A DNA stretch of 64,000 nt, taken from Chloroflexus aurantiacus J-10-fl (lineage in GTDB: Bacteria; Chloroflexota; Chloroflexia; Chloroflexales; Chloroflexaceae). This document shows, piece after piece, positions 1 through 64,000 of this stretch (its first letter is position 1; each line of letters opens with the position of its first letter). The notes under the pieces were generated by a model that had not been told where the DNA came from, did not search any database, and saw nothing but the letters and a program-made list of their open reading frames with translations. Both the position numbers and the translations under genes were made by a program. The stretch spans positions 558,001 through 622,000 of the forward strand of contig NC_010175.1 in the NCBI RefSeq assembly GCF_000018865.1. Reading direction: 5' to 3'.

Positions 1-213
1 TTGTTCGAGGCTGACTGGCGTTTCGGTCGCAGCCATTAGTTCCTGAGCAGGAGCAACCGGTGGCCTGATCCAGTTCAGCCCTTCCAGTGTGAGCGGCACC
101 ACGATCATCAACACACTCACCGTAATCGCCATGATCTCCCAGATTGTCCATGGTGCCGGTGCGCGTCCACGACCGGGAGGGAGTCTGGTTGCAGGTGACG
201 GCTTTGGTGGCAT
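1..213 (-). CDS. Partial membrane protein downstream of a sortase
   Basis: The frame is open from an ATG at 213 down to the window edge (71 residues seen); the C-terminus lies outside the window. The visible part has a Pro/Arg-rich N-terminus, one hydrophobic segment at about residues 27-43 and then a Pro/Ala/Thr-rich stretch, so it looks like a single-pass envelope protein with its bulk outside the cell. It starts 15 nt after the sortase stop and is probably co-transcribed with it, so it could be a sortase substrate or partner. That role is inferred from context only. The family is not recognised. Confidence 0.6.
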   Translation of the reverse strand, partial: MPPKPSPATRLPPGRGRAPAPWTIWEIMAITVSVLMIVVPLTLEGLNWIRPPVAPAQELMAATETPVSLEQ

Positions 214-228
214 ACGATCTCCTCAATC

Positions 229-1167
229 TCAACTGAGTGGACGCGAATCGACCAGATCGGCAATGACGACCAGGCGCTGCGTGTCCCAGTTGGTACAGGT
301 TATCAGGGTCAAAACAGGGGTCGGTGTCGGATCCATCACTTCAACCTGGGTCGGCCAGACGTTACGCATCTCGCGCACTCGGTAGCGGTATACCCAACCG
401 CCCGCCTCCAGCAATATCTCATCACCAGGACGCAGTGCCGGCAGATCACGAAACACAGCGCCACGCAAGCCGGCATGTCCGGCCAGCACGGTATTGCCCG
501 TCGTGCCCGGTAGGGCCGTGCCGTGATGATAGCCGGCGGCATATTCAGCGACCTGCCACGCGCCATCAACGACAAAGACCTCGTACACCGGCGTGTCAAG
601 CTGGATGCTGGGAATACGCAGTCGCTGCGGTCGCGGATCGGTTTTCGGCAGCGGTTTGACACTGGTCTGCGGGGCAAGGTAATCAGCCGGCTCAACCGCC
701 AGACCAGGGTCGGTGAAGGGTAGTGCCGGCAGGTGCGGTGCGGCTGCCGGCGGTGCAACCGGGGCTGGTGGTGGTGATGTGATCTCCTCTGCCGGCGGTG
801 CAACCGGGGCTGGCGGTGGCATGATCACCTCTGCCGGCTGGCTCTTGCCCTGCCAGGCTCGCCACCAGTCGCGGCCATAGCCGTCGATGAACCAGTAGGC
901 AAAGACGATCACCATTGTGGCGAAGAGCAAGATTTCGGCGATGAGCAATGCGCGATCCACCCAATTGCGCAACAGGAAGCCGCGTAAGGCTTCTTCGCGA
1001 TATGCATCCCGCGAACGCAGGCGCAGCGGACGAAACGGATCGCGCCGGGCAGGGAGATCGTTCAAGAGCAAATGTTGCAGCAGATCATTGTCACCGGTAC
1101 GCTGTACCGGCGAGGACGAGGTTGACGACCGTTGACTGGCAGATCGGCGCTGCGAAAAAGTGGTCAT
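229..1167 (-). CDS. Sortase family transpeptidase
   Basis: Sortases are membrane-anchored cysteine transpeptidases that cut sorting signals and attach proteins to the cell surface or to each other. This 312-residue protein has a cytoplasmic N-terminus, one membrane segment near residues 88-110, a Pro/Ala-rich linker containing two near-identical PPPAPVAPPA-type repeats, and a C-terminal sortase domain. The catalytic triad is visible: His231 in LAGHAG, Cys291 in TLITC and Arg298 in QRLVV. The start at 1167 (MTTFSQRRS) is chosen because the upstream ATG at 1221 overlaps the -10 box of a good promoter. The short partial gene below it probably shares the transcript. The sortase class is uncertain (D/E-like). 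Confidence 0.9.
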   Translation of the reverse strand: MTTFSQRRSASQRSSTSSSPVQRTGDNDLLQHLLLNDLPARRDPFRPLRLRSRDAYREEALRGFLLRNWVDRALLIAEILLFATMVIVFAYWFIDGYGRDWWRAWQGKSQPAEVIMPPPAPVAPPAEEITSPPPAPVAPPAAAPHLPALPFTDPGLAVEPADYLAPQTSVKPLPKTDPRPQRLRIPSIQLDTPVYEVFVVDGAWQVAEYAAGYHHGTALPGTTGNTVLAGHAGLRGAVFRDLPALRPGDEILLEAGGWVYRYRVREMRNVWPTQVEVMDPTPTPVLTLITCTNWDTQRLVVIADLVDSRPLS

Positions 1168-1212
1168 TGTTTTACTGTCTCTGAAGCCAGTACCGGCAAG
1201 TCGATTGGAAGC

Positions 1213-1241
1213 ATTATACACGACGATAGGATCATCTGCAA
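1213..1241 (-). promoter_or_regulatory. Sigma-70-type promoter of the sortase gene
   Basis: On the minus strand TTGCAG (1241-1236) and TATAAT (1218-1213) are separated by exactly 17 nt. The predicted start point near 1206 leaves a leader of about 40 nt before the ATG at 1167 and rules out the ATG at 1221 as a start. Confidence 0.65.
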
Positions 1242-1305
1242 TAGTCTGACCGATAGAATGAGCGATTCTCTACGATCAATCGTCGTCAAGTGTAAAAGAA
1301 AGTGT

Positions 1306-2448
1306 TTACGCCAACGCCGCACAGAGCCGTTCGACCCCCAACGCAAAGCGTTCAGGTTCGCAGAGTGCCGACAGCATGACATGGCAACCCGGCACGTCAC
1401 CGTAGAAGTAGCCGGGATGGACAAAGACCCCGTGGTCGAGCAGGAAGAGCACCAGTGCCTCTTCGTCTTCCCACCCGTCAATGGCCGGGAAGAGATAGTA
1501 GCCGCCGGCAGGCGGTCGGGCACGGAGGCGCGGATGATCGGCAAACCGTTGCAGTGCCAGAGTCAGGTTTGCCCGTACCCGTTCGACCATCGCCTGTACG
1601 AACGGTTCGCCTTGAGCAAACAGGGTTGGCAAGAGATATTGACTCAGCGCATTCGCGCCCAGCAGGGTATCGTTTAACAGTTCCAGCCGGGCGGCAAACT
1701 GGCGAGCCGGCTGGTTGAGTGCGATCCAACCCAATTTCAGGTCGGGTAGGGCAAAGAGTTTCGAGATGCCGTTGAGGGTGAAGACCGGTAGCTCTGGATG
1801 GAGCGCCGCCAGGGGTGGCGTGGTCGGTGCAGCATAGGTAAACGGCGCAAAGACCTCGTCACAAATAACTGGAATACCCAGGAGATCGAGCGTCGCTATT
1901 GACGCATCGATGATGGCACCGGTTGGATTGTGGGGCGACACAATCAAAATCGCCCGTGTTCGCTCATCGGCCAGCCGACGAAGCGAACGGGCATTGATCC
2001 GCCAGTTTCGTTCTTCATCAAGCTGGTAGGAACGCAATTCGAGGTTGCGCATGGCAGCGAGGTACTCGAACAGTGGATAGGTGACATTCGGCACCAGCAG
2101 GTTGTCGCCGGGGTCGGCCAGCAATGCGAAGAGCAGGCTGTAGGCTTCGCTGGTGCTGGCCGTGAGAAAGACATCGTCGGGCGTCAGGATCAGGGGCGGC
2201 GAGCGGCGGGCGTAGTACGTTACGATGGCCGTGCGCGCTGCCAGATCGCCCCGTGGATCGGGATGGTAGCGGCGGGTTGACCAGTAGGGCGTGGCTGCAT
2301 TCGCGAGGATGTCGGCAGGGAAGATCAATCCCTGCGTCGTCGGGTTGCTGCTGGTCAAATCGATCAGATCGCCACGCGCCATCCGAGCGCGCCGTGCCAG
2401 TTCGAGCCGAGTCGGGGTCAGATCGAGTTGTGAGAAGACACCAGCCAT
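1306..2448 (-). CDS. PLP-dependent aminotransferase, class I/II
   Basis: A 380-residue fold-type I aminotransferase. The family-typical SPHNPTG motif is at residues 171-177, the cofactor-binding aspartate sits in CDEVF (about 197), and the Schiff-base lysine is Lys230 in GISKLFALP, followed by the conserved KLGW. Length is normal for the family. The substrate cannot be told from sequence. The stop of the oxidoreductase gene (2452) lies 3 nt before this start, so the two are almost certainly one transcript. Confidence 0.88.
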   Translation of the reverse strand: MAGVFSQLDLTPTRLELARRARMARGDLIDLTSSNPTTQGLIFPADILANAATPYWSTRRYHPDPRGDLAARTAIVTYYARRSPPLILTPDDVFLTASTSEAYSLLFALLADPGDNLLVPNVTYPLFEYLAAMRNLELRSYQLDEERNWRINARSLRRLADERTRAILIVSPHNPTGAIIDASIATLDLLGIPVICDEVFAPFTYAAPTTPPLAALHPELPVFTLNGISKLFALPDLKLGWIALNQPARQFAARLELLNDTLLGANALSQYLLPTLFAQGEPFVQAMVERVRANLTLALQRFADHPRLRARPPAGGYYLFPAIDGWEDEEALVLFLLDHGVFVHPGYFYGDVPGCHVMLSALCEPERFALGVERLCAALA

Positions 2449-2451
2449 CGC

Positions 2452-3492
2452 CTACCGACCATTCAGTGACGTTGTCAGATGACGCCAGAAGTCATCTCGT
2501 TCCCCAGGAATAAACGGTATGTAGAGAGCGACTCGATCAAGCAGCCCTTCGTAGCGTTCCTTGAGGGCCGCCGGCAGATCGGCAGGATCGGCTTCGACGG
2601 CAAAGGTTGCTACCATGGTGTCATCGATCAGACCGGTCATCTCGGCCCAGCGCTGTTGGGCTGCCAGACGCGATAATTCTTCACCTACCGCATCCCATCC
2701 ATGACAGGATAAAACGGCCCGGTAGGTTGGGGTTGAAGCGTAGAAGGCAATCTGCTGCCGCACCATTGCCCGCATCCGCTCGCGTTCGGTCTTGTCGTTC
2801 CCGGTGATGACGAGTGCGCTGCCGGCTATCGCACAGGCTGAGGGATCGCGACCGGCAGCCGTCGCGCCGGCGGCGATTTGCGGACGCAACACCTCGCGCA
2901 GGTAGCGGGCACTGGTCAGGGGATGGGCGTGAAAGCCATCGCACACCTCACCGGCCAGATGCGCCAGCCCGGTATTCACACCGGCGATATAGATCGGGAT
3001 GTCGGGATGGGCGATAGGGCCAGGGCTGAAGAACGGCGTCATAAGTGTATGCTGGTAGTACTGGCCACGGTAATCGAGCTTCCCCCCGGTCTGCCAGCAG
3101 TGCCAGATGGCGCGTAGCGCACCGATATAATCGCGCAGCCGTCCGACGGGCGAATCCCATACGCTACTGAAGCGGCGTTCGATATGGGCTTTGACCTGGG
3201 TGCCCAGGCCGAGAACAAAACGCCCACCACTGAACCCGGCCAGGTCCCACGCAATCTGCGCCGTGACCATTGGGCTACGCGGGAATGCGATTGCCACTGC
3301 CGTGCCAATGGTTAACTGTTGCGTATGCTCGGCAGCGATGGTCAGAGCCAGAAACGGATTGTGCGCTGTTTCTGGTGCCCAGAGTGCGGCAAAACCGAGT
3401 GCTTCCGCAGCTTTTGCGACCTCCGCAGCACCGGGCAGTGGATTGGCATCAACCTGAAAGGCAGCATCGAGGAGGAGCATGGCTTTTTCCAT
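2452..3492 (-). CDS. LLM-class luciferase-like oxidoreductase (F420/FMN type)
   Basis: A 346-residue TIM-barrel protein of the bacterial luciferase-like monooxygenase superfamily. The family pattern is visible: an N-terminal strand with VDANPLPGAAEVAKAAEALG, then TIGTAVAIAFPRSPM, GGRFVLGLGTQ, and a C-terminal half with DGFHAHPLTS. Members use reduced flavin or coenzyme F420; this one resembles the F420-associated subgroup, but cofactor and substrate are inferred. Two in-frame ATGs lie near the start (3492 and 3480); the first is taken. It is the first gene of an operon with the aminotransferase. Confidence 0.85.
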   Translation of the reverse strand: MEKAMLLLDAAFQVDANPLPGAAEVAKAAEALGFAALWAPETAHNPFLALTIAAEHTQQLTIGTAVAIAFPRSPMVTAQIAWDLAGFSGGRFVLGLGTQVKAHIERRFSSVWDSPVGRLRDYIGALRAIWHCWQTGGKLDYRGQYYQHTLMTPFFSPGPIAHPDIPIYIAGVNTGLAHLAGEVCDGFHAHPLTSARYLREVLRPQIAAGATAAGRDPSACAIAGSALVITGNDKTERERMRAMVRQQIAFYASTPTYRAVLSCHGWDAVGEELSRLAAQQRWAEMTGLIDDTMVATFAVEADPADLPAALKERYEGLLDRVALYIPFIPGERDDFWRHLTTSLNGR

Positions 3493-3543
3493 TCATTCTC
3501 TTGCAAGGCGATCACAACTCTGTTAAGGAAGTGTCTTATCACA

Positions 3544-4161
3544 TCAGGGACGCAAACGGTGCAGTAGTGCTGTCAACCGATCATAGTCATCTTTCAGCAA
3601 CCGGGCAAGTTCACGACCGACCCGCACCAGGTAGGTCGGGCCATCACGTCGGGCCAGAGCAATCGTCCGTACCGCCGCTGTCAACAACTCGTCGGCGGGT
3701 AGGCCAGGTGCCAGCAACACAGTTCGCAAGAAGTCCAGATGATCACCAAACGCCGCTAATTCCTCGTTCGGACAAGGATACACCGAGTAGTGGACGGGTG
3801 GCGGTTGTGGTGGCAGGCGCTGGATCAAGCGCCCATGCAGGGTATAGCCGACAATCAACGCCGTAAATTCGGTTTGCAACACGACACTCAGATCGGGATG
3901 GGCGCGATAAATCTCGTCGTCGTACAAATAACGCCCGGTGTACGTTCGCCCGCGCACGATTGCCCGACCACCCGGCTCGCGACTGCCGGTATGAATATCG
4001 TAGATCAATCCGTAGACGTGCAATCCCTGATCGGTCGTGGTTGCCCGTACCAGTGATCCAAACGGTGGCGAGGCGAGGAGTTCATACGTCGCAGCCACGA
4101 AATGGATGGTTGACGACTCGATGACCTCGCCGATCCGACCATTCTGTGCTTCTGATTGCAT
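3544..4161 (-). CDS. HAS-barrel domain protein linked to NurA
   Basis: A 205-residue protein. The segment from about residue 10 (GEVIESSTIHFVAATYELL, then SPPFGSLVRA) matches the HAS-barrel found at the N-terminus of HerA-type DNA-translocating ATPases and in related stand-alone proteins. No Walker motifs follow, so the ATPase part is absent. The C-terminal half is helical and unassigned. It begins 3 nt after the nurA stop on the same strand, so it is translated with the nuclease. The likely role is to bridge NurA to a HerA-type motor encoded elsewhere, or to regulate NurA. Domain recognition is from pattern memory only. Confidence 0.72.
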   Translation of the reverse strand: MQSEAQNGRIGEVIESSTIHFVAATYELLASPPFGSLVRATTTDQGLHVYGLIYDIHTGSREPGGRAIVRGRTYTGRYLYDDEIYRAHPDLSVVLQTEFTALIVGYTLHGRLIQRLPPQPPPVHYSVYPCPNEELAAFGDHLDFLRTVLLAPGLPADELLTAAVRTIALARRDGPTYLVRVGRELARLLKDDYDRLTALLHRLRP

Positions 4162-4164
4162 AGG

Positions 4165-5376
4165 TTATCCCTGAATAAACTGCTTACGCTCACGCTTTGC
4201 CGAAACACCGGTTGGTACCTCAGCCTGGCGCAAAACCCCGGCTACCATCTGCTCGAAGACCCGCCGCTCGGCACTGCGAATGACAGCCTGTTCGTGGGCA
4301 CGTTGCAATACGACCGGATAGCCCTGACCGCGCATTGCCTGATCGTACACCAGAGCATGCACCTGTGCAACCATATCTGGTTGGCCGGCAACCCACGCCG
4401 GTATTTCGATCCGCGCCAGCTCGCGCCCAATCCGCAGGAAGAAGAAATGTATTTGATGATCGCCATACCCTTCGATGCTGATCCGACTCCACGAGCGAAA
4501 GATCGGGCTGCGCTCACCTTCTTGCAATCTGGTGGCAAAGAGATCGGCATCGATTACATCCTGGCAAATCATGCACGATGGCGTCTTGCCTTGTTTCGCA
4601 TCACTACACTGCGCACAATTTGCCCCGCGCTGCGCGGGCACATTCACATCCGGGCAGAACATCAGTCGCATTAGTCCCATCACCTCCGGCGAGCGGGTGC
4701 GACTGATATACGATGCTACCGGGATACCGATCTTCCGCATCTGCTCCAGGTAATTAAGGTACTGACCTAAAAAATGATCACGGATGAACTCGTCGGCATT
4801 TGCCAGTGCCCAACGGATTAATGTGCCATCCTGGAGCGCCAGCCGGGGAATGGTTGTATCGTTGAGGTACATTGCCGCAAACCGGCCTAATGCCACGCCC
4901 TCTTCGACATCACGACGCACGCTTAACACAGCCCCCTCTACCGGGATACGACGAGTATCCTCGTGAAGGTACAGGTCGTCCTCGCTGAAATAGAGCCGTG
5001 GTGACGACTCCAGGTACGCTTCCGGGTGCGCACCGTAGCGCAGGTAGACCTGGCCGATGTTGATCAGGTAGCAACTGACCTCGCCATGCCGATCCACATC
5101 AATATGCGAGCCGTCAGTGGCCACGACCGCATAATCGGTAGGAAGGGTCTCTATCCGACCGATGGTATCGAGCGGTTCAACCGGTTCGGCCAGCAACCAG
5201 TGCGCCGAGGTTGCACTGAGGCGCACAGCATCCGCCCAACGCTGCTCATACCCCACCTCGTTCAGATAGCGTGTGGCAATCTGTGCCATCCGCGTCTCTC
5301 GTTGTGCAACCGAACGGGCGGCATTTTGCCCCATTGCCCGCAATTGTTCACTCAGCGCAGCCAGATTGAGTGTCAT
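4165..5376 (-). CDS. nurA: NurA domain nuclease with embedded CxxC pairs
   Basis: NurA is a Mn2+-dependent 5'-3' nuclease of the RNase H-like fold that works with HerA in DNA end resection. The 403-residue protein shows the family's first metal motif, TDGSH at 87-91, and a second acidic motif, QDGTLIRW, with Asp183. A segment between these and the C-terminus carries five cysteines (241, 254, 257, 268, 271) with two CxxC pairs spaced like a zinc ribbon, which classical archaeal NurA lacks as far as I recall. The HAS-barrel gene follows at 3 nt. No herA is in the window. Confidence 0.85.
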   Translation of the reverse strand: MTLNLAALSEQLRAMGQNAARSVAQRETRMAQIATRYLNEVGYEQRWADAVRLSATSAHWLLAEPVEPLDTIGRIETLPTDYAVVATDGSHIDVDRHGEVSCYLINIGQVYLRYGAHPEAYLESSPRLYFSEDDLYLHEDTRRIPVEGAVLSVRRDVEEGVALGRFAAMYLNDTTIPRLALQDGTLIRWALANADEFIRDHFLGQYLNYLEQMRKIGIPVASYISRTRSPEVMGLMRLMFCPDVNVPAQRGANCAQCSDAKQGKTPSCMICQDVIDADLFATRLQEGERSPIFRSWSRISIEGYGDHQIHFFFLRIGRELARIEIPAWVAGQPDMVAQVHALVYDQAMRGQGYPVVLQRAHEQAVIRSAERRVFEQMVAGVLRQAEVPTGVSAKRERKQFIQG

Positions 5377-5681
5377 CGCTCTCCTCCGCTCACCTGTTCG
5401 TGTCGTTCAGCATAGACGATATGACGCAGCTTGTCAATCTCGTTCCGCCCCTCTCTGGATGTGCCTGCACGTGCAGGAGCAATATTCAGCGCCAGTTGTG
5501 CTCTGCTCCCTGGCACAGGGCGAAGGTTTGCCCCGGCGCACCCTACGGCTGATGTCACTGACGGATCGCGAGCAATGCCATCTCAGACCACCACCACCTT
5601 CCGGTCAATGGTATGATGGATCAATAAATTGTTGCGGTTACCGGCTGGTTCCGGGCAAGCACAGGGCAGGAAAAGCAGGAT
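5377..5681. other. Intergenic region between divergent nurA and folC
   Basis: About 305 bp between divergently transcribed genes, so it must hold two promoters. For folC an extended -10 candidate (TGGTATGAT, hexamer 5612-5617) is visible without a good -35 box. I find no convincing gene: overlapping short frames on both strands lack a ribosome binding site. Confidence 0.5.
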
Positions 5682-6998
5682 ATGCAGATTACAACCTATC
5701 AGGAAGCTCTCGATTACATCTACAGTTTTATCGATCCTACTCGTCAGGGGTCACCCGATCCGGCGATTGCGGCGCGATCGCTGGCCCGGCTCAGGGCATT
5801 ACTAGACATTGCCGGGAATCCACATCAACAACTGGCGGCGGTTGTCGTTGCCGGTACCAAAGGGAAGGGGAGTACCTGCGCCTTGATTGAAGCTATGGCT
5901 CGCGCCGCCGGTTTACGGGTGGGTTTATGGACATCGCCCCACCTTAGCTCGTATCGCGAACGCATCCAGATTGATCGCGAACCGATCTCTCAGGCGACGC
6001 TGATTCAGCTTGTGCGGGATGTGCAACCGATTGTTGACGCCTTTGACACCGCTACCTACGGTCGTCCCAGTACGTTTGACATTGGGTTTGTGATGGCGAT
6101 GCGCCATTTTGTAGCAGCTCACGTCGATCTGGCGGTCGTTGAGGTCGGTCTGGGGGGTCGTTTCGATGCTGCGGCGACCATTACTCCACTCATCGCGGTG
6201 ATCTCGTCGATCAGCTACGACCACATGGCGATTCTGGGGCCAACGCTGCACGACATTGCCTACAACAAAGCGGGTATTATGCGGCCAGGCCGACCGGCGA
6301 TTACCGTACCACAACACCCGGAAGCAGCCGCTGTCTTCGCCGCCGAAGCCCAGACGGTCGGTGCCCCGCTCTGGCTGGCCGCTGAACACACGGTTGAACC
6401 GTGGCTGGCGTCTGGTCAACCGCTCACCTATCCGGCCCCACCGCAACCGGGGCGCTTGCGCGGTGGCTTCCAGCGCGAAAATGCTCGTCTGGCAATGGGG
6501 ACTGCCCTGCTGTTGCGTGATCAGGGAGTGCCGATTGATGACCAGGCCATCCGGCGTGGTCTCGCCGAAGCCTGGTGGCCGGGACGTTTCGAGTTGATTG
6601 CCGGCCCGCCCCGTATCCTTATCGACGGCGCCCACAACGGCGACTCGGCGCAGAAATTGTGGCAGGCCATTAGCGACGAGCTACCGCATCGGCAGTTTAT
6701 TCTCGTGCTCGGTACCTCGCGCGATAAAGACATTGCGGCTATCGCCGCTGCCCTGGCACCGCAGGCAGCCCACGTGATTATCACCCGCTCGAACCACCCC
6801 AAAGCGATGGATCTCGACCGGATTGCCGCCGAGGTTGCCCCCTTTACCAACGCACCAATGCAGATTGTGCCGGTCGTGGCTGAAGCGCTGGCGACCGCGC
6901 AGGCGCTGGCGGAACAGGACGATCTGATTTGTGTCACCGGCTCGCTGTTCGTCGTCGGCGCAGCCCGTGAAGCCCTGGGCCTGGCGGTCGCAGACTGA
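5682..6998 (+). CDS. folC: Folylpolyglutamate synthase / dihydrofolate synthase
   Basis: FolC adds glutamate to folates (and to dihydropteroate in bifunctional forms) using ATP. The 438-residue protein has the Mur-ligase-like P-loop GTKGKGST near residue 60, the folate-binding TSPHLSSYRERI near 84, VVEVGLGGRFDA near 154, the SYDHMAILG segment, and the DGAHNGDS motif of the C-terminal domain near 312. All family landmarks are present and length is normal. The ATG at 5682 follows a purine-rich stretch (GGAAAAGCAGGAT). It is monocistronic: the next gene is convergent. Confidence 0.93.
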   Translation: MQITTYQEALDYIYSFIDPTRQGSPDPAIAARSLARLRALLDIAGNPHQQLAAVVVAGTKGKGSTCALIEAMARAAGLRVGLWTSPHLSSYRERIQIDREPISQATLIQLVRDVQPIVDAFDTATYGRPSTFDIGFVMAMRHFVAAHVDLAVVEVGLGGRFDAAATITPLIAVISSISYDHMAILGPTLHDIAYNKAGIMRPGRPAITVPQHPEAAAVFAAEAQTVGAPLWLAAEHTVEPWLASGQPLTYPAPPQPGRLRGGFQRENARLAMGTALLLRDQGVPIDDQAIRRGLAEAWWPGRFELIAGPPRILIDGAHNGDSAQKLWQAISDELPHRQFILVLGTSRDKDIAAIAAALAPQAAHVIITRSNHPKAMDLDRIAAEVAPFTNAPMQIVPVVAEALATAQALAEQDDLICVTGSLFVVGAAREALGLAVAD

Positions 6999-7046
6999 GG
7001 GTAAGCGGTTGGTAGCGGCGGGTTGTTCAGCGGTGACGCAGCAGCG

Positions 7047-7835
7047 CTACGACGAAGCGCTGGTATACGAGCGCAGACCAACCCGCCAGAAAGCGCGTGA
7101 CGCCAGCAAGAGGATACCGGCGATAATCGGCGCCAGTAACAGATAGAAGGGATCGAGTAAGCCGATTAAGGCTGCCGCCGGAAAGGTGGTCAAAAAGGCA
7201 ATCGGAATCACGAAGGTCAGCACCAGACGCAACCACTGGCTGTACGCTGTCACCGGAAAACGACCGGTTTCATAGATCGCAGTGAGCAGCTCGGTGACAT
7301 TCTCGACCTGTACCAGCCAGAAGGCGGTGGTGACCAGCAACATCCAGATCGCATACGCGATCACCATACCGCAGGCCAGCAAGAAGAGGAAGGCAAGGAG
7401 CTGGAATGGCGTCGGCCAGATTTGACCAAGCCAGAGACCGTAGATAATCAGACCGAAGCCGACCAGAAAATCAGGCAACACCATCAGATTGATCTGGCGC
7501 AGGGACGCCATAAACTGGCTATCAACCGGCTTCACCAGCACAAAATCCAGCGTTCCCTTTTGAATGTGTTCTACGATCCGGGTGATGTTGGGCCGCATGA
7601 TCCCGTCAATCAAACCCTCAAAAATGCGGAACATGCCGACCACCAGCAGCGCCTGGGGCAGCGTCCAGCCACCGAGGGTACCGGTAAATTGAAAAAAGAC
7701 CAGCGTGCCCAGCACACCCCACAACAACCAGAGCACACTTTGGAAGAGCGAGGTCAAAAAGTTGACCCGATACTCTAGCGCGATTTGTAAACTGTTATGC
7801 ACAAAGAGAACAAACAGGCGGAGATAGCGCAGCAT
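7047..7835 (-). CDS. ABC-2 family transporter permease
   Basis: A 262-residue integral membrane protein with about six hydrophobic segments. It resembles the ABC-2 subgroup once called DUF990, whose members usually work in pairs with an ATPase for export. The conserved stretch near residue 100 (IQKGTLDFVLVKPVDSQF) is characteristic of that group. Unusually, no ATPase or second permease gene is adjacent: hflX lies upstream and folC is convergent. Its partners must be encoded elsewhere. The substrate is unknown. The ribosome binding site before 7835 is weak. Confidence 0.82.
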   Translation of the reverse strand: MLRYLRLFVLFVHNSLQIALEYRVNFLTSLFQSVLWLLWGVLGTLVFFQFTGTLGGWTLPQALLVVGMFRIFEGLIDGIMRPNITRIVEHIQKGTLDFVLVKPVDSQFMASLRQINLMVLPDFLVGFGLIIYGLWLGQIWPTPFQLLAFLFLLACGMVIAYAIWMLLVTTAFWLVQVENVTELLTAIYETGRFPVTAYSQWLRLVLTFVIPIAFLTTFPAAALIGLLDPFYLLLAPIIAGILLLASRAFWRVGLRSYTSASS

Positions 7836-7963
7836 AACCGGCCAGATTGTCTAATCGGTACACATCACGATAACGCAGAACGCACGTCAATCGTCGAACC
7901 ACATCCCACAATTGACGTGCATTCTGCTTCATTACCCAGAGCGGGTACAGACCGTTTTTCCAC

Positions 7964-9301
7964 TCACAACGAGCTACGGGCAAAGCGGGCAAACTGGGGA
8001 GCGAGCGCCGGAGGCAAGCGCCCGACGATATGGGCACCATCACCCTCAAACTCCTCCACCTCAATAACGCCGCGCTGCCGCCAGAGCGCAACCAGATCGT
8101 TCCGCTGGTAGGGAATATAGGCATCAACCCGCACCATACGCTGGGCCAGCATCGCCACAATGCGCTCACCCAACGTTTGCAGCCCCCACCCTCGTTGGGC
8201 CGAAACAGCGACAATATCGGTTGGCAAACCCATCTCAGCCGCAATCTGCCCGACATCCTCCGCCGTCGCCCCTTCGAGCAAGTCAATCTTATTGAGCACG
8301 GTCAAAACCGGCTTGTGATCCACCCCCAACTCCCGCAGCGTCTGCTCAACCGTTTGGGCGTGTTCCTGGGCATTGCGATGCGTGACATCAACCACGTGCA
8401 GCAGGAGATCCGCCTCCTCGATCTCCTCCAGCGTAGCCCGAAACGCAGCCACGAGCTGCGGCGGGAGCTTCTGGATGAAACCGACCGTATCGGTCATCAA
8501 CGCCACAATATTGCCGGGCAACAGCACCTGGCGGGTGGTTGGGTCGAGCGTGGCGAACAGCTTATCCTCTGCCAGCACGTCAGCCCCGGTCATTGCATTA
8601 AGCAGCGTGCTCTTGCCGGCGTTGGTATAGCCAACAAGGGCAATCACCGGAATACCGGTTTGCCGCCGGCGCTGGCGGTACAATTCCCGGTGGCGGTGAA
8701 CATCGGCCAACTGATCTTTCAACCACGCAATCCGCCGCTCGATCAACCGGCGGTCAATTTCAAGCTGCGTCTCACCAGGGCCACGGAGACCAACCACACC
8801 ACCTGCCGCCGTACCACCGGTACCGGCCTGACGTTCAAGGTGCGTCCACTGACGACGCAGACGCGGCAGCAGATACTGGTACTGCGCCAGCTCAACCTGA
8901 AGCCGCCCTTCGTGAGTACGCGCATGGCGGGCAAAGATATCCAGAATCAACCCCGTGCGATCAATGACCTGGGTCTGAAGCTCTTCTTCGAGGTTACGGG
9001 TCTGCGCCGGACTGAGTTCATCATCGAACACGATCAGGTCGGCCTGCGTCTGCTCGCGCAACGCAGCCACCTCTTTGACCTTACCGGGGCCGATGAAAAA
9101 CTTTGGTTGTGGTTCGGGCAGACGTTGGAAAATACGACCGACCACCTCTAGCTCCGCCGTCTGCGCGAGCAACGCCAGCTCATCGAGCGAGTCTTCGACC
9201 GGCCAGGGACTGCGCATGCTGGCAATTTCAGCCCCCACCAGCAATGCGCGTCGGCGTGGTACAGCCGTTGGGTATAAGCGTTTTCCGTCGTGGGTGCGCA
9301 A
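7964..9301 (-). CDS. hflX: Ribosome-associated GTPase HflX
   Basis: HflX is a GTPase that binds the 50S subunit and rescues or splits stalled or hibernating ribosomes. The 445-residue product has the N-terminal HflX domain with the glycine-rich GTAAGGVVGLRGPGETQLE segment, a helical linker, and the G domain with GYTNAGKST (G1), DTVGFIQ (G3) and NKIDL (G4). The first conventional start is a TTG at 9301, but the AAAGGAG at 9323-9317 is 16 nt away from it. An in-frame ATT at 9310 is spaced 6 nt from that site and is the better-placed start. A TAG lies just upstream, so no other start is possible. Confidence 0.93.
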   Translation of the reverse strand: MRTHDGKRLYPTAVPRRRALLVGAEIASMRSPWPVEDSLDELALLAQTAELEVVGRIFQRLPEPQPKFFIGPGKVKEVAALREQTQADLIVFDDELSPAQTRNLEEELQTQVIDRTGLILDIFARHARTHEGRLQVELAQYQYLLPRLRRQWTHLERQAGTGGTAAGGVVGLRGPGETQLEIDRRLIERRIAWLKDQLADVHRHRELYRQRRRQTGIPVIALVGYTNAGKSTLLNAMTGADVLAEDKLFATLDPTTRQVLLPGNIVALMTDTVGFIQKLPPQLVAAFRATLEEIEEADLLLHVVDVTHRNAQEHAQTVEQTLRELGVDHKPVLTVLNKIDLLEGATAEDVGQIAAEMGLPTDIVAVSAQRGWGLQTLGERIVAMLAQRMVRVDAYIPYQRNDLVALWRQRGVIEVEEFEGDGAHIVGRLPPALAPQFARFARSSL

Positions 9302-9354
9302 CTCGTTAATAGCTGTCTCCTTTGACTAAATATGACGATATAACTGTTACCTGG

Positions 9355-9384
9355 ATTATAGCACTGTTTGGTTTGCATCTTCAA
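9355..9384 (-). promoter_or_regulatory. Promoter of hflX
   Basis: On the minus strand TTGAAG (9384-9379) and TATAAT (9360-9355) are separated by 18 nt, with an extended TGC before the -10. The predicted start is near 9348, giving a leader of about 40 nt to the start codon. Confidence 0.62.
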
Positions 9385-10058
9385 GACCTGCGGTCGGCAT
9401 TCCTCCCCCGGCGGCAGCCGATCCGCACCTGGCCCTGGTGCAACAATCTCAATATAGCATCCGCCGAACCCGATGTTAACCTTCTACGGACGGATGTTAC
9501 TCATAATGATCGGAGCCGACCCCATCCAGGCCCCAATAGAGCAACTCGCTATAGCATGCGCGTACATAGCCAGCGCTGCCCGTCCATATGGAGAGGGTGG
9601 AAGCCGTGTTGGCGCCAGTTCAGGGGCGGATAGAATGTTTGATCTAATGCGCTTTCTGCCTCATCAGGAAGCTGCCGGGCAGATTTTTGCCACACTTCGC
9701 CTGCAAATGTGTTCCCGTGGAATGTAGTCGCCTGAAGCAACGGCGAGCAAGGGTTAGAACTTCTTTCATAAAAAGCTGTGCTATCGCACTCTAATAACCA
9801 TCTCCAGTACCATCACGCGCTGAATTGGTTGCCTTGTGCGCCCATCACCCGCGTGTTGCATCGTTTGGAGTACGGCAGCATGGCTGCCGCAGCAGCCGTG
9901 CTTACGATCCGGTGCATGGTACGCCGTTGACCCGGCTGGTCACGCAGATGTCGGGTGTGCTTCATGGAATCGGTCGGCAATGAATGAGATACCTTCATAT
10001 GTAGATATTTTTTGAAACAGGTTCTGGTTTGGTCAAAACAATGTCGTTGTTTGCGACT
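9385..10058. other. Gene-poor region with a dispersed hairpin
   Basis: About 670 bp without a convincing gene. Short frames on both strands lack ribosome binding sites and recognisable motifs. A perfect inverted repeat CGGCAGC-ATG-GCTGCCG lies at 9880-9896, inside a stretch (TTTGGAGTACGGCAGC) that resembles the GTGGAGTGCGG-type dispersed elements seen near 18.0, 18.15, 23.5 and 43.5 kb. Confidence 0.5.
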
Positions 10059-10361
10059 TCATTGATATTCCAGAAATTCGCCATGCTCATCGAACATTGG
10101 CCGAGTTCTTCCTTCATTGATTTCGGTTTCAATCACATCTATCAATTCAGCCAGCTTGCTATCGTCAGTCGATGCGAACTGAGACTCCCATAAAGCTTCA
10201 TCTGCCAGTATTTCTGAAAACATCTCTTCAGGTAGTGGATGCATCTTCAGGAATAGCGCAAATTGGTACAGTTGCATGACCTGCGCCATCGGTAGGGTAG
10301 TAGCGATGTCAGTAATAGCTTTTATCAAATCCGCTTGTGTCTGCTGAGTGTTTGTTGTCAT
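10059..10361 (-). CDS. Small acidic protein, antitoxin-like, orphan
   Basis: A 100-residue acidic protein. The C-terminal part (about 62-92, including LAELIDVIETEINEGRTRP) has the layout common in bacterial type II antitoxins: acidic helices, then a short basic-Pro tail. The N-terminal half (SQFALF-like helices, TLPMAQVMQLYQFALFLK) is amphipathic. A GAGGA site lies 9 nt before the ATG. No toxin gene follows or precedes it, so it is either an orphan antitoxin or an unrelated small regulator. The assignment is by general resemblance only. Confidence 0.6.
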   Translation of the reverse strand: MTTNTQQTQADLIKAITDIATTLPMAQVMQLYQFALFLKMHPLPEEMFSEILADEALWESQFASTDDSKLAELIDVIETEINEGRTRPMFDEHGEFLEYQ

Positions 10362-10746
10362 TTTGTTAAATCCTCACAGCCATTCTACTATCTGCCTTCT
10401 CAAAGGTTGGAATGTTCAACTGCATCCTCGCAAATGATGTATCGTGTTATCAAAAAATCGTGCTGTTATTATTCAGTGTTTCCTTAGCCGATGTCTACGC
10501 TTCGGTCAGTTGAGCTAACCCAAGTTGCCGCCTACGCTGTGAGCAGGCCACGTAAGCTGACTGCTATAATGAACAGCACGACGCTGCACACAACACCGTG
10601 AGGCGTAAACGTATGAACCATGTGGGTAGTAGCCAATTCCCATAGCCGCACGACTTCGCGCTTTGATGTAGCCACTCGGATTATGCCCATCCTCTGTGTC
10701 CTCTGTGCCTCTGTGTTGATAAAGGTGGCAACTTGGATTAAGCTAA
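10362..10746. other. Intergenic region with CTCTGTG-type dispersed motif
   Basis: I see no supported gene. At 10692-10718 there is a run of near-repeats (CCTCTGTGTCCTCTGTG, then CCTCTGTGTT). Comparable CTCTGTG-rich stretches recur in intergenic DNA of various bacteria. It directly abuts the hflX fossil that follows. Confidence 0.45.
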
Positions 10747-10845
10747 CAACTTCAGCTCACCGGCAACGCACGCCAGCGCGGTGCAGTTGTTGGGCATAAG
10801 TATGTTCCGTCATTAGTTCGCCACTTGTCAACAGGTATCTCCTTT
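10747..10845 (-). pseudogene. Fossil of an hflX 5' end
   Basis: Read on the minus strand, this stretch aligns with the first 100 bases of hflX (9323-9225), including its ribosome binding site: AAAGGAGA is identical in both. The next codons give RTNDGTYLCPTTAPRWRAL here against RTHDGKRLYPTAVPRRRAL in hflX. A stop then interrupts the frame, and homology ends around 10747. The piece sits immediately downstream of the photolyase gene stop. It is a truncated, diverged duplicate, not a functional gene. Confidence 0.75.
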
Positions 10846-10863
10846 AAGCTGATGCCAGCCCCC

Positions 10864-12357
10864 TCACAGTGCTTCGATCTGCGCCAGAATGGTCGCCGCT
10901 TGAGCCATAATCGCCTGGCGCTCCGCTTCAGTGATCCGGCGCAGGCCGAGTACTGCCGGCCCCAGCCGTGGATTGGCACGAAGTGTGGCTTCATGCACAA
11001 TCAGAAAATGCCAGTACAGCGTATTGAATGGGCATGCGCGTGGCCCGATACGCGCTTTACGGTCATAAAAACATCCCCGACAGTAGTCACTCATCTTGTC
11101 AATATACGCTGCACTGGCAAGGTAAGGCTTGGTCGCAGTCCGTCCGCCATCGGCATTCAAGCCCATGCCGATCACGTTGGGCGTGACAACCCACTCATAC
11201 GCATCAATGTAGCATTCGAGAAACCAGGCGTTTACCTCTTGGGGACGGATTCCGGCCAGCAGCGCAAAGTTGCACAGCACCATCAGCCGCTCGATATGAT
11301 GGCAATAACCGCTGCGTAATACCTTCTTGATTACGCAGCTTAAACAGTGCATCCGTGTTTCGCCATGCCAGTACCAGCCCGGCAACGGTCGTTCTGCCTG
11401 CCATGCATTAGCCGACAACAAATCGGGCATCAATTCCCAGTAACGGTAGTAGATGTATTCACGCCAGCCGATAATCTGCCGTACAAAACCTTCGACCGAC
11501 GCCAGCGGAGCTTTGCCCGCGTGATACGCCGCTACAGCGGCAGTTGCTGTCTCCAGCGGATCGAGCAGGCCAATGTTGAGCAGCGGCGAGAGCTGGGAGT
11601 GGAAGAGCAGGTCGTGATCGGCACTCATCGCATCTTCAAACGGGCCAAAGTCGGCGAGCCGATGCGCGATAAAATCGTCAAGTGCAACCAGCGCCTGCGC
11701 TCGCGTTACCGGCAGATCAAAATCATCCGCTGAACCGATGGCATTCGGACAACTGCGCGCCAGATCGGCAATCACCTGCTGCGTGATCGTATCTGCCGGA
11801 AAACGTACCGGTGCTGGAACCGGACGACCATCGTAGCGCCGCCGGTTTTCGTGATCGAGATTCCAGACACCGCCGGTCGGTTCGCCATCTGGCTCGATCA
11901 ACAGACCGGTCTGTCGACGCATTGCCCGGTAGAATGGCTCCATCAGTGCCGGTGAACGGGTCGGCGGGTGGCGTTCCACCAGGAAGAGGGTATTGGGTAG
12001 CATGGTGACGGGAATGCCCAGATCGTGTTCCAGGCGTTGTTGAAACTGGCGGGTGTCGTACTCGGCGGCAGCCATGCAGATCAAATGGCGCACCCCGAAG
12101 GTCGCAACATGATCGCGCAACCCGCTGAGAAAATCCGGCGCAGAGCGCAGATCAACCTCATACCCGGCGGCGCGTAACTCGCCGGCATAATGACGCATTG
12201 CACTGATGATGAGCACAAGTTTGCGGCGGTGATACGGTCGCTGATTGAGACGGGCCAGCGACTCGATCATCACGACCCGCCTTCCGGCTACCAGACCGGG
12301 ATGGTGGGGGCTGAGTTGATCACCGAGTATCCAGACCGATTCGTGCGCAAGAGTCAT
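10864..12357 (-). CDS. Cryptochrome/photolyase-related protein of the Fe-S (6-4) photolyase class
   Basis: A 497-residue protein of the deoxyribodipyrimidine photolyase-related family (prokaryotic (6-4) photolyases, FeS-BCP/CryB). The N-terminal photolyase domain begins WILGDQLSPHHP. The C-terminal catalytic part contains WREYIYYRYWE near 297 and a cysteine set, including MHCLSC and CRGCFYDRKARIGPRACPF, that in characterised members ligates a 4Fe-4S cluster. The segment around MGLNADGGRTATKPYLASA is family-typical. Light-driven repair of (6-4) photoproducts with FAD is expected, which suits a phototroph. It appears to be monocistronic. The ATG at 12357 is consistent with family length. Confidence 0.9.
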   Translation of the reverse strand: MTLAHESVWILGDQLSPHHPGLVAGRRVVMIESLARLNQRPYHRRKLVLIISAMRHYAGELRAAGYEVDLRSAPDFLSGLRDHVATFGVRHLICMAAAEYDTRQFQQRLEHDLGIPVTMLPNTLFLVERHPPTRSPALMEPFYRAMRRQTGLLIEPDGEPTGGVWNLDHENRRRYDGRPVPAPVRFPADTITQQVIADLARSCPNAIGSADDFDLPVTRAQALVALDDFIAHRLADFGPFEDAMSADHDLLFHSQLSPLLNIGLLDPLETATAAVAAYHAGKAPLASVEGFVRQIIGWREYIYYRYWELMPDLLSANAWQAERPLPGWYWHGETRMHCLSCVIKKVLRSGYCHHIERLMVLCNFALLAGIRPQEVNAWFLECYIDAYEWVVTPNVIGMGLNADGGRTATKPYLASAAYIDKMSDYCRGCFYDRKARIGPRACPFNTLYWHFLIVHEATLRANPRLGPAVLGLRRITEAERQAIMAQAATILAQIEAL

Positions 12358-12450
12358 GGTGCGTTATTCCAGGGGCATAACGGATACGTGCTATGATTCA
12401 TCATAACATCAATTCAGCCAGAAGGTCATCGCTACATCGTAAATCCGTAT

Positions 12451-13078
12451 GGCACGCACCAGGCCGTACTCTCGCTTTCGTTGCATCCCGCGTATGGCAC
12501 CGTGAATGGGATAATGCAACATCCGTAGGGGCGGTTTCAGAACCCGCCCCTACCGAACCCGCCCATCCGTATGATGCAGGTGCATCCCACGGATCGTCTC
12601 GTCACGGAGAGGACGGGCAGCAGGGGCAGGCGCGGAACCCGCCCTACCGCCACACGCACCGAACGTCACAGCGCATCTCACATCTGCACGGCACGCACCA
12701 GACCGTACTCTCGCTTTCGTCGCATCCCGCGTATGGCACCGTGAATGGGATAATGCCACATCCGTAGGGGCGGGTTGAGAACCCGCCCCTACCGAACCCG
12801 CCCATCCGTATGATGCAGGTGCACCCCACGGATCGTCTCGTCACAAAGAAGACGGGCAGCAGGGGCAGGCGCGGAACCCGCCCTACCGCCACACGCACCG
12901 AACGTCACAGCGCGTCTCACATCTGCACGGCACGCACCAGGCCGTACTCTCGCTTTCACCGCATCCCGTGTATGGCACCGTGAATGGGATAATGCCACAT
13001 CCGTAGGGGCGGGTTGAGAACCCGCCCCTACCGAACCCGCCCATCCGTATGATGCAGGTGCATCCCCATGGATCGTCG
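12451..13078. repeat. 239-bp tandem repeat, about 2.6 copies, with hairpins
   Basis: Three tandem copies begin at 12451, 12690 and 12929 (each with GGCACGCACCAG or GGCACGCACCAGAC), a constant period of 239 bp. The third copy stops near 13078. Differences between copies are few (for example CGTTGCATCC, CGTCGCATCC and CACCGCATCC). Each unit contains a GC-rich inverted repeat: copies 2 and 3 have a perfect 13-bp stem with a GAG loop at 12764-12792 and 13003-13031; copy 1 (12525-12553) has a 10-bp stem. 239 is not a multiple of three, so the repeat is not a coding one. Confidence 0.92.
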
Positions 13079-13257
13079 CGGAGGGGATGGTTAATCGCGG
13101 ATCACCCCATATCGGGTGCCCGCCAGGGATGAACAAGACTTGATATTACAAAGCTAATGACTACACCGCAACGAATGAGGAGGTACCTTGCAGTAACGAG
13201 GAATATTCAACAGCATACCGTGCGTTCATCAGGTGTGGGCAACGGATATGGCAGCCT

Positions 13258-13704
13258 CTACTGTCGAAACAGCCGGTCGAGCGCTGCGTTCCACGCCTTC
13301 ATCCGCTCCGGGTCGCCACCAACATCTGGATGATGCAGGCGTGCCATCGCTTTGCGAATGGCGTTTGCTTCATCTTCACTGATCTGACCAACCAGCGAAC
13401 TAATGTCAATTGCCGCCCCTGGTCGAATCTCTTCGTGCAACGAAGATTCGAGACGTTGGGCGCGGGCACGCCACATATCTCGCTCGTGACAGAGCACAGT
13501 GTTTTCGCGCATCGTCTCGGTGAGCGTCTCAACCATCTTGGCATGAGCACGTTGGGCTTCTTGCGCCGCGGCTATCGCCTTCTCCAATTGACGACGCAAC
13601 GTTCGGATCAGCGCCTGAGCTTCACTCAGTTCACGGCGCAGTATCTCCATCTCCCGTTGAGCGTAACTGTCGCTGGTTGGCGTTAACTCATCCGAGGTTA
13701 ACAC
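13258..13704 (-). CDS. Coiled-coil protein with C-terminal J-domain-like segment
   Basis: A 148-residue protein. Residues 15-95 are a long heptad-type coiled coil rich in Glu, Gln, Arg and Leu. The last 45 residues (ISEDEANAIRKAMARLHHPD, then VGGDPERMKAWNAALDRLF) keep the HPD tripeptide and following helix of a J domain, but the first helix is only weakly recognisable and there is no Gly/Phe or zinc region. It may recruit DnaK to a target bound by the coiled coil. The start is a GTG at 13704, supported by AGGAG at 6 nt spacing. No obvious chaperone neighbour is present. Confidence 0.78.
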   Translation of the reverse strand: MLTSDELTPTSDSYAQREMEILRRELSEAQALIRTLRRQLEKAIAAAQEAQRAHAKMVETLTETMRENTVLCHERDMWRARAQRLESSLHEEIRPGAAIDISSLVGQISEDEANAIRKAMARLHHPDVGGDPERMKAWNAALDRLFRQ

Positions 13705-13799
13705 ACGTCACTCCTCTACCGTACTCTTATTGTATCTAGTATAACGCACCTTGGAACGACCGGCATGACTTTTTTATTATACCGCATAAAAAGCGGTGC

Positions 13800-13863
13800 G
13801 GGTCGCGGGGCATTGCCGCCGCGACCCATTACACATGTGGCAACGGCCACTTTCTGGTGGCCG
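13800..13863 (-). terminator. Two hairpins downstream of the hydrolase gene
   Basis: Downstream of the hydrolase stop on the minus strand there is a 7-bp stem (13863-13857 with 13850-13844, GTGGCCG type) and then a 9-bp stem (13827-13819 with 13808-13800, GGGTCGCGG type). A further A/T-rich hairpin follows around 13783-13799. The pair fits transcription termination between the hydrolase and the J-domain-like gene, although a long U-run is missing after the GC-rich stems. Confidence 0.45.
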
Positions 13864-13982
13864 TAAGGGGATTATGGGGAGCAACAGTGAGGATTGGGAG
13901 GATACATGTCGGGCGATGTCTGTTGCTCCATCGCTCGACCTGTGAAAAGTATAGCAAATCAAGATACAGGCGTCTATCCGCC

Positions 13983-14798
13983 TTAAGACCGATTTAGGGA
14001 ACATGCCTTGTCAATCGTCTGCACGACGGTTTGCCATGCCTGACTATGGGGTGTCGTGAGTTCAAAGTGGCCACATTTGGGCACGATAGTCAGGTGTGCC
14101 AGATCGCCAGCCTGACGGGCGGCGTCAACAAAAGCCGCCACATACGAGGCCGGTACAATCGGGTCATCACCACCCACGAGGTGATAGTGTGGTATGTCGA
14201 GTGGTAGACGTGCGTGAGGTGATGCTTCAGCGCAGCGTGATTCTTCGTTGTCGATCAGTTCCAGACAGGCAGTGCCACAGGCCGTAGCGGTGACACCCCG
14301 GCGTAGATCGGCAACTGCCGCCAGTGCCACCACACCGTGTACCGGTAACGGATGGGGGATGTACAATGGGCTGGTGGGAGGAAGTTTTGGCCGCGTAGCC
14401 AGCCAGAGTGCCAGATGTCCGCCGGCTGAATGGCCAACAACCACGACCCGATTCAGGTCGAGCGGATAGTGTTCCGCCAATACCCGCAGATGATCGGCAC
14501 CGGCAGCAACGTCAAGAAACGTGGACGGCCACCCGCCACCATTCCCCAGCCGACGGTACTCCAGATTCCACACGGCATAACCGCGTGCGCGTAACGCTGC
14601 ACAACACTCACCAAGCGGGGTGAGGGGGTAAGCGGCCTGCCAGCAGCCGCCATGAATCATCATCACGACCGGCGCCGGGTGTACCTGTGCAGGCAAATAC
14701 AGATCGCCAAACTGATCGGGGTGATCTCCGTAGCGAATACTAACGTCAGGCGAAACAACCGGTTGCGCCAGATAATCGCTTACTGTCAGCATGATCAT
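13983..14798 (-). CDS. Alpha/beta-hydrolase (carboxylesterase / formamidase-like)
   Basis: A 271-residue alpha/beta-hydrolase of the esterase/lipase (hormone-sensitive-lipase-like) branch. It shows the oxyanion-hole HGGCW near residue 50, the nucleophile elbow GHSAGGH near 120, an acid region (GGDDPIVP) near 212 and a C-terminal His in CGHFELT near 248. A kynurenine formamidase-like or general carboxylesterase role is possible. Its ATG overlaps the stop of the preceding gene (ATGA at 14795-14798), so the two are translationally coupled. Confidence 0.88.
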   Translation of the reverse strand: MIMLTVSDYLAQPVVSPDVSIRYGDHPDQFGDLYLPAQVHPAPVVMMIHGGCWQAAYPLTPLGECCAALRARGYAVWNLEYRRLGNGGGWPSTFLDVAAGADHLRVLAEHYPLDLNRVVVVGHSAGGHLALWLATRPKLPPTSPLYIPHPLPVHGVVALAAVADLRRGVTATACGTACLELIDNEESRCAEASPHARLPLDIPHYHLVGGDDPIVPASYVAAFVDAARQAGDLAHLTIVPKCGHFELTTPHSQAWQTVVQTIDKACSLNRS

Positions 14799-15157
14799 TC
14801 AGCTTCAGCCCAGGCCAGATAATCGGCCAGCGACCCATTAAAATAGACGTGGACAACCTGGTTGAAGGTAATTCGACTCACCGCATCCCAGACCTCATCG
14901 GGATCGGTGCTGTAGGCAACCAGCATCGCCTGCTCAGGATGTTCTTCGTCTTCGCCGGGAGGAATCACCAATGCCAGCCACTGGCCGGGGTAGCGCTGTT
15001 CGATCAGCGCTACCGGCTCCACCCGACCTCGTTCGACCATCCCGGTGTATGGGCAACCACACCCACAATCTGGCCCACAACTGCTATGATCACCGGTACC
15101 ACAACTCGGACTGGTACCACCGTGCATTGCGCTGGTGAGCTGAATCACAACCGGCAT
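14795..15157 (-). CDS. Hypothetical protein with Cys-rich N-terminus
   Basis: A 120-residue protein. The N-terminal 40 residues contain Cys and Gly clusters (SPSCGTGDHSSCGPDCGCGC), which could bind a metal or cluster. The remaining 80 residues look like a compact alpha/beta fold rich in aromatic residues (EQRYPGQWLALVIPPGEDEE, then VDVYF-like strands). It resembles small DUF5678-like or similar domains, but I do not recognise the family. It is coupled to the hydrolase gene by a 4-nt overlap and follows serS by 33 nt, so it may share the serS transcript. Confidence 0.7.
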   Translation of the reverse strand: MPVVIQLTSAMHGGTSPSCGTGDHSSCGPDCGCGCPYTGMVERGRVEPVALIEQRYPGQWLALVIPPGEDEEHPEQAMLVAYSTDPDEVWDAVSRITFNQVVHVYFNGSLADYLAWAEAE

Positions 15158-15190
15158 AGGCGTCGTTTCCTGCTTGATGCGGATCGCAGC

Positions 15191-16462
15191 TTATGGCCCG
15201 ATCCGTTCCATACCACCCATATATGGCCGTAACACCTCAGGTATCAGGATACTTCCGTCTTCCTGCTGATAATTCTCCATAATCGCGATGATTGTGCGCG
15301 GTAACCCCAATCCTGAACCGTTCAGCGTGTGTAAAAACTCAGGCTTTGCTCCCGGTTCAGGTCGGTAGCGCAAATTGGCGCGTCGGGCCTGAAATGCTTC
15401 CACATTCGAGCACGAACTGACTTCAAGCCATTCGCCCACACCCGGCGCCCAAACTTCAATGTCGTAGGTCTTGGTTGAACCAAAACCGAGATCGCCGGTA
15501 CAGAGCAGTTTAGTGCGGAACGGCAATCCTAACCGGCGGGCACACTCTTCAGCATCGCGGCGCAGTTTTTCGAGCGCCTGATAGCTCTGATCAGGCGTCA
15601 CGAACATATACATCTCAACCTTGTCGAACTGATGGCCGCGCTTGATACCACGCACATCACGCCCGGCGCTAAGCTGCTCTTTGCGGAAACAGGGCGTATA
15701 GGCAACGTGATAGATCGGCAACTGACTCGCGTCGAGGATTTCATCGGCGTAGAGACTGGTCAACGGAACTTCTGCCGTTGGCACCAGCCATAAACCCGAC
15801 TCTTCGTCGCGGTAGAGGTTATCGCGGAACTTCGGCAACTGACCTGATGCCCACAACACCGACTCTTTGACCACAAAGGGTGTGTACACTTCCTGGTAAC
15901 CCTGTTCCAGGTGCAGATCGATCAACCACTGAATAACAGCGCGCTGAAGGCGGGCGCCTGCCCCACGCATCACGTAGAAACGGGAACCGGCCAGCTTCAC
16001 CCCGCGTTCAAAATCGATGATGCCTAACGCTTCACCCAATTCCCAGTGCGGACGGGCCGGGAAGGGCAACTGCCGCTCTTCACCCTCCTGATAGATCACC
16101 ACATTGTCGCGATCATCAACCCCATCGGGAACATCAGGATGGGGCAGATTGCGAATTTCGAGCATCACTGCCCGCTGCTGCTCTTCCACCTCGGCCAGTT
16201 GCCGGTCGAGCGCGGCGATTTCATCACCCAACTGGCGCATCGCATCTATCTTTGCCTGCCGCTCAGCCGGGTCTTTCATCGCACCAATCTGCTTCGAGAC
16301 GGTATTACGCTCAGCTTTGCGCGTCTCCACCTCATAAATCAGGCGTCGGCGTTGTTCATCAAAAGCCAGCACCTGATCGACGACTGCCCCATCAACCCCA
16401 CAACGAGCGAGCCGGCGTTTTACTTCATCGGGTTGTTCACGAATGAGTTTAATGTCAAGCAT
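15191..16462 (-). CDS. serS: Serine--tRNA ligase
   Basis: A 423-residue class II aminoacyl-tRNA synthetase that charges tRNA-Ser. It has the N-terminal tRNA-binding coiled coil (about 30-105), then class II motif 1 near [17 protein letters not shown], motif 2 ([20 protein letters not shown]) and motif 3 ([20 protein letters not shown]). The start at 16462 ([14 protein letters not shown]) matches the family; the longer frame to 16510 adds an unrelated 16-residue tail. An extended -10 (TGGTATAAT, 16529-16524) lies about 60 nt upstream. Confidence 0.95.
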
Positions 16463-16523
16463 AGGTTTCTGCCGCAATCCACGACGCTGTCGCACAACAG
16501 CGCACCACAATAGGATGAGAGCA

Positions 16524-16529
16524 ATTATA
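16524..16529 (-). promoter_or_regulatory. Extended -10 element upstream of serS
   Basis: TATAAT is preceded by TGG (TGn) on the minus strand, and no good -35 is visible at the usual distance. It leaves a leader of about 55 nt to the ATG at 16462. I found no T-box-like specifier structure. Confidence 0.5.
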
Positions 16530-16539
16530 CCACGATGCG

Positions 16540-17043
16540 TTAGCCCGTACCGATCCGGGAGAAGTTCCAGGCCACCGGTTGACCGTTCGCATAAGGCATC
16601 ACGCCATGGAATGGACGCGGATCGTCATCGAAGACCAGCGGGAGAAAAAATCGATCACCCGGCCACAGGGGAAGGTGCATGACACGCTGGAGCGGTACCC
16701 ATTCAAGAGTGCCTTCTTCATTAGATGGTGGCGGCTCGCCGGCGAAACGAGTGATTAAGAAGATAAACGCAAACCAGTCTTCACCATGTTTGCCGAACCC
16801 CGGCCAGCTTACTGTACCTCGCAATGTCAATTCGAGCGCAGTAATGCCGGCTTCTTCAAACAATTCGCGCTGGATACCGGCAACAATCTCTTCATCGCGT
16901 TCGAGCTTACCACCCAGGCCGTTATACTTACCTAAATGTTGATCACCGGGACGGGCATTGCGATGAACCATCAAGACCGATTGCCGGTCGGGCGATAGCA
17001 CATAACCAAGTGTGGCCAGAATTGGTGTGTAGGGCATAACCAC
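16540..17043 (-). CDS. Nudix hydrolase (8-oxo-dGTPase-like)
   Basis: A 167-residue Nudix protein. The box is visible as [20 protein letters not shown] followed by EAG, matching Gx5Ex7REUxEExGU, preceded by the [17 protein letters not shown] segment typical of MutT-type 8-oxo-dGTP diphosphatases. The C-terminal half ([20 protein letters not shown]) is as in MTH1-like proteins. The likely role is to sanitise oxidised nucleotides, but substrates differ widely in the family. It is followed by another Nudix gene upstream on the same strand, 11 nt away. Confidence 0.9.
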
Positions 17044-17054
17044 CTCAACAACAA

Positions 17055-17558
17055 CTACCAGGATGCAAAGATTCCACGTTCGCCACGCCGCGCCTCGGCA
17101 ATCCGCCGCGCACTACCGGCTTCCACGCCTGCGGGCAACTGATCGGGATGAAAGAAGCGCGCATCACAAATCTCCAGATCGCCGGTTGGCGGCACCGGCG
17201 GCCCCTCGGCTGCTGCCGTAAATACAATAATATAATCGCTCAGACCGTCTGCCAGATAATGAAAGACCCCATGCAGCGCCGTGATGGTGACCGGGCAGCC
17301 ACTCTCTTCCAGCGCTTCACGACGGGCAGCATCGGCAGGCGTCTCACCCCGGTCAATAGCACCGCCGGGCAATCCCCACGGCGCTGCTCCTCCGCGATGC
17401 CGCACTAGCAAAAATGAATCACCCTGCTGTACAATCACCCGCACACCAATTGCACGCGGACGAAGGACACGCCAGGCAACAAACCGCATATTTATCAGAA
17501 ACTGGTAGGTCGTCGAAAGTAACCATTCGCGCATGAGATAAGCTCGTTCGTGATACAA
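17055..17558 (-). CDS. Nudix hydrolase, second copy
   Basis: A 167-residue protein with the Nudix box GGAIDRGETPADAARREALE followed by ESG, preceded by PWGLPGG. The N-terminal 35 residues are hydrophobic and basic (WLLSTTYQFLINMRFVAWRV), and may contact the membrane. The substrate is unknown. The gene could begin at 17558 or at a second ATG at 17534; neither has a strong ribosome binding site. It is only distantly like the neighbouring Nudix gene outside the box, so a recent tandem duplication is unlikely. Confidence 0.85.
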   Translation of the reverse strand: MYHERAYLMREWLLSTTYQFLINMRFVAWRVLRPRAIGVRVIVQQGDSFLLVRHRGGAAPWGLPGGAIDRGETPADAARREALEESGCPVTITALHGVFHYLADGLSDYIIVFTAAAEGPPVPPTGDLEICDARFFHPDQLPAGVEAGSARRIAEARRGERGIFASW

Positions 17559-17561
17559 ACA

Positions 17562-17586
17562 CCCCTATCCTGTAACAGGACAGGGG
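17562..17586 (-). terminator. Hairpin upstream of the Nudix pair
   Basis: An 11-bp inverted repeat with one mismatch (CCCCTATCCTG / CAGGACAGGGG, loop TAA). On the minus strand it is followed by GTGTTTGT. It lies between the TauE-like remnant and the Nudix gene and would separate their transcripts. Confidence 0.4.
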
Positions 17587-17706
17587 TACTGTTATACATT
17601 TCGTCAGATTGCTGCCTTTTCAATATGCCCATTTACATGATAACACGTGCGAGTGGTGGTGGCAACCTGTATCTGATTGTTGCCAGTCACAACCCGGTCA
17701 CGACAT

Positions 17707-17826
17707 TTATCCTAAAATTTGAAAGAGTTTATACAGCGTCATCACAACGATGAGCACCCCGAAAGCCTGCTTGAGCCGCTGACCGGGGAGATAGAGGCGA
17801 GAACTTATCTCATAAATCTGTACCAT
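17707..17826 (-). pseudogene. Remnant of a membrane protein C-terminus (TauE/SafE-like)
   Basis: On the minus strand this 39-codon frame ends ...YLPGQRLKQAFGVLIVVMTL then YKLFQILG. The LPGxRL-x-x-xFG pattern followed by a final hydrophobic helix is the usual C-terminus of TauE/SafE-type permeases. The same frame stays open upstream to about 17860 with coding-like sequence, but no body of a transporter gene precedes it. I read it as the tail end of a lost gene. Family assignment is tentative. Confidence 0.45.
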
Positions 17827-17960
17827 TGTGATATTTACCGATAACACCGGCTGATAGCCGTTTACAACACTTCTGAGACGTCATATCCTGCTTCTGGTGT
17901 GACCGAAACGATGGAAACAGTGTTGTCATCTATCCACGGCATAATCACGTCCTAAACCGG

Positions 17961-18200
17961 CCCCTTCTCCATTCACTAATCCACGTGTCACGCAGTGTGG
18001 AGTGCGGAAGCCATGCTTCCGCACCCACTGCGCTCGCTGTCCGGCGTATGTCATATCGGGCATCCTGCTAACCACGAGAACGACGTGTGGTTCTGTCCTG
18101 CACCCGCCGGATCGCTCCCTTCCCCGTTTGCCAATCCGCTTGTCGCGTAGTGTGGAGTGCGGCAGCTCTGCTTCCGCGCCCACCGTACTCGCTGCCCGAC
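17961..18200. repeat. Imperfect direct repeat of a dispersed GTGTGGAGTGCGG element
   Basis: Two diverged copies lie about 155 bp apart. GTGTGGAGTGCGG occurs at 17995 and again at 18150. In each it is preceded by CCCTTC/CCCTTCC-type sequence and a CACTAATCC or GCCAATCC stretch, and followed by an AGC...GCTTCCGC inverted repeat and a CTCGCTGYCCG tail. Related but shorter versions occur at about 9.88, 23.47 and 43.5 kb. They are non-coding and look like a family of small mobile or REP-like elements. Confidence 0.6.
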
Positions 18201-18207
18201 GGCTGAG

Positions 18208-18318
18208 GTAGCAATTAACCCGTCGTTCACGGGTGCAACGCGCGGCATAATCGTCAAGTGCATGCTCAATGCTTGAGAGAGTAGCAATTAACCCGTCGTT
18301 CACGGGTGCAACGCGCGG
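18208..18318. CRISPR. Candidate minimal CRISPR: two 38-bp repeats, one 35-bp spacer
   Basis: A 38-bp sequence (GTAGCAATTAACCCGTCG, then TTCACGGGTGCAACGCGCGG) is found twice without a mismatch, at 18208-18245 and 18281-18318. The 35 bp between is unrelated sequence. The repeat contains a short palindrome (ACCCGT-5-ACGGGT). Period 73 and the internal stem are like CRISPR repeat-spacer units. Only two copies exist and no cas gene is in the window, so it may be a relic, an isolated mini-array or a simple direct repeat. Confidence 0.4.
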
Positions 18319-18448
18319 TTTCTTCCCGCCGTCTAGCATACAAACCCGCCAGTTCAGATGTTGCTTCAGACTGTTGAGCCTCATCTGACTGTATGATACT
18401 TCTCAACAGCAACACCTCGCACCGATTCGTTGCCTGCGTATGCGGTGG

Positions 18449-18454
18449 TATAAT
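18449..18454 (+). promoter_or_regulatory. -10 box of radA, probably leaderless
   Basis: TATAAT with an extended TGG is placed so that only 6 nt separate it from the ATG at 18461. A poor -35 candidate (TTCGTT) lies 17 nt upstream. Transcription would start at or next to the A of the start codon, and no ribosome binding site is present. Confidence 0.6.
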
Positions 18455-18460
18455 GCAGCT

Positions 18461-19864
18461 ATGGCGAAAACACGTACTGTCTTCGTTTGTCAACAATGTG
18501 GTGCTCAGCAGAGTCGCTGGATGGGGAAGTGTCCTGAATGCGGCGCGTGGGACAGTCTGGTTGAGCAGATTGTTACGCCTGCCCGTGGCACAGGCGGTCA
18601 GCGGGCTGCTACTGTCGGCCAGAATCAACCGATCCGACTGCGCGATGTTCCCCTGACCGACTTTCAGCGGCTGCCCGTCTACGCCGAGGAGTTTGCCCGT
18701 GTACTCGGTGGTGGTCTGGTACCCGGCTCGGTGGTGTTGATCGGTGGCGACCCTGGAGTAGGAAAATCAACGCTGCTCGGTCAGGTAGCGGCCCATTTTG
18801 CGGCCAGCGTGGGGCCGGCCCTTTACGTGAGTGCCGAAGAGTCGGCGCAACAGATTCGGTTACGCGCCGAACGATTAGGATTAACCGCCGATGACCTCTT
18901 TCTCCTGGCCGAAACATCACTTGATCTGATTATTGAACATATCCGTCATTTACGGCCACGACTGGTGATCGTCGACTCGATCCAGACGGTCTATCTCCCC
19001 GAATTAACCAGCGCAGCCGGTAGTGTCTCGCAGGTACGCGAGGGTGCCCTTCGCCTGATGCAACTGGCGAAAGAGACTGCCATTCCGATTGTGCTGGTTG
19101 GTCACGTAACGAAAGAGGGAGCCATCGCCGGCCCACGTGTCCTCGAACACATTGTTGATGTCGTGCTCTACCTCGAAGGCGACCGGTTTCACCAGTTTCG
19201 CCTGTTACGCGGGGGCAAAAATCGCTTCGGTAGCACGAATGAAGTGGGCGTCTTTGAAATGACCGGTGATGGTCTGCGTGAGGTGCGTAATCCGTCGCAG
19301 GTCTTTCTCGCCGAACGGAATACGCAAAGCCCTGGTTCGACGGTGACCGTGACGCTAGAGGGAACACGTCCGTTACTGGTAGAAGTACAGGCGTTGACCT
19401 CCCATACCGGGAATGCCCAACCTCGTCGTACCACCAATGGCTTTGATCTCAATCGCCTGCTCATGCTGACAGCCGTGCTCTCCAAACGAGTAGGGCTGCC
19501 GTTATTCAATCAAGACCTTTATGTCAACATTGTCGGTGGTCTGCGTATCGGTGAACCGGCAGCCGATCTGGCAGTTGCACTGGCGATTGCGTCCTCATAC
19601 CGCAACCAGCGGATTGATCCCGATCTGGTCTGCCTTGGTGAAATCGGGTTGTCAGGCGAACTGCGTAGTGTCAGTCAGCTTGAGCGTCGCCTGAGCGAAG
19701 CAGCAAAGCTGGGATTTCGGCGAGCAATTGTGCCCGCACACTCCACGCCTGACCGGGCAGACGGTCTCACCATCACACCGGTACGCTCACTATCCGAAGC
19801 GGTCGAACTCCTCACCCGCAAAGGAATAGCTTCGTCATCCTCGCCAGCCATCGAACAAGGGTGA
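18461..19864 (+). CDS. radA: DNA repair protein RadA (Sms)
   Basis: RadA is a RecA-like helicase that helps branch migration in recombinational repair. The 467-residue protein has the N-terminal C4 zinc finger (Cys10, 13, 24, 27), the RecA-like core with Walker A GGDPGVGKST, the RadA-specific KNRFGSTNE motif, and the C-terminal Lon-protease-like domain (LYVNIVGGLRIGEPAADLAV). The start is chosen at 18461 (MAKTRTVFVC), since the longer frame would include the promoter. It is the first gene of an apparent operon with the PIN/TRAM gene 3 nt later. Confidence 0.96.
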   Translation: MAKTRTVFVCQQCGAQQSRWMGKCPECGAWDSLVEQIVTPARGTGGQRAATVGQNQPIRLRDVPLTDFQRLPVYAEEFARVLGGGLVPGSVVLIGGDPGVGKSTLLGQVAAHFAASVGPALYVSAEESAQQIRLRAERLGLTADDLFLLAETSLDLIIEHIRHLRPRLVIVDSIQTVYLPELTSAAGSVSQVREGALRLMQLAKETAIPIVLVGHVTKEGAIAGPRVLEHIVDVVLYLEGDRFHQFRLLRGGKNRFGSTNEVGVFEMTGDGLREVRNPSQVFLAERNTQSPGSTVTVTLEGTRPLLVEVQALTSHTGNAQPRRTTNGFDLNRLLMLTAVLSKRVGLPLFNQDLYVNIVGGLRIGEPAADLAVALAIASSYRNQRIDPDLVCLGEIGLSGELRSVSQLERRLSEAAKLGFRRAIVPAHSTPDRADGLTITPVRSLSEAVELLTRKGIASSSSPAIEQG

Positions 19865-19867
19865 GCT

Positions 19868-20962
19868 ATGAGACTAAGTCTCGATCTTATTGTGCGTTTA
19901 TTCGGTTTTAGTTGGATGGCCTATCTGGGGTTTTGGGTTGGTCATTCACTCTCCGGCCCAACACCAAATTCCGATCAAGTACTTGCCACCCTGCTCCTCA
20001 CCCTTGCCGGTGGTGGTCTTGGCCTGATTCTGGCCCCGCGTATCATCGCCGACCCACTTCGTTCCCTCTTTCGTCAGGCACGCACTATACCGTTGCACGA
20101 AGTTGTTCTGATCACGATAGGGATTAGTATTGGTGGCGTTCTCGGTGCATTGTTCACAGTGCCGCTGGCCATGCTACCGGCACCGTATGGCAATCTGTTG
20201 CCGGGCATTGTGACGGCGATCATGGTCTACTTTGGCGCTGCGATCCTTTATTTACGCAAACGTGAGTTTGTTGATCTGGTGAACCGCTGGCGACAGCCAC
20301 GCTCACAGCCGCCCTCTCCCCCCCAGTCTTTACATTCCGAATCTCCCTCTGCGCTCCCATCGACACGCCGCTACCTGCTTGATACCAGTGCGATTATCGA
20401 CGGCCGGATTGCAGCCGTGGTGCGCACCGGGTTTATGGAAGGATCGCTCCTGATCCCCTCGTTTGTGTTGACCGAGTTGCAAATGCTGGCCGACTCCAAC
20501 GATGACTTACGGCGACAGAAGGGCCGTCGTGGGCTTGAGTTGCTCAATCAGATGCAACAATCATCACCATTGCCGATTGAAATTGTCAGTCACGATGTTC
20601 CCGACTCCCTGCGTGTTGATGACAAGTTAATCGAATTAGCCCGGCAGTATCACTGTCCAATTATTACCAACGACTATAATCTCAATCGGGTTGCCGGTTT
20701 GCAGGGAGTAACTGTCTTGAGCATCAATCAGTTGAGCGACGCTCTTCGCCCACCGGTCATGCAGGATCAGCGACTTCAGGTGTTGATCCGCAACGAAGGC
20801 AATACCCGCCAGCAAGGGGTCGGCTATCTTGATGACGGAACACCAGTGATCGTTGAGAATGCCCGACATCTTATCGGCCACACCATTGAGGTTGTAGTCA
20901 CTCGTATCCATCAAACCCAAACTGGACGTCTGGTCTTTGCAATTCCGGTAGAGGAAACCTGA
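19868..20962 (+). CDS. PIN-TRAM domain membrane protein (YacL-like)
   Basis: A 364-residue protein with four hydrophobic segments in the first 130 residues, then a linker, then a PIN nuclease domain beginning [13 protein letters not shown] (acidic residues Asp172 and Asp178), continuing to [11 protein letters not shown], and a C-terminal TRAM domain ([20 protein letters not shown]). This is the layout of Bacillus YacL, an integral membrane putative RNase. It is tightly packed between radA (3 nt) and dtd (1-nt overlap TGATG), and is probably cotranscribed with both. Its RNA target is not known. Confidence 0.92.
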
Positions 20963-21444
20963 TGCGCGCAGTCATTCAGCGAGTCCGTGAAGCATCTGTC
21001 ACCGTCGCGGGTGAAGTAGTAGGAGCGATTGGCAATGGCCTGTTGATCCTGCTCGGCGTGTGCCATACCGATACAGCGGAAGATGTAGAGTTGCTGGCAG
21101 AGAAGATTGCTCAGCTGCGGATTTTCAGCGATCACGAGGGGAAGTTTAATCTCTCGCTGCTCGATGTTGGTGGGGCCGCGCTGGTCGTATCGCAGTTTAC
21201 CCTTTATGCCGACACGCGCAAGGGTCGTCGTCCAAGCTTCACGGCGGCTGCCCGGCCTGAGATTGCTGCGCCGCTGGTTGATGCTTTTGCCGCTGCACTC
21301 CGGGCACGTAACATCCCGGTTGCTACCGGTGTCTTCGGCGCTATGATGCAGGTCGCTCTGATCAACGACGGCCCCGTTACCCTGGTCATCGACAGCGCCG
21401 AACTACGCCTGCCGCGGCGAGCCGGTAGCAGAGTCGATAGTTAG
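20962..21444 (+). CDS. dtd: D-aminoacyl-tRNA deacylase
   Basis: Dtd hydrolyses D-aminoacyl-tRNAs and mischarged glycyl-tRNA-Ala, protecting translation. The 160-residue protein starts [13 protein letters not shown] and has the family's [17 protein letters not shown] active-site segment and the near-C-terminal [10 protein letters not shown] (GP cis-proline motif). Length is slightly above the usual 145-150 because of a short basic tail. The ATG overlaps the stop of the preceding gene. Confidence 0.96.
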
Positions 21445-21529
21445 TAGTTATCGCATGCATCGTGAAAAAATTACACACTCATGATCGTCCCAACGTGGCA
21501 TAGGCTTACGATCTGCAAGAAGGACCTCC

Positions 21530-21785
21530 GGTGTTCAAACTAACAGGGAGTACGAGAAGGCCAGACCCACCCGCCAGGAGATCGCCATCAGGTATCGCCG
21601 GGATCGCGCCCTGGATACCGCTCAGATTGCCCCTGTCGTAGGTCACCGTGTCACGTAGAACCGAGTCGTTCAAGCCAGTGTCGAAGGTGTTCTGGAACAT
21701 CGCCTGGTGGATGCATGCGATTCGATCATTGGTCAAGAGGATGACGTGCTTAATGACGACACTCAGCGGCTCCGCTCAGTTTGCG
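21530..21785 (+). pseudogene. Degraded coding fragment of unknown family
   Basis: From about 21536 one forward frame is open for about 80 codons apart from a single TAG at 21656, and reads like genuine protein (EKARPTRQEIAIRYRRDRAL, later VVQASVEGVLEHRLVDACDS). A second frame upstream (YDLQEGPPVFKL) suggests a frameshift near 21545. There is no ribosome binding site, and the tail overlaps the 3' end of mgtC on the opposite strand. I cannot name the family. Confidence 0.3.
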
Positions 21786-22620
21786 ACCCAGGAACAGCTT
21801 CATCAGGATCATTCAGATCGCGGAGCAACGTCGCATCTTTCAGGTTGAGCGGTACAATCGTATCATCCTTCTGAACCTCGTCGCTTTCATCCATCGTCGT
21901 CGGTTCATCTAGCGGCGTAATCGCCGTTTCGACCTGGACAACATACTTCTTAAGCGTCAGGAGTTGCCGTGCAAGCAGCGGTGCCTGCTCCGCGCTCAAG
22001 GTACGCGCCAGCTCAACGTCCAGTAAGGCGGAAGTACCAGCCCCGGGAAGAACCGTCGCCCGTTTCACCGGCACTCCGAGGCGAACAAGTGCATCAAGTG
22101 CCTTGCCAACTGACCGACTATCATCGCGCAGATGAATGCGCAGACGACTGATCGGCCCGCCAAAGTTGAGTCGCCTTTCAAACCATTCAAGAACCGTAAG
22201 GGTGAATAAAAAGAGCAACGTCCCAGCAATGGCAAGCCATCCCAGACCGACGGCAACAGTGATACCGATCCCTGCGCATCCCCACAACGTCGCCGCCGTT
22301 GTCAGGCCGCGTACAGTGGTTCCATGGCGCAGAATTGCGCCTGCACCCATAAAGCCAATCCCTGAGACCACATAGCTTGCCACACGTAGGGCATCACGTT
22401 CGCTACTCAACTCGGCAAAGCCATAAGCACCGGCCATTGTGACCAGACAGGCACCAATCCCGACCAGAATGTGTGGCCGAAAGCCACTTGCCCGCTCGTG
22501 TCCAGAACGTTCGAGGCCCACCAGCCCTGACAGTACCAGTGTCAGCAGCAGTCGACCTAACAGATTGGCATCAAAAGGCCCCATGATCCGTATAAGCTCG
22601 AGTCCCATATCTTGTATCAT
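21763..22620 (-). CDS. MgtC/SapB family membrane protein
   Basis: A 285-residue protein with an N-terminal MgtC-type domain of about five membrane helices (LVGLERSGHERASGFRPHIL and the GAGAILRHGTTVRGLTTAA motif) followed by a cytoplasmic alpha/beta domain (about 170-250), like the longer MgtC/SapB/YhiD members. These proteins are tied to Mg2+ limitation, intracellular ion balance or acid resistance. It lies 1.3 kb from the Mg2+-riboswitch CorA operon on the same strand, which suggests an ion-homeostasis cluster, although it has no M-box of its own. GGGAG precedes the ATG. Confidence 0.9.
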   Translation of the reverse strand: MIQDMGLELIRIMGPFDANLLGRLLLTLVLSGLVGLERSGHERASGFRPHILVGIGACLVTMAGAYGFAELSSERDALRVASYVVSGIGFMGAGAILRHGTTVRGLTTAATLWGCAGIGITVAVGLGWLAIAGTLLFLFTLTVLEWFERRLNFGGPISRLRIHLRDDSRSVGKALDALVRLGVPVKRATVLPGAGTSALLDVELARTLSAEQAPLLARQLLTLKKYVVQVETAITPLDEPTTMDESDEVQKDDTIVPLNLKDATLLRDLNDPDEAVPGSQTERSR

Positions 22621-23901
22621 GTAATGCTCCCTTCATCCTAATTGGCGATCATAGCTGCAACTCTCGCACCATTCTCCAGGAGAGGCAAACGACTACTGCG
22701 TGCGCCGAATTCAAACAGTTCGGCGCAGCGGCTCCGGTCAATCGCAGTATCCATTGTTGGCTGTTGGCGTCATCCTCCCCACGCACCCAGTCCCTCAGCT
22801 CGCTTTGGAAACACTCATACGACACCCGGTAGTCCAGCCGGTTCTTCTGCCCACTTTAGATGTGAGCAATGAGCGCGACCAGCCTTGTTAAATGCTCGAC
22901 AGATCTTCTCCTTACGCTCCCTATGTCGCTACCAGCCAGCTTTGTCCCCCTTGGCAGAAGCCATGCTATCTCGCATCAGTGAGTGGAAAGAGATCACCCA
23001 CAGCAAGCTGTATCTCATTCGCGAGGGTTGGTTGATCGTCACGACCCCTATCCGGCCCGGTATCTATCCGTTCGATCAGGTCGAGCATCTGGGTGATCTC
23101 TGCTATGGCAGCCGCATGCCTGGACTGAAGTGTGCGACGTTCATCGCTTCAATAATATCAAATCTCCATTGATATAGTACATCACTGCTGATGGAATCAT
23201 CGCTGTTCATCAGTTCAGTGATAGCAGTTTCCTCGCTCCGAAGGGGAGGCTTCCTGCCTACGCTTGTCCATTACCTGTACCACTGTCACGAGACCGGAGC
23301 AGAAAGAGGCTGATGAGCAGGCTGAACGCCCGCTCCGCGATCCGCGCACCGCTCACGCGCAGTCCGTGCATCACAGATAATCAAGCCAGACGGACGTACT
23401 CTACACGCATGTTGCCTCCATGACCAGCAAGGAAACCGCTGGAACCCGCCCCTGATCGTGAGCACGGCTGGTGTGGAAGCCACGCTGCCGCGCTCCACAC
23501 CACACGACACAGGCAACCCTACCTGGCAGAGGTATCCTCTCCGGAACGTGATCCTGCGGCGTGCGGAACGACAATGCTGGTTTTGCGCATCCACGCTCAG
23601 GTGTGGTGCCAGGGTGATCGTCGAATTACGTGTTATGAACGCTACTACACCAGATTTGATATAAGTTCCGGGGCCAACCGTAATCTTCTAGCTCCGTGAG
23701 CAACTGCTCACACGGCGCACGGTAATTGGGATGTGCAGAGAAGAATGCGCTAGATTACGTTACTGTGGTACTCAATTCTTCTTAATTTCTTATCAAGCAG
23801 CATCTGTCACCTTGATAAGCCCTTGCTTAAGCCGTGCAAGCCCCGTGGAGACTTTCACGGCCTTGGCAAGGGTTTATGATGACGAACCCTCCGCTGATAA
23901 A
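22621..23901. other. Long gene-poor region with hairpins and decayed frames
   Basis: About 1.3 kb without a supported gene. A forward frame at 22885-23172 contains a coding-like stretch (SRISEWKEITHSKLYLIREG, then WLIVTTPIRPG) but has no start signal or known motif; it may be a remnant. A hairpin with an 8-bp stem (GGTGTGGA/TCCACACC) lies at 23470-23501 in a GTGTGGA-type dispersed element. A nested hairpin is at 23820-23872. Confidence 0.5.
23820..23872 (-). terminator. Nested hairpin after the CorA operon
   Basis: CCCTTGC (23820-23826) pairs with GCAAGGG (23866-23872), and inside it GCCGTG (23831-23836) pairs with CACGGC (23856-23861). It lies about 30 bp past the last operon stop, as expected for an intrinsic terminator, but no clear U-run follows. 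Confidence 0.45.
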
Positions 23902-24237
23902 TTACCTTGCTGCCGGCTCGTCCTGAGGCGATTCGTTTATAGTGGTTTCGACTTGCTGCGGCAGCTCTGCTATGACGTATCTGCCATACAGGTGCAACCC
24001 GGCAAAACTGCCCAGGATTAGCAAGTACAACACGATGACAGCCTGAATGATCTCTCGCTCGAGCTGTGCCGTGCGAGAGCGGTTGGTACGGGCTTGTGCG
24101 ATGGCTTCACGTCGTCGCTGTGCGGCTCCAGCGACATCGTCCTGAAGCGTCAGATCGGCGTTCCCAACAAGGCCAAAACCAGTCGTGCTGTTAAATGTCT
24201 CGTCTGCTGTTTTTGTTTCATTCGAGAACTTCTTCAT
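23902..24237 (-). CDS. Small single-pass membrane protein in the CorA operon
   Basis: A 111-residue protein. Residues 1-50 are polar, 50-62 basic (RRREAIAQARTNRSRTAQLE), about 67-85 hydrophobic (AVIVLYLLILGSFAGLHLYG), and the tail acidic. This predicts one membrane helix. A strong AAGGAGGT lies 8 nt before the ATG. It is the last gene of the M-box operon, after the first CorA-like gene. A role as an accessory subunit of the transporters is possible; no family is recognised. Confidence 0.75.
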   Translation of the reverse strand: MKKFSNETKTADETFNSTTGFGLVGNADLTLQDDVAGAAQRRREAIAQARTNRSRTAQLEREIIQAVIVLYLLILGSFAGLHLYGRYVIAELPQQVETTINESPQDEPAAR

Positions 24238-24320
24238 AATCGTTACCTCCTTGTGTGATAGGCTATCACTGGTGTTTTAAGACGTCTGCAAATCACCCAC
24301 AGAAACGTGTATCCTATCAG

Positions 24321-25265
24321 TTACCTCAGCAATCCACGCTGTTTGACATAGATGAGTGGCAGCAGCGCCAACAATGCTGTTAGAGCGATAACCATAGGCT
24401 CGCCATACTGCCACTCCAGAATGGGCATGTATGCAAAATTCATGCTGTAGTACGTCGAAATGAGCAGAGCGGGCATAAACACGGCAGTGAGCACTGAAAA
24501 CACCTTGACAATCTGATTCTGCTTGACGCTCAGCGCCAGGTTATTGGACGTTTGTAACAAGCGAACGCGGTCATGGACAAAATGCACGTGCTCCTCGATC
24601 TCTTCGATGTCATCAATGAGGGTGAGGTAAAGCTGCTTGAGATGGAAAGACTCCTGCGGAAGACGCGCCAGTGTCTGTCTCGCCACCAATGCAAGTTGCA
24701 GTTGGGTCTGGATACACTGTGAGAGCAGGTCCTCAACTGTGCCCAACTCAACCTGTGTCGCTACAACATCGCTGACCCCGAAGTCTCGCTCGTTCGACTC
24801 AAGGCTGTGAAGAACCGCATTCGTCTGTACCAGCGCCTCTCCAAGCTCCTCGTTCAGCAAATCGATCAGTTCATCGGTGGCATCGTTGATTGACTGTAGG
24901 ACAACAGCAAAGGCGTCGAATGGATCGTTATCGCGACCATCACGCTGCATCCGCGACACCGCCACTCTTAACGGCTTGGGGCTGGGATCTGGTTCCAGGG
25001 ACACAAGAATCTCTCGCCCAAGCACAAAAACAACTTTGCTGATCATCTTCTTGCTGCCCTCGACGCTCAAAAACGTCAACGGGTAAATCAGGAATTCCCC
25101 TTCCTGGCAAAGGCCACTCTTCAAAGCCTGGACAACGTCAATGCCCAGACGTTGCTTAATCGCTGCAAGTGCGTCCGTCTGAGTGATGCTGACACGCAGC
25201 CAACGATCAACCGAAGGTGTCTGATTGGCGGAAACTGGAAGCGAAAGCAATTCGTTCTGGCTCAT
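24321..25265 (-). CDS. CorA-like divalent cation transporter, YSMNF variant
   Basis: A 314-residue CorA-superfamily protein: an N-terminal alpha/beta domain, long helices (about 110-250) and two C-terminal membrane segments, ending in a basic tail. The signature between them reads YYSMNFAYMP, where canonical CorA has YGMNF..MPE; the first Gly is replaced by Ser, but Met-Asn is kept. The ATG overlaps the stop of the small gene upstream (25262-25265) and has AAGGAG at good distance. One of three paralogs in the operon, with probable Mg2+ or related cation transport. Heteromeric assembly with the paralogs is possible. Confidence 0.88.
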   Translation of the reverse strand: MSQNELLSLPVSANQTPSVDRWLRVSITQTDALAAIKQRLGIDVVQALKSGLCQEGEFLIYPLTFLSVEGSKKMISKVVFVLGREILVSLEPDPSPKPLRVAVSRMQRDGRDNDPFDAFAVVLQSINDATDELIDLLNEELGEALVQTNAVLHSLESNERDFGVSDVVATQVELGTVEDLLSQCIQTQLQLALVARQTLARLPQESFHLKQLYLTLIDDIEEIEEHVHFVHDRVRLLQTSNNLALSVKQNQIVKVFSVLTAVFMPALLISTYYSMNFAYMPILEWQYGEPMVIALTALLALLPLIYVKQRGLLR

Positions 25266-25588
25266 TGTGATTCTCCTTCTCCGTCTGACGGATTGCTCTG
25301 GGGAGTAGCAATCTCCTCAACGTAAAAACTCTTATGCGTACCCGATGTTGAAGACGTCCGCGTTTCCAGATGGTAGTTGCCAAAATGCAGCGCAGCCACA
25401 ATCGCAATCATAAGACCCCAGGCGAGACCCATCATGAGGAATGATAATCGTTCGTAACGAGTCCAGCGTGTTGATGGCTTGTCTCGAAGTGCCCGACTCT
25501 GCGCACGGCGTGCGTCCCGCGTCCACACCAAAGGTTCTGCAGGAGTGTCTACGCTACCAGACCATCTGTTGTAAGTAAACTGTTGCAC
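25262..25588 (-). CDS. Small single-pass membrane protein between CorA genes
   Basis: A 108-residue protein. An Arg-rich, Trp-containing N-terminal half (YNRWSGSVDTPAEPLVW, then RYERLSFL) precedes one membrane helix near 56-72 (LMMGLAWGLMIAIVAALHF) and a polar tail. A GTG start at 25588 is chosen: AAGGAGGT sits 6 nt before it, whereas the ATG at 25606 lies within that ribosome binding site. The 3' end overlaps the next CorA-like start by 4 nt, so translation is coupled. Family unknown. Confidence 0.75.
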   Translation of the reverse strand: MQQFTYNRWSGSVDTPAEPLVWTRDARRAQSRALRDKPSTRWTRYERLSFLMMGLAWGLMIAIVAALHFGNYHLETRTSSTSGTHKSFYVEEIATPQSNPSDGEGESQ

Positions 25589-25618
25589 CGTTGGACCTCC
25601 TTTCATTCATGTATAGGG

Positions 25619-26518
25619 TCATCTGAGCGCTCCCGTTTGTCTAATGATGATCACAGGCACTGCCGTCACCAATAGCACGCCCAGCATCTGTACCAATGAA
25701 GAGGCAAACCACGACAACTCTGGCATGAACTGAAAGTTCTGCCCATACCAGTTGATCAAGGCGGTAGCTGGTACAAATATGGCCCATAGTACTGTGAACA
25801 CCTTGACTACATTCAGGTCGCTCATAGCGACGGTCTCTCGCGCCGCCGTTTGATGAAACCGCTGTCTCTCTTGCATGAAGCGTGCCCGCCGTTGCACGTT
25901 TTCGATTTCAGTGATCAATTCATCAACATGATCAACGGTCAGGGATGACTGCCGAAGAACTGCGCGGCGTAACTGACGCCCTGACCGCTCCAGATCGTCT
26001 AACGATTGCAATACGAAAGACAGGGGAGCGTTTAGCCGCGAGAGACGGGCGTCTAAGTTTTCTACATCCTCAACTCCGCTCGCTTCATCAGTACCAACCT
26101 TCATCAGGAAGCCAGCACTAATGCACCCGGCTACGCTCAACTCATCGTCGATTACATCGAGTACGTTTGCTGTCTGGAATACCAACTGATGTAAGAGTGC
26201 CAACGCTGTTGCATGGGAGCTTTCAAATGAAAGCCCCTGGCTCCAAATCCACTTACGTGCCTGACCCGCCCACAGCTCGCTGTGAATTGGCTCCACTGTG
26301 TAGAGGGGCGTCTGATCGTCACGCAGAAGCCAGAATATATCTGTCACCAACAGGCGCGATCCTTCGAGCCTGGCACAGCGAATGCGCAGGATGTCTTCAG
26401 ACCGAACAATGGCCTCTGGTATCAGGGACAATTCGTGCGTGCGAGCTACCTCCTCAAGCTCCTGCTGATTGCTTGCCCGTAGACGAACCCATGCGGGTAG
26501 TTCATTAACTGTTGTCAT
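25619..26518 (-). CDS. CorA-like transporter, YGQNF variant (second paralog)
   Basis: A 299-residue CorA-superfamily protein with the N-terminal domain, long helices and two C-terminal membrane segments. The signature is WYGQNFQFMPEL, where canonical GMN has become GQN. The start at 26518 (MTTVNELPAWVRL) is chosen because its ATG overlaps the TGA of the upstream CorA gene (26515-26517); the longer frame to 26602 would run into that gene. Third transcribed transporter or cofactor gene of the operon after the ferritin-like gene. Substrate inferred as Mg2+ or a related ion. Confidence 0.88.
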   Translation of the reverse strand: MTTVNELPAWVRLRASNQQELEEVARTHELSLIPEAIVRSEDILRIRCARLEGSRLLVTDIFWLLRDDQTPLYTVEPIHSELWAGQARKWIWSQGLSFESSHATALALLHQLVFQTANVLDVIDDELSVAGCISAGFLMKVGTDEASGVEDVENLDARLSRLNAPLSFVLQSLDDLERSGRQLRRAVLRQSSLTVDHVDELITEIENVQRRARFMQERQRFHQTAARETVAMSDLNVVKVFTVLWAIFVPATALINWYGQNFQFMPELSWFASSLVQMLGVLLVTAVPVIIIRQTGALR

Positions 26519-27450
26519 CGCATCCACCCCTTCTTTTTGATGTAAAACAACGGTAGAATTGCGCTTAAACCCGTAAGGACGATAACTGCCCATTCTCCCC
26601 ATGGCAGGAACAACTCGGGCATTTCAGCAAAGTTCTGTCCATAAAAGGCAGCAACCAGGGTTGGTGGCGTGAAGACCGCTGTCACGATAGTGAAAACTTT
26701 GATAACATTGTTTTGCTTAAGATCGAGCATGGTCATCAACGATTGCTGAAGATTGCGAATCTTGCCATGCTGAAATTGTGCATAGCGTCGCAAGCTGTGT
26801 ATATCCGATACCAGCGTAGGTAGCGCCTGACCGAACCGCCTGCTGCTCTCGATGCGTCGTAACCAGCGAACCGCTCGGGCGATCATCATCTGGCTCTCGA
26901 CTGTCTTTGCAACCAGTTCCTCAGCTTCAGCCAGTTTGGCCACCATATCAGCAATATCCGCGACACCAACCTGACGCCCTGCCATCTGGTAACCACCACC
27001 TGCGCTGGCTACGGATGCACCAGTTTCGTCGAGACGCTCGGAAATCTCTCGAATAGTCGCATGAGCTGTGTCGTTGAGCGATTGCAGCACAAGAAACAGG
27101 ACAGAGGCCGGATCATGGCTATTGCCAGCCTGAACTTCTTCAAGCAAGATCCGGCTTGCCACATCCAACGTGCCAGGATGCGTCTCGAGACTAATGAGCA
27201 CTGACTTACCCAGGGCGAACACCACATTCGTCTCGCGGTATTCATGTTCCCGGTGAACTATCAGGTTCACCGGGATGATCAAAAAACCATACTCCTCAAC
27301 TGTCGCACGTCTGGAACTTACCAACAGATCGATACCGTACACACGCTTCACCTCTGCCAGTCGATCATCTTGATGCCGGAATAACCTCATCCAACCGGCT
27401 TGAAGCAGATGATCGTGCGCCGATGTAGCAGCGATTGCATTCGTCGTCAT
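26515..27450 (-). CDS. CorA-like transporter, YGQNF variant (third paralog)
   Basis: A 311-residue CorA-superfamily protein: a soluble N-terminal domain, long helices, then FYGQNFAEMPELFLPWGEW and a final membrane segment ending KKKGWMR. The canonical GMN is replaced by GQN, the same variant as its downstream neighbour. Start at 27450 (MTTNAIAATSAHDHL), preceded by AGGAGAC; the frame open to 27492 adds 14 unrelated residues. It is translationally coupled to the next CorA gene. GQN proteins may differ from CorA in ion choice, since this motif forms the pore-mouth selectivity filter in CorA. Confidence 0.88.
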   Translation of the reverse strand: MTTNAIAATSAHDHLLQAGWMRLFRHQDDRLAEVKRVYGIDLLVSSRRATVEEYGFLIIPVNLIVHREHEYRETNVVFALGKSVLISLETHPGTLDVASRILLEEVQAGNSHDPASVLFLVLQSLNDTAHATIREISERLDETGASVASAGGGYQMAGRQVGVADIADMVAKLAEAEELVAKTVESQMMIARAVRWLRRIESSRRFGQALPTLVSDIHSLRRYAQFQHGKIRNLQQSLMTMLDLKQNNVIKVFTIVTAVFTPPTLVAAFYGQNFAEMPELFLPWGEWAVIVLTGLSAILPLFYIKKKGWMR

Positions 27451-27546
27451 CGCAGGTCTCCTCTCTAAAACTCGTAACACTCCTGGTGGCATAACACCTG
27501 GTTATAAGGGATTGCTGGTTGTGGAGATTTGCGACACCTTCAATCC

Positions 27547-27975
27547 CTACCGCCGTGTACGTCCTATCGCGTAACCGTTAGCACGATTATCGAAGTCTGC
27601 CCATTTACGCAGGAGTAGAACCGCATCCAGGATTGCCCGCACATCACGCCGCTCAATCCATTCCGCCCAGCGCAGGGCAACGACAATGCCACAGCGCGGC
27701 AACAGCCAGAGCCAGAATCGGTCTATCGCACTGCCAGAAGGTGGCAACGGCGCATGAAGACGAGCCAGGGTACGTCGGTAGCGCTGCTGGTGTGCGCGTT
27801 TCGCATTAGCGAGAGTCAACAGCATAATCCTACGCTGCTCGTCGGGTGCTCTGGCCGCGAGTTGCTGGTAGAGCAGTTTCAGAGTTTCGTGATGACGCCA
27901 GGCCCGCTGCACTGCAAATACCAGTTCGGCCCGCAGTTCGAGCCGACTGGTAATGTAAGGTAGGATTAATCGCAT
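27547..27975 (-). CDS. Ferritin-like helical protein in the CorA operon
   Basis: A 142-residue, all-helical, strongly basic protein. Residues 15-75 (AWRHHETLKLLYQQLAARAP, then EQRRIMLL, then AHQQRYRR) look like the rubrerythrin-type domain found at the N-terminus of VIT1/CCC1-type iron transporters, but the usual ExxH metal ligands are mostly missing. The C-terminal half is also helical (RFWLWLLPRCGIVVALRWAE) and partly hydrophobic. Strong AGGAGGT before the ATG. Its place in a Mg2+-controlled transport operon hints at metal handling or a structural role; this is inference. Confidence 0.7.
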   Translation of the reverse strand: MRLILPYITSRLELRAELVFAVQRAWRHHETLKLLYQQLAARAPDEQRRIMLLTLANAKRAHQQRYRRTLARLHAPLPPSGSAIDRFWLWLLPRCGIVVALRWAEWIERRDVRAILDAVLLLRKWADFDNRANGYAIGRTRR

Positions 27976-28013
27976 GTTTCACCTCCTGGGCGCATACGCT
28001 CTGCGCCTGCATC

Positions 28014-28241
28014 TTATCGCTTGGTTACGCCTCGGATGAGGTCATCCTGAGAACCGAACATCCCCGCCGTGAGAGCTACATCTTGTACAATGTCCGCTTT
28101 AGCCAGGTGAAGAGAAGGGCGGGACACTCGTGGCGGCGAGCCAGCAATCAACCGATCTGATTGGTGCGCAGCCGATGAAACTCGAACGAAGGTTGCCTTA
28201 AGATGGTTGTTCTCATCAAGAATCCAGCGAATGATCAGCAT
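28014..28241 (-). CDS. Small hypothetical protein, first conserved-looking gene of the operon
   Basis: A 75-residue protein starting MLIIRWILDENNHLKATFVR. A strong AGGAGGGGAG precedes the ATG at 28241; the frame is open to 28262, but those extra residues have no such site. No family recognised, no membrane segment clearly predicted. It leads the ferritin-like gene by 38 nt. Existence is supported mainly by the ribosome binding site and position. Confidence 0.55.
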   Translation of the reverse strand: MLIIRWILDENNHLKATFVRVSSAAHQSDRLIAGSPPRVSRPSLHLAKADIVQDVALTAGMFGSQDDLIRGVTKR

Positions 28242-28594
28242 CACTCCCCTCCTCTCATTCATGCGCCGACCGCGCTTGCAGGCGCACTACAGTTGTCTAC
28301 TCGATCCACGCAAATGGCGGGCACGACGAATCAAGCCGGAAGCCAATAACGGCCACCGAAGCGAAAACGAGCACACCACACCTGAACTATCGGCAACCTA
28401 CCGATAGCACAACGATGGGATTGTGTGGTCTGATGTTGTGAACCAAGTGGAAGGCAGTGGCGTAGTACCGGGGGACGACGTGCTTCTGATTGGGCAGATC
28501 AACACGTCTGGTCTACGCTTGAAACAAACGGCCCTGGTCAGACTGGCTTACCAGGGCATCGCAACAAGTGAGGAGCAAGTGCTGCTGTGAGGTG
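28242..28594. other. Spacer in the CorA operon leader
   Basis: About 350 bp between the small ORF after the riboswitch and the next gene with a good ribosome binding site. A forward 50-codon frame from a GTG at 28438 (VEGSGVVPGDDVLLIGQINT) reads like protein but has no signals and runs against the operon; it may be a fossil. Confidence 0.4.
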
Positions 28595-28678
28595 CTACAC
28601 ACAGGGTAAGCGTCGTCTGATGAGGAGGTTTGTTGCGGCATTACGCCACCGCCAACGGTGACTACCACCTTCTTCCAT
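28595..28678 (-). CDS. 27-codon ORF right after the M-box terminator
   Basis: An ATG at 28678 is preceded by AGGAGG at 5 nt spacing, placed directly after the riboswitch terminator. It encodes a 27-residue basic, Trp/Arg-rich peptide (MEEGGSHRWRWRNAATNLLI, then RRRLPCV). It could be a leader peptide or a small membrane-active protein. An overlapping frame (ATG at 28740 or 28638, ending 28513) is the alternative. Coding is not proven. Confidence 0.4.
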   Translation of the reverse strand: MEEGGSHRWRWRNAATNLLIRRRLPCV

Positions 28679-28689
28679 ATGAACCTCCT

Positions 28690-28727
28690 AAGAAATAAAT
28701 GCCCCTCCAGTAGGAATAGGAGGGGCA
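28690..28727 (-). terminator. Expression-platform terminator of the M-box
   Basis: On the minus strand TGCCCCTCC (28727-28719) pairs with GGAGGGGCA (28708-28700), a 9-bp GC-rich stem, followed by TTTATTTCTT. It lies 16 nt after the riboswitch P1 and before the first ribosome binding site of the operon, as expected for Mg2+-dependent termination. Confidence 0.8.
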
Positions 28728-28742
28728 ATGCATATCTCATTT

Positions 28743-28906
28743 GCTCCCTCTTCGGTTGAGCTTAAGCCCGCATACAACGTAGTAGCAGCGCTACAGTTGC
28801 TTTAGCATAACCCTTAAGCCGAGCTATACTGTATACCCCTAAGCGTCTTTCGACGGGTCGGAGCAGCAACCTGTGTTTGTATGCAGACCGCGCCTACCAA
28901 GGAGCG
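28743..28906 (-). ncRNA. M-box (ykoK) magnesium riboswitch
   Basis: The minus-strand RNA has the M-box landmarks in order: P1 5' strand GCUCC (28905-28901), GGUAGGCGCGGUCUGC, ACACAGG and UUGCUGC, then the GUCGAAAGACGC hairpin, GGGUAUACAG, GGCUUAAGGGUUAUGC, GUUGUAUGC, the GCUUAAGCUCAACCGAAG core, and P1 3' strand GGAGC (28747-28743). Its length of about 164 nt is typical. M-boxes fold with several Mg2+ ions and switch off Mg2+ transport genes when Mg2+ is plentiful. Here it sits between a strong promoter and a terminator hairpin, upstream of three CorA-like genes. Confidence 0.93.
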
Positions 28907-28927
28907 AAACGTAACAAATCCTTGCGT

Positions 28928-28956
28928 AGTATACGTCTCGATCTAATAATTGTCAA
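28928..28956 (-). promoter_or_regulatory. Strong promoter of the M-box/CorA operon
   Basis: On the minus strand a consensus TTGACA (28956-28951) and TATACT (28933-28928) are separated by 17 nt. The predicted start near 28921 is about 15 nt before the riboswitch. Confidence 0.85.
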
Positions 28957-28960
28957 TACC

Positions 28961-29260
28961 TTATTTTGTTTTTGAGAACCAGGCTTTCTTCGGCGGAATC
29001 CCGGTAGGTTTGGGGATGTAGATTACGAACACAGCTTCGTGATAGTCCTGCAAGTAGTTGAGATAAGCCAGGTATTTCCAGTCCCTCTCTATCAGTCTAT
29101 TCTTCCATAACTGCTCAGTTGGGTTGAATGTGGGACTTTGGGTCGGTAGGCAAAGAAGTGCAATGTTTTGAGCGATATGGAGCACCCTGGTAAGCGCGTT
29201 ACTCGTTCGAGAAGCAGGACACGAAAGGTATCGGGGTAGTGTGTAACAGCAAATTTAACA
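28961..29260 (-). mobile_element. IS630-type transposase remnant (C-terminal, frameshifted)
   Basis: The frame 29185-28961 encodes a DDE-transposase tail with PTQSPTFNPTEQLWKNRLIE, where the Glu is the last catalytic acid of the IS630 family, followed by the usual YLQDYHEAVF-like helix. Upstream another frame (THYPDTFRVLLLERVTRL) continues the domain with a shift near 29190. The N-terminal half and inverted repeats are not found. It is a dead fragment next to the CorA operon promoter. Confidence 0.75.
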
Positions 29261-29397
29261 TCATCCGGCAACTCTACCTCTCCCTGTTATCTGCAACACA
29301 CTCCGTTTATACTGGCAGATCTGACAGCTATGGAATTTGGACTTAACTCTCGCAGCCTGACACCCAACCCGGTCACATCCAATTAATGTCCTTCAGG

Positions 29398-29403
29398 TAT
29401 AAT
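29398..29403 (+). promoter_or_regulatory. -10 box of the rsbT-like gene, near-leaderless
   Basis: TATAAT is 8 nt before the ATG at 29412, with no ribosome binding site between them, suggesting transcription starts at or just before the start codon. No strong -35 is seen. Confidence 0.5.
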
Positions 29404-29411
29404 GTGAGAGT

Positions 29412-29822
29412 ATGGAATCGACAACGTTTCGCATCCAGCGAGAAGCAGATGTCTACGTTGCGCTGAGCAGTGGTCGTCGCCTGGCTACTGAATTACAGTT
29501 TAGCGAAACCGACCGCACCCGCATCGAGATCTGTATTCTCGAACTGGCTCACAATCTGATACGACACGCCGGTGGCGGCGAGATGACGATCACTGTGCTG
29601 CGACGCGACGATCAGACGGCAGGGATCGCAATCGAAGCCCGCGATAACGGCCCCGGTATTCCTGATATTGAGCTGGCTCTGCAGGATGGTTACAGCACGA
29701 CCCATTCGCTCGGTGCCGGTCTACCTGGCGTGCGTCGGTTAATGGATGATTTTCACATCCAATCAACACCAGGTCTTGGAACAACAGTACGTGCAGTGAA
29801 GTGGCGGACAACACGCCGATAA
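29412..29822 (+). CDS. RsbT-like serine-protein kinase / anti-sigma factor
   Basis: A 136-residue GHKL-fold ATPase of the RsbT/RsbW type: N-box ELAHNLIRHAGGGE near 44-57, G1 box ARDNGPGIPD near 76-85, and GAGLPGVRRLMDDF as G2 near 97-110. This pattern is closest to RsbT, the stressosome switch kinase. It is followed at 9 nt by an RsbX-like phosphatase and then by a sensor kinase, so the three form a signalling operon. RsbR and RsbS STAS proteins are not in this window. Confidence 0.87.
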   Translation: MESTTFRIQREADVYVALSSGRRLATELQFSETDRTRIEICILELAHNLIRHAGGGEMTITVLRRDDQTAGIAIEARDNGPGIPDIELALQDGYSTTHSLGAGLPGVRRLMDDFHIQSTPGLGTTVRAVKWRTTRR

Positions 29823-29831
29823 TGAGGAACT

Positions 29832-30410
29832 ATGAAACTCTCGTGGGGAGCAGCGCTGCGCCCAAAAGCAGGCCAACACATCAGCGGCGACGCTTATCTG
29901 GTCTTACCCTATGCTGACAATCAACTGTTAGCTGCCGTTATTGATGGACTTGGCGGTGGCGAGGCGGCTGCTGAAGCAGCCCAGCGCGCTGTTGCCGTTC
30001 TGGAACGATATCCAACGCTTGAATTAACCGAGTTGATGCGCCAGGCTGACCGGGCACTTGTCGGTAGCCGTGGCGCGGTGATGGCGCTACTTCGTCTCAA
30101 TGCCGATCAACATACTGCCGAATTTGTGGGTGTTGGGAACGTTGGCGCGCAGGTGTATAGCGATCTGCTGATAAAACCTATCTCAAAAAACGGGATTGTC
30201 GGTTATCGCCTGCCACAACTCCTGCGCCTGAGTTATACCTACAATTCTGGCGATACCTTCGTTTTATACAGTGACGGTATATCAAGTCGCTTTACTACCG
30301 AGATGCCGCCTGATTTACATCAGTCACCACAACACATTGCCGATGAGATTCTGCATCGCTTTGGCAAGGATAGCGATGATGCAACTGTGGTTGTGGTACG
30401 CAGTGAATAA
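29832..30410 (+). CDS. RsbX/SpoIIE-type PP2C serine phosphatase
   Basis: A 192-residue PP2C-family phosphatase. Metal-binding motifs are present: GDAYLVLPYADNQ near 18-30, DGLGGGEAA near 38, YSDGISSRF near 145 and DDATVVVV near 183. RsbX-type enzymes reset stressosome phosphorylation. Linked to the RsbT-like kinase gene (9 nt) and the hybrid kinase (21 nt). The site TGAGGAACT precedes the ATG. Confidence 0.87.
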   Translation: MKLSWGAALRPKAGQHISGDAYLVLPYADNQLLAAVIDGLGGGEAAAEAAQRAVAVLERYPTLELTELMRQADRALVGSRGAVMALLRLNADQHTAEFVGVGNVGAQVYSDLLIKPISKNGIVGYRLPQLLRLSYTYNSGDTFVLYSDGISSRFTTEMPPDLHQSPQHIADEILHRFGKDSDDATVVVVRSE

Positions 30411-30431
30411 CGGAAATTACCGACTCAGCCT

Positions 30432-33068
30432 ATGAATCCCACACTCAGTCAATGGCTGCACACCCGGCAGACAGCTATCCTCGACAACTGGCCAGATCGA
30501 AACGAAGCCATGACAGGACACGTGGTTATCCAACCACGTCTGGAAACGCAACGCCTGGTGTCAGCCCTGATTGCTGCGGCTGAGGGGAATGAGTTGCCAC
30601 TGCGTGACCTGTTCAGTGAGTGGATTGCGGCTGAAACGGACGTTGGTCTGCCGGTCATGGTGCGGAACTTCCAAAACCTGCACCGCACTATTCGGGCTTC
30701 ACTTATCCAGGACACATCCAGTCTGACGCTTATCGATGATCTGGCCGATCTGTTTGATCAGGCGATTGCGATACTGGTTGAACTCTGGACTGAACACACC
30801 AGCCAGCTCATTCACGAACGTGAATTCATTGCCGCCAGCCTCGATGCTGCTTCAGCAGCAGCCGATCAGCGAGCACTGCAACTGAAGGCACTCAACGACA
30901 TTTCTCAACGTCTCTCTGCGACACTCGACCGCGACACCTTGATTGAAATTGTCATCGATAGCCTTCATCGCCTCACTGAAGCGCATCACGCCGCTCTCTG
31001 GCTGGTCGATGATAAACAGCGGATCAGGGTTGTTGCCAGTCGTGGGAGTGATGATGGCCCGCCAGTTGGTTACATTTTGCCGGATGCTAATCCAACTGTT
31101 CAGGCTGCATTTCATAAAGGTGTTTTCTGGCCTGCTCTTCCTGCCGACAATATGCAGGAGTGGATGATTGCCGGGTGTAGCGTGCTGATTATTCCAATGA
31201 CTGGCGGCGAGCGTTTGATTGGTGCCGTAACCCTGCAGGAACTTCACAATCCGCTCGATCTACGCTTTATGCAAGACCTGGCCCAAAGCATCGCCAGCCA
31301 GGCAGCGATTGCACTGCAAAATGCCGAACTCTATCACACCATTCGCACGCTCAATGCCGATCTCGAGCAGCGTGTCATCGAGCGCACCCGTGAACTTGAA
31401 GAAGAGAAGGATCGGCTGGCCACCCTCCACGCAATTGCGGCACAGGTAAACCAGACCCTCGATCTGGATCAAATCCTCAATAACTCGTTGACGATGCTGG
31501 CCCGCATTGTGCAGGCCGAACATGCATCGATTCTACTCACTGAAGAGGATAATCCCAGCCTGCTGGTCACACGCGCTATTCTGGGAACGAAGGTCTCACC
31601 CGACAATACAGTACGCTTTGCCATTGGGCAGGGCATTGCCGGTTGGGCAGCTCAGCACGGCCAGACCGTGCTTGTCCCTGATGTTGCTGAAGATGAGCGC
31701 TGGGTCACGATCCCCGGCAGCAGCCGTAAGCGCGAGGGATCGATGATCGCTGTACCGCTCTTCGTGCAGGGTGAGGTGATTGGGGTCATGACTCTCTCCC
31801 ATTCCCAGACCCACTTTTTCCACGAAGGCCATGTACGGCTGCTCAATGCCTGTGCCGGTGCGATTGCGATTGGAATCAATAATGCCAATCTCTTCCGCAT
31901 GATTAGCACCGAAGCTGAACGTCGTTATGAGCTACTTGATCGCCAGCAGAAAGAGACCAGTCAGATTGCGGCTATCTTGCAAAGCCTGCTCGATGGCGTG
32001 ATCGTGTGCGACCTGTACGGTGGCGTGATTAGCATTAATCCGGCAGCCAGCCGTATTCTGCACCGACCGCTCGAAGAGTTGCTACTCTGGAATCTGCGCG
32101 ATGTCATTCAACGTTACCTAGGGAGTCATGCGGCTGAACTACCATTGGACGATTTACTGCGGCGGCCTTTGTCTGTCAATGGTGAAGCACGCACCTTCAC
32201 GACAACAGCTATTGTCGGCGGCAAGACGGTCAACTTCTCGCTCAGTCCGGTACTCAAGGAAAATGATGAGCTGCTCGGTGCACTGCTGGTGTTGCGCGAT
32301 ATTACGCGCGAAGTGGAAGCCGACCGGATGAAGAACGAGTTTATCGGCACAATGTCGCACGAACTACGCACACCGATGACGGCCATCAAGGGATTCACTC
32401 AGTTACTGGCCATGGGTGGCCTTGGTCAGCTCAACGACACTCAACGCGAGTTCGTGAACACCATCTACAGTAATACCGAGCGTATGATTAACCTGATCAA
32501 TGATGTGCTTGAGATTACCAAGATCGAGTCAGGCAGTATTGATCTTGAATGGCGTTCACTGCATCTCGCTGAGGCATTGAGCGGAGTAATTGCTGAGTTG
32601 CAACCGCAGATCACCCAGCACCGCCATCAACTGACGATCTCAATCCCACCGGGATTGCCCCTGATTAGAGCAGATGCGATGCGGTTGCATCAGATTCTGT
32701 ACCACGTGTTGCTGAATGCGGTGAAGTACACCCCAGCCGGTGGCTCGATCACGATTGCTGCCCGTGAAGTGATGAACATTGATATTCCAGAACCGATTCG
32801 CAGTACCCTGAGTGATAATCGTCGCTATCTTTTGCTCAGCATCAGCGATACCGGTGTTGGTATTCGCCCCGAAGACCTGCCTCGTATCTTTGATCGGTTC
32901 TTCCGCGGTGAAAACTTGCTCAAAGTAGAAGCCGGCGGTACCGGCCTTGGCCTGTCTATTGTCAAACCCCTCGTCGAATTACTCGGCGGTCGGATCTGGG
33001 TCGAGAGTACGGTCGGTGTCGGTAGCACCTTCTCGATTATTATGCCGATTGCCGGTGAACATGCCTGA
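30432..33068 (+). CDS. Sensor histidine kinase with RsbR-like N-terminus, GAF and PAS domains
   Basis: An 878-residue soluble sensor kinase. Residues 1-135 form a helical domain like the N-terminal region of RsbR-type co-antagonists. Two GAF domains follow (about 160-310 and 345-495), with a coiled coil between (RVIERTRELEEEKDRLATLH), then a PAS domain (about 515-630), HisKA with His643 in MSHELRTPMT, and HATPase (HVLLNAVKYTPAGG, DTGVGI, GTGLGLSIV). No membrane segment or receiver domain. The N-terminus ties it to the upstream RsbT/RsbX genes, an unusual combination of a two-component kinase with a stressosome-like module. Confidence 0.9.
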   Translation: MNPTLSQWLHTRQTAILDNWPDRNEAMTGHVVIQPRLETQRLVSALIAAAEGNELPLRDLFSEWIAAETDVGLPVMVRNFQNLHRTIRASLIQDTSSLTLIDDLADLFDQAIAILVELWTEHTSQLIHEREFIAASLDAASAAADQRALQLKALNDISQRLSATLDRDTLIEIVIDSLHRLTEAHHAALWLVDDKQRIRVVASRGSDDGPPVGYILPDANPTVQAAFHKGVFWPALPADNMQEWMIAGCSVLIIPMTGGERLIGAVTLQELHNPLDLRFMQDLAQSIASQAAIALQNAELYHTIRTLNADLEQRVIERTRELEEEKDRLATLHAIAAQVNQTLDLDQILNNSLTMLARIVQAEHASILLTEEDNPSLLVTRAILGTKVSPDNTVRFAIGQGIAGWAAQHGQTVLVPDVAEDERWVTIPGSSRKREGSMIAVPLFVQGEVIGVMTLSHSQTHFFHEGHVRLLNACAGAIAIGINNANLFRMISTEAERRYELLDRQQKETSQIAAILQSLLDGVIVCDLYGGVISINPAASRILHRPLEELLLWNLRDVIQRYLGSHAAELPLDDLLRRPLSVNGEARTFTTTAIVGGKTVNFSLSPVLKENDELLGALLVLRDITREVEADRMKNEFIGTMSHELRTPMTAIKGFTQLLAMGGLGQLNDTQREFVNTIYSNTERMINLINDVLEITKIESGSIDLEWRSLHLAEALSGVIAELQPQITQHRHQLTISIPPGLPLIRADAMRLHQILYHVLLNAVKYTPAGGSITIAAREVMNIDIPEPIRSTLSDNRRYLLLSISDTGVGIRPEDLPRIFDRFFRGENLLKVEAGGTGLGLSIVKPLVELLGGRIWVESTVGVGSTFSIIMPIAGEHA

Positions 33069-33105
33069 TCCGTCTGCTGACTGAGGGCATTATGGCAGAG
33101 TATGC

Positions 33106-33111
33106 TATAAT
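33106..33111 (+). promoter_or_regulatory. Extended -10 promoter of the C26 hydrolase pair
   Basis: TGCTATAAT (TGn plus TATAAT) lies about 40 nt before the ATG at 33157; the -35 is not clear. GGAGGA at 33144 is the ribosome binding site. Confidence 0.55.
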
Positions 33112-33156
33112 GCGCACTCATAACATCGACATAACCTCACTACGGAGGAAGCACAA

Positions 33157-33909
33157 ATGACGCCTCTGATTGGAATATCATGCGGCACCTTCCGTGATCG
33201 CGACTGGTGCCCGCCATCTTATGGACATCGCCAAACTTATGTTGACGCCGTGTTGCAGGCAGGTGGAGCGCCGATCTTGATCCCACCACTCCTCGATAGT
33301 GCAACACTACGGACGATCTACGACCGCCTGGATGGATTGCTCCTCGCCGGCGGTGGCGATATTTCACCAAATCACTATGGTGATCAACCACACGAGCGCC
33401 TTGGTGCGATTGACCCCCCGCGTGATCTGATGGAATTACGGCTGGCACGCTGGGCGGCTGCCGATGGTAAACCTCTGCTCGGTATCTGCCGGGGTGTGCA
33501 GTTGATTAATGTTGCCCTTGGTGGTTCACTCTACCAGGACATTCCTTCACAACTCGATACAGCCATCGATCATAACCTCTCGTATGCGCGTGAAGACTGG
33601 ACATACATGGCCCATTCGATCACGATAGCCGCCGACTCCCGGTTGGCACAGGCACTGGGGACAACGAACTTGATGATCAATTCGCTGCACCATCAAGCGG
33701 TGCGGCGGGTTGCTCCCGGCTTGCGTGCCGTTGCCTGGGCACCGGATGGGGTGATTGAAGCTCTGGAGGGTGATAGCCAGCACTTTATTGTTGGCGTACA
33801 GTGCCATCCTGAAGCCCTTCAGGCTACGGTTGATCCACGCTGGCAAGGTCTTTTTGCGGCATTTGTCCAAAGCTGTAGCGATACGCACCGGCAGAGTCGT
33901 GCTGCCTGA
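33157..33909 (+). CDS. Gamma-glutamyl-gamma-aminobutyrate hydrolase-like protein (peptidase C26)
   Basis: A 250-residue class I glutamine amidotransferase-like hydrolase of peptidase family C26 (PuuD group). Nucleophile Cys111 lies in LLGICRGVQL, and the His-Glu pair is in VQCHPE near 221-226. The neighbouring LYQDIPSQL and SLHHQAV segments are characteristic. PuuD-type enzymes split gamma-glutamyl amides, as in putrescine breakdown; substrate is not proved here. It has a close paralog directly downstream. Confidence 0.9.
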   Translation: MTPLIGISCGTFRDRDWCPPSYGHRQTYVDAVLQAGGAPILIPPLLDSATLRTIYDRLDGLLLAGGGDISPNHYGDQPHERLGAIDPPRDLMELRLARWAAADGKPLLGICRGVQLINVALGGSLYQDIPSQLDTAIDHNLSYAREDWTYMAHSITIAADSRLAQALGTTNLMINSLHHQAVRRVAPGLRAVAWAPDGVIEALEGDSQHFIVGVQCHPEALQATVDPRWQGLFAAFVQSCSDTHRQSRAA

Positions 33910-33924
33910 TCACCGTGAGGCTGT

Positions 33925-34692
33925 ATGAACAATCAGTATCGTCCGCTTATCGGTATTACGACCATGCATAGTGGTACCAGCGCCGATGGTCGCGAATTGC
34001 AGGCGGTGCGTCCGACCTATCTGCGGGCCATCGAGGCGGCTGGCGGTATCCCACTCATCATCTATCTGACCGATGATATGAGTGCAGTGCGGCGATTGTA
34101 CGACCTGTGTGATGGTATTTTGTTGCCCGGTGGTGATGATGTTGATCCGGCCTATTATGACGAGCCGCCCCATCCGAAGCTCGGTGCGGTAGATCGCCAG
34201 CGTGATGCGGTCGAGATTGCGCTGGCGCGTTGGGCACATGCCGAACGTAAACCGTTACTGGGTATTTGTCGTGGGCTGCAAGTCATCAACGTGGCTCTGG
34301 GTGGATCACTCTACCAGGATATACCTTCGCAGCTTGCCACCACCATCGATCATCGAGCGAATACCCGTACCAGAGCCTGGACAGAACTGACCCATTCCTT
34401 ACACATTCTCGCCGACTCGCGACTGGCTACCGTTCTGCACACGACCGACATCGGCTGCAACACCATGCACCATCAAGCGATCAAGCAGCTCGCTCCTGGT
34501 CTGCGTGCGGTTGCCAGTGCACCTGATGGTATTATCGAGGCATTTGAAGCGCTCGATGACCATTACTTGCTGGCCGTACAATGCCATCCGGAACATCTTT
34601 GGGATAGCAGTGAACCACGCTGGCAGGCACTGTTTGCCGATTTCGTCAACACGTGCCGTGAACGAGCGACGAATGCGCATCAGGCTTCCTGA
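33925..34692 (+). CDS. Second peptidase C26 amidohydrolase (tandem paralog)
   Basis: A 255-residue protein with the same features as its upstream neighbour: catalytic Cys in LLGICRGLQVINVALGGSLY, then HHQAIKQLAPGLRAVASAPD and VQCHPEHLW. The two diverge mainly at the N-terminus and around 130-165, indicating an old tandem duplication and perhaps different substrates. GTGAGG lies before the ATG. Transcription is probably shared with the upstream copy (15-nt gap). Confidence 0.9.
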   Translation: MNNQYRPLIGITTMHSGTSADGRELQAVRPTYLRAIEAAGGIPLIIYLTDDMSAVRRLYDLCDGILLPGGDDVDPAYYDEPPHPKLGAVDRQRDAVEIALARWAHAERKPLLGICRGLQVINVALGGSLYQDIPSQLATTIDHRANTRTRAWTELTHSLHILADSRLATVLHTTDIGCNTMHHQAIKQLAPGLRAVASAPDGIIEAFEALDDHYLLAVQCHPEHLWDSSEPRWQALFADFVNTCRERATNAHQAS

Positions 34693-34725
34693 CGTGAATA
34701 ATCACCTACAGTATCATCTCCTGGT

Positions 34726-35514
34726 ATGATTGGCATCTTCGATTCAGGATTAGGCGGGCTATCGGTTATGCGTGCTATTCACGAACGATTGCCCGACACC
34801 GATCTGCTCTACCTGGCCGATAGTGCCTACTGTCCGTATGGCCCACGTCCATTATCGGAAATTCGCGACCGGGCGCTGGCGTGTGGGCGCTGGCTGGTCG
34901 ATCAGGGTGCCCGCATTGTCGTGGTAGCCTGTAATACGGCAACGGCAGCAGCCATTGAGCTGCTCCGGCGTGAGCTACCGGTACCGGTGGTCGGCATGGA
35001 GCCGGGGGTCAAGCCGGCAGTGGCTGCGACCCGAAACGGAAAAGTCGCAGTTCTGGCAACCAGCGGCACACTCGCCAGTGATCGTTTTCGTTCACTCGTG
35101 CAGGCCTATGCGGCTGGGGTTGAAGTTTATCCTCTGGCGTGCCCCGATCTCGTAGCGCAGGTTGAAGCCGGTGAATTGCAGAGTGATCAAACCCGAAACC
35201 TGATTGAGCAGCATCTGGCGACGGTGCCAGAGGTTGATGTGATCGTGTTGGGATGCACACACTTTCCCCCACTCAAGCCATTGATAGCGACATGTGCCGG
35301 ATCGCACGTGACCGTTATCGATACCGGCCCCGCAGTTGCCGCTCAGACCGAGCGGATTGCCCGACAGATCAATGTACCCGCCGGTAGCGGTACCATCCGT
35401 TGTGCCACAACAGGCGATCCACAACTCGTAGCACCGGCTCTGTACAATGTCTGGGGTGCTCCGCTGCCGCTGGTGGGAGTACAAATTGACTCAGCGGTTG
35501 TAGTACACGAATAA
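34726..35514 (+). CDS. murI: Glutamate racemase
   Basis: MurI makes D-glutamate for peptidoglycan. The 262-residue protein begins MIGIFDSGLGGLSVMRAIHE and has both catalytic cysteines: one in VVACNTATAAA (about 73) and one in LGCTHFPPLKP (about 179). The substrate-binding SAYCPYGPRP segment is intact. Length is normal. It may have its own promoter: a TATCAT hexamer ends 8 nt before the ATG. Confidence 0.96.
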   Translation: MIGIFDSGLGGLSVMRAIHERLPDTDLLYLADSAYCPYGPRPLSEIRDRALACGRWLVDQGARIVVVACNTATAAAIELLRRELPVPVVGMEPGVKPAVAATRNGKVAVLATSGTLASDRFRSLVQAYAAGVEVYPLACPDLVAQVEAGELQSDQTRNLIEQHLATVPEVDVIVLGCTHFPPLKPLIATCAGSHVTVIDTGPAVAAQTERIARQINVPAGSGTIRCATTGDPQLVAPALYNVWGAPLPLVGVQIDSAVVVHE

Positions 35515-35552
35515 TTATAATTATTATTGGTAAACGTGTAAAGGAATAAACT

Positions 35553-35575
35553 GGGGCAGGCTAGAAGCCTGCCCC
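35553..35575. terminator. Hairpin between convergent murI and VanW genes
   Basis: A perfect 10-bp stem (GGGGCAGGCT / AGCCTGCCCC) with a 3-nt loop (AGA). It lies between converging genes and can serve both; an A/T-rich palindrome (AATAATTATAATTATT) is just upstream at 35513. The same GGGGCAGG stem recurs at 62154. Confidence 0.65.
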
Positions 35576-35582
35576 ACACAAT

Positions 35583-37622
35583 TCACCCTGTCGCATCTGT
35601 CGGCGGTTCGACCGGTGGCTGTTCCACCGGTATCGGTTCTGCCGGTGGCGGTGTCGGCGTCGGCAATGGTTTACCATCAGGGCCGAGATCGGCGGGATTG
35701 TACTCAAAAATATCCGGCCAGGGCTTGAAGCGCGTCACGAACTCACGGCGCTCGATCTCTTTACCGTCAGGCCCAAGTACAATGCGGGTGAAAAGGATAT
35801 CCATTCCACCGCGTGCTTTATCGCTCTGCCGTGGCTGGCCTACCGGACGCTCAGGAACCGCAACGTAGACCGGCTCGGTCGGTGGCGGTGTGCGATTGGT
35901 GATCACCGGCCCTTCTAACAGTACCTTCCGTCCGGTCTCAGGACCGTAGAGCCGCACTTCGGCCAGATTCCGCCGCGTATCAACCATTGTCTGCATCAAA
36001 ATCCAACCACCGGTGTCGTTGAGAAACTTCAGGTCAGGGCCACCGGTGAAGATAGTGGCATCCATACCGGGGCCATCACCGTATGGACCAAACCCATAGC
36101 GGTCGTACCAGCTAATATAAAATGAATGCCCCCAACGCTCGGTAATCGGCAAACCGGCCCAGAATGCAGCACGAAAGACAGTTGTGCTATCCTGGCAAAT
36201 CCCACCACCCCACTCTAACTGAGTACGATTCTGAATGATGGCATAACCTTCAACAAAGCCATTTGAGCTATCGATGCGACCAATCGTCTGATTGAATGAA
36301 AACTCTTCACCGGGTGGAATGAGAATACCGTGCAACAAGCGCATGCCGGCCTGGATATTGGTTACACGGTAGGGTGCCGAACCGGTGAAATCGCTGCGGC
36401 CAACTCCAAGCAGAGTCGTAATGCCCAACTGATCGAGGTTGTCAGCCGTGACCGGTGGTGGTATCTCGCGGAAGTTTACCGTTACCGTGCGTTGATCCGC
36501 CGGTTTGTTCAATGCTTCGAGCACCGCATTCAGCGCCTGCGCTTCGTCGATTCGTTTACCTGGCTTGCCCGGTTGAAAAATCTCTAACTTCCCTTCGTTC
36601 CAGTTGAGGCGTGGATAGGTACCCTTGACTTCAGTTGAATCGCCGAGCGCGATCAACTTTTCCATCACCATATCATGATCAACGCTCACCTCCAGCCGGT
36701 CGCCCATCGGATCGGAAATCCGCTCAACGCGAATCATCCGCGCTAGTTCATCGAGCGACCAGACAAACGGACGATTATCAACCAGCAGTGTTACCGGCCC
36801 TGCCAGGAGAGCTGCGATCTGATCCTGGGCGAGGAATGCTGCATCATCACGAAGTGATGGCTCAAGGGCACGAGTACGCAATGCGACTGTATCAGGATTC
36901 AAATCCTGAATTGCAGACAATATCTCTTGCAATGTCTCAGCCACAAGCACCTGCCGCCCCACTGCACTCGGTGCTACTTCCACCGTCGTGCCGTGTAACA
37001 TCAGATGGGCATCACGTGCCGGTTGTTCAACCTCTGCCACCCTGGCTAGCAGATAGCGTTGCATCGCATCTTGATCGATAGAGAGGCGCAAGGGAATATC
37101 AATCCCATATTGCCAGACCGCACTCATCTGCTGGAGATCGGTAAAGAGGTTCGCACTCCGCCCTACCGCCAGCGCTGCATCGAGTGCCTCGTCAATTTCA
37201 AGTGCAACACCCAACTCAGCAAGCGTTGGCGTCCAGGAACGACCACTGTAGGTTAGCACAACCGGCTGAGCCAGAAAAGGCGCAAAGCTGGCCTCAATCG
37301 CCGCTCGTGCTTCCTCACGGGTCATATTTCCAACCGCAACGCCTCGCACCGTCACATTGGGAAGAATCCGTCCGGCATACGAGCGATCAAGGAACACCAT
37401 GCCTGTACCAACAATCGCCAGGCCAGACAATACAACTAACAGCAACCACCACCATCCACGGGATACCTTGCGTCGGGTACGCCGGCCTGTGCCACGCTGC
37501 ACTGCCGGAGGATGAACCACTTGATCCGGCCAGTCAACAGCACCGGGCAATGATGGTGAAAACACCTCACCGTCGGTGCGCTCGTGAGTTGGATTGAAAG
37601 GCTGCGAATGCTGAACCGACAC
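35583..37622 (-). CDS. VanW family protein with peptidoglycan-binding domains
   Basis: A 679-residue envelope protein: a cytoplasmic N-terminus, one membrane helix (WWWLLLVVLSGLAIVGTGMV), two YoaR-type/PG_binding_4 repeats (PVVLTYSGRSWTPTLAELGV and a second near 270-330), a VanW domain (about 420-560: NIQAGMRLLHGILIPPGEEF, then NQTIGRIDSSNGF and GGGICQDSTTVFRAAFWAGL) and a Pro-rich tail. VanW domains occur with wall-binding modules; enzymatic function is unknown. The GTG at 37622 is chosen because AAGGAGGG lies 5 nt before it, and the upstream ATG at 37691 falls inside the promoter. Confidence 0.9.
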   Translation of the reverse strand: MSVQHSQPFNPTHERTDGEVFSPSLPGAVDWPDQVVHPPAVQRGTGRRTRRKVSRGWWWLLLVVLSGLAIVGTGMVFLDRSYAGRILPNVTVRGVAVGNMTREEARAAIEASFAPFLAQPVVLTYSGRSWTPTLAELGVALEIDEALDAALAVGRSANLFTDLQQMSAVWQYGIDIPLRLSIDQDAMQRYLLARVAEVEQPARDAHLMLHGTTVEVAPSAVGRQVLVAETLQEILSAIQDLNPDTVALRTRALEPSLRDDAAFLAQDQIAALLAGPVTLLVDNRPFVWSLDELARMIRVERISDPMGDRLEVSVDHDMVMEKLIALGDSTEVKGTYPRLNWNEGKLEIFQPGKPGKRIDEAQALNAVLEALNKPADQRTVTVNFREIPPPVTADNLDQLGITTLLGVGRSDFTGSAPYRVTNIQAGMRLLHGILIPPGEEFSFNQTIGRIDSSNGFVEGYAIIQNRTQLEWGGGICQDSTTVFRAAFWAGLPITERWGHSFYISWYDRYGFGPYGDGPGMDATIFTGGPDLKFLNDTGGWILMQTMVDTRRNLAEVRLYGPETGRKVLLEGPVITNRTPPPTEPVYVAVPERPVGQPRQSDKARGGMDILFTRIVLGPDGKEIERREFVTRFKPWPDIFEYNPADLGPDGKPLPTPTPPPAEPIPVEQPPVEPPTDATG

Positions 37623-37662
37623 CAAAACCCTCCTTGCCACCTGTAAATTTGTCTGACAACCT

Positions 37663-37691
37663 AATATACTCTTGTCAATGGGGGATGTCAA
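37663..37691 (-). promoter_or_regulatory. Promoter of the VanW-family gene
   Basis: On the minus strand TTGACA (37691-37686) and TATATT (37668-37663) are separated by 17 nt. A second TTGACA lies within the spacer. Confidence 0.75.
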
Positions 37692-37835
37692 TAAAACAAA
37701 GCTGACAAATTGCTTGCTTTTGGCGGTTATACCAATGTGAACGTCGACAGAGCTTCAGCGGCATAACCATCGGTAGCTGAAAATTAAACCCGCACCCGGA
37801 TGCTCGTGCGAGCTGAAACGTGCGCGGCATGATAA

Positions 37836-38627
37836 CTATGTGTCCATTGAGTGAGAGGGGGGTGTTTCTTTGTGAACAGTATTCTCCAGCAACCTGCGCA
37901 CCAACGCCAGTAATTCACTGGCGCGAAAGGGTTTTTGCAACGTAGCCATTACCGGCACGTCCACCAGATTCTCTGCCTGCACCGCATAACCACTGACCAG
38001 TGCCAGCGGAATATGTGGATGCATTGCCGCAATCTGGCGACAGACCTCATAGCCATGCATATCGGCAAGTGTAATATCGATCAGCGCACAGGCTACAGGA
38101 TGATCACTGATCGCTCGAATCGCATCATTGCCATTGTGAAATGCCAGCACACGATAACCAGCACGAACCAGGATGCGTTCGATGAGTGCCCGTACTTCAG
38201 GGTTGTCGTCAATGACAAGAATGTAAGATTCCGCGCTCGTTGGTGATGGAACAGGTAACATTTCAGTCGTTACGGACGACATCACCGGTATCCAAACGGT
38301 AAAGGTACTTCCCTGACCGGGTTGACTATCAACTTCCAGGCCACCACCGTACCGCTGCACAATGTGCAGGACGCTGGCTAAACCCAGACCATGACCATAC
38401 GGTTTGGTAGTAAAAAACGGCTCAAATATACGCTGACGAATAACGGGATCGATACCCTCCCCGTTATCACGAACCTCCAGGATAGCATACTGACCGGGCA
38501 GCAAATGGTGCTGTCGTATCAACCGACTCTGCATTCTGGCTGTCACCACACACAGACCGGTTTGGACACAAATCTCACCCCTCTGATCCGGCAACGCCTC
38601 AGCGGCATTGATCACCAGATTCATCAA
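37836..38627 (-). CDS. C-terminal half of an interrupted hybrid histidine kinase (HATPase + receiver)
   Basis: This 263-residue stretch continues the kinase encoded just upstream in the same frame, after a TAG codon at 38633-38631. It begins within the HATPase N-box (LMNLVINAAEALPD), continues DNGEGIDP and GHGLGLASV, and has a response-receiver domain from about 130 (YILVIDDNPEVRAL, phosphoacceptor region ALIDITLADMHG, and LQKPF lysine). Without the upstream HisKA it could bind ATP but not act as a usual kinase. An internal TTG or ATG start (38627/38624) is possible, but there is no clear ribosome binding site. Confidence 0.75.
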   Translation of the reverse strand: MMNLVINAAEALPDQRGEICVQTGLCVVTARMQSRLIRQHHLLPGQYAILEVRDNGEGIDPVIRQRIFEPFFTTKPYGHGLGLASVLHIVQRYGGGLEVDSQPGQGSTFTVWIPVMSSVTTEMLPVPSPTSAESYILVIDDNPEVRALIERILVRAGYRVLAFHNGNDAIRAISDHPVACALIDITLADMHGYEVCRQIAAMHPHIPLALVSGYAVQAENLVDVPVMATLQKPFRASELLALVRRLLENTVHKETPPSHSMDT

Positions 38628-38630
38628 TAC

Positions 38631-40424
38631 CTACCGTATATGTACCGGATCCGCCAGCACAGCAGGGAGACTCGGTTCTAACCCAATGCGAATGTGCACA
38701 TGAGGGCCAAGCGAGGATTGTAGCAGAGAGATAGTTTCCTGAATGAGGTGATTGAGATCAACCGGTTGCAGCGCCGTCTGCCGACCGGTAGCAAACGATA
38801 GTAATTCGCGGACTAAATCACCGGCCTGATGGGCAGCCTCGATGAGATGGTGAATATGCTGATCGGCAGGGTTTCCCGTCGGATAGATTGTTTGTAACGC
38901 ATTGGCATGCGCGACGACCATGCTGAGCAGATTGTTGAAATCGTGCGCAATACCTCCGGCCATGATTGCCATACTCTCAAAGCGTTCGAGCGCCTGAAGG
39001 CGCTGCTCATCACGCACCAACGCCCAGGTCTTTTCCCGCTGATCGGTTAAATCCTGACCAACCAGTAACAACTCCCCGATGGTACCATTCGTTTGTCGCC
39101 GACAGGTCACCGTCCACAAGACATAGCATTTTCGCCCATCTACCCAAAACGAGGTTTCAAATGAACGATCCTCCTGACCGGTAATGACTTCGCGTACCAG
39201 GGCAGCGAAGAGGGGGCGTTCAGCCTCACTCAGCAGCGTCGTGGCGAACGGGCGACCAATCACATCCTCGCGGGCACGAGCCAGCACTTGGGCTGCCATA
39301 CGGTTAAATTCGGTGATGCGGAGATCGGGATCGAGGCAGATCACAAGATTACCGGCCAGCTCGATCAGAAGGCGAAAGCGCTCGTTCGTATCGCGTAGGC
39401 GCTCGAACAACAACGAGTTGAAGAATGCCACCCCAATCTGATCGGCTAGCAGTGAAAGTAAAAAGAAATCCTCATCGTCTAGCGCCGGATTACCCTGTGA
39501 CTCGACGATAATGACCCCAACCGGTTCGGCTGTTTCGTAGCGCAACGGTACCGCAATGCACTGCTTTGTATCGGGCATTACCTCCAGAAAATCGGGATCG
39601 TGCTGCGCATCACGCACGAATTCAGCCCTCCCGTTGCGCACAACCCGCCCGGCAACCCCTTCGTGCAACTGAATAACCGGTAAGAGGCGGTCATAGCCAA
39701 CAACTGCCTGTAAGTGCAACGCCTCGTTCTGGAGCAGATACATGCTGACGAGCTGATACCCAAAGACATCGTGCAATTGTTGCACAACCAGCCGACAAAT
39801 CAGATCGGTTTGCAAGGTTGAATTAATCAGGGCTGCTACCCGCTGTACCATCAGCAGTTGCTCTAACCGGCGTTGAGTGGAACGATACAGCAGAATATTC
39901 TCGACTGCCATCGCGATGCGTCGGGCCAGTTCGCAGATCAGGTCGATGTCATTGGGAGTAAAGCGTCGTGATGAGGCATCGGTGATCGTCAAGACCAACG
40001 CACCACAGGTCATACCATGCCCGCGCATTGGCACACCGAGAATATGACGTGGCCGGATTTGGCGCAGAATATCGCGGTACAACGGGGAAAATGCCGGATC
40101 GTCGTAATATTCGTCGGACAGATCGGCAAGCAAGAGTGGTTGACTGCTATCCAGGACACGAGCCGGTATCGAATGGGGATCGATCAACAATGAGTGTTGA
40201 ATAAGATGTTCGACGAGGTGCTGGTAGCGAGTATCGGCACAGGCCAGAGCCACCCGGCGTACCTGCTGTCGTTCATCGCGGATAACGATAGCACACAAAT
40301 CCCCTAGCAGTGGTACTATGTGGCGGGCAACCTGTTGCAGCGCCTCAATGCCATCTAATGAGACGAGTAAGGCGCCGACGTCGGCGAGCAAACGGGTTTG
40401 GGTCACAGTCCAACGTCTTGCCAT
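38631..40424 (-). CDS. N-terminal part of hybrid sensor kinase, ended by an amber codon
   Basis: A 597-residue product with two GAF domains (about 10-165 and 190-335), a PAS domain (about 345-460) and a HisKA domain with His in GGIAHDFNNLL near 490. It ends ADPVHIR then TAG. In intact kinases this is followed by QVLMNLVINAAEALP, and the DNA after TAG reads GTATTGATGAATCTG in the same frame: exactly V-L-M-N-L. A single C-to-T change from CAG to TAG explains the split. The original protein would be about 862 residues ending in a receiver domain. No obvious output gene adjoins. Confidence 0.82.
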   Translation of the reverse strand: MARRWTVTQTRLLADVGALLVSLDGIEALQQVARHIVPLLGDLCAIVIRDERQQVRRVALACADTRYQHLVEHLIQHSLLIDPHSIPARVLDSSQPLLLADLSDEYYDDPAFSPLYRDILRQIRPRHILGVPMRGHGMTCGALVLTITDASSRRFTPNDIDLICELARRIAMAVENILLYRSTQRRLEQLLMVQRVAALINSTLQTDLICRLVVQQLHDVFGYQLVSMYLLQNEALHLQAVVGYDRLLPVIQLHEGVAGRVVRNGRAEFVRDAQHDPDFLEVMPDTKQCIAVPLRYETAEPVGVIIVESQGNPALDDEDFFLLSLLADQIGVAFFNSLLFERLRDTNERFRLLIELAGNLVICLDPDLRITEFNRMAAQVLARAREDVIGRPFATTLLSEAERPLFAALVREVITGQEDRSFETSFWVDGRKCYVLWTVTCRRQTNGTIGELLLVGQDLTDQREKTWALVRDEQRLQALERFESMAIMAGGIAHDFNNLLSMVVAHANALQTIYPTGNPADQHIHHLIEAAHQAGDLVRELLSFATGRQTALQPVDLNHLIQETISLLQSSLGPHVHIRIGLEPSLPAVLADPVHIR

Positions 40425-40566
40425 CAGTTGGCTACACTTTCATGATAGCAACCCGCCCGCCAGAAGATAAGTATAGTATACGCTTTTTTAACTATGACTT
40501 CAAGCAATCCCTGCTCGTGATACAATACTGCCAGTGAACAAAAACCACATAGCGCGGAGCATAACG

Positions 40567-41130
40567 ATGGATCGTGCGCAATCAATGGAATTAACTGCCA
40601 CAACATCACCGACCAGCCTGCTCGACTGGCTGACGTTGACGTGTCGGCATATTGCCTTACTGGCAGCAATGCTGGCTACCGTTGGTAGTCTCTTTTTCAG
40701 TGAAGTGCTGGGCTGGATTCCCTGTGAGCTGTGCTGGTATCAGCGCATTTTGATGTACCCACTGACAGTTCTCCTCTTCATCGGTATCTGGCGCGATGAT
40801 CGTAAGGTCTATCTGTACGTGTTACCCCTCTCGCTCACCGGAATTGCGGTTGCGCTGTACCACTACCTGATGGTGATGTTGATTATCCCACCCGCGCCCT
40901 GTGCCGGCGCCGTACCCTGCGCGTTTGACTACATTAACATTCCGGGGGTGCTGAGTTTTGTCAAGATTCCATTTCTGGCACTGGTTGCTTTCATCATTAT
41001 CAGTGTGATGATGGCAAATCTGGCCCTGGCCGAAACTGCGCCAGCACACGGTCGGATGGCGCGCATGATCGCCACGGCCATCGTCCTGGCAACCAGTCTC
41101 GCTTTCATCGGTCTCGGTGTGATGATCTGA
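40567..41130 (+). CDS. dsbB: Disulfide bond formation protein DsbB/BdbC
   Basis: A 187-residue membrane protein with four hydrophobic segments. Redox cysteines are visible as CELCWYQR after the first helix, and a second pair around APCAGAVPCAF in the second outer loop, as in DsbB/BdbC, which reoxidises a thiol oxidase using quinone. No dsbA gene is adjacent. The ATG at 40567 is preferred over a GTG at 40534, since GGAG precedes it. A TACAAT box lies at 40521. Confidence 0.92.
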   Translation: MDRAQSMELTATTSPTSLLDWLTLTCRHIALLAAMLATVGSLFFSEVLGWIPCELCWYQRILMYPLTVLLFIGIWRDDRKVYLYVLPLSLTGIAVALYHYLMVMLIIPPAPCAGAVPCAFDYINIPGVLSFVKIPFLALVAFIIISVMMANLALAETAPAHGRMARMIATAIVLATSLAFIGLGVMI

Positions 41131-41170
41131 TTGTTAGCGATTATATAAGTAAACTGTCATTAGCAAGTGG

Positions 41171-41193
41171 CCCGGAGTATGGTATACTCCGGG
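41171..41193. promoter_or_regulatory. Perfect palindrome overlapping a probable glmS promoter
   Basis: CCCGGAGTAT-GGT-ATACTCCGGG is a 10-bp inverted repeat. It contains an extended -10 (TGGTATACT, hexamer 41183-41188) with a weak -35 (TTAGCA, 41160) at 17 nt. It may be an operator over the glmS promoter or a terminator of dsbB. No T-run follows. Confidence 0.5.
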
Positions 41194-41249
41194 CACTATG
41201 ATCAAGATGATAAGGGCTGTGCGGGGGCACGGCCAGGAGGGAACAACGA

Positions 41250-41450
41250 CAGACAATCTGCTTTGAAGCGCATGGACTTCGCGAGGAGCGAAGTTGACGA
41301 GGAGGGAGGTTCCCGGCGCGAGCCGGAGCTAACGGGTCTGAACGACCCGGAACATCGAGAGATCAGCGGAAGCCTCCCCGGTGCAGGGCACCACCGATAA
41401 CAGACAAACCAATACCTGCCGGTGACGGTGAGGGCAACGTTGTCTGTAGT
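41250..41450 (+). ncRNA. glmS ribozyme (glucosamine-6-phosphate-activated)
   Basis: The leader of glmS contains the ribozyme's conserved parts in order: the cleavage region GAAGCGCAUGG, with cutting expected 5' of the G at 41268; the loop-closing helix ACUUCGC/GCGAAGU; GACGAGGAGGGAGGUU; a helix with ACGGGU/ACCCGG; AUCGAGAGAUCAGCGGAAGC; CUCCCCGGUG; and GGGCACCACCGAUAACAGAC. The 3' part may pair further (ACAGACAA with UUGUCUGU at 41440). In known cases GlcN6P acts as coenzyme, and self-cleavage destabilises the mRNA. Boundaries are approximate. Confidence 0.92.
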
Positions 41451-41607
41451 GACCCACCACTATCCATTCCCCCACTGATGACATGAATATTCGCTATGGA
41501 TGCTGCTCACGGTAGCAGGTCTGGCTGCTGCACTCTGTCGCAGGCGGCGGCTGCCATGGGCTGCTATGGATTGTCTTTGCTTTCTTTACTATGAAGGAGT
41601 TTCTGCT

Positions 41608-43470
41608 ATGTGTGGTATTGTGGGCTATATTGGTGGACGTGAGGCGACCGAAGTTGTGCTGAATGGCCTTCAACGATTGGAATATCGGGGTTACGATTCG
41701 GCGGGGATCGCTATCTACCATCCAGATGCCGGGTTGCAGTTGCGTCGCAGTGTTGGCAAGCTCATCAATTTGCAACAACGGGTGCAGGCCGATCCACCGC
41801 GTGGCCGGGTCGGCATTGGTCATACGCGCTGGGCCACGCATGGTGGCGTCACCGAGCAAAATGCTCACCCCCACCGTGATGCCAGTGGCACGATTGTGGT
41901 GATTCAAAATGGGATTGTTGAGAATTATCTAAGCCTGAAGGGGCGTCTGATCGAATTGGGGTACCAGTTTGAGTCGCAGACCGATACTGAAGTGATTGCA
42001 AAGCTGATTGGACATTACTATCAAGAGCAGCGTGATCTGGTCGCGGCCACACGTCAGGCGTTGCAGGAACTACGCGGTGGCAATGCGGTTGTCGCCTTTT
42101 GTATTCACGAGCCGGACACGCTGGTTGCAGCGCGCCTGGGCAACGCCGGTGGCATCGCGATTGGGCTTGGCGACAACGAACAGTTTATCGCTTCCGATAT
42201 TCCGGCTATCCTCGATTACACACGCAATCTGATCTTTCTGGAAGACCATGACATTGCCGTTGTCCGGCGTGACGAGGTAACGATTACCCGGCTCGATGGT
42301 ACACCGGTTACGCGCGCAGTACACAGTATTGCCTGGGACCCCGTGGCGGCAGCGAAAGGTGATTATCGCCACTTTATGCACAAAGAGATCGATGAACAAC
42401 CACGGGCGCTGATGGATGTGTTGCGCGGACGGATCGATCAGGAGCGTGGTCTGATCACGCTCGAAGACCTCCGCCTCGACGATCAGGACTTACGTCGGGT
42501 CCGTCGTATCTACGCTATCGCGTGCGGTACGGCGTGGCACGCCGCCTTGGTGGCGAAGTTTATGATTGAGAATCTGGCACGAGTGCGGGTTGAAGTCGAC
42601 TATGCCAGCGAGTTCCGCTATCGCCAGCCGATATTGCAGAGCAATGGTGAGCGCGATGCGCTGATTCTTACCTTCACGCAAAGCGGTGAAACAGTCGATA
42701 CGCTGGCCGGCATGGAAGAGGCACGCAGACAGGGCGTTCCCAGTGTAGCAATCGTTAATGCCATCGGCAGTCAGGCCGCCCGGCTGGCCGATGGCGGCCC
42801 GATCTATCTGCACGCCGGGCCAGAAATTGGGGTCGCTTCGACCAAAGCCTTTACCTCGATGCTGGTTGCAGGCTACCTGTTTGCACTACGTCTGGCGCAG
42901 GCGCACGGGACACTGACACCGGCCCAGATTCGGGAACATATTCAGGCGCTGGTGGAATTGCCGGGGAAGGCGGCGCAGGTGATCGAGCAAGTCACGCCTG
43001 TATGTGTCGAGTTAGCCGAGCGCTACTATCGGGTTGGCAATGCCCTCTTCCTGGGTCGTCAAATCAACTACCCAATCGCGCTCGAAGGCGCGCTCAAACT
43101 CAAAGAGATCAGCTACATTCACGCCGAAGGCTACCCGGCAGGCGAAATGAAGCACGGGCCAATTGCCTTGATCGATGAGGGTATGCCGGTTGTCTGCATT
43201 GCTACCCGCGACCACATTTACGAAAAGATGATCAGTAACGTCGAACAGGTGCGTGCGCGTCACGGCCAGGTGATTGCAATCGGTCACGAGGGTGATGAGT
43301 TGTTGGCGGCAAAGGCGAATCATTTCATCGGGGTACCGGCGACATTACCACTACTCCAACCGGTGTTGAATGTGATACCGTTGCAGATCTTTGCTTATCA
43401 CGTTGCCGTGTTGCGCGGGTGTGATGTCGATCAGCCGCGTAATCTGGCCAAGAGTGTGACTGTGGAGTAG
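41608..43470 (+). CDS. glmS: Glutamine--fructose-6-phosphate aminotransferase (isomerizing)
   Basis: GlmS makes glucosamine-6-phosphate, the first step toward UDP-GlcNAc for the wall. The 620-residue protein begins MCGIVGYIGGREATEVVLNG (Cys after the initiator Met is the nucleophile), has HTRWATHGG in the glutaminase domain, then two SIS domains (IACGTAWHAALV, TQSGETVDTL and ASTKAFTSML), and ends NLAKSVTVE as usual. AAGGAG precedes the ATG. The 5' leader holds the ribozyme. Confidence 0.97.
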   Translation: MCGIVGYIGGREATEVVLNGLQRLEYRGYDSAGIAIYHPDAGLQLRRSVGKLINLQQRVQADPPRGRVGIGHTRWATHGGVTEQNAHPHRDASGTIVVIQNGIVENYLSLKGRLIELGYQFESQTDTEVIAKLIGHYYQEQRDLVAATRQALQELRGGNAVVAFCIHEPDTLVAARLGNAGGIAIGLGDNEQFIASDIPAILDYTRNLIFLEDHDIAVVRRDEVTITRLDGTPVTRAVHSIAWDPVAAAKGDYRHFMHKEIDEQPRALMDVLRGRIDQERGLITLEDLRLDDQDLRRVRRIYAIACGTAWHAALVAKFMIENLARVRVEVDYASEFRYRQPILQSNGERDALILTFTQSGETVDTLAGMEEARRQGVPSVAIVNAIGSQAARLADGGPIYLHAGPEIGVASTKAFTSMLVAGYLFALRLAQAHGTLTPAQIREHIQALVELPGKAAQVIEQVTPVCVELAERYYRVGNALFLGRQINYPIALEGALKLKEISYIHAEGYPAGEMKHGPIALIDEGMPVVCIATRDHIYEKMISNVEQVRARHGQVIAIGHEGDELLAAKANHFIGVPATLPLLQPVLNVIPLQIFAYHVAVLRGCDVDQPRNLAKSVTVE

Positions 43471-43503
43471 GCGTTATCGAGAGCACGTTGCCGGATAACA
43501 CTC

Positions 43504-43549
43504 CTTCCGCACGCTGCACGATGTGCTTCCGGGTTGCAGCGTGCGGAAG
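43504..43549. repeat. Long hairpin of the dispersed GC-rich family downstream of glmS
   Basis: A perfect 15-bp inverted repeat (CTTCCGCACGCTGCA / TGCAGCGTGCGGAAG) with a 16-nt loop. It may end glmS transcription. The flanking GTGCGGAAGCCGTGCCGCCA and CACACTCC are shared in pattern with the elements near 18.0 and 23.5 kb. The remaining 43471-43774 has no supported gene. Confidence 0.6.
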
Positions 43550-43774
43550 CCGTGCCGCCACACTCCATACAGCGCAGACACGGACGGTTTGGCGGGTGAG
43601 AGCATCGGAAGAGGAATGCATTCTGATACGAACCAGCGGCTTGCGCTCCCAGGGCGAAACGGTGCACTCATCCGACATTACGCCAGCTTCGTGGGCTGGC
43701 ATTCCGGGATCGCATCACTGCTCAGAATACCGAAGAACCATACCGGCGCTGAAGCTACGTCACAGCAGGTACAG

Positions 43775-45148
43775 TTATTGCGCACGCTGTGATGATAGTG
43801 ATGTACGCAGTCCCTGTAACGAACGCTCGGCGGCATCAGCTTCATCGGCGTCAACCCCATCTGGTCGATAGCGTGCCCGTTCATACGTCGCGGTCAGATC
43901 GATAAATGGCTGCTGGTCGGGCAGCACCGATGAGACGTGTGTACACCATTCGGACGGTGTCTGATCTGGTGGGCGTCGCCAGCCCTGAGCTTCCAGGGCG
44001 AGCAGTGCCTGAATATACGCTCGCCGCACACGCGATACCGCGTCTGCCCCTCGCAAGGCAGCCAGTGCGGCTTGCAAGCCGTGCAAGTGTCGCCGGAAGG
44101 GACGCCGGAACGAACCAAACAGATCGCGGAGGTCGGCAATCAAACTCTGCCCGATGTCAAGCGACTGACGTTCTTCATCGGTCACCGAACGACGGTGCCG
44201 TCGTCGCCAAAGCACGATGATGATAACCAGTGCTACCAGTGGGATCAGTGCCAGCAGGAAGGTTGCCTGTTGGGCAATGGCGACAACTGTCTCTGCAGCA
44301 GTATCATCAACCACTGCGGTATCGGGTGTTGGTGGTGGCTCTGGACGGAGATTCATCTGAGCCAGTGCCCGGCCTAATACCCCCAGGAGCGCACGTATCA
44401 CATCACCAAAGACAACGGTAATGAGATAGACAAGTGCGGCACCGATGAGTGCAAACGGCAAGAGGAGCAGTTGCAAAAGCGCGATCATTCCTTCAAGGGC
44501 CAGATCACCGCTCAGGAGAGCGGCTAAACTGAGACCAAGAGCGAGCACGGCACCGATTACGCCCAAAAGCAGAAGACTCCACCTTGCATCCAGTGACTGA
44601 GCCTGATCGGATGTCATCTCAACAACGTGGGTCAGCGCCAGCGCAGCAAGACCACTGCCCACGAAGACAATGATGTAGACCAGCAGCAGATCATTACTAA
44701 CCGCTTCACCTGCGCGCAACAGTGGACCGAGGATGAGTGCCAGTACCGCACCGATCACACCACGTCCGGCCAGGGTCAAAATAGTAGCACTGTCGTGGTC
44801 AGCGAGTCGCACACCACGCCAGACCAAAAAGAATGCAACCAGCACTGCCAGGTAGATCGGGCCGCTTTGGGGTTGGCCGGGACGCAACGCTGCGAGCAAT
44901 GTAAGCGGATCGAGGCCGAACGTCAACCAACTCAGCCAGGCTGCCGCGACTATTGGCGCCAGCACGAGCAGCGAGCGATTAAACGGCCAGCGCAGACGAC
45001 TCCCGACCTCATCAGCCACCCGTCCCAGCACGACGGCGCTGAATAGCCCCGGCCACGACAAGGCAATGGTCGTCAGCGCCAGGAACGGCAACCCGACAAC
45101 CGTTGCTTCAAACGCAGCCAGAAATATCGTGCGGAACAGGCGAGTCAT
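43775..45148 (-). CDS. DUF4129 domain membrane protein
   Basis: A 457-residue protein with about eight hydrophobic segments up to about 320 (LALTTIALSWPGLFSAVVLG, etc.), then a basic linker and a C-terminal domain (about 390-440: AYIQALLALEAQGWRRPPDQ, then TPSEW) that matches the DUF4129 pattern seen next to transglutaminase-like proteins. No transglutaminase gene is adjacent. Function unknown. It is separated from rpmG by a terminator. Confidence 0.8.
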   Translation of the reverse strand: MTRLFRTIFLAAFEATVVGLPFLALTTIALSWPGLFSAVVLGRVADEVGSRLRWPFNRSLLVLAPIVAAAWLSWLTFGLDPLTLLAALRPGQPQSGPIYLAVLVAFFLVWRGVRLADHDSATILTLAGRGVIGAVLALILGPLLRAGEAVSNDLLLVYIIVFVGSGLAALALTHVVEMTSDQAQSLDARWSLLLLGVIGAVLALGLSLAALLSGDLALEGMIALLQLLLLPFALIGAALVYLITVVFGDVIRALLGVLGRALAQMNLRPEPPPTPDTAVVDDTAAETVVAIAQQATFLLALIPLVALVIIIVLWRRRHRRSVTDEERQSLDIGQSLIADLRDLFGSFRRPFRRHLHGLQAALAALRGADAVSRVRRAYIQALLALEAQGWRRPPDQTPSEWCTHVSSVLPDQQPFIDLTATYERARYRPDGVDADEADAAERSLQGLRTSLSSQRAQ

Positions 45149-45221
45149 GAAAAAACAGATTTCAGATCAGGTGTGGGAAAAGGCGTACCTCAGCAAACCG
45201 TAGTGATCGCAACCGGCGCAA

Positions 45222-45254
45222 AGAAAATACCGGGAGCGGTTATATCGCTCCCGG
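45222..45254 (-). terminator. Rho-independent terminator of rpmG
   Basis: On the minus strand a 9-bp stem (CCGGGAGCG / CGCTCCCGG, loop ATATAAC) is followed by TATTTTCTTT, 9 nt past the rpmG stop. Confidence 0.85.
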
Positions 45255-45263
45255 CTACCTGAC

Positions 45264-45428
45264 TTACTTCGTCTCACGATAGAGCACGTGGCGGCGAACA
45301 ATCGGATCGTACTTGCGCAACTCGAGACGGCTCGGATCGTTGCGGCGGTTCTTCTCGGTGGTATAGGTGTGACCGCTCTCAGTGCTCTTCAGCTTGATCA
45401 CGATGCGGTTTCCCTTTTTGCTGGCCAT
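45264..45428 (-). CDS. rpmG: 50S ribosomal protein L33, cysteine-free
   Basis: A 54-residue L33 ([20 protein letters not shown], then [17 protein letters not shown]). It has no cysteine, so it is the zinc-free form. The ATG at 45428 is used; the extended frame to 45515 overlaps the promoter. GGAAT precedes the start. It is flanked by its own promoter and terminator. Confidence 0.95.
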
Positions 45429-45486
45429 GGCAATTCCTCTTCCCAACACTACACACGAAATTGCGCCTATCGGCGCACTACGCGCT

Positions 45487-45515
45487 AGTATACCATATCG
45501 GCTGAAGGCGGGCAA
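45487..45515 (-). promoter_or_regulatory. Promoter of rpmG
   Basis: On the minus strand TTGCCC (45515-45510) and an extended TGGTATACT (hexamer 45492-45487) are separated by 17 nt. Confidence 0.65.
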
Positions 45516-45564
45516 CTATGCCTGAGCGACAGCCGTAATGTTCGGATTAATGTGGTTGTGCGCG

Positions 45565-46737
45565 TCAGGCAGCCACATCCCGCCGGAAGACAACACGGAG
45601 TGATGAGTCCTCGAAGAAGGCATCCTGGGCCCGCAAACGGGCCAGCGATTGTGGAAGGACAATCCGATGGCGATGCCAGCCAACTGAAATCAGCAGCTCA
45701 TCATCGCTCTGGGCCAGATGCACCTGATCTTCTGAAGCAAAGGGAAGGGGTACAATCAAATCGTAGCCGTAGGCAGTCTTCTCCACGCGCTGGGTTGGCC
45801 CTTGATACAGGAAGGCTGTCGGATCACGGTCGGCAAAGAGATGGTCGGCCAACCGCGACAGTAGTTCGGTGCCAATGATCTCTTGCGAAAAGTGGGGGGC
45901 ACGCAGGATGGGCAGCGGCTCAAACATCTCTTCGACCATCGGCGCGTACTGCTGTTGCATTGCCCGCCACTGCGCGAAGTGAGCATCAACCTCAGGGGGT
46001 AAAATCCGGTTTACAATAATCGCATCGACTGCGTAGCCAAACAGACTGAGGTAGGTTAACGACCGTTGCGCTTCCCGAATTACCATCTTTTCGAGGTTCA
46101 TGACGATGCGGGCGGTGCAAATCTGCTGATTGGTTAGCAATTGGCGCACATCGATCAAGGCGTCAATTGCTTGCTGAGCAGAGGCCAGTACATCATCGTC
46201 GGCAATTGGCATATCGGTCACCCGGCGCGCTACCGGTCGTACCACGCGCAACAGGGCACGGGCTATCGGGAAGAGACGGGCGATCCACCAGCGCATCACA
46301 TCCGGCAGCGACAGCAGGCGTAGCGTCTCGCCAGTAGGGGCCGCATCCACGACAATTACGTCGTACTTGCCTTCATCGTAGTGACGTTTGATCTGGAGCA
46401 AGCTGAAGAGTTCTTCGGTGCCGGGAATAACCGACAACTCACCCTGGGCGATGGTCTCGACACCCTGCCAGGCCAGCAGATCGGCCAGATAACGTGAAAC
46501 TGTACCCCAGCTCGATTCAAGTTCGTGCAAGGCATTGATCTCTTGTGCCCACAGATTGGGGGCAACCTGAAGCGGTTCTGCCCGCAGATCAACACCGAGC
46601 GAGTCACCCAAAGAGTGGGCCGCATCGGTCGAGAGCACGATTGTACGATAACCGAGCTGAGCGCAGCGGAGGGCACTAGCCGCTGCAATACTGGTTTTGC
46701 CAACGCCGCCCTTACCGGTGTAGAAGAGAATGCGCAT
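45565..46737 (-). CDS. ArsA/GET3-family ATPase with C-terminal alpha-crystallin-like domain
   Basis: A 390-residue deviant-Walker ATPase. The P-loop is GKGGVGKTSIAAA, switch I STDAAHSLGDSLG, switch II VVDAAPTGETLRLL. The last 70 residues (YGYDLIVPLPFASEDQVHLA, then LISVGWHRHRIVLPQSLA) resemble the HSP20-like domain found at the end of many bacterial ArsA/GET3 homologs. No arsenite pump or metalloregulator is adjacent, so a chaperone or ATPase role unrelated to arsenic is more likely. A promoter is found just upstream. Confidence 0.9.
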   Translation of the reverse strand: MRILFYTGKGGVGKTSIAAASALRCAQLGYRTIVLSTDAAHSLGDSLGVDLRAEPLQVAPNLWAQEINALHELESSWGTVSRYLADLLAWQGVETIAQGELSVIPGTEELFSLLQIKRHYDEGKYDVIVVDAAPTGETLRLLSLPDVMRWWIARLFPIARALLRVVRPVARRVTDMPIADDDVLASAQQAIDALIDVRQLLTNQQICTARIVMNLEKMVIREAQRSLTYLSLFGYAVDAIIVNRILPPEVDAHFAQWRAMQQQYAPMVEEMFEPLPILRAPHFSQEIIGTELLSRLADHLFADRDPTAFLYQGPTQRVEKTAYGYDLIVPLPFASEDQVHLAQSDDELLISVGWHRHRIVLPQSLARLRAQDAFFEDSSLRVVFRRDVAA

Positions 46738-46771
46738 ACTCGACCGTTCGTTGTAGAAGCGATTTTGTATT

Positions 46772-46800
46772 ATGATAGCGTTAAATTATCTTTTATGCAA
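46772..46800 (-). promoter_or_regulatory. Promoter of the ArsA-like gene
   Basis: On the minus strand TTGCAT (46800-46795) and TATCAT (46777-46772) are separated by 17 nt of A/T-rich spacer. Confidence 0.55.
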
Positions 46801-46902
46801 ATTCGGTGTGTGTACCAATCAGCCTATGCAAGCTACCTCAAAGGTAGCACGGGTTTTGCAACGTGAGAATTGCAACTGGTAAATGAACCGTCCCGCTCCT
46901 GA

Positions 46903-47283
46903 TCAGGCCCAACCTAAATCATCCGGCTTCCCGGTTGAGCTGCTCTCATCGTCTTTCTTGCCGCTTAGTTCTTCTTCGAGCATCTGATCGACCATCTCGT
47001 CCCAGTCTTCGCCGGCATCTTCACCCAGCTCCTTTCCCAATCGCTTGGCCCAGCGTGCAATCGAGCGGGGGTCGCTTTCGTCAAGTCCCATGAACGTCGA
47101 AGGATCGGCAAGTGATTCAAGACGATCTTCTTCTGATTTGAGGGTCGCAAAGCGCGAGATTGCACGACGCACCCCCGTGTTGCCGCAGCGTGGACAGGCC
47201 AGACCGGGCGGATCACTGAATCCACGTACCAGTTTTTGAAACTGACCGTTACATGCTGGACAGAGATACTCGTAGATTGGCAT
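46903..47283 (-). CDS. FmdB-type zinc ribbon protein
   Basis: A 126-residue protein. The N-terminus (MPIYEYLCPACNGQFQKLVR, then CPRC) is the FmdB/CxxC-SSSS regulatory zinc-ribbon domain. The C-terminal part is an acidic helical tail (SARWAKRLGKELGEDAGEDW) longer than usual. Its role is not well defined in the family. It follows the phosphorylase gene by 29 nt and may be last in that operon. Confidence 0.88.
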   Translation of the reverse strand: MPIYEYLCPACNGQFQKLVRGFSDPPGLACPRCGNTGVRRAISRFATLKSEEDRLESLADPSTFMGLDESDPRSIARWAKRLGKELGEDAGEDWDEMVDQMLEEELSGKKDDESSSTGKPDDLGWA

Positions 47284-47312
47284 AGCAACCTCTATTTCCT
47301 GGTCACCCGGCT

Positions 47313-48616
47313 TTACCGGATAATCTCTTCAACCAAGGGCAATGGCGGTGGTGGCGTATCATGGATAGTATAGGCAAGCTGGAGCCGTTCGGCAACATGA
47401 TCGACATCAGTTTCACGTGCCGCGTGGATGGTGAGCAGTGGATCACCTGCCTTCACTGCATCACCAACTTTTGCCTGCAAGACCAGGCCTACCGCATGGT
47501 CAATGGTATCTTCTTTGCGTGAACGTCCGCCACCCAGCGCATTGACCGCTAACCCCAATGCCTGACCATCAATCGCCGTCACAAAACCGGCCCGTGGTGC
47601 CGGGAGATCGACCTGCACGGGAGCGACCGGCAGGCGTTCGGGATGATCAATCACTTCTGGATCGCCACCCTGATTGATGACCATGGCCCGAAACTTTTCC
47701 CAGGCTGCACCCGACTGCAATGCCTCACTCAACAACGCACGTGCGGCATCACTGTCGTTGCGTAGGCCGGCCATGCGTACCAGTTCACTCCCCAACACAA
47801 GGCACAGCTCAACCAGATCAGACGGCCCAGAACCACGCAAAGCTGCAATGGCTTCGCGCACTTCCAGCGCATTACCGACCGCAAAACCGAGCGGCTGTTG
47901 CATACTGCTCAGCACCGCAGCAACTCTACGCCCTGCATGCCGACCGATTGCCACCATCGTTTGGGCCAGGCGACGGGCATCGGCGAGTGTCTGCATGAAG
48001 GCGCCACGTCCATATTTTACATCGAGCACGATACAATCAGCACCCGATGCCAGCTTCTTACTCATCACACTGGCCGCGATCAATGGAATTGACTCGACGG
48101 TGGCAGTGACATCGCGGAGGGCGTAGAGTTTTTTGTCAGCCGGTGCCAGATCGCCGCTTTGGGCAGCCACCACCAGCCCCAGTTCACGCACCGCGCGCCG
48201 AAACTCATCGGCACTGAGATTGGTGCGAAAGCCGCGAATGCTCTCCAGCTTATCAATCGTGCCGCCGCTAAAACCCAGTCCCCTGCCACTCATTTTTGCC
48301 ACCGGCAGGCCAACGGCGGCGACCAGGGGGGCCAGTACCAGGGTCGTTTTGTCACCGACACCACCGGTTGAATGCTTGTCAACCGTCAGTGGCGCAATAT
48401 CGTGGAGATCGAGCATATCGCCCTGCGAGCCATGGCGATGGTCAGATCAGCCGTTTCGCGATCATCCATCCCGCGCAACACGATGGCCATCGCCAGGGCA
48501 GCCATCTGATAATCGGGAATCGCACCGGCTGCATAGTTCGCGACAACCCATTCAATCTCTTCGGTGGTCAATGCACGGCCATCTCGTTTCGCGGCAATAA
48601 TTTCTACCATACGCAT
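47313..48616 (-). pseudogene. Pyrimidine-nucleoside phosphorylase, one-base frameshift
   Basis: Two overlapping frames make one enzyme of the thymidine/pyrimidine-nucleoside phosphorylase family. Frame A (48616 to about 48425) gives MRMVEIIAAKRDGRALTTEE, IPDYQMAALAMAIVLRGMDD and [10 protein letters not shown]. Frame B continues [20 protein letters not shown], then [11 protein letters not shown]. At the joint CGCAGGGCGATATG lacks one base compared with the expected CGCAGCGGCGATATG (S-G-D-M). Restored length is about 434, the normal size. The body shows no other damage, so the shift may be recent, a sequencing error, or programmed. It belongs to the acpS-nnr operon. Confidence 0.85.
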
Positions 48617-48651
48617 GGCAGGCATTCCTTTCTACGTCCTGGCCCGGCAGC

Positions 48652-50283
48652 TTAGCCGGTGCGCAACTCTTGCATGACTGATGGCAACAGCGGCAACAAA
48701 TCACCGGCAACGACGCCGGCATCTCCAAAGGCCATACGCGCTCTGGCCCCGGCGGCACCGTGCAGGTAGACACCCAGCGCCGCGGCAGCGAATGGCAGAC
48801 ACCCCTGGGCAATCAAGCCGGCAATCACACCGGCCAAGACATCACCCGAACCGGCTGTCGCCAGAGCCGGATTCGCCCCGTCATACATCAGCGTGCGGCC
48901 ATCTGGGGCAGCAATGACTGTGGTTGCACCCTTCAGAACGACCGTCTGTCGCCAACGTTGCGCGGCTTCAGCCGCCGTCGCAACCCGATCAGCAGGTAAT
49001 TCACTTACGCCAAGCAGACGGCGCATTTCGCCGGGGTGCGGGGTAAGCACACAGTGTTCGGGTGGTAGTCGCTCGAACCAGTCTGCGGCGGTGGCAAGAA
49101 TATTCAGGCCATCGGCATCGATAACTGTGGGTGGTAAAGCCACCGTTTGCTGGGGCTGATTGGTGAGTGGTTCACCGACGGCAACAAAGCCAACGCGCGC
49201 CCGGCTCCGTGTGTGATCGAGACCAAAGAGGCGCAGTACCAGTTTGCGGGTTGCCTCGGCCTGACCCAATCCCGGCCCAAGCAACAACGCCTGATAGCCC
49301 GGCAGATGTTCGGCCAGATCATCGACGGCGGCAGGGCCGATTGCGCCCCAGTCACCTTCGGCAACCGGTAACAATGTCACCTCTGGTGGTAGCGTAGCCA
49401 GCGACAAGACTGTGCGGCCAGTAGCAAGGGTGACCAGACCGGCACCGGAGCGTTGGGCACCGGCGCACGCCAGTACGGCTGCACCAGGGTAATTGATCGA
49501 ACCGGCAACCACCAGTACTTTACCGAAAACACCTTTATGAGCATCAGCCGGACGGGGCGGCAACAATGTACGTGCCTGGCTGGCAGTTAACAATTCGCTC
49601 ATCGTTAATACTCCATCTAATGATGACAGGCCGATGGGGGCGACCACAATCTCTCCTGCATAGCCACGACCGGGCCAGAGCAGTAATCCACGCTTGATCA
49701 AACCGGTCGCAACGGTCAGATCGGCGCGAATGGCCACTGTAGGCACCTGACCGTCGTCAGCACCAACGCCACTGGGCAGATCGATAGCTACCACGCGCAG
49801 ATCAGACCGCTGGGTACGTTCGGCATTCACGGCCTGAATGATAGTTGCCAGGTCAGCAGTCGGTGGTCGGGCACCGGTTCCCAACAACCCATCAAGCACC
49901 AGAACAGCCTTACGGAGCGCCTGCGCGAGGAGCGAACCATCACCATCGGTTGCGGCGGATAGCTCAGGGATCGCTCGCTCACGGCAGGCTTGCAGGTTGG
50001 CATCAACCCCACTGCGGCGCCACACGTAGAGCGTGACCAGCGCACCGGCATCGGCCAGATGACGCGCAGCGACCAACGCATCACCGCCATTGTTACCAGG
50101 GCCAACCAACACCAACACCTGTCGATTGGCTAACGGTGCAGCGTAGCGCAGAACTGCGTCGGCCACACCGGCACCGGCCTGCTCCATTAAAGCCGCCCAG
50201 GTCGTACCACGCACAACCGCAGCCTCTTCCGCAGACCGCATCTGACCGGCAGTTACCACAAATGGCAATTTCTCCTTAGACAT
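48652..50283 (-). CDS. nnr: Bifunctional NAD(P)H-hydrate epimerase and dehydratase
   Basis: Nnr repairs NADHX and NADPHX. The 543-residue fusion has the epimerase part at the N-terminus (VTAGQMRSAEEAA, VLVGPGNNGGDALVAARHL, IDLPSGVGADDG) and the ribokinase-like ADP-dependent dehydratase at the C-terminus (HKGVFGKVLVVAGSINYPGA, LTPHPGEMRRLLG, TAGSGDVLAGVIAGLIAQG). Both halves keep their hallmark residues. It lies 3 nt after acpS, an arrangement seen in many bacteria. Confidence 0.95.
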   Translation of the reverse strand: MSKEKLPFVVTAGQMRSAEEAAVVRGTTWAALMEQAGAGVADAVLRYAAPLANRQVLVLVGPGNNGGDALVAARHLADAGALVTLYVWRRSGVDANLQACRERAIPELSAATDGDGSLLAQALRKAVLVLDGLLGTGARPPTADLATIIQAVNAERTQRSDLRVVAIDLPSGVGADDGQVPTVAIRADLTVATGLIKRGLLLWPGRGYAGEIVVAPIGLSSLDGVLTMSELLTASQARTLLPPRPADAHKGVFGKVLVVAGSINYPGAAVLACAGAQRSGAGLVTLATGRTVLSLATLPPEVTLLPVAEGDWGAIGPAAVDDLAEHLPGYQALLLGPGLGQAEATRKLVLRLFGLDHTRSRARVGFVAVGEPLTNQPQQTVALPPTVIDADGLNILATAADWFERLPPEHCVLTPHPGEMRRLLGVSELPADRVATAAEAAQRWRQTVVLKGATTVIAAPDGRTLMYDGANPALATAGSGDVLAGVIAGLIAQGCLPFAAAALGVYLHGAAGARARMAFGDAGVVAGDLLPLLPSVMQELRTG

Positions 50284-50286
50284 CAG

Positions 50287-50700
50287 CTACCCCGCCCATG
50301 CCACAACACTGGCCAGCGCCAGCTCATCGGTATGCGACAAACTCACCGCCAAAGCGCAAATTCCCAACGCTGCGGCTTGCTCAGCGGCAAACCCCGATAA
50401 ACGCAAGACAGGACGACCATCGTTGTCACGTACCACTTCGATCTCGTGAAAGCCGGCGCGCGGGCGATCAGCGACTGCCAGTGCCCCAAGACCGCGTAGC
50501 CCGATCCCCAGGGCTTTGGCACACGCCTCTTTCGCTGCCCAGCGTGCCGCCAGTGCTTCGTAGCGAACATCCCCTGAACCGGCGAGGCAATCAGCCTGCT
50601 CGGTCGCGGTATACACCCGCTGCACAAACCGCTGACCATAGCGCACAACTGCGTGCCGGATACGCGCCACCTCTACCAGATCGACCCCGTGATACAGCAT
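50287..50700 (-). CDS. acpS: Holo-[acyl-carrier-protein] synthase
   Basis: AcpS moves the 4'-phosphopantetheine of CoA to apo-ACP. The 137-residue protein shows GVDLVEVARI at the start (Mg2+ Asp), RWAAKEACAKALG near 53-65, and the closing SLSHTDELALASVVA. Slightly longer than the usual 120-125. It follows the FecR-like gene by 8 nt and precedes nnr by 3 nt. Confidence 0.95.
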   Translation of the reverse strand: MLYHGVDLVEVARIRHAVVRYGQRFVQRVYTATEQADCLAGSGDVRYEALAARWAAKEACAKALGIGLRGLGALAVADRPRAGFHEIEVVRDNDGRPVLRLSGFAAEQAAALGICALAVSLSHTDELALASVVAWAG

Positions 50701-50708
50701 AAGGCAAC

Positions 50709-52124
50709 CTATTGCGTTCCAACCAATGACACCTCGGCCACTCGTGCGTCATAATCATGGCCATTGGCATAAATCTCAACACTGCGCAGATAACGATAAT
50801 CGGGCAACCAGTTCTCATCGCGCAAATCAACCCGGAATTGGGTCCAGGTTGATGGTTCGACGCGCAGGTAAAAAACCCCATCGGCACGCACCCGCAACGC
50901 ATCATCACTGGTGGCCGTGTAGATACAAACTACACGTTCCTCGTCGGGATCGGCTGGACTGCTGCGGCGGGCAACAATGCGGATCATCACCGGGCACTCA
51001 GTGCCGCGATCACCCGCTGCCGGTAATGATTGATAATCCACCCGCGCCCACAGTGAAAAGACCAGGGAACGAAACTCGGACACATCAATCCCGGCCCCCT
51101 GTACACCAAGCGGCTGGCGGATACTGGTGACAAAGCCTTTGGTCTGCCCACCAACCCGGTAGAACCACGCTGCGGTACGCCAGTCTTCGATGGGGCAAAC
51201 CAGCGTATCGTTAGGAGGGCGACAGATTTGCGCCAACCGGAAGAAACCGCGTTCAAGCAAGGGGAGACTCGGTGTACCTGAAACCTGCCAGGTGGTTGAA
51301 CGCGGTAGGGTCGGGTCATCGGTGCGCGTGGTATTGTTATACTCAACCTCAGAAAAACGGGAAAAACCACCATCGCGGATAAGCTCCCAGCGTGCCGGTA
51401 CCGGCAAACCGGGGATTCCAGCCGGGTCGACCTCGATCCGCTGTCCGGCGGCCAGGCGTACAGGTTGACCAACCACACCGGTAACGATAGCACTCCCGCT
51501 GCGCACAGCAACATCGGCTATCAATGCCGGGCGACCATCACTCCGGATCACCCGCCGTTCGGGTGGGTAAAGATTAATGCTATAACTCCCACCGGGTAAT
51601 AATTTGACCTGGGCATCGCCTACAGTAACGGTGAAGAACACATTTTGAAACGGTTGATCGCCGCGCACATCGTAGCGCACGTACCCATTCGTCTGTTCAA
51701 GCGCAACCTGTAACGTACCACTATGCCAGCGGGTGGTGCGCAGCGTTGTCAGCCGTAGTTCGGTGCCGGCCCACAGATCAAGTTGACTACCCTCGAACAG
51801 ACGTAACGAGGCCACCTGCCCGTAGCCGGCATTAGGCAGGGTACGCACCGCTTCCCCCTCACTCAGCGGTTGCTGATCGCGCACCCCCTGAAAAATAGTG
51901 CGACCGGCCGGCTGCCAGACGATACTTTCATCGGAACCACGCACGACCAGAATCGCGGTCTGTACGTCGGTCGCCGTCAGATACCACTGACGGATATTCC
52001 ACACCACCCACGAACTCAGGGCGAGGAACAAACCAAAAAAGACGAAAAGCGTCAGCCACGCAATGCGTAAGGTACGTCGTTGCGCTACCAATCGATCATG
52101 TGTTGCAACCGTTGATGTTCTCAT
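50709..52124 (-). CDS. Membrane-anchored FecR-like protein with carbohydrate-binding-like C-terminus
   Basis: A 471-residue protein: one membrane helix near 25-45 (IAWLTLFVFFGLFLALSSWV), a FecR-like beta-domain (about 90-260: ASLRLFEGSQLDLWAGTELR, later ATVSVTVGDAQVKLLPGGSY-like strands), and a C-terminal beta-sandwich (about 270-471) with Trp/Tyr-rich pattern like a carbohydrate-binding domain. No sigma/anti-sigma genes adjoin, so iron regulation is unlikely; an envelope role is inferred. The start at 52124 is 7 nt after a TATAAT, suggesting a leaderless message; upstream in-frame ATGs lie in or before the -10. Confidence 0.75.
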   Translation of the reverse strand: MRTSTVATHDRLVAQRRTLRIAWLTLFVFFGLFLALSSWVVWNIRQWYLTATDVQTAILVVRGSDESIVWQPAGRTIFQGVRDQQPLSEGEAVRTLPNAGYGQVASLRLFEGSQLDLWAGTELRLTTLRTTRWHSGTLQVALEQTNGYVRYDVRGDQPFQNVFFTVTVGDAQVKLLPGGSYSINLYPPERRVIRSDGRPALIADVAVRSGSAIVTGVVGQPVRLAAGQRIEVDPAGIPGLPVPARWELIRDGGFSRFSEVEYNNTTRTDDPTLPRSTTWQVSGTPSLPLLERGFFRLAQICRPPNDTLVCPIEDWRTAAWFYRVGGQTKGFVTSIRQPLGVQGAGIDVSEFRSLVFSLWARVDYQSLPAAGDRGTECPVMIRIVARRSSPADPDEERVVCIYTATSDDALRVRADGVFYLRVEPSTWTQFRVDLRDENWLPDYRYLRSVEIYANGHDYDARVAEVSLVGTQ

Positions 52125-52131
52125 AGCTGCC

Positions 52132-52137
52132 ATTATA
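52132..52137 (-). promoter_or_regulatory. -10 box of the FecR-like/acpS/nnr operon
   Basis: TATAAT on the minus strand with 7 nt to the ATG at 52124. No ribosome binding site between, matching the radA and rsbT layouts. Confidence 0.55.
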
Positions 52138-52253
52138 CTCCAGGCCAACCTCGCGCTTGCCAGAAATCAACCCTGCCAATGATACGATGAAATGGTTATC
52201 GGCAGGATACTCTTCCTCAGATTGATAGCGACACGTGTAGCAGACGAAAACTT

Positions 52254-52295
52254 GAACAAACGTACTTGACAAAACAAGTGTTCGTTAGCTATAAT
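52254..52295 (+). promoter_or_regulatory. lexA promoter with two SOS-box-like operators
   Basis: TTGACA (52266-52271) and TATAAT (52290-52295) are 18 nt apart. GAACAAACGTAC (52254-52265) lies directly before the -35, and AAACAAGTGTTC (52272-52283) fills the spacer. Both are one base from the Gram-positive-type LexA site GAAC-N4-GTTC. This arrangement predicts autorepression. Confidence 0.8.
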
Positions 52296-52362
52296 TGCTA
52301 CATAAGTTCTAATTTTTTCGCCGCAGCCCATCAAGGTCGCGGCCAATGAAAGGAAAGCGGCC

Positions 52363-53013
52363 ATGAGAAGGCACGAGATGTCTGATCGACAGGCGGAAAT
52401 CTATCAATACATTGTTCGTTTCATCAAAGAGCGTGGTATTTCGCCGTCAATCCGCGACATCCAGCGCGATCTGCACATCTCATCGACTTCAGTTGTCTCC
52501 TACAATTTAGATGTTCTGGAGAAGCTCGGCAAGATTGTACGTAACGATAAAATCTCGCGTGGTATCAGTCTGCCGGGGATGGTACCGGCGCTCCTGAGAA
52601 ATGATGTTGGGCGGGTGCCATTGTTAGGTACGATTACTGCCGGTTCACCGCTCCCCGATCCAGAAGAGATCGACATCAATCGAGCAGAGCAAGTGGTTGT
52701 GCCAGCCGATGTTGTTCCCCCAGAGCGATTGAACAATGTGTACGCATTGAAGGTGCGTGGGCAATCAATGATCGATGCGCTGATCGATGACGGCGACATT
52801 GTCCTGCTCCGCCAGCAAGAGACAGCCGAGAATGGGCAGATGGTGGCGGCCTGGTTGATTGACGAAAATGCGGTAACGCTCAAGAAGTTCTACCTTGAAG
52901 ATGGCCGTGTCCGCCTGCAACCGGCCAACTCCACGATGCAACCCATCTATACCTCGCCCGATAATGTTCGTATCCGTGGGCGGGTGATCGGGGTGTTGCG
53001 CAGCCTGATGTAG
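52363..53013 (+). CDS. lexA: LexA SOS repressor
   Basis: A 216-residue LexA. N-terminal winged helix (about 1-70: SDRQAEIYQYIVRFIKERGI and PSIRDIQRDLHISSTSVVSY), self-cleavage site Ala-Gly in TITAGSP near 93, catalytic Ser in RGQSMIDALI near 133 and Lys in VTLKKFYL near 171. Starts at 52363 or 52378 are both possible; AAGGAAAG lies before the first. Controlled by its own operators. radA, though a repair gene, shows no such box. Confidence 0.96.
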   Translation: MRRHEMSDRQAEIYQYIVRFIKERGISPSIRDIQRDLHISSTSVVSYNLDVLEKLGKIVRNDKISRGISLPGMVPALLRNDVGRVPLLGTITAGSPLPDPEEIDINRAEQVVVPADVVPPERLNNVYALKVRGQSMIDALIDDGDIVLLRQQETAENGQMVAAWLIDENAVTLKKFYLEDGRVRLQPANSTMQPIYTSPDNVRIRGRVIGVLRSLM

Positions 53014-53040
53014 GACGCTATATTGTATGCCAGACAAGAA

Positions 53041-53085
53041 GGTGATGACAGGTATGTTCTTCCTGTCATCACCTCGATTTTTTTG
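53041..53085 (+). terminator. Rho-independent terminator of lexA
   Basis: A perfect 12-bp stem (GGTGATGACAGG / CCTGTCATCACC) with a 9-nt loop, followed within 4 nt by an eight-base T-run. Confidence 0.95.
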
Positions 53086-53267
53086 TTCTCCCAAGCACAA
53101 TAACTCTGTGGCCGGACAACATCGCTTCTCTTCAGTCGTGTTGAAAAGCGGGCGTGCTGTCGTGTGTGCGTTATACATGTAGCTGAGATTGTGTAATCCT
53201 TGCTGCTAGCCCATACGTGAGTCGTTCGTCCCGTGGTCGCCATTCCACGTTGCACAGATCGTTTACT

Positions 53268-54344
53268 TCACGGCGCCTTTGGAACATCAATCGGCATCGG
53301 TTCTACGGGCATCAGCCAGGGATCAACCGGCGGAACGATCCACCACCACTCGATAGTCACCCACATCAGCAGGATCATTGCCCCAATCGCCGCGATAAAG
53401 CCCAGATCACTCCAGCGTGGTCGCCATCGCCGTACCGGGAGCGCCAGATGTGAACTGAGCCAGAGCAGAATGAAGGTACCTAAACCAAAGCCCAGCAATG
53501 TTGCCCGGTAGACCGGCATGACGACTGAACCTTCCGGCGTGTAACGAAGGATGCCAATGCTAAACTGCGACAAAAACGGCACGATCATAAATGGATCATT
53601 GACACTGAATAACGGCAGATCGGGCTGAGATACGTTCGGCGCAACTGTGGTCACGGCAACGATAGCACTGAATGGATTGAGGTAGAGTAACCACGGTGGT
53701 GGACTCTGCCCCTGCGGGTTACTGAATTGTGGCCAGACGGAGGCGATCAGCAAGGGAATACCACAAATCACCAGTACAATGCCATAGCTCAGGATCGTTG
53801 CCGGTGTTGTTCGTCCAAACAACGCCGAACTAAACAGACCGATTGTGCCGAAGAAGAGTGCAGCACCACCAAGCAGCAGCACGGTAAGGACAAGCGTTCT
53901 CAATTCAACCCCGCCGAAGATCAAGACAGTGCTGAAGATCGGGATCGACGCAACAATTAACAGCAACAAGTAGCTTAGGGCACCGATTAACTTCCCCGCT
54001 AACAATTGCCCTGGCCGCAACGGTGTTGCCAGCAACATATCGTAAGTCAGACGCTCTCGTTCGCTGCTGATTGCCCCACTCGTCAGGATTGGTGCGACCA
54101 GGACGATAAAGAACATCTCGGTAAAGGCCAACCCCTTAAACAAAGCCTGCCCAATGTGTGAACTGAGCACAACCATTCCCGTGCGCGCCTGGAGCACCAT
54201 ATACTGATAGATACCAAAGGTGGTAAGTATCAGCAGCAAGAGAAAGAGGGTCAGGATCAGATACGGTCGCGCACCGCGCATTCTGGTGCGGGCTTCGCGC
54301 ACCAGAATCGGGTTGAGTAATGGCCTGCGAATCTGTGTCGTCAT
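53268..54344 (-). CDS. ABC-2 type transporter permease
   Basis: A 358-residue ABC-2 permease: a cytoplasmic start NPILVREARTRMRGARPYLI, then about seven membrane segments and a short C-terminal tail with two Pro-rich motifs. The segment LTYDMLLATPLRPGQLLAGK after the second helix is diagnostic for the ABC-2 family. It is the last gene of an export operon with the ATPase (115-nt gap) and a large surface protein. Start at 54344 (MTTQIRRPL) with AGGGA upstream; the frame to 54371 is longer. Substrate unknown. Confidence 0.88.
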   Translation of the reverse strand: MTTQIRRPLLNPILVREARTRMRGARPYLILTLFLLLLILTTFGIYQYMVLQARTGMVVLSSHIGQALFKGLAFTEMFFIVLVAPILTSGAISSERERLTYDMLLATPLRPGQLLAGKLIGALSYLLLLIVASIPIFSTVLIFGGVELRTLVLTVLLLGGAALFFGTIGLFSSALFGRTTPATILSYGIVLVICGIPLLIASVWPQFSNPQGQSPPPWLLYLNPFSAIVAVTTVAPNVSQPDLPLFSVNDPFMIVPFLSQFSIGILRYTPEGSVVMPVYRATLLGFGLGTFILLWLSSHLALPVRRWRPRWSDLGFIAAIGAMILLMWVTIEWWWIVPPVDPWLMPVEPMPIDVPKAP

Positions 54345-54459
54345 ATTCTGTCCCTGGTGTGGCATTGCCACTATGAAACGCCTGTCTGCAAAACCTTACT
54401 GGATCAGAGGGGTGCCACGACTTCCCCACAAAGCGGCAGTGTGAGCATATTAACGACAG

Positions 54460-55410
54460 TTAGCGCGCATCCGTCATCGTCAACCGTAAGAAAAACTCTT
54501 CGAGGCTTTCACTGCGCGCACTGAACTCACTGATTGCGACGCCAGCCTGCACCAGACCGGCGAGCAGACCGGCACACTGCTCTTCGTTCACCGTTTGCGT
54601 CAGTTCGATAGTAAGCGACCGCGGATCGGCTGGGACAGTGCTGATCGCCTGCACCAGCGGTTGCTGTTGTAAGAACGATACAGCACTGGTCAGGTCACGC
54701 TCATGCACAATGCGGAGACGAATGCGTGATCCGGTGACCAACTGCTGCTGTACTTCGGCCAGCGACCCACTGATGATCATCCGGCCATGATCGATAATGC
54801 CAATCGCATCACACACCTCGGCCAGCTCACTCAAAATGTGTGAACTGAGCATTATCGTCTTTCCCATATCGCGCAGGGTTCGCAACAATTCACGTAACTC
54901 AACCCGTGCTCGCGGATCGAGACCACTGGCCGGCTCATCGAGGAGCAGGATAGGCGGATCGTGTACCAGTGCGTGGGCCAGGCAGAGGCGCTGCTGCATA
55001 CCACGCGAAAGGGTCTGCACGAAGGCATCTCGTTTGGCGCTCAGATCAACCAGATCGAGCAGCTCGTCAACCACCTGGCGGAGACGCGCCCCACGTAACC
55101 CGTAGCAACGGGCAAAGAAATCGAGGTATTCCCATACACGCAGATCATCGTACACACCAAAAAAATCGGGCATATAGCCCACTAATCGCTGAGCTGACCG
55201 CATCGTCAACCGCTCACCCAACAGGCGAATTTCACCACTGGTCGGCGTGATCAATCCGGCCAGCAAGCGCAGGGTGGTTGTTTTTCCTGCACCATTGGGG
55301 CCGATGAAACCGTAAATACTGCCCTGACTCACCTGCAAATTAAGGTGATCCAGAGCGACAAACTTCCTGTAACGGTGCGTCAGATTGATGGTCTCTATGG
55401 CCAACGTCAT
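54460..55410 (-). CDS. ABC transporter ATP-binding protein
   Basis: A 316-residue ATPase. Walker A is GPNGAGKTT, then Q-loop, the signature LSRGMQQRL, Walker B ILLLDEPASGLDP and the H-loop SSH. The C-terminal 90 residues form the extra domain of ABC-2/Gld/drug-export ATPases. The start codon overlaps the stop of the 780-residue protein gene (ATGA, 55407-55410). Exporter partner of the following permease. Confidence 0.94.
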   Translation of the reverse strand: MTLAIETINLTHRYRKFVALDHLNLQVSQGSIYGFIGPNGAGKTTTLRLLAGLITPTSGEIRLLGERLTMRSAQRLVGYMPDFFGVYDDLRVWEYLDFFARCYGLRGARLRQVVDELLDLVDLSAKRDAFVQTLSRGMQQRLCLAHALVHDPPILLLDEPASGLDPRARVELRELLRTLRDMGKTIMLSSHILSELAEVCDAIGIIDHGRMIISGSLAEVQQQLVTGSRIRLRIVHERDLTSAVSFLQQQPLVQAISTVPADPRSLTIELTQTVNEEQCAGLLAGLVQAGVAISEFSARSESLEEFFLRLTMTDAR

Positions 55411-57749
55411 GGTAAGCGCCCTCGCACTACAGGATCGGCGTAGACACAGGTAAAGTTCTGGAAGTCACGATTCTTCAGACGTAACCGAATGACTCCCTGA
55501 CTGCTCAAGAAGTGATCGGGTTGCGGTATATCCAGGGCCACACTCTGGAAGGCATCGGTTAGAATCGGTGTCCAGCTCCCGGTGGTCCAATCGTACAACT
55601 CAATCTCACCGCTCCAAAACGAATCGGAGCGCAGGTTGAGCACCAGGGCGCTGGGTTGTAAACCGATCAGATCGGCAGGGAGGGTAAAACGCATGATCGT
55701 TGGTTGCAGGTCGGGAGCAATGCCAAGCAGATTTCCATTATAGCAGGGGCTGTTGGTGCCGGCAGTTTGTTCAAACGAACCAATAAAGCCGTTGCTGTTC
55801 AGCTTTATTTCATCGGTTACTTGCAATCGTACCGCTCCACGCACCAACGTCAGGTGCTGCATCGTAGCCCGTCGGTCAACCGGGATCAATGATGTTTCGG
55901 TATCCTGATACCAGGCCAGCAGCAAAGGCTGTGCGCCACGGGTGATCGAACCATAGCCGTAGAGGGAGTCGATGATGCGGCTGCGCAGTTGAAGCGTTGG
56001 CGACACCGGTTGCGCAACTCTGCTCATCGCTTCAAATTGTGGGCCATAGATAAGATAACTTAGCGAGATGCCATCGAAGGCATGACTGGGTCGTTCAAGC
56101 GTAGCCGAGCGCTGTTCACCGGGAGCGAGCGCATTGATCAGCGCAATCTGTTCACCGTAGGCCAGAACAACATCTTCGAGTGTTCGTTCACTGCGATTCG
56201 TAACTTCGCCCTGCACCGTATCACCGTTCACAGTGATCTGGGCGGTAATGAGTGGGGCACTAATCACTCGATCAGAAGCAATCGCTTGCATTGACCATTG
56301 TGATATTTCCAGGTTCTCAACGACCAGATTATCATCAGACCCCTGCACATAGGTGCCATTTGTTAATGGCGGTGAACTCCATGGCCCTTGTACGGAGACC
56401 GGTCGCACCATTGTTACACTCTCAGTCGCCTGCAAGCGATAAGCATACCGATCTGGTGAAAAAATGCCGATAAATGACCGCTCATGCGCTGATGTTGGGG
56501 CATTAGCGTCGATCAGCGTGATCTGGCTGACTATCACTTCACCGCCACGCAAATCGTAACCGATGCCATACGCACCCGCGGCAAAGATGCCTGTCAACAC
56601 CGGAACAACCACCCAACCCCACGCCAGCCGATCCAATCGCCGCAGAACGAGATATGTTACCGGTCCTACCACTACCAGATAGCAGGCGAGCAAAATCCCG
56701 ATCAGGTTTAGAGAGGGTAAATCGAGCGCCGGCAGTGTGGTTAACGCGCTGGCCAGATTCTCTTCGACATAGGTCGAGTAGAGCTTTGCGCCGAACCCAA
56801 GACCGGACGGAATGAATGAAGGCGGTGGTAGTAATGCCTGCCACAACTCGCGCCAGCCGCTCCAGTTCACCACTTCAGGGGCTGCGAGATCAAACGCAAG
56901 TACGACTGTTTGACCATTGCCGAAACGCTTACCATAAGCCAATGGCAACGGCGTTGAGATCAGCGGCAGGGTGATTGGATACACTTCGGGTGCACTGGCG
57001 GATGGTGTCAGCGTCACCGATGTTACCGATGGATCCGTAAGCGGTGCGGCCAACGCGCCCGCCGTAGCCGGGATCAACTCGCGAGGCAGGCTGGACAGGG
57101 TACGTGCGATCCCAACGTCACCATTCACAAGGAGCGTGCCCCCACGCTGTACCCAGCCCTGCAAAGCACGTTGCTGATCGGGTGTTATCTCATTTGCCGC
57201 GACATCGGCGATAATCAGTGCATCAAATGGTGACAGACCCAGACTCTCTGGCGGTAGATCGGCCAGCGGTACAGGCACACTCGTCACCTTGATACCGTCA
57301 GTCAGTTGCGCAGGTAAGCGTAACTCACGCTCACCAATCACACCAACCAGAAGCCCTTCTGTAACCGGCTGTAAACGTGCTGAGGCTGTAGTCACCTCGG
57401 TACCATCGATTAACACGCGCACACCGAGCTGACGAGGCGAACCGTAGATGAAGGCATACAATATCAACCCCTTACGTCCGCCACCGGGTAACTCGACAAA
57501 CGTGCTTTGGAAGGGGCCATTTGCCGTTCCGACAACGATCTCAGCCGTGCGATCAACACCGTTGTTCGTCACCTCAACCGTCACCGGCAACCAGACCCCT
57601 GGACGAACCATGCCTTGAAAAGCTGGACGTACAACCAGCGTTATATCGGATGCTTGTGCTGCTACGGGGAGAGGCAACCACGTACCAAATCCGATGCAGA
57701 AGACACCGAGAAGTATCAACCACCCTGCCCACGCACGCAATCCTCGCAT
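55407..57749 (-). CDS. Large membrane-bound protein in an ABC export operon
   Basis: A 780-residue protein with a signal peptide (about 1-31: LRAWAGWLILLGVFCIGFGT then AAQA), a beta-rich domain (about 40-150), a GATase1-like Rossmann domain (about 160-215: FDALIIADVAANEITPDQQR), two membrane helices near 350 and 388 (LIGILLACYLVVVGPVTYLV and GWVVVPVLTGIFAAGAYGIG), and a long outer C-terminal region. It resembles GldG-like or other auxiliary proteins of ABC-2 systems. Export, surface motility or envelope polymer handling are possible; not assigned. Confidence 0.78.
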   Translation of the reverse strand: MRGLRAWAGWLILLGVFCIGFGTWLPLPVAAQASDITLVVRPAFQGMVRPGVWLPVTVEVTNNGVDRTAEIVVGTANGPFQSTFVELPGGGRKGLILYAFIYGSPRQLGVRVLIDGTEVTTASARLQPVTEGLLVGVIGERELRLPAQLTDGIKVTSVPVPLADLPPESLGLSPFDALIIADVAANEITPDQQRALQGWVQRGGTLLVNGDVGIARTLSSLPRELIPATAGALAAPLTDPSVTSVTLTPSASAPEVYPITLPLISTPLPLAYGKRFGNGQTVVLAFDLAAPEVVNWSGWRELWQALLPPPSFIPSGLGFGAKLYSTYVEENLASALTTLPALDLPSLNLIGILLACYLVVVGPVTYLVLRRLDRLAWGWVVVPVLTGIFAAGAYGIGYDLRGGEVIVSQITLIDANAPTSAHERSFIGIFSPDRYAYRLQATESVTMVRPVSVQGPWSSPPLTNGTYVQGSDDNLVVENLEISQWSMQAIASDRVISAPLITAQITVNGDTVQGEVTNRSERTLEDVVLAYGEQIALINALAPGEQRSATLERPSHAFDGISLSYLIYGPQFEAMSRVAQPVSPTLQLRSRIIDSLYGYGSITRGAQPLLLAWYQDTETSLIPVDRRATMQHLTLVRGAVRLQVTDEIKLNSNGFIGSFEQTAGTNSPCYNGNLLGIAPDLQPTIMRFTLPADLIGLQPSALVLNLRSDSFWSGEIELYDWTTGSWTPILTDAFQSVALDIPQPDHFLSSQGVIRLRLKNRDFQNFTCVYADPVVRGRLP

Positions 57750-57834
57750 GCGGTATCCTCCATGTAGTAAGGCAAAACCGACATCACTGTTAGAGACGTG
57801 ATCAGGGAGAAAAAAGTTCCTCGTAAGACAAACA

Positions 57835-57862
57835 CGCCTACCCTTACAGCGAAGGGCAGGCG
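57835..57862 (-). terminator. Hairpin after the 44-aa membrane protein gene
   Basis: An 11-bp stem with one mismatch (CGCCTACCCTT / AAGGGCAGGCG). On the minus strand it is followed by TGTTTGTC, then a run of T further down (AACTTTTTTC). Confidence 0.5.
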
Positions 57863-57895
57863 CGGCAGACGTGGCTGCTATATAATAGAGCGCGT

Positions 57896-58030
57896 TTACC
57901 GGCGCGGACGGTGCGACGGATAGCGATCACGGATTCGAACACGGACCGGATCGGGCTGCACCCGACGCAGCGATACTAACAATCCACCGGCTATGAGAAC
58001 GAATACCGCCAGTAGTAACAGAGTGGTCAT
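57896..58030 (-). CDS. 44-residue single-pass membrane protein
   Basis: MTTLLLLAVFVLIAGGLLVS, then a basic tail rich in Arg (RVRIRDRYPSHRPRR). One hydrophobic helix and a positive C-terminus predict an N-out or N-in tail-anchored micro-protein. AAAGGA lies 7 nt before the ATG, and a hairpin follows the stop. It is upstream of the ABC export operon and shorter than most annotation cutoffs. Function unknown. Confidence 0.55.
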   Translation of the reverse strand: MTTLLLLAVFVLIAGGLLVSLRRVQPDPVRVRIRDRYPSHRPRR

Positions 58031-58232
58031 ACGCGCATCCTTTCCGCTGCGAAATGGGTCAGCACCCACAAGCGCAAGTGCATAGTTTCAGTAGTGAGTA
58101 GTATAACGAAAAATTGTTACCGCGTCCATACCATTTGATGGATTTTTAGTGATTTTTCATTTTCGATAACCCTGCCCGCCATGGTGTCACGCCAACTCAG
58201 GTATGTTATGTATGGTGCGATGGAGGTACGGC

Positions 58233-59063
58233 ATGATCGATCCTGTTGCAATTCGCGCCGGACTAGAACCAGGCGCGCTGGTTCCGATAACAATCTATTG
58301 TTATGATCGAGTCGGTTCAACGATGGACCTGGCGCGTGAAGCGGTGCAAACACTACCACCTGATGCGTTACCGGTGTTAATCGTTGCCGACGAACAGACT
58401 GCCGGTCGTGGTCGCCTGGGCCGACGCTGGGTAGCTCCGCCCGGCAGTGCTCTGCTCTTCTCACTTGGCCTGCACCCTCCAGCAGTTGCCACCACCATGC
58501 CGACAACTCTAATCTGGCTCGCAACCGTCGCTCTCGTGGAAACTATCGAGCAAGAGACACCTTTACAAGCCGGCTTGAAGTGGCCCAACGACGTTCTGGT
58601 GAAAACGTCAACCGGTTGGGCAAAGACGGCAGGCATTTTGCTAGAGGGTGGCTGGGACAAGAACAGCCTGGTATGGGCAATTATCGGTTGTGGCATTAAC
58701 ATTAATGCGGCACCCGATCCACAGATCACGCGCTATCCAGCGACAGCGCTGGCAATCGCTGCCGAAACTGCTATCGACCGCCTGCGCTTCCTACATATGC
58801 TGATGCGCCGCTACGATTACTGGCTACGGCGACTGTACAGCGGTGAAAGCGATCAGTTGTGGCAGACATGGCGTAACCGGCTGCTCACACTGGGACAAAC
58901 AGTACATATCCATACCGGCAACGATCTGGTGTACGGCACAGCAATTGACGTAGAACGTAACGGTTCACTCATCGTTCGTGAACCAAGTGGCACACTGCGT
59001 CGCATCGAGAGTGGTGACGTTGGTCTGGTCGATGACCACTCACGCAATATTAATGAGGTATAA
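58233..59063 (+). CDS. birA: Biotin--[acetyl-CoA-carboxylase] ligase, no repressor domain
   Basis: A 276-residue biotin protein ligase. The catalytic motif GRGRLGRRW binds biotinyl-AMP, followed by KWPNDVLV and GCGININ, with the small C-terminal SH3-like domain. There is no N-terminal helix-turn-helix, so it ligates but does not repress. GGAGGT lies 6 nt before the ATG at 58233; the frame to 58203 is a shadow extension. Confidence 0.93.
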   Translation: MIDPVAIRAGLEPGALVPITIYCYDRVGSTMDLAREAVQTLPPDALPVLIVADEQTAGRGRLGRRWVAPPGSALLFSLGLHPPAVATTMPTTLIWLATVALVETIEQETPLQAGLKWPNDVLVKTSTGWAKTAGILLEGGWDKNSLVWAIIGCGININAAPDPQITRYPATALAIAAETAIDRLRFLHMLMRRYDYWLRRLYSGESDQLWQTWRNRLLTLGQTVHIHTGNDLVYGTAIDVERNGSLIVREPSGTLRRIESGDVGLVDDHSRNINEV

Positions 59064-59130
59064 ACGACCAATTCGAGCCAGTTTTACCGGTCATCAGTGA
59101 TTTTTCATCCAGACATCATTGCAAGCGGTA

Positions 59131-59159
59131 TTCACGTGCTAATAATGATATGGTATAGT
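59131..59159 (+). promoter_or_regulatory. Promoter of the LCP-murJ operon
   Basis: TTCACG (59131-59136) and an extended TGGTATAGT (hexamer 59154-59159) are separated by 17 nt. The leader to the ATG at 59305 is about 140 nt and has no recognised structure. Confidence 0.5.
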
Positions 59160-59304
59160 AACAGGCAGTGTACAATATGACAGCAAAGATGCCTGAGCCG
59201 ATCCACGCCTGATCGTGAGGCTGTACGACGGTAATTGCAACAAAGGTTGCCATTATTGCGTCGCACAGACGGAAAAGGGTATCTGAAATGCGGAGCTGGA
59301 GGTT

Positions 59305-60420
59305 ATGTTGATTGTATACAGGCGCGTAGTTGCTGGCGCCGTCTTTATCATCAGTGTGATTGCCGTAGCCATGATGCTGCGCATCGGATTTGAATGGCGT
59401 CAGGCCCTGGTTGATATTGACGCAATGATCGTCACCCCGGCAACTCTACCAGATGAAGTTATCACTGTCCCAACGGCACAATCTGTTGTATCAGAAGAGA
59501 TATATGGTCCTCCACCAGCGACACCAGTCGTTCAACCGACGGTAGTCCCTTCGGCGACAGACAATTCACCGGCTGCCACCGCAACTGCTGAAGCGATCCG
59601 ACTCAGCCGTTCAGAACTCAATATTCTCTTACTGGGAACAGACGCACGCCCTGAAGAGACCGGCCCAACCCGTACCGATGCGATTGTCGTTGTCCATATT
59701 GCCCGTGATACCGGACGGGTCAGTATGCTGTCTATTCCCCGCGATCTCTGGGTGAAGTACCCTACCGGTGGCGAAGGCCGGATTAACGCCGCTTACGTTA
59801 TTGGCGAGAATCGCTTTGGGCCGGGTGGTGGTGCTGCGCTAGCCAAATCAACGGTGAGCAAACTGCTAGGCATCCCAATTGATTATTTTGTCCTGATCAA
59901 TTTTGAAGGTTTTAAGAAGATTATCGACCTTATTGGCGGGATAGAGGTCGATGTGCCGCGCGCCATCTATGATCCGGCCTATCCAACAGACGACTATCGA
60001 ACGATAGAAGTCTCTTTTGCTGCCGGACGCCAGTGGATGGACAGCGAACGTGCACTGATTTATGCGCGCACGCGCCATGCCGATAGTGATTTCGGTCGTA
60101 ATCAGCGCCAGCAGCAGGTACTGATGGCAATTTTCCAGCGTATTCGAGATCGCGGCCTCTTACAACAGCTCACCAGTCTGGACGATTATACCGGTGCGCT
60201 GCGTGGCTACGTACTTACCGATATTAACTATCGCATGATGCTGGAACTGGCAAGTTTCGCACGCACGATTGATAGCGAGAATATTCTGCGCTATGCTATC
60301 GACTCTTCATCGATTGTCGAGCTGAGTGGTGGCGCAACGTTTAGTGTTCAACCACAGGCTCTCCGTCGAATCGTGTCTCAGTTCACCGGCGAAGCAGTAT
60401 CAACCGCCGGTGGCGAATAG
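59305..60420 (+). CDS. LytR-CpsA-Psr (LCP) family protein
   Basis: A 371-residue membrane-anchored phosphotransferase: an N-terminal helix near 8-28, a Pro/Thr-rich linker, and an LCP domain with LLGTDARPEETGPTRTDAIV, SIPRDLWV and YARTRHADSDFGRNQRQQQV. LCP enzymes attach glycopolymers to the wall. The ATG at 59305 has GGAGG upstream. The gap to murJ is 9 nt. Presence of LCP, a sortase and VanW domains suits a Gram-positive-like wall. Confidence 0.93.
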   Translation: MLIVYRRVVAGAVFIISVIAVAMMLRIGFEWRQALVDIDAMIVTPATLPDEVITVPTAQSVVSEEIYGPPPATPVVQPTVVPSATDNSPAATATAEAIRLSRSELNILLLGTDARPEETGPTRTDAIVVVHIARDTGRVSMLSIPRDLWVKYPTGGEGRINAAYVIGENRFGPGGGAALAKSTVSKLLGIPIDYFVLINFEGFKKIIDLIGGIEVDVPRAIYDPAYPTDDYRTIEVSFAAGRQWMDSERALIYARTRHADSDFGRNQRQQQVLMAIFQRIRDRGLLQQLTSLDDYTGALRGYVLTDINYRMMLELASFARTIDSENILRYAIDSSSIVELSGGATFSVQPQALRRIVSQFTGEAVSTAGGE

Positions 60421-60429
60421 CTCACTCCT

Positions 60430-61983
60430 GTGACCGAAACCTCTACAACGGGCGGCGTATTCCGCAGTATCGCGCTGGCAGCATTGCTCATTAGCCTGGG
60501 CAATATTGCCAGCCGTCTCCTTGGCCTGGTGCGCGAACCGATCATTGCCGCCTACTTCAGCCGTGGACTGGCAGTTGACGCCTTCACCCTGGCATGGACA
60601 ATCCCAAACGCGCTTTATGAATTACTCATCAGCGGTGCGGTGAGTGCCGCCCTGGTGCCGGTATTCAGCGAGTATGCCGAACGTGACCGTGATGAGTTCT
60701 GGTATGTCGTCTCCACGGTCATCACGCTGGCCTGCACGGTGCTGGTCATTGCCAGTGCCATACTGGCCTGGCAGGCACCACTGGCAATCGCCCTGCTGAC
60801 CAGACCAACCGAGTCTGCATTGCAAGCTGAAGCGGTGGCACTGGTTGGCTGGCTGCTCCCAGCCGTGACATTGATGGGCATTTCGGGCATTGTAACGGCA
60901 ATCTTGCATGCCCAACGGCAGTTTCTGTTGCCGGCATTTGTCGCAGCAGCCTTCAACGCCGGCATGATCGTTGGCATTGTTACCCTGGCCCCGCACGTTG
61001 GGGTCAAAAGCCTCGCGGCGGGCACCCTCATCGGTGCTGCGGCACAATTGATCATTCAATTGCCGGGATTGCGCAGAGCGCACATCCGCCCGCGCTTCGA
61101 TCTGCACCATCCGGCAGTTCGCCGTATTCTACGCCTCTACGCTCCGGTCACACTTGGGATCGGGTTCTCGCTAATTGGGGTAACGATTGATCGCTGGCTG
61201 GCCTCAGGATTTCCCGCCGCAATCTCAACCATGCGCTTTGCTACGACGCTCATTCAGTTTCCGCTGGGACTGGTAGCGTCGGCAGTGGCACTGGCAGTGT
61301 TGCCAACCCTCTCGCGCCAAAGTGCTGCCGGCGATGAGGATGCTTTTCGGGCGACGCTGGCGATGGGGCTGAAGGTTGTGTTGCTCTTAATCCTGCCGGC
61401 TACCGCTGGTCTGGCAGCACTCAGTCAACCAATTACGGCTGCTCTGTTCGAGCGAGGAGCGTTTCAAGCGCAAGACACAGCGATTACCGCCCTGGCGTTG
61501 CTGGCGTATCTCCCCGGATTACCGGCGGCGGCCATCGATCAGATGCTTCTCTTCGCGTTCTACGCTCGCAAGAACACGCTGACCCCCAACTTGATTCAAG
61601 GTGCAGCCATTCTGTGCTATCTGGTGGTTGCCATACCGCTTGCCGAATGGACATCGTTGGGATTTTTGGGCCTGGTACTGGGCAATTCCGCGCAGTGGAT
61701 CGGTCACGCAATTATCACCGCGTGGTTGTTGCAGCGCTCGCTACCGCTGAATGGATTACGGCTCGGAGAGGCAATGATCAAGGGATTACTGGCAAGTGGC
61801 GTGATGGCAGGTGCAGTCAGTGGGATCGCAATCCTGACCCAGCCATTACCACCCCTTGTTCAGGTGATTGTGGCGGGCAGTGCCGGGGTCTTCATCTATG
61901 CGCTGCTCGCTATGAGATTGCGTTTAGAGGCAGCTACCTTCTTTGTTGAGACCATTCGCCGTCGTCTGCATCGTTCGCATTAG
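60430..61983 (+). CDS. murJ: Lipid II flippase MurJ
   Basis: A 517-residue polytopic protein with about 14 hydrophobic segments. Signature stretches include SRLLGLVREPIIAAYFSRGL, VDAFTLAWTIPNALYELLIS and GAVSAALVPVFSEYA, all typical of MurJ/MviN. It starts at a GTG (60430). The putative flippase moves lipid II for wall synthesis. Same operon as the LCP gene. Confidence 0.95.
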   Translation: MTETSTTGGVFRSIALAALLISLGNIASRLLGLVREPIIAAYFSRGLAVDAFTLAWTIPNALYELLISGAVSAALVPVFSEYAERDRDEFWYVVSTVITLACTVLVIASAILAWQAPLAIALLTRPTESALQAEAVALVGWLLPAVTLMGISGIVTAILHAQRQFLLPAFVAAAFNAGMIVGIVTLAPHVGVKSLAAGTLIGAAAQLIIQLPGLRRAHIRPRFDLHHPAVRRILRLYAPVTLGIGFSLIGVTIDRWLASGFPAAISTMRFATTLIQFPLGLVASAVALAVLPTLSRQSAAGDEDAFRATLAMGLKVVLLLILPATAGLAALSQPITAALFERGAFQAQDTAITALALLAYLPGLPAAAIDQMLLFAFYARKNTLTPNLIQGAAILCYLVVAIPLAEWTSLGFLGLVLGNSAQWIGHAIITAWLLQRSLPLNGLRLGEAMIKGLLASGVMAGAVSGIAILTQPLPPLVQVIVAGSAGVFIYALLAMRLRLEAATFFVETIRRRLHRSH

Positions 61984-62153
61984 CGCTTGTGGTAGACGTT
62001 GGTCATCGTTGCCAAACCATGGGTTAGCGTCTGGCAACAAACAGGAGCCAGGAGTTGCGGCGCGCCACTCGCGCCCGATGGAGATCACAGTGGGTACGGC
62101 AGCATGACTTCCGACGCGAGCCTGGTCGAACAGCCCTTTCAGGGTTGACATCC

Positions 62154-62186
62154 GGGGCAGGCGCAGGCAACGGCTTCACCTGCCCC
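62154..62186. terminator. Hairpin between convergent murJ and nucleoside hydrolase genes
   Basis: An 8-bp stem (GGGGCAGG / CCTGCCCC) with a 17-nt loop lies between converging stops. The same stem appears in the hairpin at 35553. The 62000-62150 stretch also has GTACGGCAGC-type dispersed sequence. Confidence 0.5.
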
Positions 62187-62204
62187 ACGCGACATGATGT
62201 CTCT

Positions 62205-63164
62205 CTAGGCATACAGGCGTTGTTCGAGCATCTGCATCCGCTCAACAAAGAGCGACAGGAAACGGGGCGTATCGAATTCTACAACCGCCCGTGCGTTTGG
62301 CTGACGGCCATCGCTTAGCATAAAATCAGCCACCGTAAAGCCCATCGTTAACGGGCTACAGGTCTCGACCGTCACATGAACATCGGCATAGGTTGCCAGA
62401 TCGGGCAGAAAGACCAGCGCCAGTGCAGCCGGATCGTTAATTGCACAGCCATCATAGCCAAAATAGCGACGATGAAACTCGATGTAAAACCGGGTAGCAT
62501 CGGCGATGAAGCGACCAATCGGCTTGCCCGCCTGGGCCAACCGATTGACTTCACTCTCGTGGAGGCGCACCAGGCGCGTAATATCCCACGGCATAATCAC
62601 CAACGGAGCACCCGACGAGAAGACGATCTGGGCAGCGTGTGGATCAGCGTAGACGTTAAATTCGGCCCGTGGCGTTACATTCCCATCAGCCCGTAATGCT
62701 CCACCCATTATGACGATCTCGCGTAACGCACCGGCAAGACGGGGTTCTTTACGTAGTGCAAGAGCAACGTTAGTCAGGGGGCCAACTGCAACCAGCGTCA
62801 CTTCGCCGGGAGCTTCCAGCGCGGTACGAATGATAAAATCGACCGCGTGTTCAGAGACCGGTTGGAGTTGAGCCGGTGGCAATTGTGCATACCCCAAACC
62901 ACGTTGTCCGTGGGTGTCGTGTGCAGTCGTTAGTGGTCGCAGTAACGGTCGATCACAGCCGACAAAGAGGGGGATGTGGTGGCCGCCGCTCAGTTCCAGT
63001 ACCGAGAGACCATTGGCTACGGCCTCGGCCAGCGTACAATTGCCGTGCACAATACTCAAACCGACCAGCTCAATCTCAGGCGAGGCCAGTGCGAGCAAGA
63101 TTGCCAGGGCATCATCAATACCTGGATCGGTGTCAAGCACGATCCGGCGAGGTAAAGGACTCAT
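62205..63164 (-). CDS. Inosine-uridine preferring nucleoside hydrolase
   Basis: A 319-residue nucleoside hydrolase. Ca2+-binding DTDPGIDDALAIL starts at residue 10, followed by the VGPLTNVALAL and IVIMGGALRADGNVTPRAEF motifs, and NDPAALALVF near the end. It cuts the N-glycosidic bond of ribonucleosides for salvage; nucleoside preference is not clear. The ATG at 63164 has AGGAGG upstream; the frame to 63221 is a 19-residue extension. Confidence 0.92.
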   Translation of the reverse strand: MSPLPRRIVLDTDPGIDDALAILLALASPEIELVGLSIVHGNCTLAEAVANGLSVLELSGGHHIPLFVGCDRPLLRPLTTAHDTHGQRGLGYAQLPPAQLQPVSEHAVDFIIRTALEAPGEVTLVAVGPLTNVALALRKEPRLAGALREIVIMGGALRADGNVTPRAEFNVYADPHAAQIVFSSGAPLVIMPWDITRLVRLHESEVNRLAQAGKPIGRFIADATRFYIEFHRRYFGYDGCAINDPAALALVFLPDLATYADVHVTVETCSPLTMGFTVADFMLSDGRQPNARAVVEFDTPRFLSLFVERMQMLEQRLYA

Positions 63165-63333
63165 TGTTCCTCCTGCGTGGAAACAAACGCTAGTGCAAGA
63201 TCGTTGATTACTATAGCACAAGTGAATACACGTCTGACAGGCAAGACGAGAGTCCGGCGGTTATAGTGTTCAATTGACGCTTTGCCGGGGGCGTGCCATA
63301 ATTGAACACGAATTACGAGCAACAGGAGCTGGC

Positions 63334-63840
63334 ATGCGTGCCTATCTTGATATTGAAACAACGTACAGCGGCACGATGAGCGTGATCGGAATCTACCGCC
63401 ATGACAGGGGCGTCATTCAGTTGGTCGGTGGTGGCATCCGTGATGTCGCGCTCTATGAGGCGCTCGAAGCCGTTTCGACTATCGTGACCTTCAACGGTAG
63501 TAGTTTCGATTTACCGGTAATCAAACGGCAATTACAGGCAGACCTGCGTGCTGAGTTCGCCCATCGCGATCTCTTGCACGAATGCCGGCGCCGTGGACTA
63601 CGTGGTGGGTTGAAGGGAGTAGAAGAAAGACTCGGCATTACCCGTGTTTCGTCTGGCCTGACCGGTCGTGATGCGCCGCGCTTGTGGGAGCGATACGAGC
63701 AATATGCCGATCAACTGGCATTGCAAACCCTCCTCGACTACAACCGTGATGACGTAGTCAATCTGGCTGTACTGGAAGCATTGCTCGATGCCGGCAATCC
63801 GCCTCTCGCCAACCCGGCGCGCTTTGTTAAACTATGGTAG
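63334..63840 (+). CDS. RNase H-like 3'-5' exonuclease domain protein (YprB-like)
   Basis: A 168-residue protein. The acidic motifs of a DEDD-type exonuclease are visible: DIETTYSG at the start, TFNGSSFDLPVIKRQL near 52, and YNRDDVVNLAVLEAL near 140. It resembles the ribonuclease H-like domain of YprB. The ATG at 63334 follows AGGAG. It may act on single-stranded DNA or RNA; not specified. Confidence 0.87.
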   Translation: MRAYLDIETTYSGTMSVIGIYRHDRGVIQLVGGGIRDVALYEALEAVSTIVTFNGSSFDLPVIKRQLQADLRAEFAHRDLLHECRRRGLRGGLKGVEERLGITRVSSGLTGRDAPRLWERYEQYADQLALQTLLDYNRDDVVNLAVLEALLDAGNPPLANPARFVKLW

Positions 63841-63879
63841 ACAAACAGCGATATTATTGCATCACTCTCTGCAAAAACA

Positions 63880-64000
63880 ATGCAACCACAACTACTTGAC
63901 GGTCGTTATCAAATCGAACAGCTCCTGGGCGAAGGCGGGATGGCCCGCGTCTACCTGGGACGTGATCTCCGGTTGAATCGCCCGGTCGCGATAAAGATTC
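63880..64000 (+). CDS. Ser/Thr protein kinase, N-terminal part only
   Basis: The frame starts at an ATG at 63880 and runs off the window (40 residues). [20 protein letters not shown], then [20 protein letters not shown], shows the glycine-rich loop and the AIK lysine of a PknB-type kinase. The rest of the domain lies beyond 64000. Confidence 0.9.

Follow-up and report, generated by a model that had tools for sequence, protein, structure and literature searches.

Three CorA-family genes and two genes for small membrane proteins, arranged as CorA1-CorA2-smB-CorA3-smC, form a rare, mobile unit that is transferred horizontally as a complete module. With somewhat more belief than doubt, we read the five genes as one transferable Mg2+ uptake system with a hetero-oligomeric CorA-type core, although its substrate, assembly, and subunit roles are inferred. 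The unit was analysed in Chloroflexus aurantiacus J-10-fl within a window of 64,000 nucleotides (NC_010175.1, positions 558,001 to 622,000), the whole stretch of DNA under study (Table 1).

Table 1. Features of the M-box operon and its surroundings, in window coordinates
Feature	Position	Strand	Evidence or remark
Sigma-70-like promoter TTGACA-17-TATACT	28928..28956	-	11/12 consensus matches
M-box Mg2+ riboswitch aptamer (RF00380)	28740..28908	-	covariance-model match
Terminator 1 of M-box (9-bp hairpin 28700-28727, T-rich tail)	28688..28727	-	folding versus shuffles
Leader ORF, 27 codons, MEEGGSHRWRWRNAATNLLIRRRLPCV	28595..28678	-	AGGAGG starts 11 nt before ATG
Hairpin 2, terminator-like, 8 bp with T-rich tail	28519..28557	-	no shuffle control
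p28014, small protein of M-box operon	28014..28241	-	other M-box operons give short, weak matches
fer, helical protein of 142 aa, possibly ferritin-like	27547..27975	-	ancestral M-box operon member
CorA1, FYGQNF replacing YGMNF	26515..27450	-	Pfam CorA 131.6 bits
CorA2, most divergent CorA-family subunit, INWYGQNF	25619..26518	-	Pfam CorA 44.8 bits
smB, single-pass membrane protein, GTG start	25262..25588	-	one hydrophobic stretch
CorA3, YYSMNF replacing YGMNF	24321..25265	-	Pfam CorA 177 bits
smC, single-pass membrane protein	23902..24237	-	one hydrophobic stretch
Broken ABC ATPase remnant, residues about 290-445	22665..23103	-	intact counterpart in eight other M-box operons
mgtC-family gene	21763..22620	-	downstream gene of ancestral M-box operon

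Seven minus-strand ORFs were confirmed in the operon after correction of their start codons. An earlier note, made from the sequence alone, had described seven tightly packed genes with ATGA overlaps, among them three CorA-like genes, two single-pass membrane proteins, and a ferritin-like protein, with mgtC beside the CorA genes. All of this held with revised starts, except that the ferritin-like assignment is only weakly supported: the fer protein of the window matches nothing in Pfam, the relative from L044 stays below the Rubrerythrin cut-off (E 0.003, 18.4 bits against 22.8), and ferritins top the list of PDB matches to the predicted model but at E 0.09 or worse. For p28014, matches were found in four other M-box operons (L031, L038, L044, and L047; E 1e-4 to 4e-4). 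The unit proper is limited to the five genes CorA1 through smC; fer and mgtC are members of an older M-box operon, as p28014 probably is too. Between smC and mgtC lies an ABC ATPase remnant that the earlier note had not reported. Eight M-box operons of relatives carry an intact ABC transporter, the place of which is occupied by the five-gene unit in the window.

All three CorA proteins clear the Pfam CorA (PF01544) cut-off of 27 bits, and this constitutes, along with matches of the CorA2 model to CorA structures, their likeness to CorA of Thermotoga maritima (PF01544, TIGR00383). Known CorA is a homopentamer with a GMN motif. The unit differs in combining three paralogues without GMN with two small proteins, and none of the three reaches the TIGR00383 equivalog cut-off of 200.75 bits (CorA1 107.4, CorA2 40.5, CorA3 102.8). 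GMN is missing from all 51 cassette CorAs, being GQN in CorA1 and CorA2 and SMN in CorA3 (17/17 each), and is present in 10 of the 13 further CorAs encoded in cassette genomes. Moreover, every CorA2 (17/17) has Trp at the position of A298 and Leu at that of N288 (T. maritima numbering), the latter site being Asn, Ser, or Thr in other CorAs. The hydrophobic gate of CorA is lined by M291, L294, A298, and M302 (PMC4504495). A predicted CorA2 model agrees with the CorA fold of a long stalk helix and two C-terminal helices, having a stalk helix at 195-261 and a helix at 266-295. Every one of the top 50 PDB matches was a CorA, with a best E of 2e-7 and prob 1.00; model quality is middling, however (pLDDT 74.6, with the pore half weak), and TM-scores to CorA chains reach only about 0.4-0.6. 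CorA1 and CorA3 are linked to solved CorA structures by sequence match only.

In a tree of the cassette CorAs and 13 other CorAs (the window genome's own included), the three proteins form three separate clades of 17 with support of 99-100, each containing both phyla. From ten genomes, 15 of 20 non-cassette CorA genes were taken; L109, L113, and L114 were dropped as no ORF passed the motif filter, and L107, L110, and L111, which are among the 13, are short ORFs of 250-253 aa. Since 11 of the 12 cassette genomes checked carry one to three further CorA genes, the cassette is not the sole CorA of its genomes. The one without is a metagenome-assembled genome and may be incomplete.

All five genes were present in each of the 17 genomes where the unit was found, 3 from Chloroflexota and 14 from Pseudomonadota, one decayed plasmid copy aside. 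Relative to Chloroflexota, the blocks [CorA1-CorA2] and [smB-CorA3-smC] are swapped in Pseudomonadota. The ATGA overlaps of the window (CorA1/CorA2 and smB/CorA3) recur as 4-nt overlaps in 13/13 and 12/13 measured cassettes, respectively, the thirteenth smB/CorA3 pair having another start choice. Profiles of smC and CorA2 pick out the identical 6 of 53 Comamonas genomes. The unit is rare, occurring in 2 of 400 Chloroflexota and 1 of 199 Pseudomonas genomes. A trait specific to Chloroflexota was rejected, as Pseudomonadota carry the same set. The earlier note had proposed a synteny search in other Chloroflexota and held that small genes unlinked from CorA genes would refute its reading; no such unlinking was seen, and the set is conserved, yet as a rare, mobile unit also present in Pseudomonadota.

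Several limits of sampling apply. Because genomes were gathered by querying with CorA3 and CorA2, sets that are partial or have diverged could escape, and smC was searched independently in one genus only (Comamonas). In several genome searches no more than 5 candidates were scored per genome, and in a further one no more than 9, which leaves room for misses. L079 was left out, as it has no cassette and matches over a mere 64 residues in the membrane part. No CorA3 match was found in phages at E 1e-10 or in plasmids at E 1e-40, and a blastn comparison of the CwR94 cassette with E. coli found nothing. The single plasmid match to CorA2 at E 1e-20 is the decayed copy, located on a Serratia marcescens plasmid, where CorA2 is accompanied by just the C-terminal half of CorA1, with integrase- and transposase-type genes upstream.

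The surroundings of the cassette vary by phylum. An M-box precedes it and mgtC lies nearby in all three Chloroflexota, while no M-box was found beside Pseudomonadota cassettes. Some of the latter are located near a fragment whose best matches are Mg2+ P-type ATPases (as tested in L070) and near small proteins weakly resembling MgtE_N, below cut-off and without a match in one of three tested. A two-component system often adjoins Pseudomonadota cassettes.

The small proteins smB and smC have no Pfam or NCBIfam match above cut-off. Their best PDB hits (E 0.6 and 0.26, respectively) were taken as chance and rejected as relatives. They are conserved, with 40-81% identity to the window proteins in the other 12 aligned cassettes. 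Shared motifs are W[ST]RYE[RK]LSF before and TSSTSG[ST]H after the helix in smB (TSSTAATH in L068), and GLVxNxDL and EREI in smC, both before the helix. MgtR and MgtU are small membrane regulators of Mg2+ transporters (PMC8092293), and MgtS is another. Likewise, smB and smC are small proteins encoded with Mg2+ transport proteins or acting on them, but they are longer (about 99-118 aa compared to about 30 aa) and always found with CorA genes.

At the head of the operon, the earlier note had placed a consensus promoter, an M-box (28743-28906), and a terminator hairpin (28690-28727), and had suggested an RF00380 covariance search, the failure of which would have counted against its reading. This search gave a strong match over the full model (positions 1-169 of 169; 126.9 bits against a gathering threshold of 44, E 4.4e-28). 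The hairpin also held: at -19.1 kcal/mol (z -2.9) it was equalled by only 2 of 200 shuffles, although a simple terminator scan did not pick it up. The promoter site is present, but chance alone could explain such a sequence: similar sites are no more common here (3) than in shuffles (mean 4.9), so the call is supported only by its position adjoining the M-box. With an intrinsic terminator downstream of the aptamer, the requirement of an expression platform is met, while Mg2+-dependent switching is inferred from sequence alone. The arrangement resembles M-box (ykoK leader) riboswitch operons. M-boxes are nearly always found upstream of corA, mgtE, or mgtA, and also of Nramp-related genes (PMC4072509). 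Unlike those, the operons described here contain a five-gene CorA unit (window) or an ABC transporter (relatives), in addition to a leader ORF and a second hairpin.

This leader ORF and hairpin 2 were absent from the earlier note. A longer ORF at 28513-28740 was rejected as a gene because it reads through the terminator. In the order Chloroflexales, 14 of 25 M-boxes are followed within 130 nt by an ATG with two acidic codons directly behind it. The same pattern occurs in 27 of 2082 control windows drawn from these loci; the loci are related to each other, so the counts are not independent. A second terminator-like hairpin was present in 11 of 11 closely examined leaders. In the window, a 7-nt pairing is possible between its 5' side (28546-28552) and the last part of the leader ORF (28605-28611). 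A competing pairing of 6-10 nt exists at the same place in 8 of the 11 leaders, is absent in L040 and L042, and is located elsewhere in L047; no chance control was made. Acidic codons right after the start meet the sequence criterion of leader peptides of the mgtQ/mgtL type, and acidic residues reportedly make ribosomes unstable during translation (PMC8092293). It is possible that the leader ORF and hairpin 2 act as a second, translation-based Mg2+ check, with attenuation and Mg2+-dependent translation abort being inferred. Near-start acidic codons and, possibly, alternative hairpins are shared with mgtQ-type leaders of Mg2+ transporter genes, and mgtL is another acidic leader peptide of this kind. 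The Chloroflexota leader ORF differs in standing directly behind an M-box aptamer, and its function is untested.

In our proposed model, the channel core would presumably be a pentamer of mixed CorA subunits, with CorA1 (GQN) and CorA3 (SMN) providing most of the conducting ring. CorA2 may be a structural or gating subunit hardly able to conduct as a homomer, given its invariant Trp at a pore-lining site and Leu where others have Asn, Ser, or Thr. Both smB and smC would be N-inside single-pass partners, with the Ser/Thr-rich motif of smB predicted just outside the membrane, on the same side as the GxN loops. Low cytosolic Mg2+ would disfavour terminator 1 and lead to expression of the cassette; expression at falling Mg2+ is proposed because the window unit sits in an older M-box operon. 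The acidic leader peptide and hairpin 2 may add their own check during translation. Mg2+ as the substrate rests on genomic context only. The heteromeric or regulated Mg2+ channel suggested in the earlier note is supported by the conserved linkage, but the heteromer remains an inference.

A possible alternative is that the operon is a toolbox of three separate homo-oligomeric CorA channels differing in affinity or gating, co-expressed and each perhaps with a small regulator. In its favour, each CorA fits the family profile, CorA2 is predicted to have the CorA fold, and there are no assembly data. Against it stand the joint presence of the five genes in 17/17 genomes, the overlapping gene pairs, and the invariant Trp298 and Leu288 of CorA2, as five such Trp residues would plausibly block a homomeric pore. 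However, joint inheritance also fits with three separate channels and partners that need dosing together, and hetero-assembly is preferred by inference only, without direct evidence of physical assembly. Less likely, the CorA-type system serves efflux or an ion other than Mg2+ (e.g. transport of Zn2+, Ni2+, or Co2+, or release of Mg2+), a reading that arises from the changed filter motif in all three subunits (GQN or SMN in 51/51 proteins). Zn2+ is handled by ZntB-type relatives, whose GxN motifs are different. Nevertheless, the M-box in 3/3 Chloroflexota cassettes implies expression at low Mg2+, and mgtC and, in part of the Pseudomonadota, the Mg2+-type P-ATPase piece are nearby. Ordinary redundancy, i.e. 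corA duplicated in one lineage plus functionless small ORFs, is very improbable: the window viewed alone resembles a tandem expansion, but both phyla are represented in the clade of every CorA, by which tandem duplication was rejected, and smB and smC are conserved across cassettes.

Returning to the hetero-oligomeric system, a bolder reading, which we would neither endorse nor dismiss, is that this is a hetero-oligomeric CorA channel, the first from bacteria. In it, three obligatory paralogues that split the filter chemistry between them (GQN, GQN, SMN) and two obligatory bitopic subunits would spread across phyla as a self-contained unit and plug into the Mg2+ control of the host, via the M-box and acidic leader attenuator in Chloroflexota and often an adjacent two-component system in Pseudomonadota. 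Searches of the open-access literature revealed no three-CorA operon or CorA heteropentamer, which does not establish their absence in print. Three corA genes at distant places are described for a Paenibacillus genome (PMC11897986), and multiple CorA homologs are mentioned for Streptococcus agalactiae (PMC13214224). Paralogous CorA-family pairs thought to cooperate are known from yeast (Alr1/Alr2 and Mrs2/Mfm1), and the unit resembles them in bringing paralogous subunits together. Those eukaryotic pairs, though, are not known to share an operon or to have accessory bitopic proteins.

Gating of CorA is debated, since five equal subunits must break symmetry. If the hetero-oligomeric reading is true, a fixed set of three subunits and two accessory proteins would allow each kind of subunit to be changed separately, and it would show how the GMN filter can vary in a channel under Mg2+-riboswitch control. 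Further, two unannotated families of small proteins (smB and smC) gain partners and a probable setting, and a Mg2+ uptake system is seen moving by horizontal transfer as a whole module.

All five genes of the CorA1-CorA2-smB-CorA3-smC cassette, in which smB and smC encode small single-pass membrane proteins, are present in each of the 17 cassette-bearing genomes. The unit is rare: among 400 sampled Chloroflexota genomes, two have CorA2, and CorA3 occurs in 2 of the 82 genomes of the window's order and 1 of the 8 of its genus. With this CorA3 pair as query, a scan of one genome per species (84,980 species) yielded 12 loci, 11 of them with all five genes. Ten of these are Pseudomonadota (two Pseudomonas, three Alcaligenes, Bordetella trematum, three Comamonas, and one Enterobacterales isolate), and the eleventh is an additional Chloroflexota MAG (L068). 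The twelfth locus (L079) was rejected because only a short stretch of the membrane part matches. Later searches added four more genomes, each with all five genes (L098-L100 from the genus of Comamonas BIGb0152 and L101 from the family of Bordetella trematum). In the former genus, the smC profile matches 6 of 53 genomes, and the CorA2 profile picks out the same six. The cassette occurs in 5 of 250 genomes of the family of Bordetella trematum, and in 1/199 (genus Pseudomonas), 1/399 (order of Comamonas), and 1/394 (order of CwR94), the sole carrier each time being the genome used as centre. A decayed copy on a mobilizable Serratia marcescens plasmid (L083) lacks CorA3, smB, and smC and keeps CorA2, half of CorA1, and pieces resembling the kinase and regulator described below. 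We infer from this distribution a rare, horizontally moved unit.

Gene order is CorA1-CorA2-smB-CorA3-smC in the three Chloroflexota and smB-CorA3-smC-CorA1-CorA2 in the 14 Pseudomonadota, so two blocks are exchanged between the phyla, yet stay adjacent. An M-box precedes the cassette in all three Chloroflexota (in L068 in the order M-box, fer-like gene, mgtC, cassette), while none reached the gathering threshold in the stretches examined around the 14 Pseudomonadota cassettes. There, 10 of 14 loci have a histidine kinase and a LuxR-type response regulator beside the cassette, and the two might regulate it. A porin is adjacent in 11/14, as is a small protein of one family, which weakly resembles the MgtE N domain in L077 and L078 (E 0.007 and 0.009, below the Pfam cut-off); the L071 protein had no such match in Pfam. 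The porin carries an in-frame N-terminal fusion in three Alcaligenes, their close relative L101, and Bordetella trematum, and the fused piece best matches a Mg2+-translocating P-type ATPase (tested for L070). This piece corresponds to the N-terminal/actuator part of the ATPase, and by eye a signal-peptide-like stretch lies between it and the porin part.

In a maximum-likelihood tree of 64 proteins, including 13 other CorAs, CorA1, CorA2, and CorA3 form three groups of 17 (support 99, 100, and 99), each of which holds both phyla; the three types therefore predate the spread between phyla. The split between these three and the other CorAs has support of 100/97, and the CorA2 stem is long; outgroup rows are few, and the program gave a long-branch warning. 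Every CorA1 and CorA2 carries GQN as its filter motif and every CorA3 carries SMN, compared with G.N throughout the 13 other CorAs (M in 10). Pore positions were counted back from the filter-motif Asn, which we take to be position 314 of Thermotoga maritima CorA, and this register agrees with the alignments. Position 298 is Trp and position 288 Leu in all 17 CorA2, compared with Thr at 298 and Asn at 288 in all 17 CorA1 and all 17 CorA3. The hydrophobic gate of CorA is lined by M291, L294, A298, and M302 (PMC4504495).

In five loci checked, both smB and smC show a single hydrophobic stretch. Of the 15 residues ahead of it, four to six are Lys/Arg, against none or one of the 15 that follow, and the N-termini are therefore probably inside, as inferred from sequence. 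Conserved motifs are W[ST]RYE[RK]LSF and TSSTSG[ST]H (TSSTAATH in L068) in smB and GLVxNxDL and EREI in smC. No relative of either protein reached the Pfam or NCBIfam cut-offs, and sequence comparison gave none in the PDB.

In the window, whose genome is one contig of 5,258,541 bases, the earlier note had described a Mg2+-riboswitch operon with three CorA-like genes, and its main points held. The M-box matches RF00380 at full length (126.9 bits), leads into a strong hairpin and T-rich tail, and precedes, on the minus strand, p28014, fer (possibly ferritin-like), CorA1, CorA2, smB, CorA3, and smC, with mgtC beyond; gene starts were corrected. Four-base overlaps join CorA1 to CorA2 and smB to CorA3. 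Immediately upstream of the operon promoter lies a sub-cut-off IS630-type transposase-like fragment, and the window also holds a glmS ribozyme (RF00234, 63.5 bits).

The operon appears to be a mosaic. M-boxes occur in 23 of the 82 genomes of the order (25 in total), and 24 other loci were compared with the window, several on contigs that stop shortly behind the M-box. In eight of these (L030, L031, L038, L040, L042, L043, L044, and L047), the M-box is followed by an ABC permease (~670 aa) and an ABC ATPase (445 aa), which in the other seven are 86-99% identical to the L044 genes. A fer-like gene lies ahead of them in 7/8 and mgtC behind in 7/8, L038 matching neither; L043 has mgtE first and a permease split in two pieces, and in L037 the contig ends at the permease start. 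Other M-boxes precede mgtE (e.g. L041; TIGR00400, 388.9 bits) or Nramp (L053). The ABC permease and ATPase of the eight loci, mostly accompanied by mgtC, are a possible ABC-type Mg2+ importer, Mg2+ import being inferred. A binding-protein gene was not noticed in these operons, without a dedicated search.

The L044 cassette (genome G064, from another family) sits between intact ABC permease and ATPase genes. It matches the window over 3,614 bases at 80.7% nucleotide identity, a match that ends 33 bases ahead of CorA1 and 14 bases past smC. Beyond these limits, similarity is confined to pieces: the M-box (78.9% over 166 bases), fer (77.6% over 116), mgtC (72.0% over 744), and 49 bases of a broken ATPase remnant (residues ~290-445) between smC and mgtC in the window. 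No permease match to L044 is left in the window, and the best one elsewhere in its genome is a paralogue since it is only 39-48% identical. In the simplest account, which is inferred, the cassette was inserted into an M-box/ABC operon whose ABC genes later decayed in the window's lineage.

A second control step may follow the M-box. An ATG with two acidic codons occurs within 130 bases after 14 of the 25 M-boxes of the order and in 27 of 2,082 control windows taken from these loci; we give no probability because the loci are related. In 11 aligned leaders (the window, L030, L031, L032, L037, L038, L040, L042, L043, L044, and L047), every gap in the first half of the frame spans three or six bases, which would fit translation, but the second half has a gap of four bases that separates the window from the other ten. 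In all 11, the ORF is followed by another GC-rich hairpin and its T-rich tail. The end of the ORF can pair with the 5' side of this hairpin over 6-10 bases at the same place in eight (the window, L030, L031, L032, L037, L038, L043, and L044; no chance control), with both paired segments changed in the window and L038; among the 11, no such pairing was found in L040 and L042, and that of L047 lies at another place. Early acidic residues in the nascent chain reportedly destabilise ribosomes, which in Salmonella mgtQ promotes production of the Mg2+ transporter MgtB (PMC8092293), and Mycobacterium tuberculosis likewise has small upstream ORFs that follow an M-box (PMC12810186). The acidic start resembles mgtL/mgtQ, and M-box, leader ORF, and second hairpin could tentatively form a two-step Mg2+ sensor, although sensing is inferred.

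Coordinates of features in the window and at the compared loci
Locus	Position	Strand	Feature
Window	28595-28678	minus	Leader ORF, M-[DE]-[DE]...
Window	28519-28557	minus	Second terminator-like hairpin
Window	28961-29185	minus	IS630-type transposase-like fragment
Window	41256-41456	plus	glmS ribozyme
L044	3666-5675		ABC permease (BPD_transp_1)
L044	9343-10680		ABC ATPase (ABC_tran with AAA_assoc_C)
L083	14513-15897, 17637-18230, 26220-27268		Decayed cassette copy
L069	9309-11008		Kinase/regulator next to cassette (equivalents in nine other Pseudomonadota loci)
L070	9233-10951		P-type ATPase piece/porin fusion beside cassette
L072	9358-11073		Same fusion
L073	9188-10903		Same fusion
L071	9273-11039		Same fusion
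L101			Same fusion

M-boxes are almost always found upstream of corA, mgtE, or mgtA, with Nramp-related genes added (PMC4072509). No account of a three-CorA operon or a bacterial CorA heteromer was found in the literature searched, which does not prove absence in print. By profile, the three proteins belong to the CorA family; for CorA2, this is also supported by a predicted fold (pLDDT 74.6, weaker in the pore half), for which CorA structures were the top hits (E 2e-7, probability 1.00, TM-scores ~0.4-0.6). They are not canonical CorAs because GMN is absent and the TIGR00383 cut-off is not reached.

Joint inheritance across phyla, fixed gene pairs, and an old three-way subunit split are shown, as are filter and pore changes that differ between the three CorA types. 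For the heteromeric or regulated Mg2+ channel suggested in the earlier note, physical assembly and the roles of smB and smC are only inferred; Mg2+ as substrate is likewise inferred from the M-box, mgtC, and P-type ATPase context. Three separate channels that need co-expression remain a possible alternative; a five-Trp ring at 298 would be hard to square with a conducting CorA2 homomer. On balance, the most likely reading is a single Mg2+ uptake complex of all five proteins, the core of which would be a mixed CorA-type ring with smB and smC as two bitopic partners. One to three further CorA genes are held by 11 of 12 cassette genomes checked, and the unit is therefore an addition rather than the only CorA.
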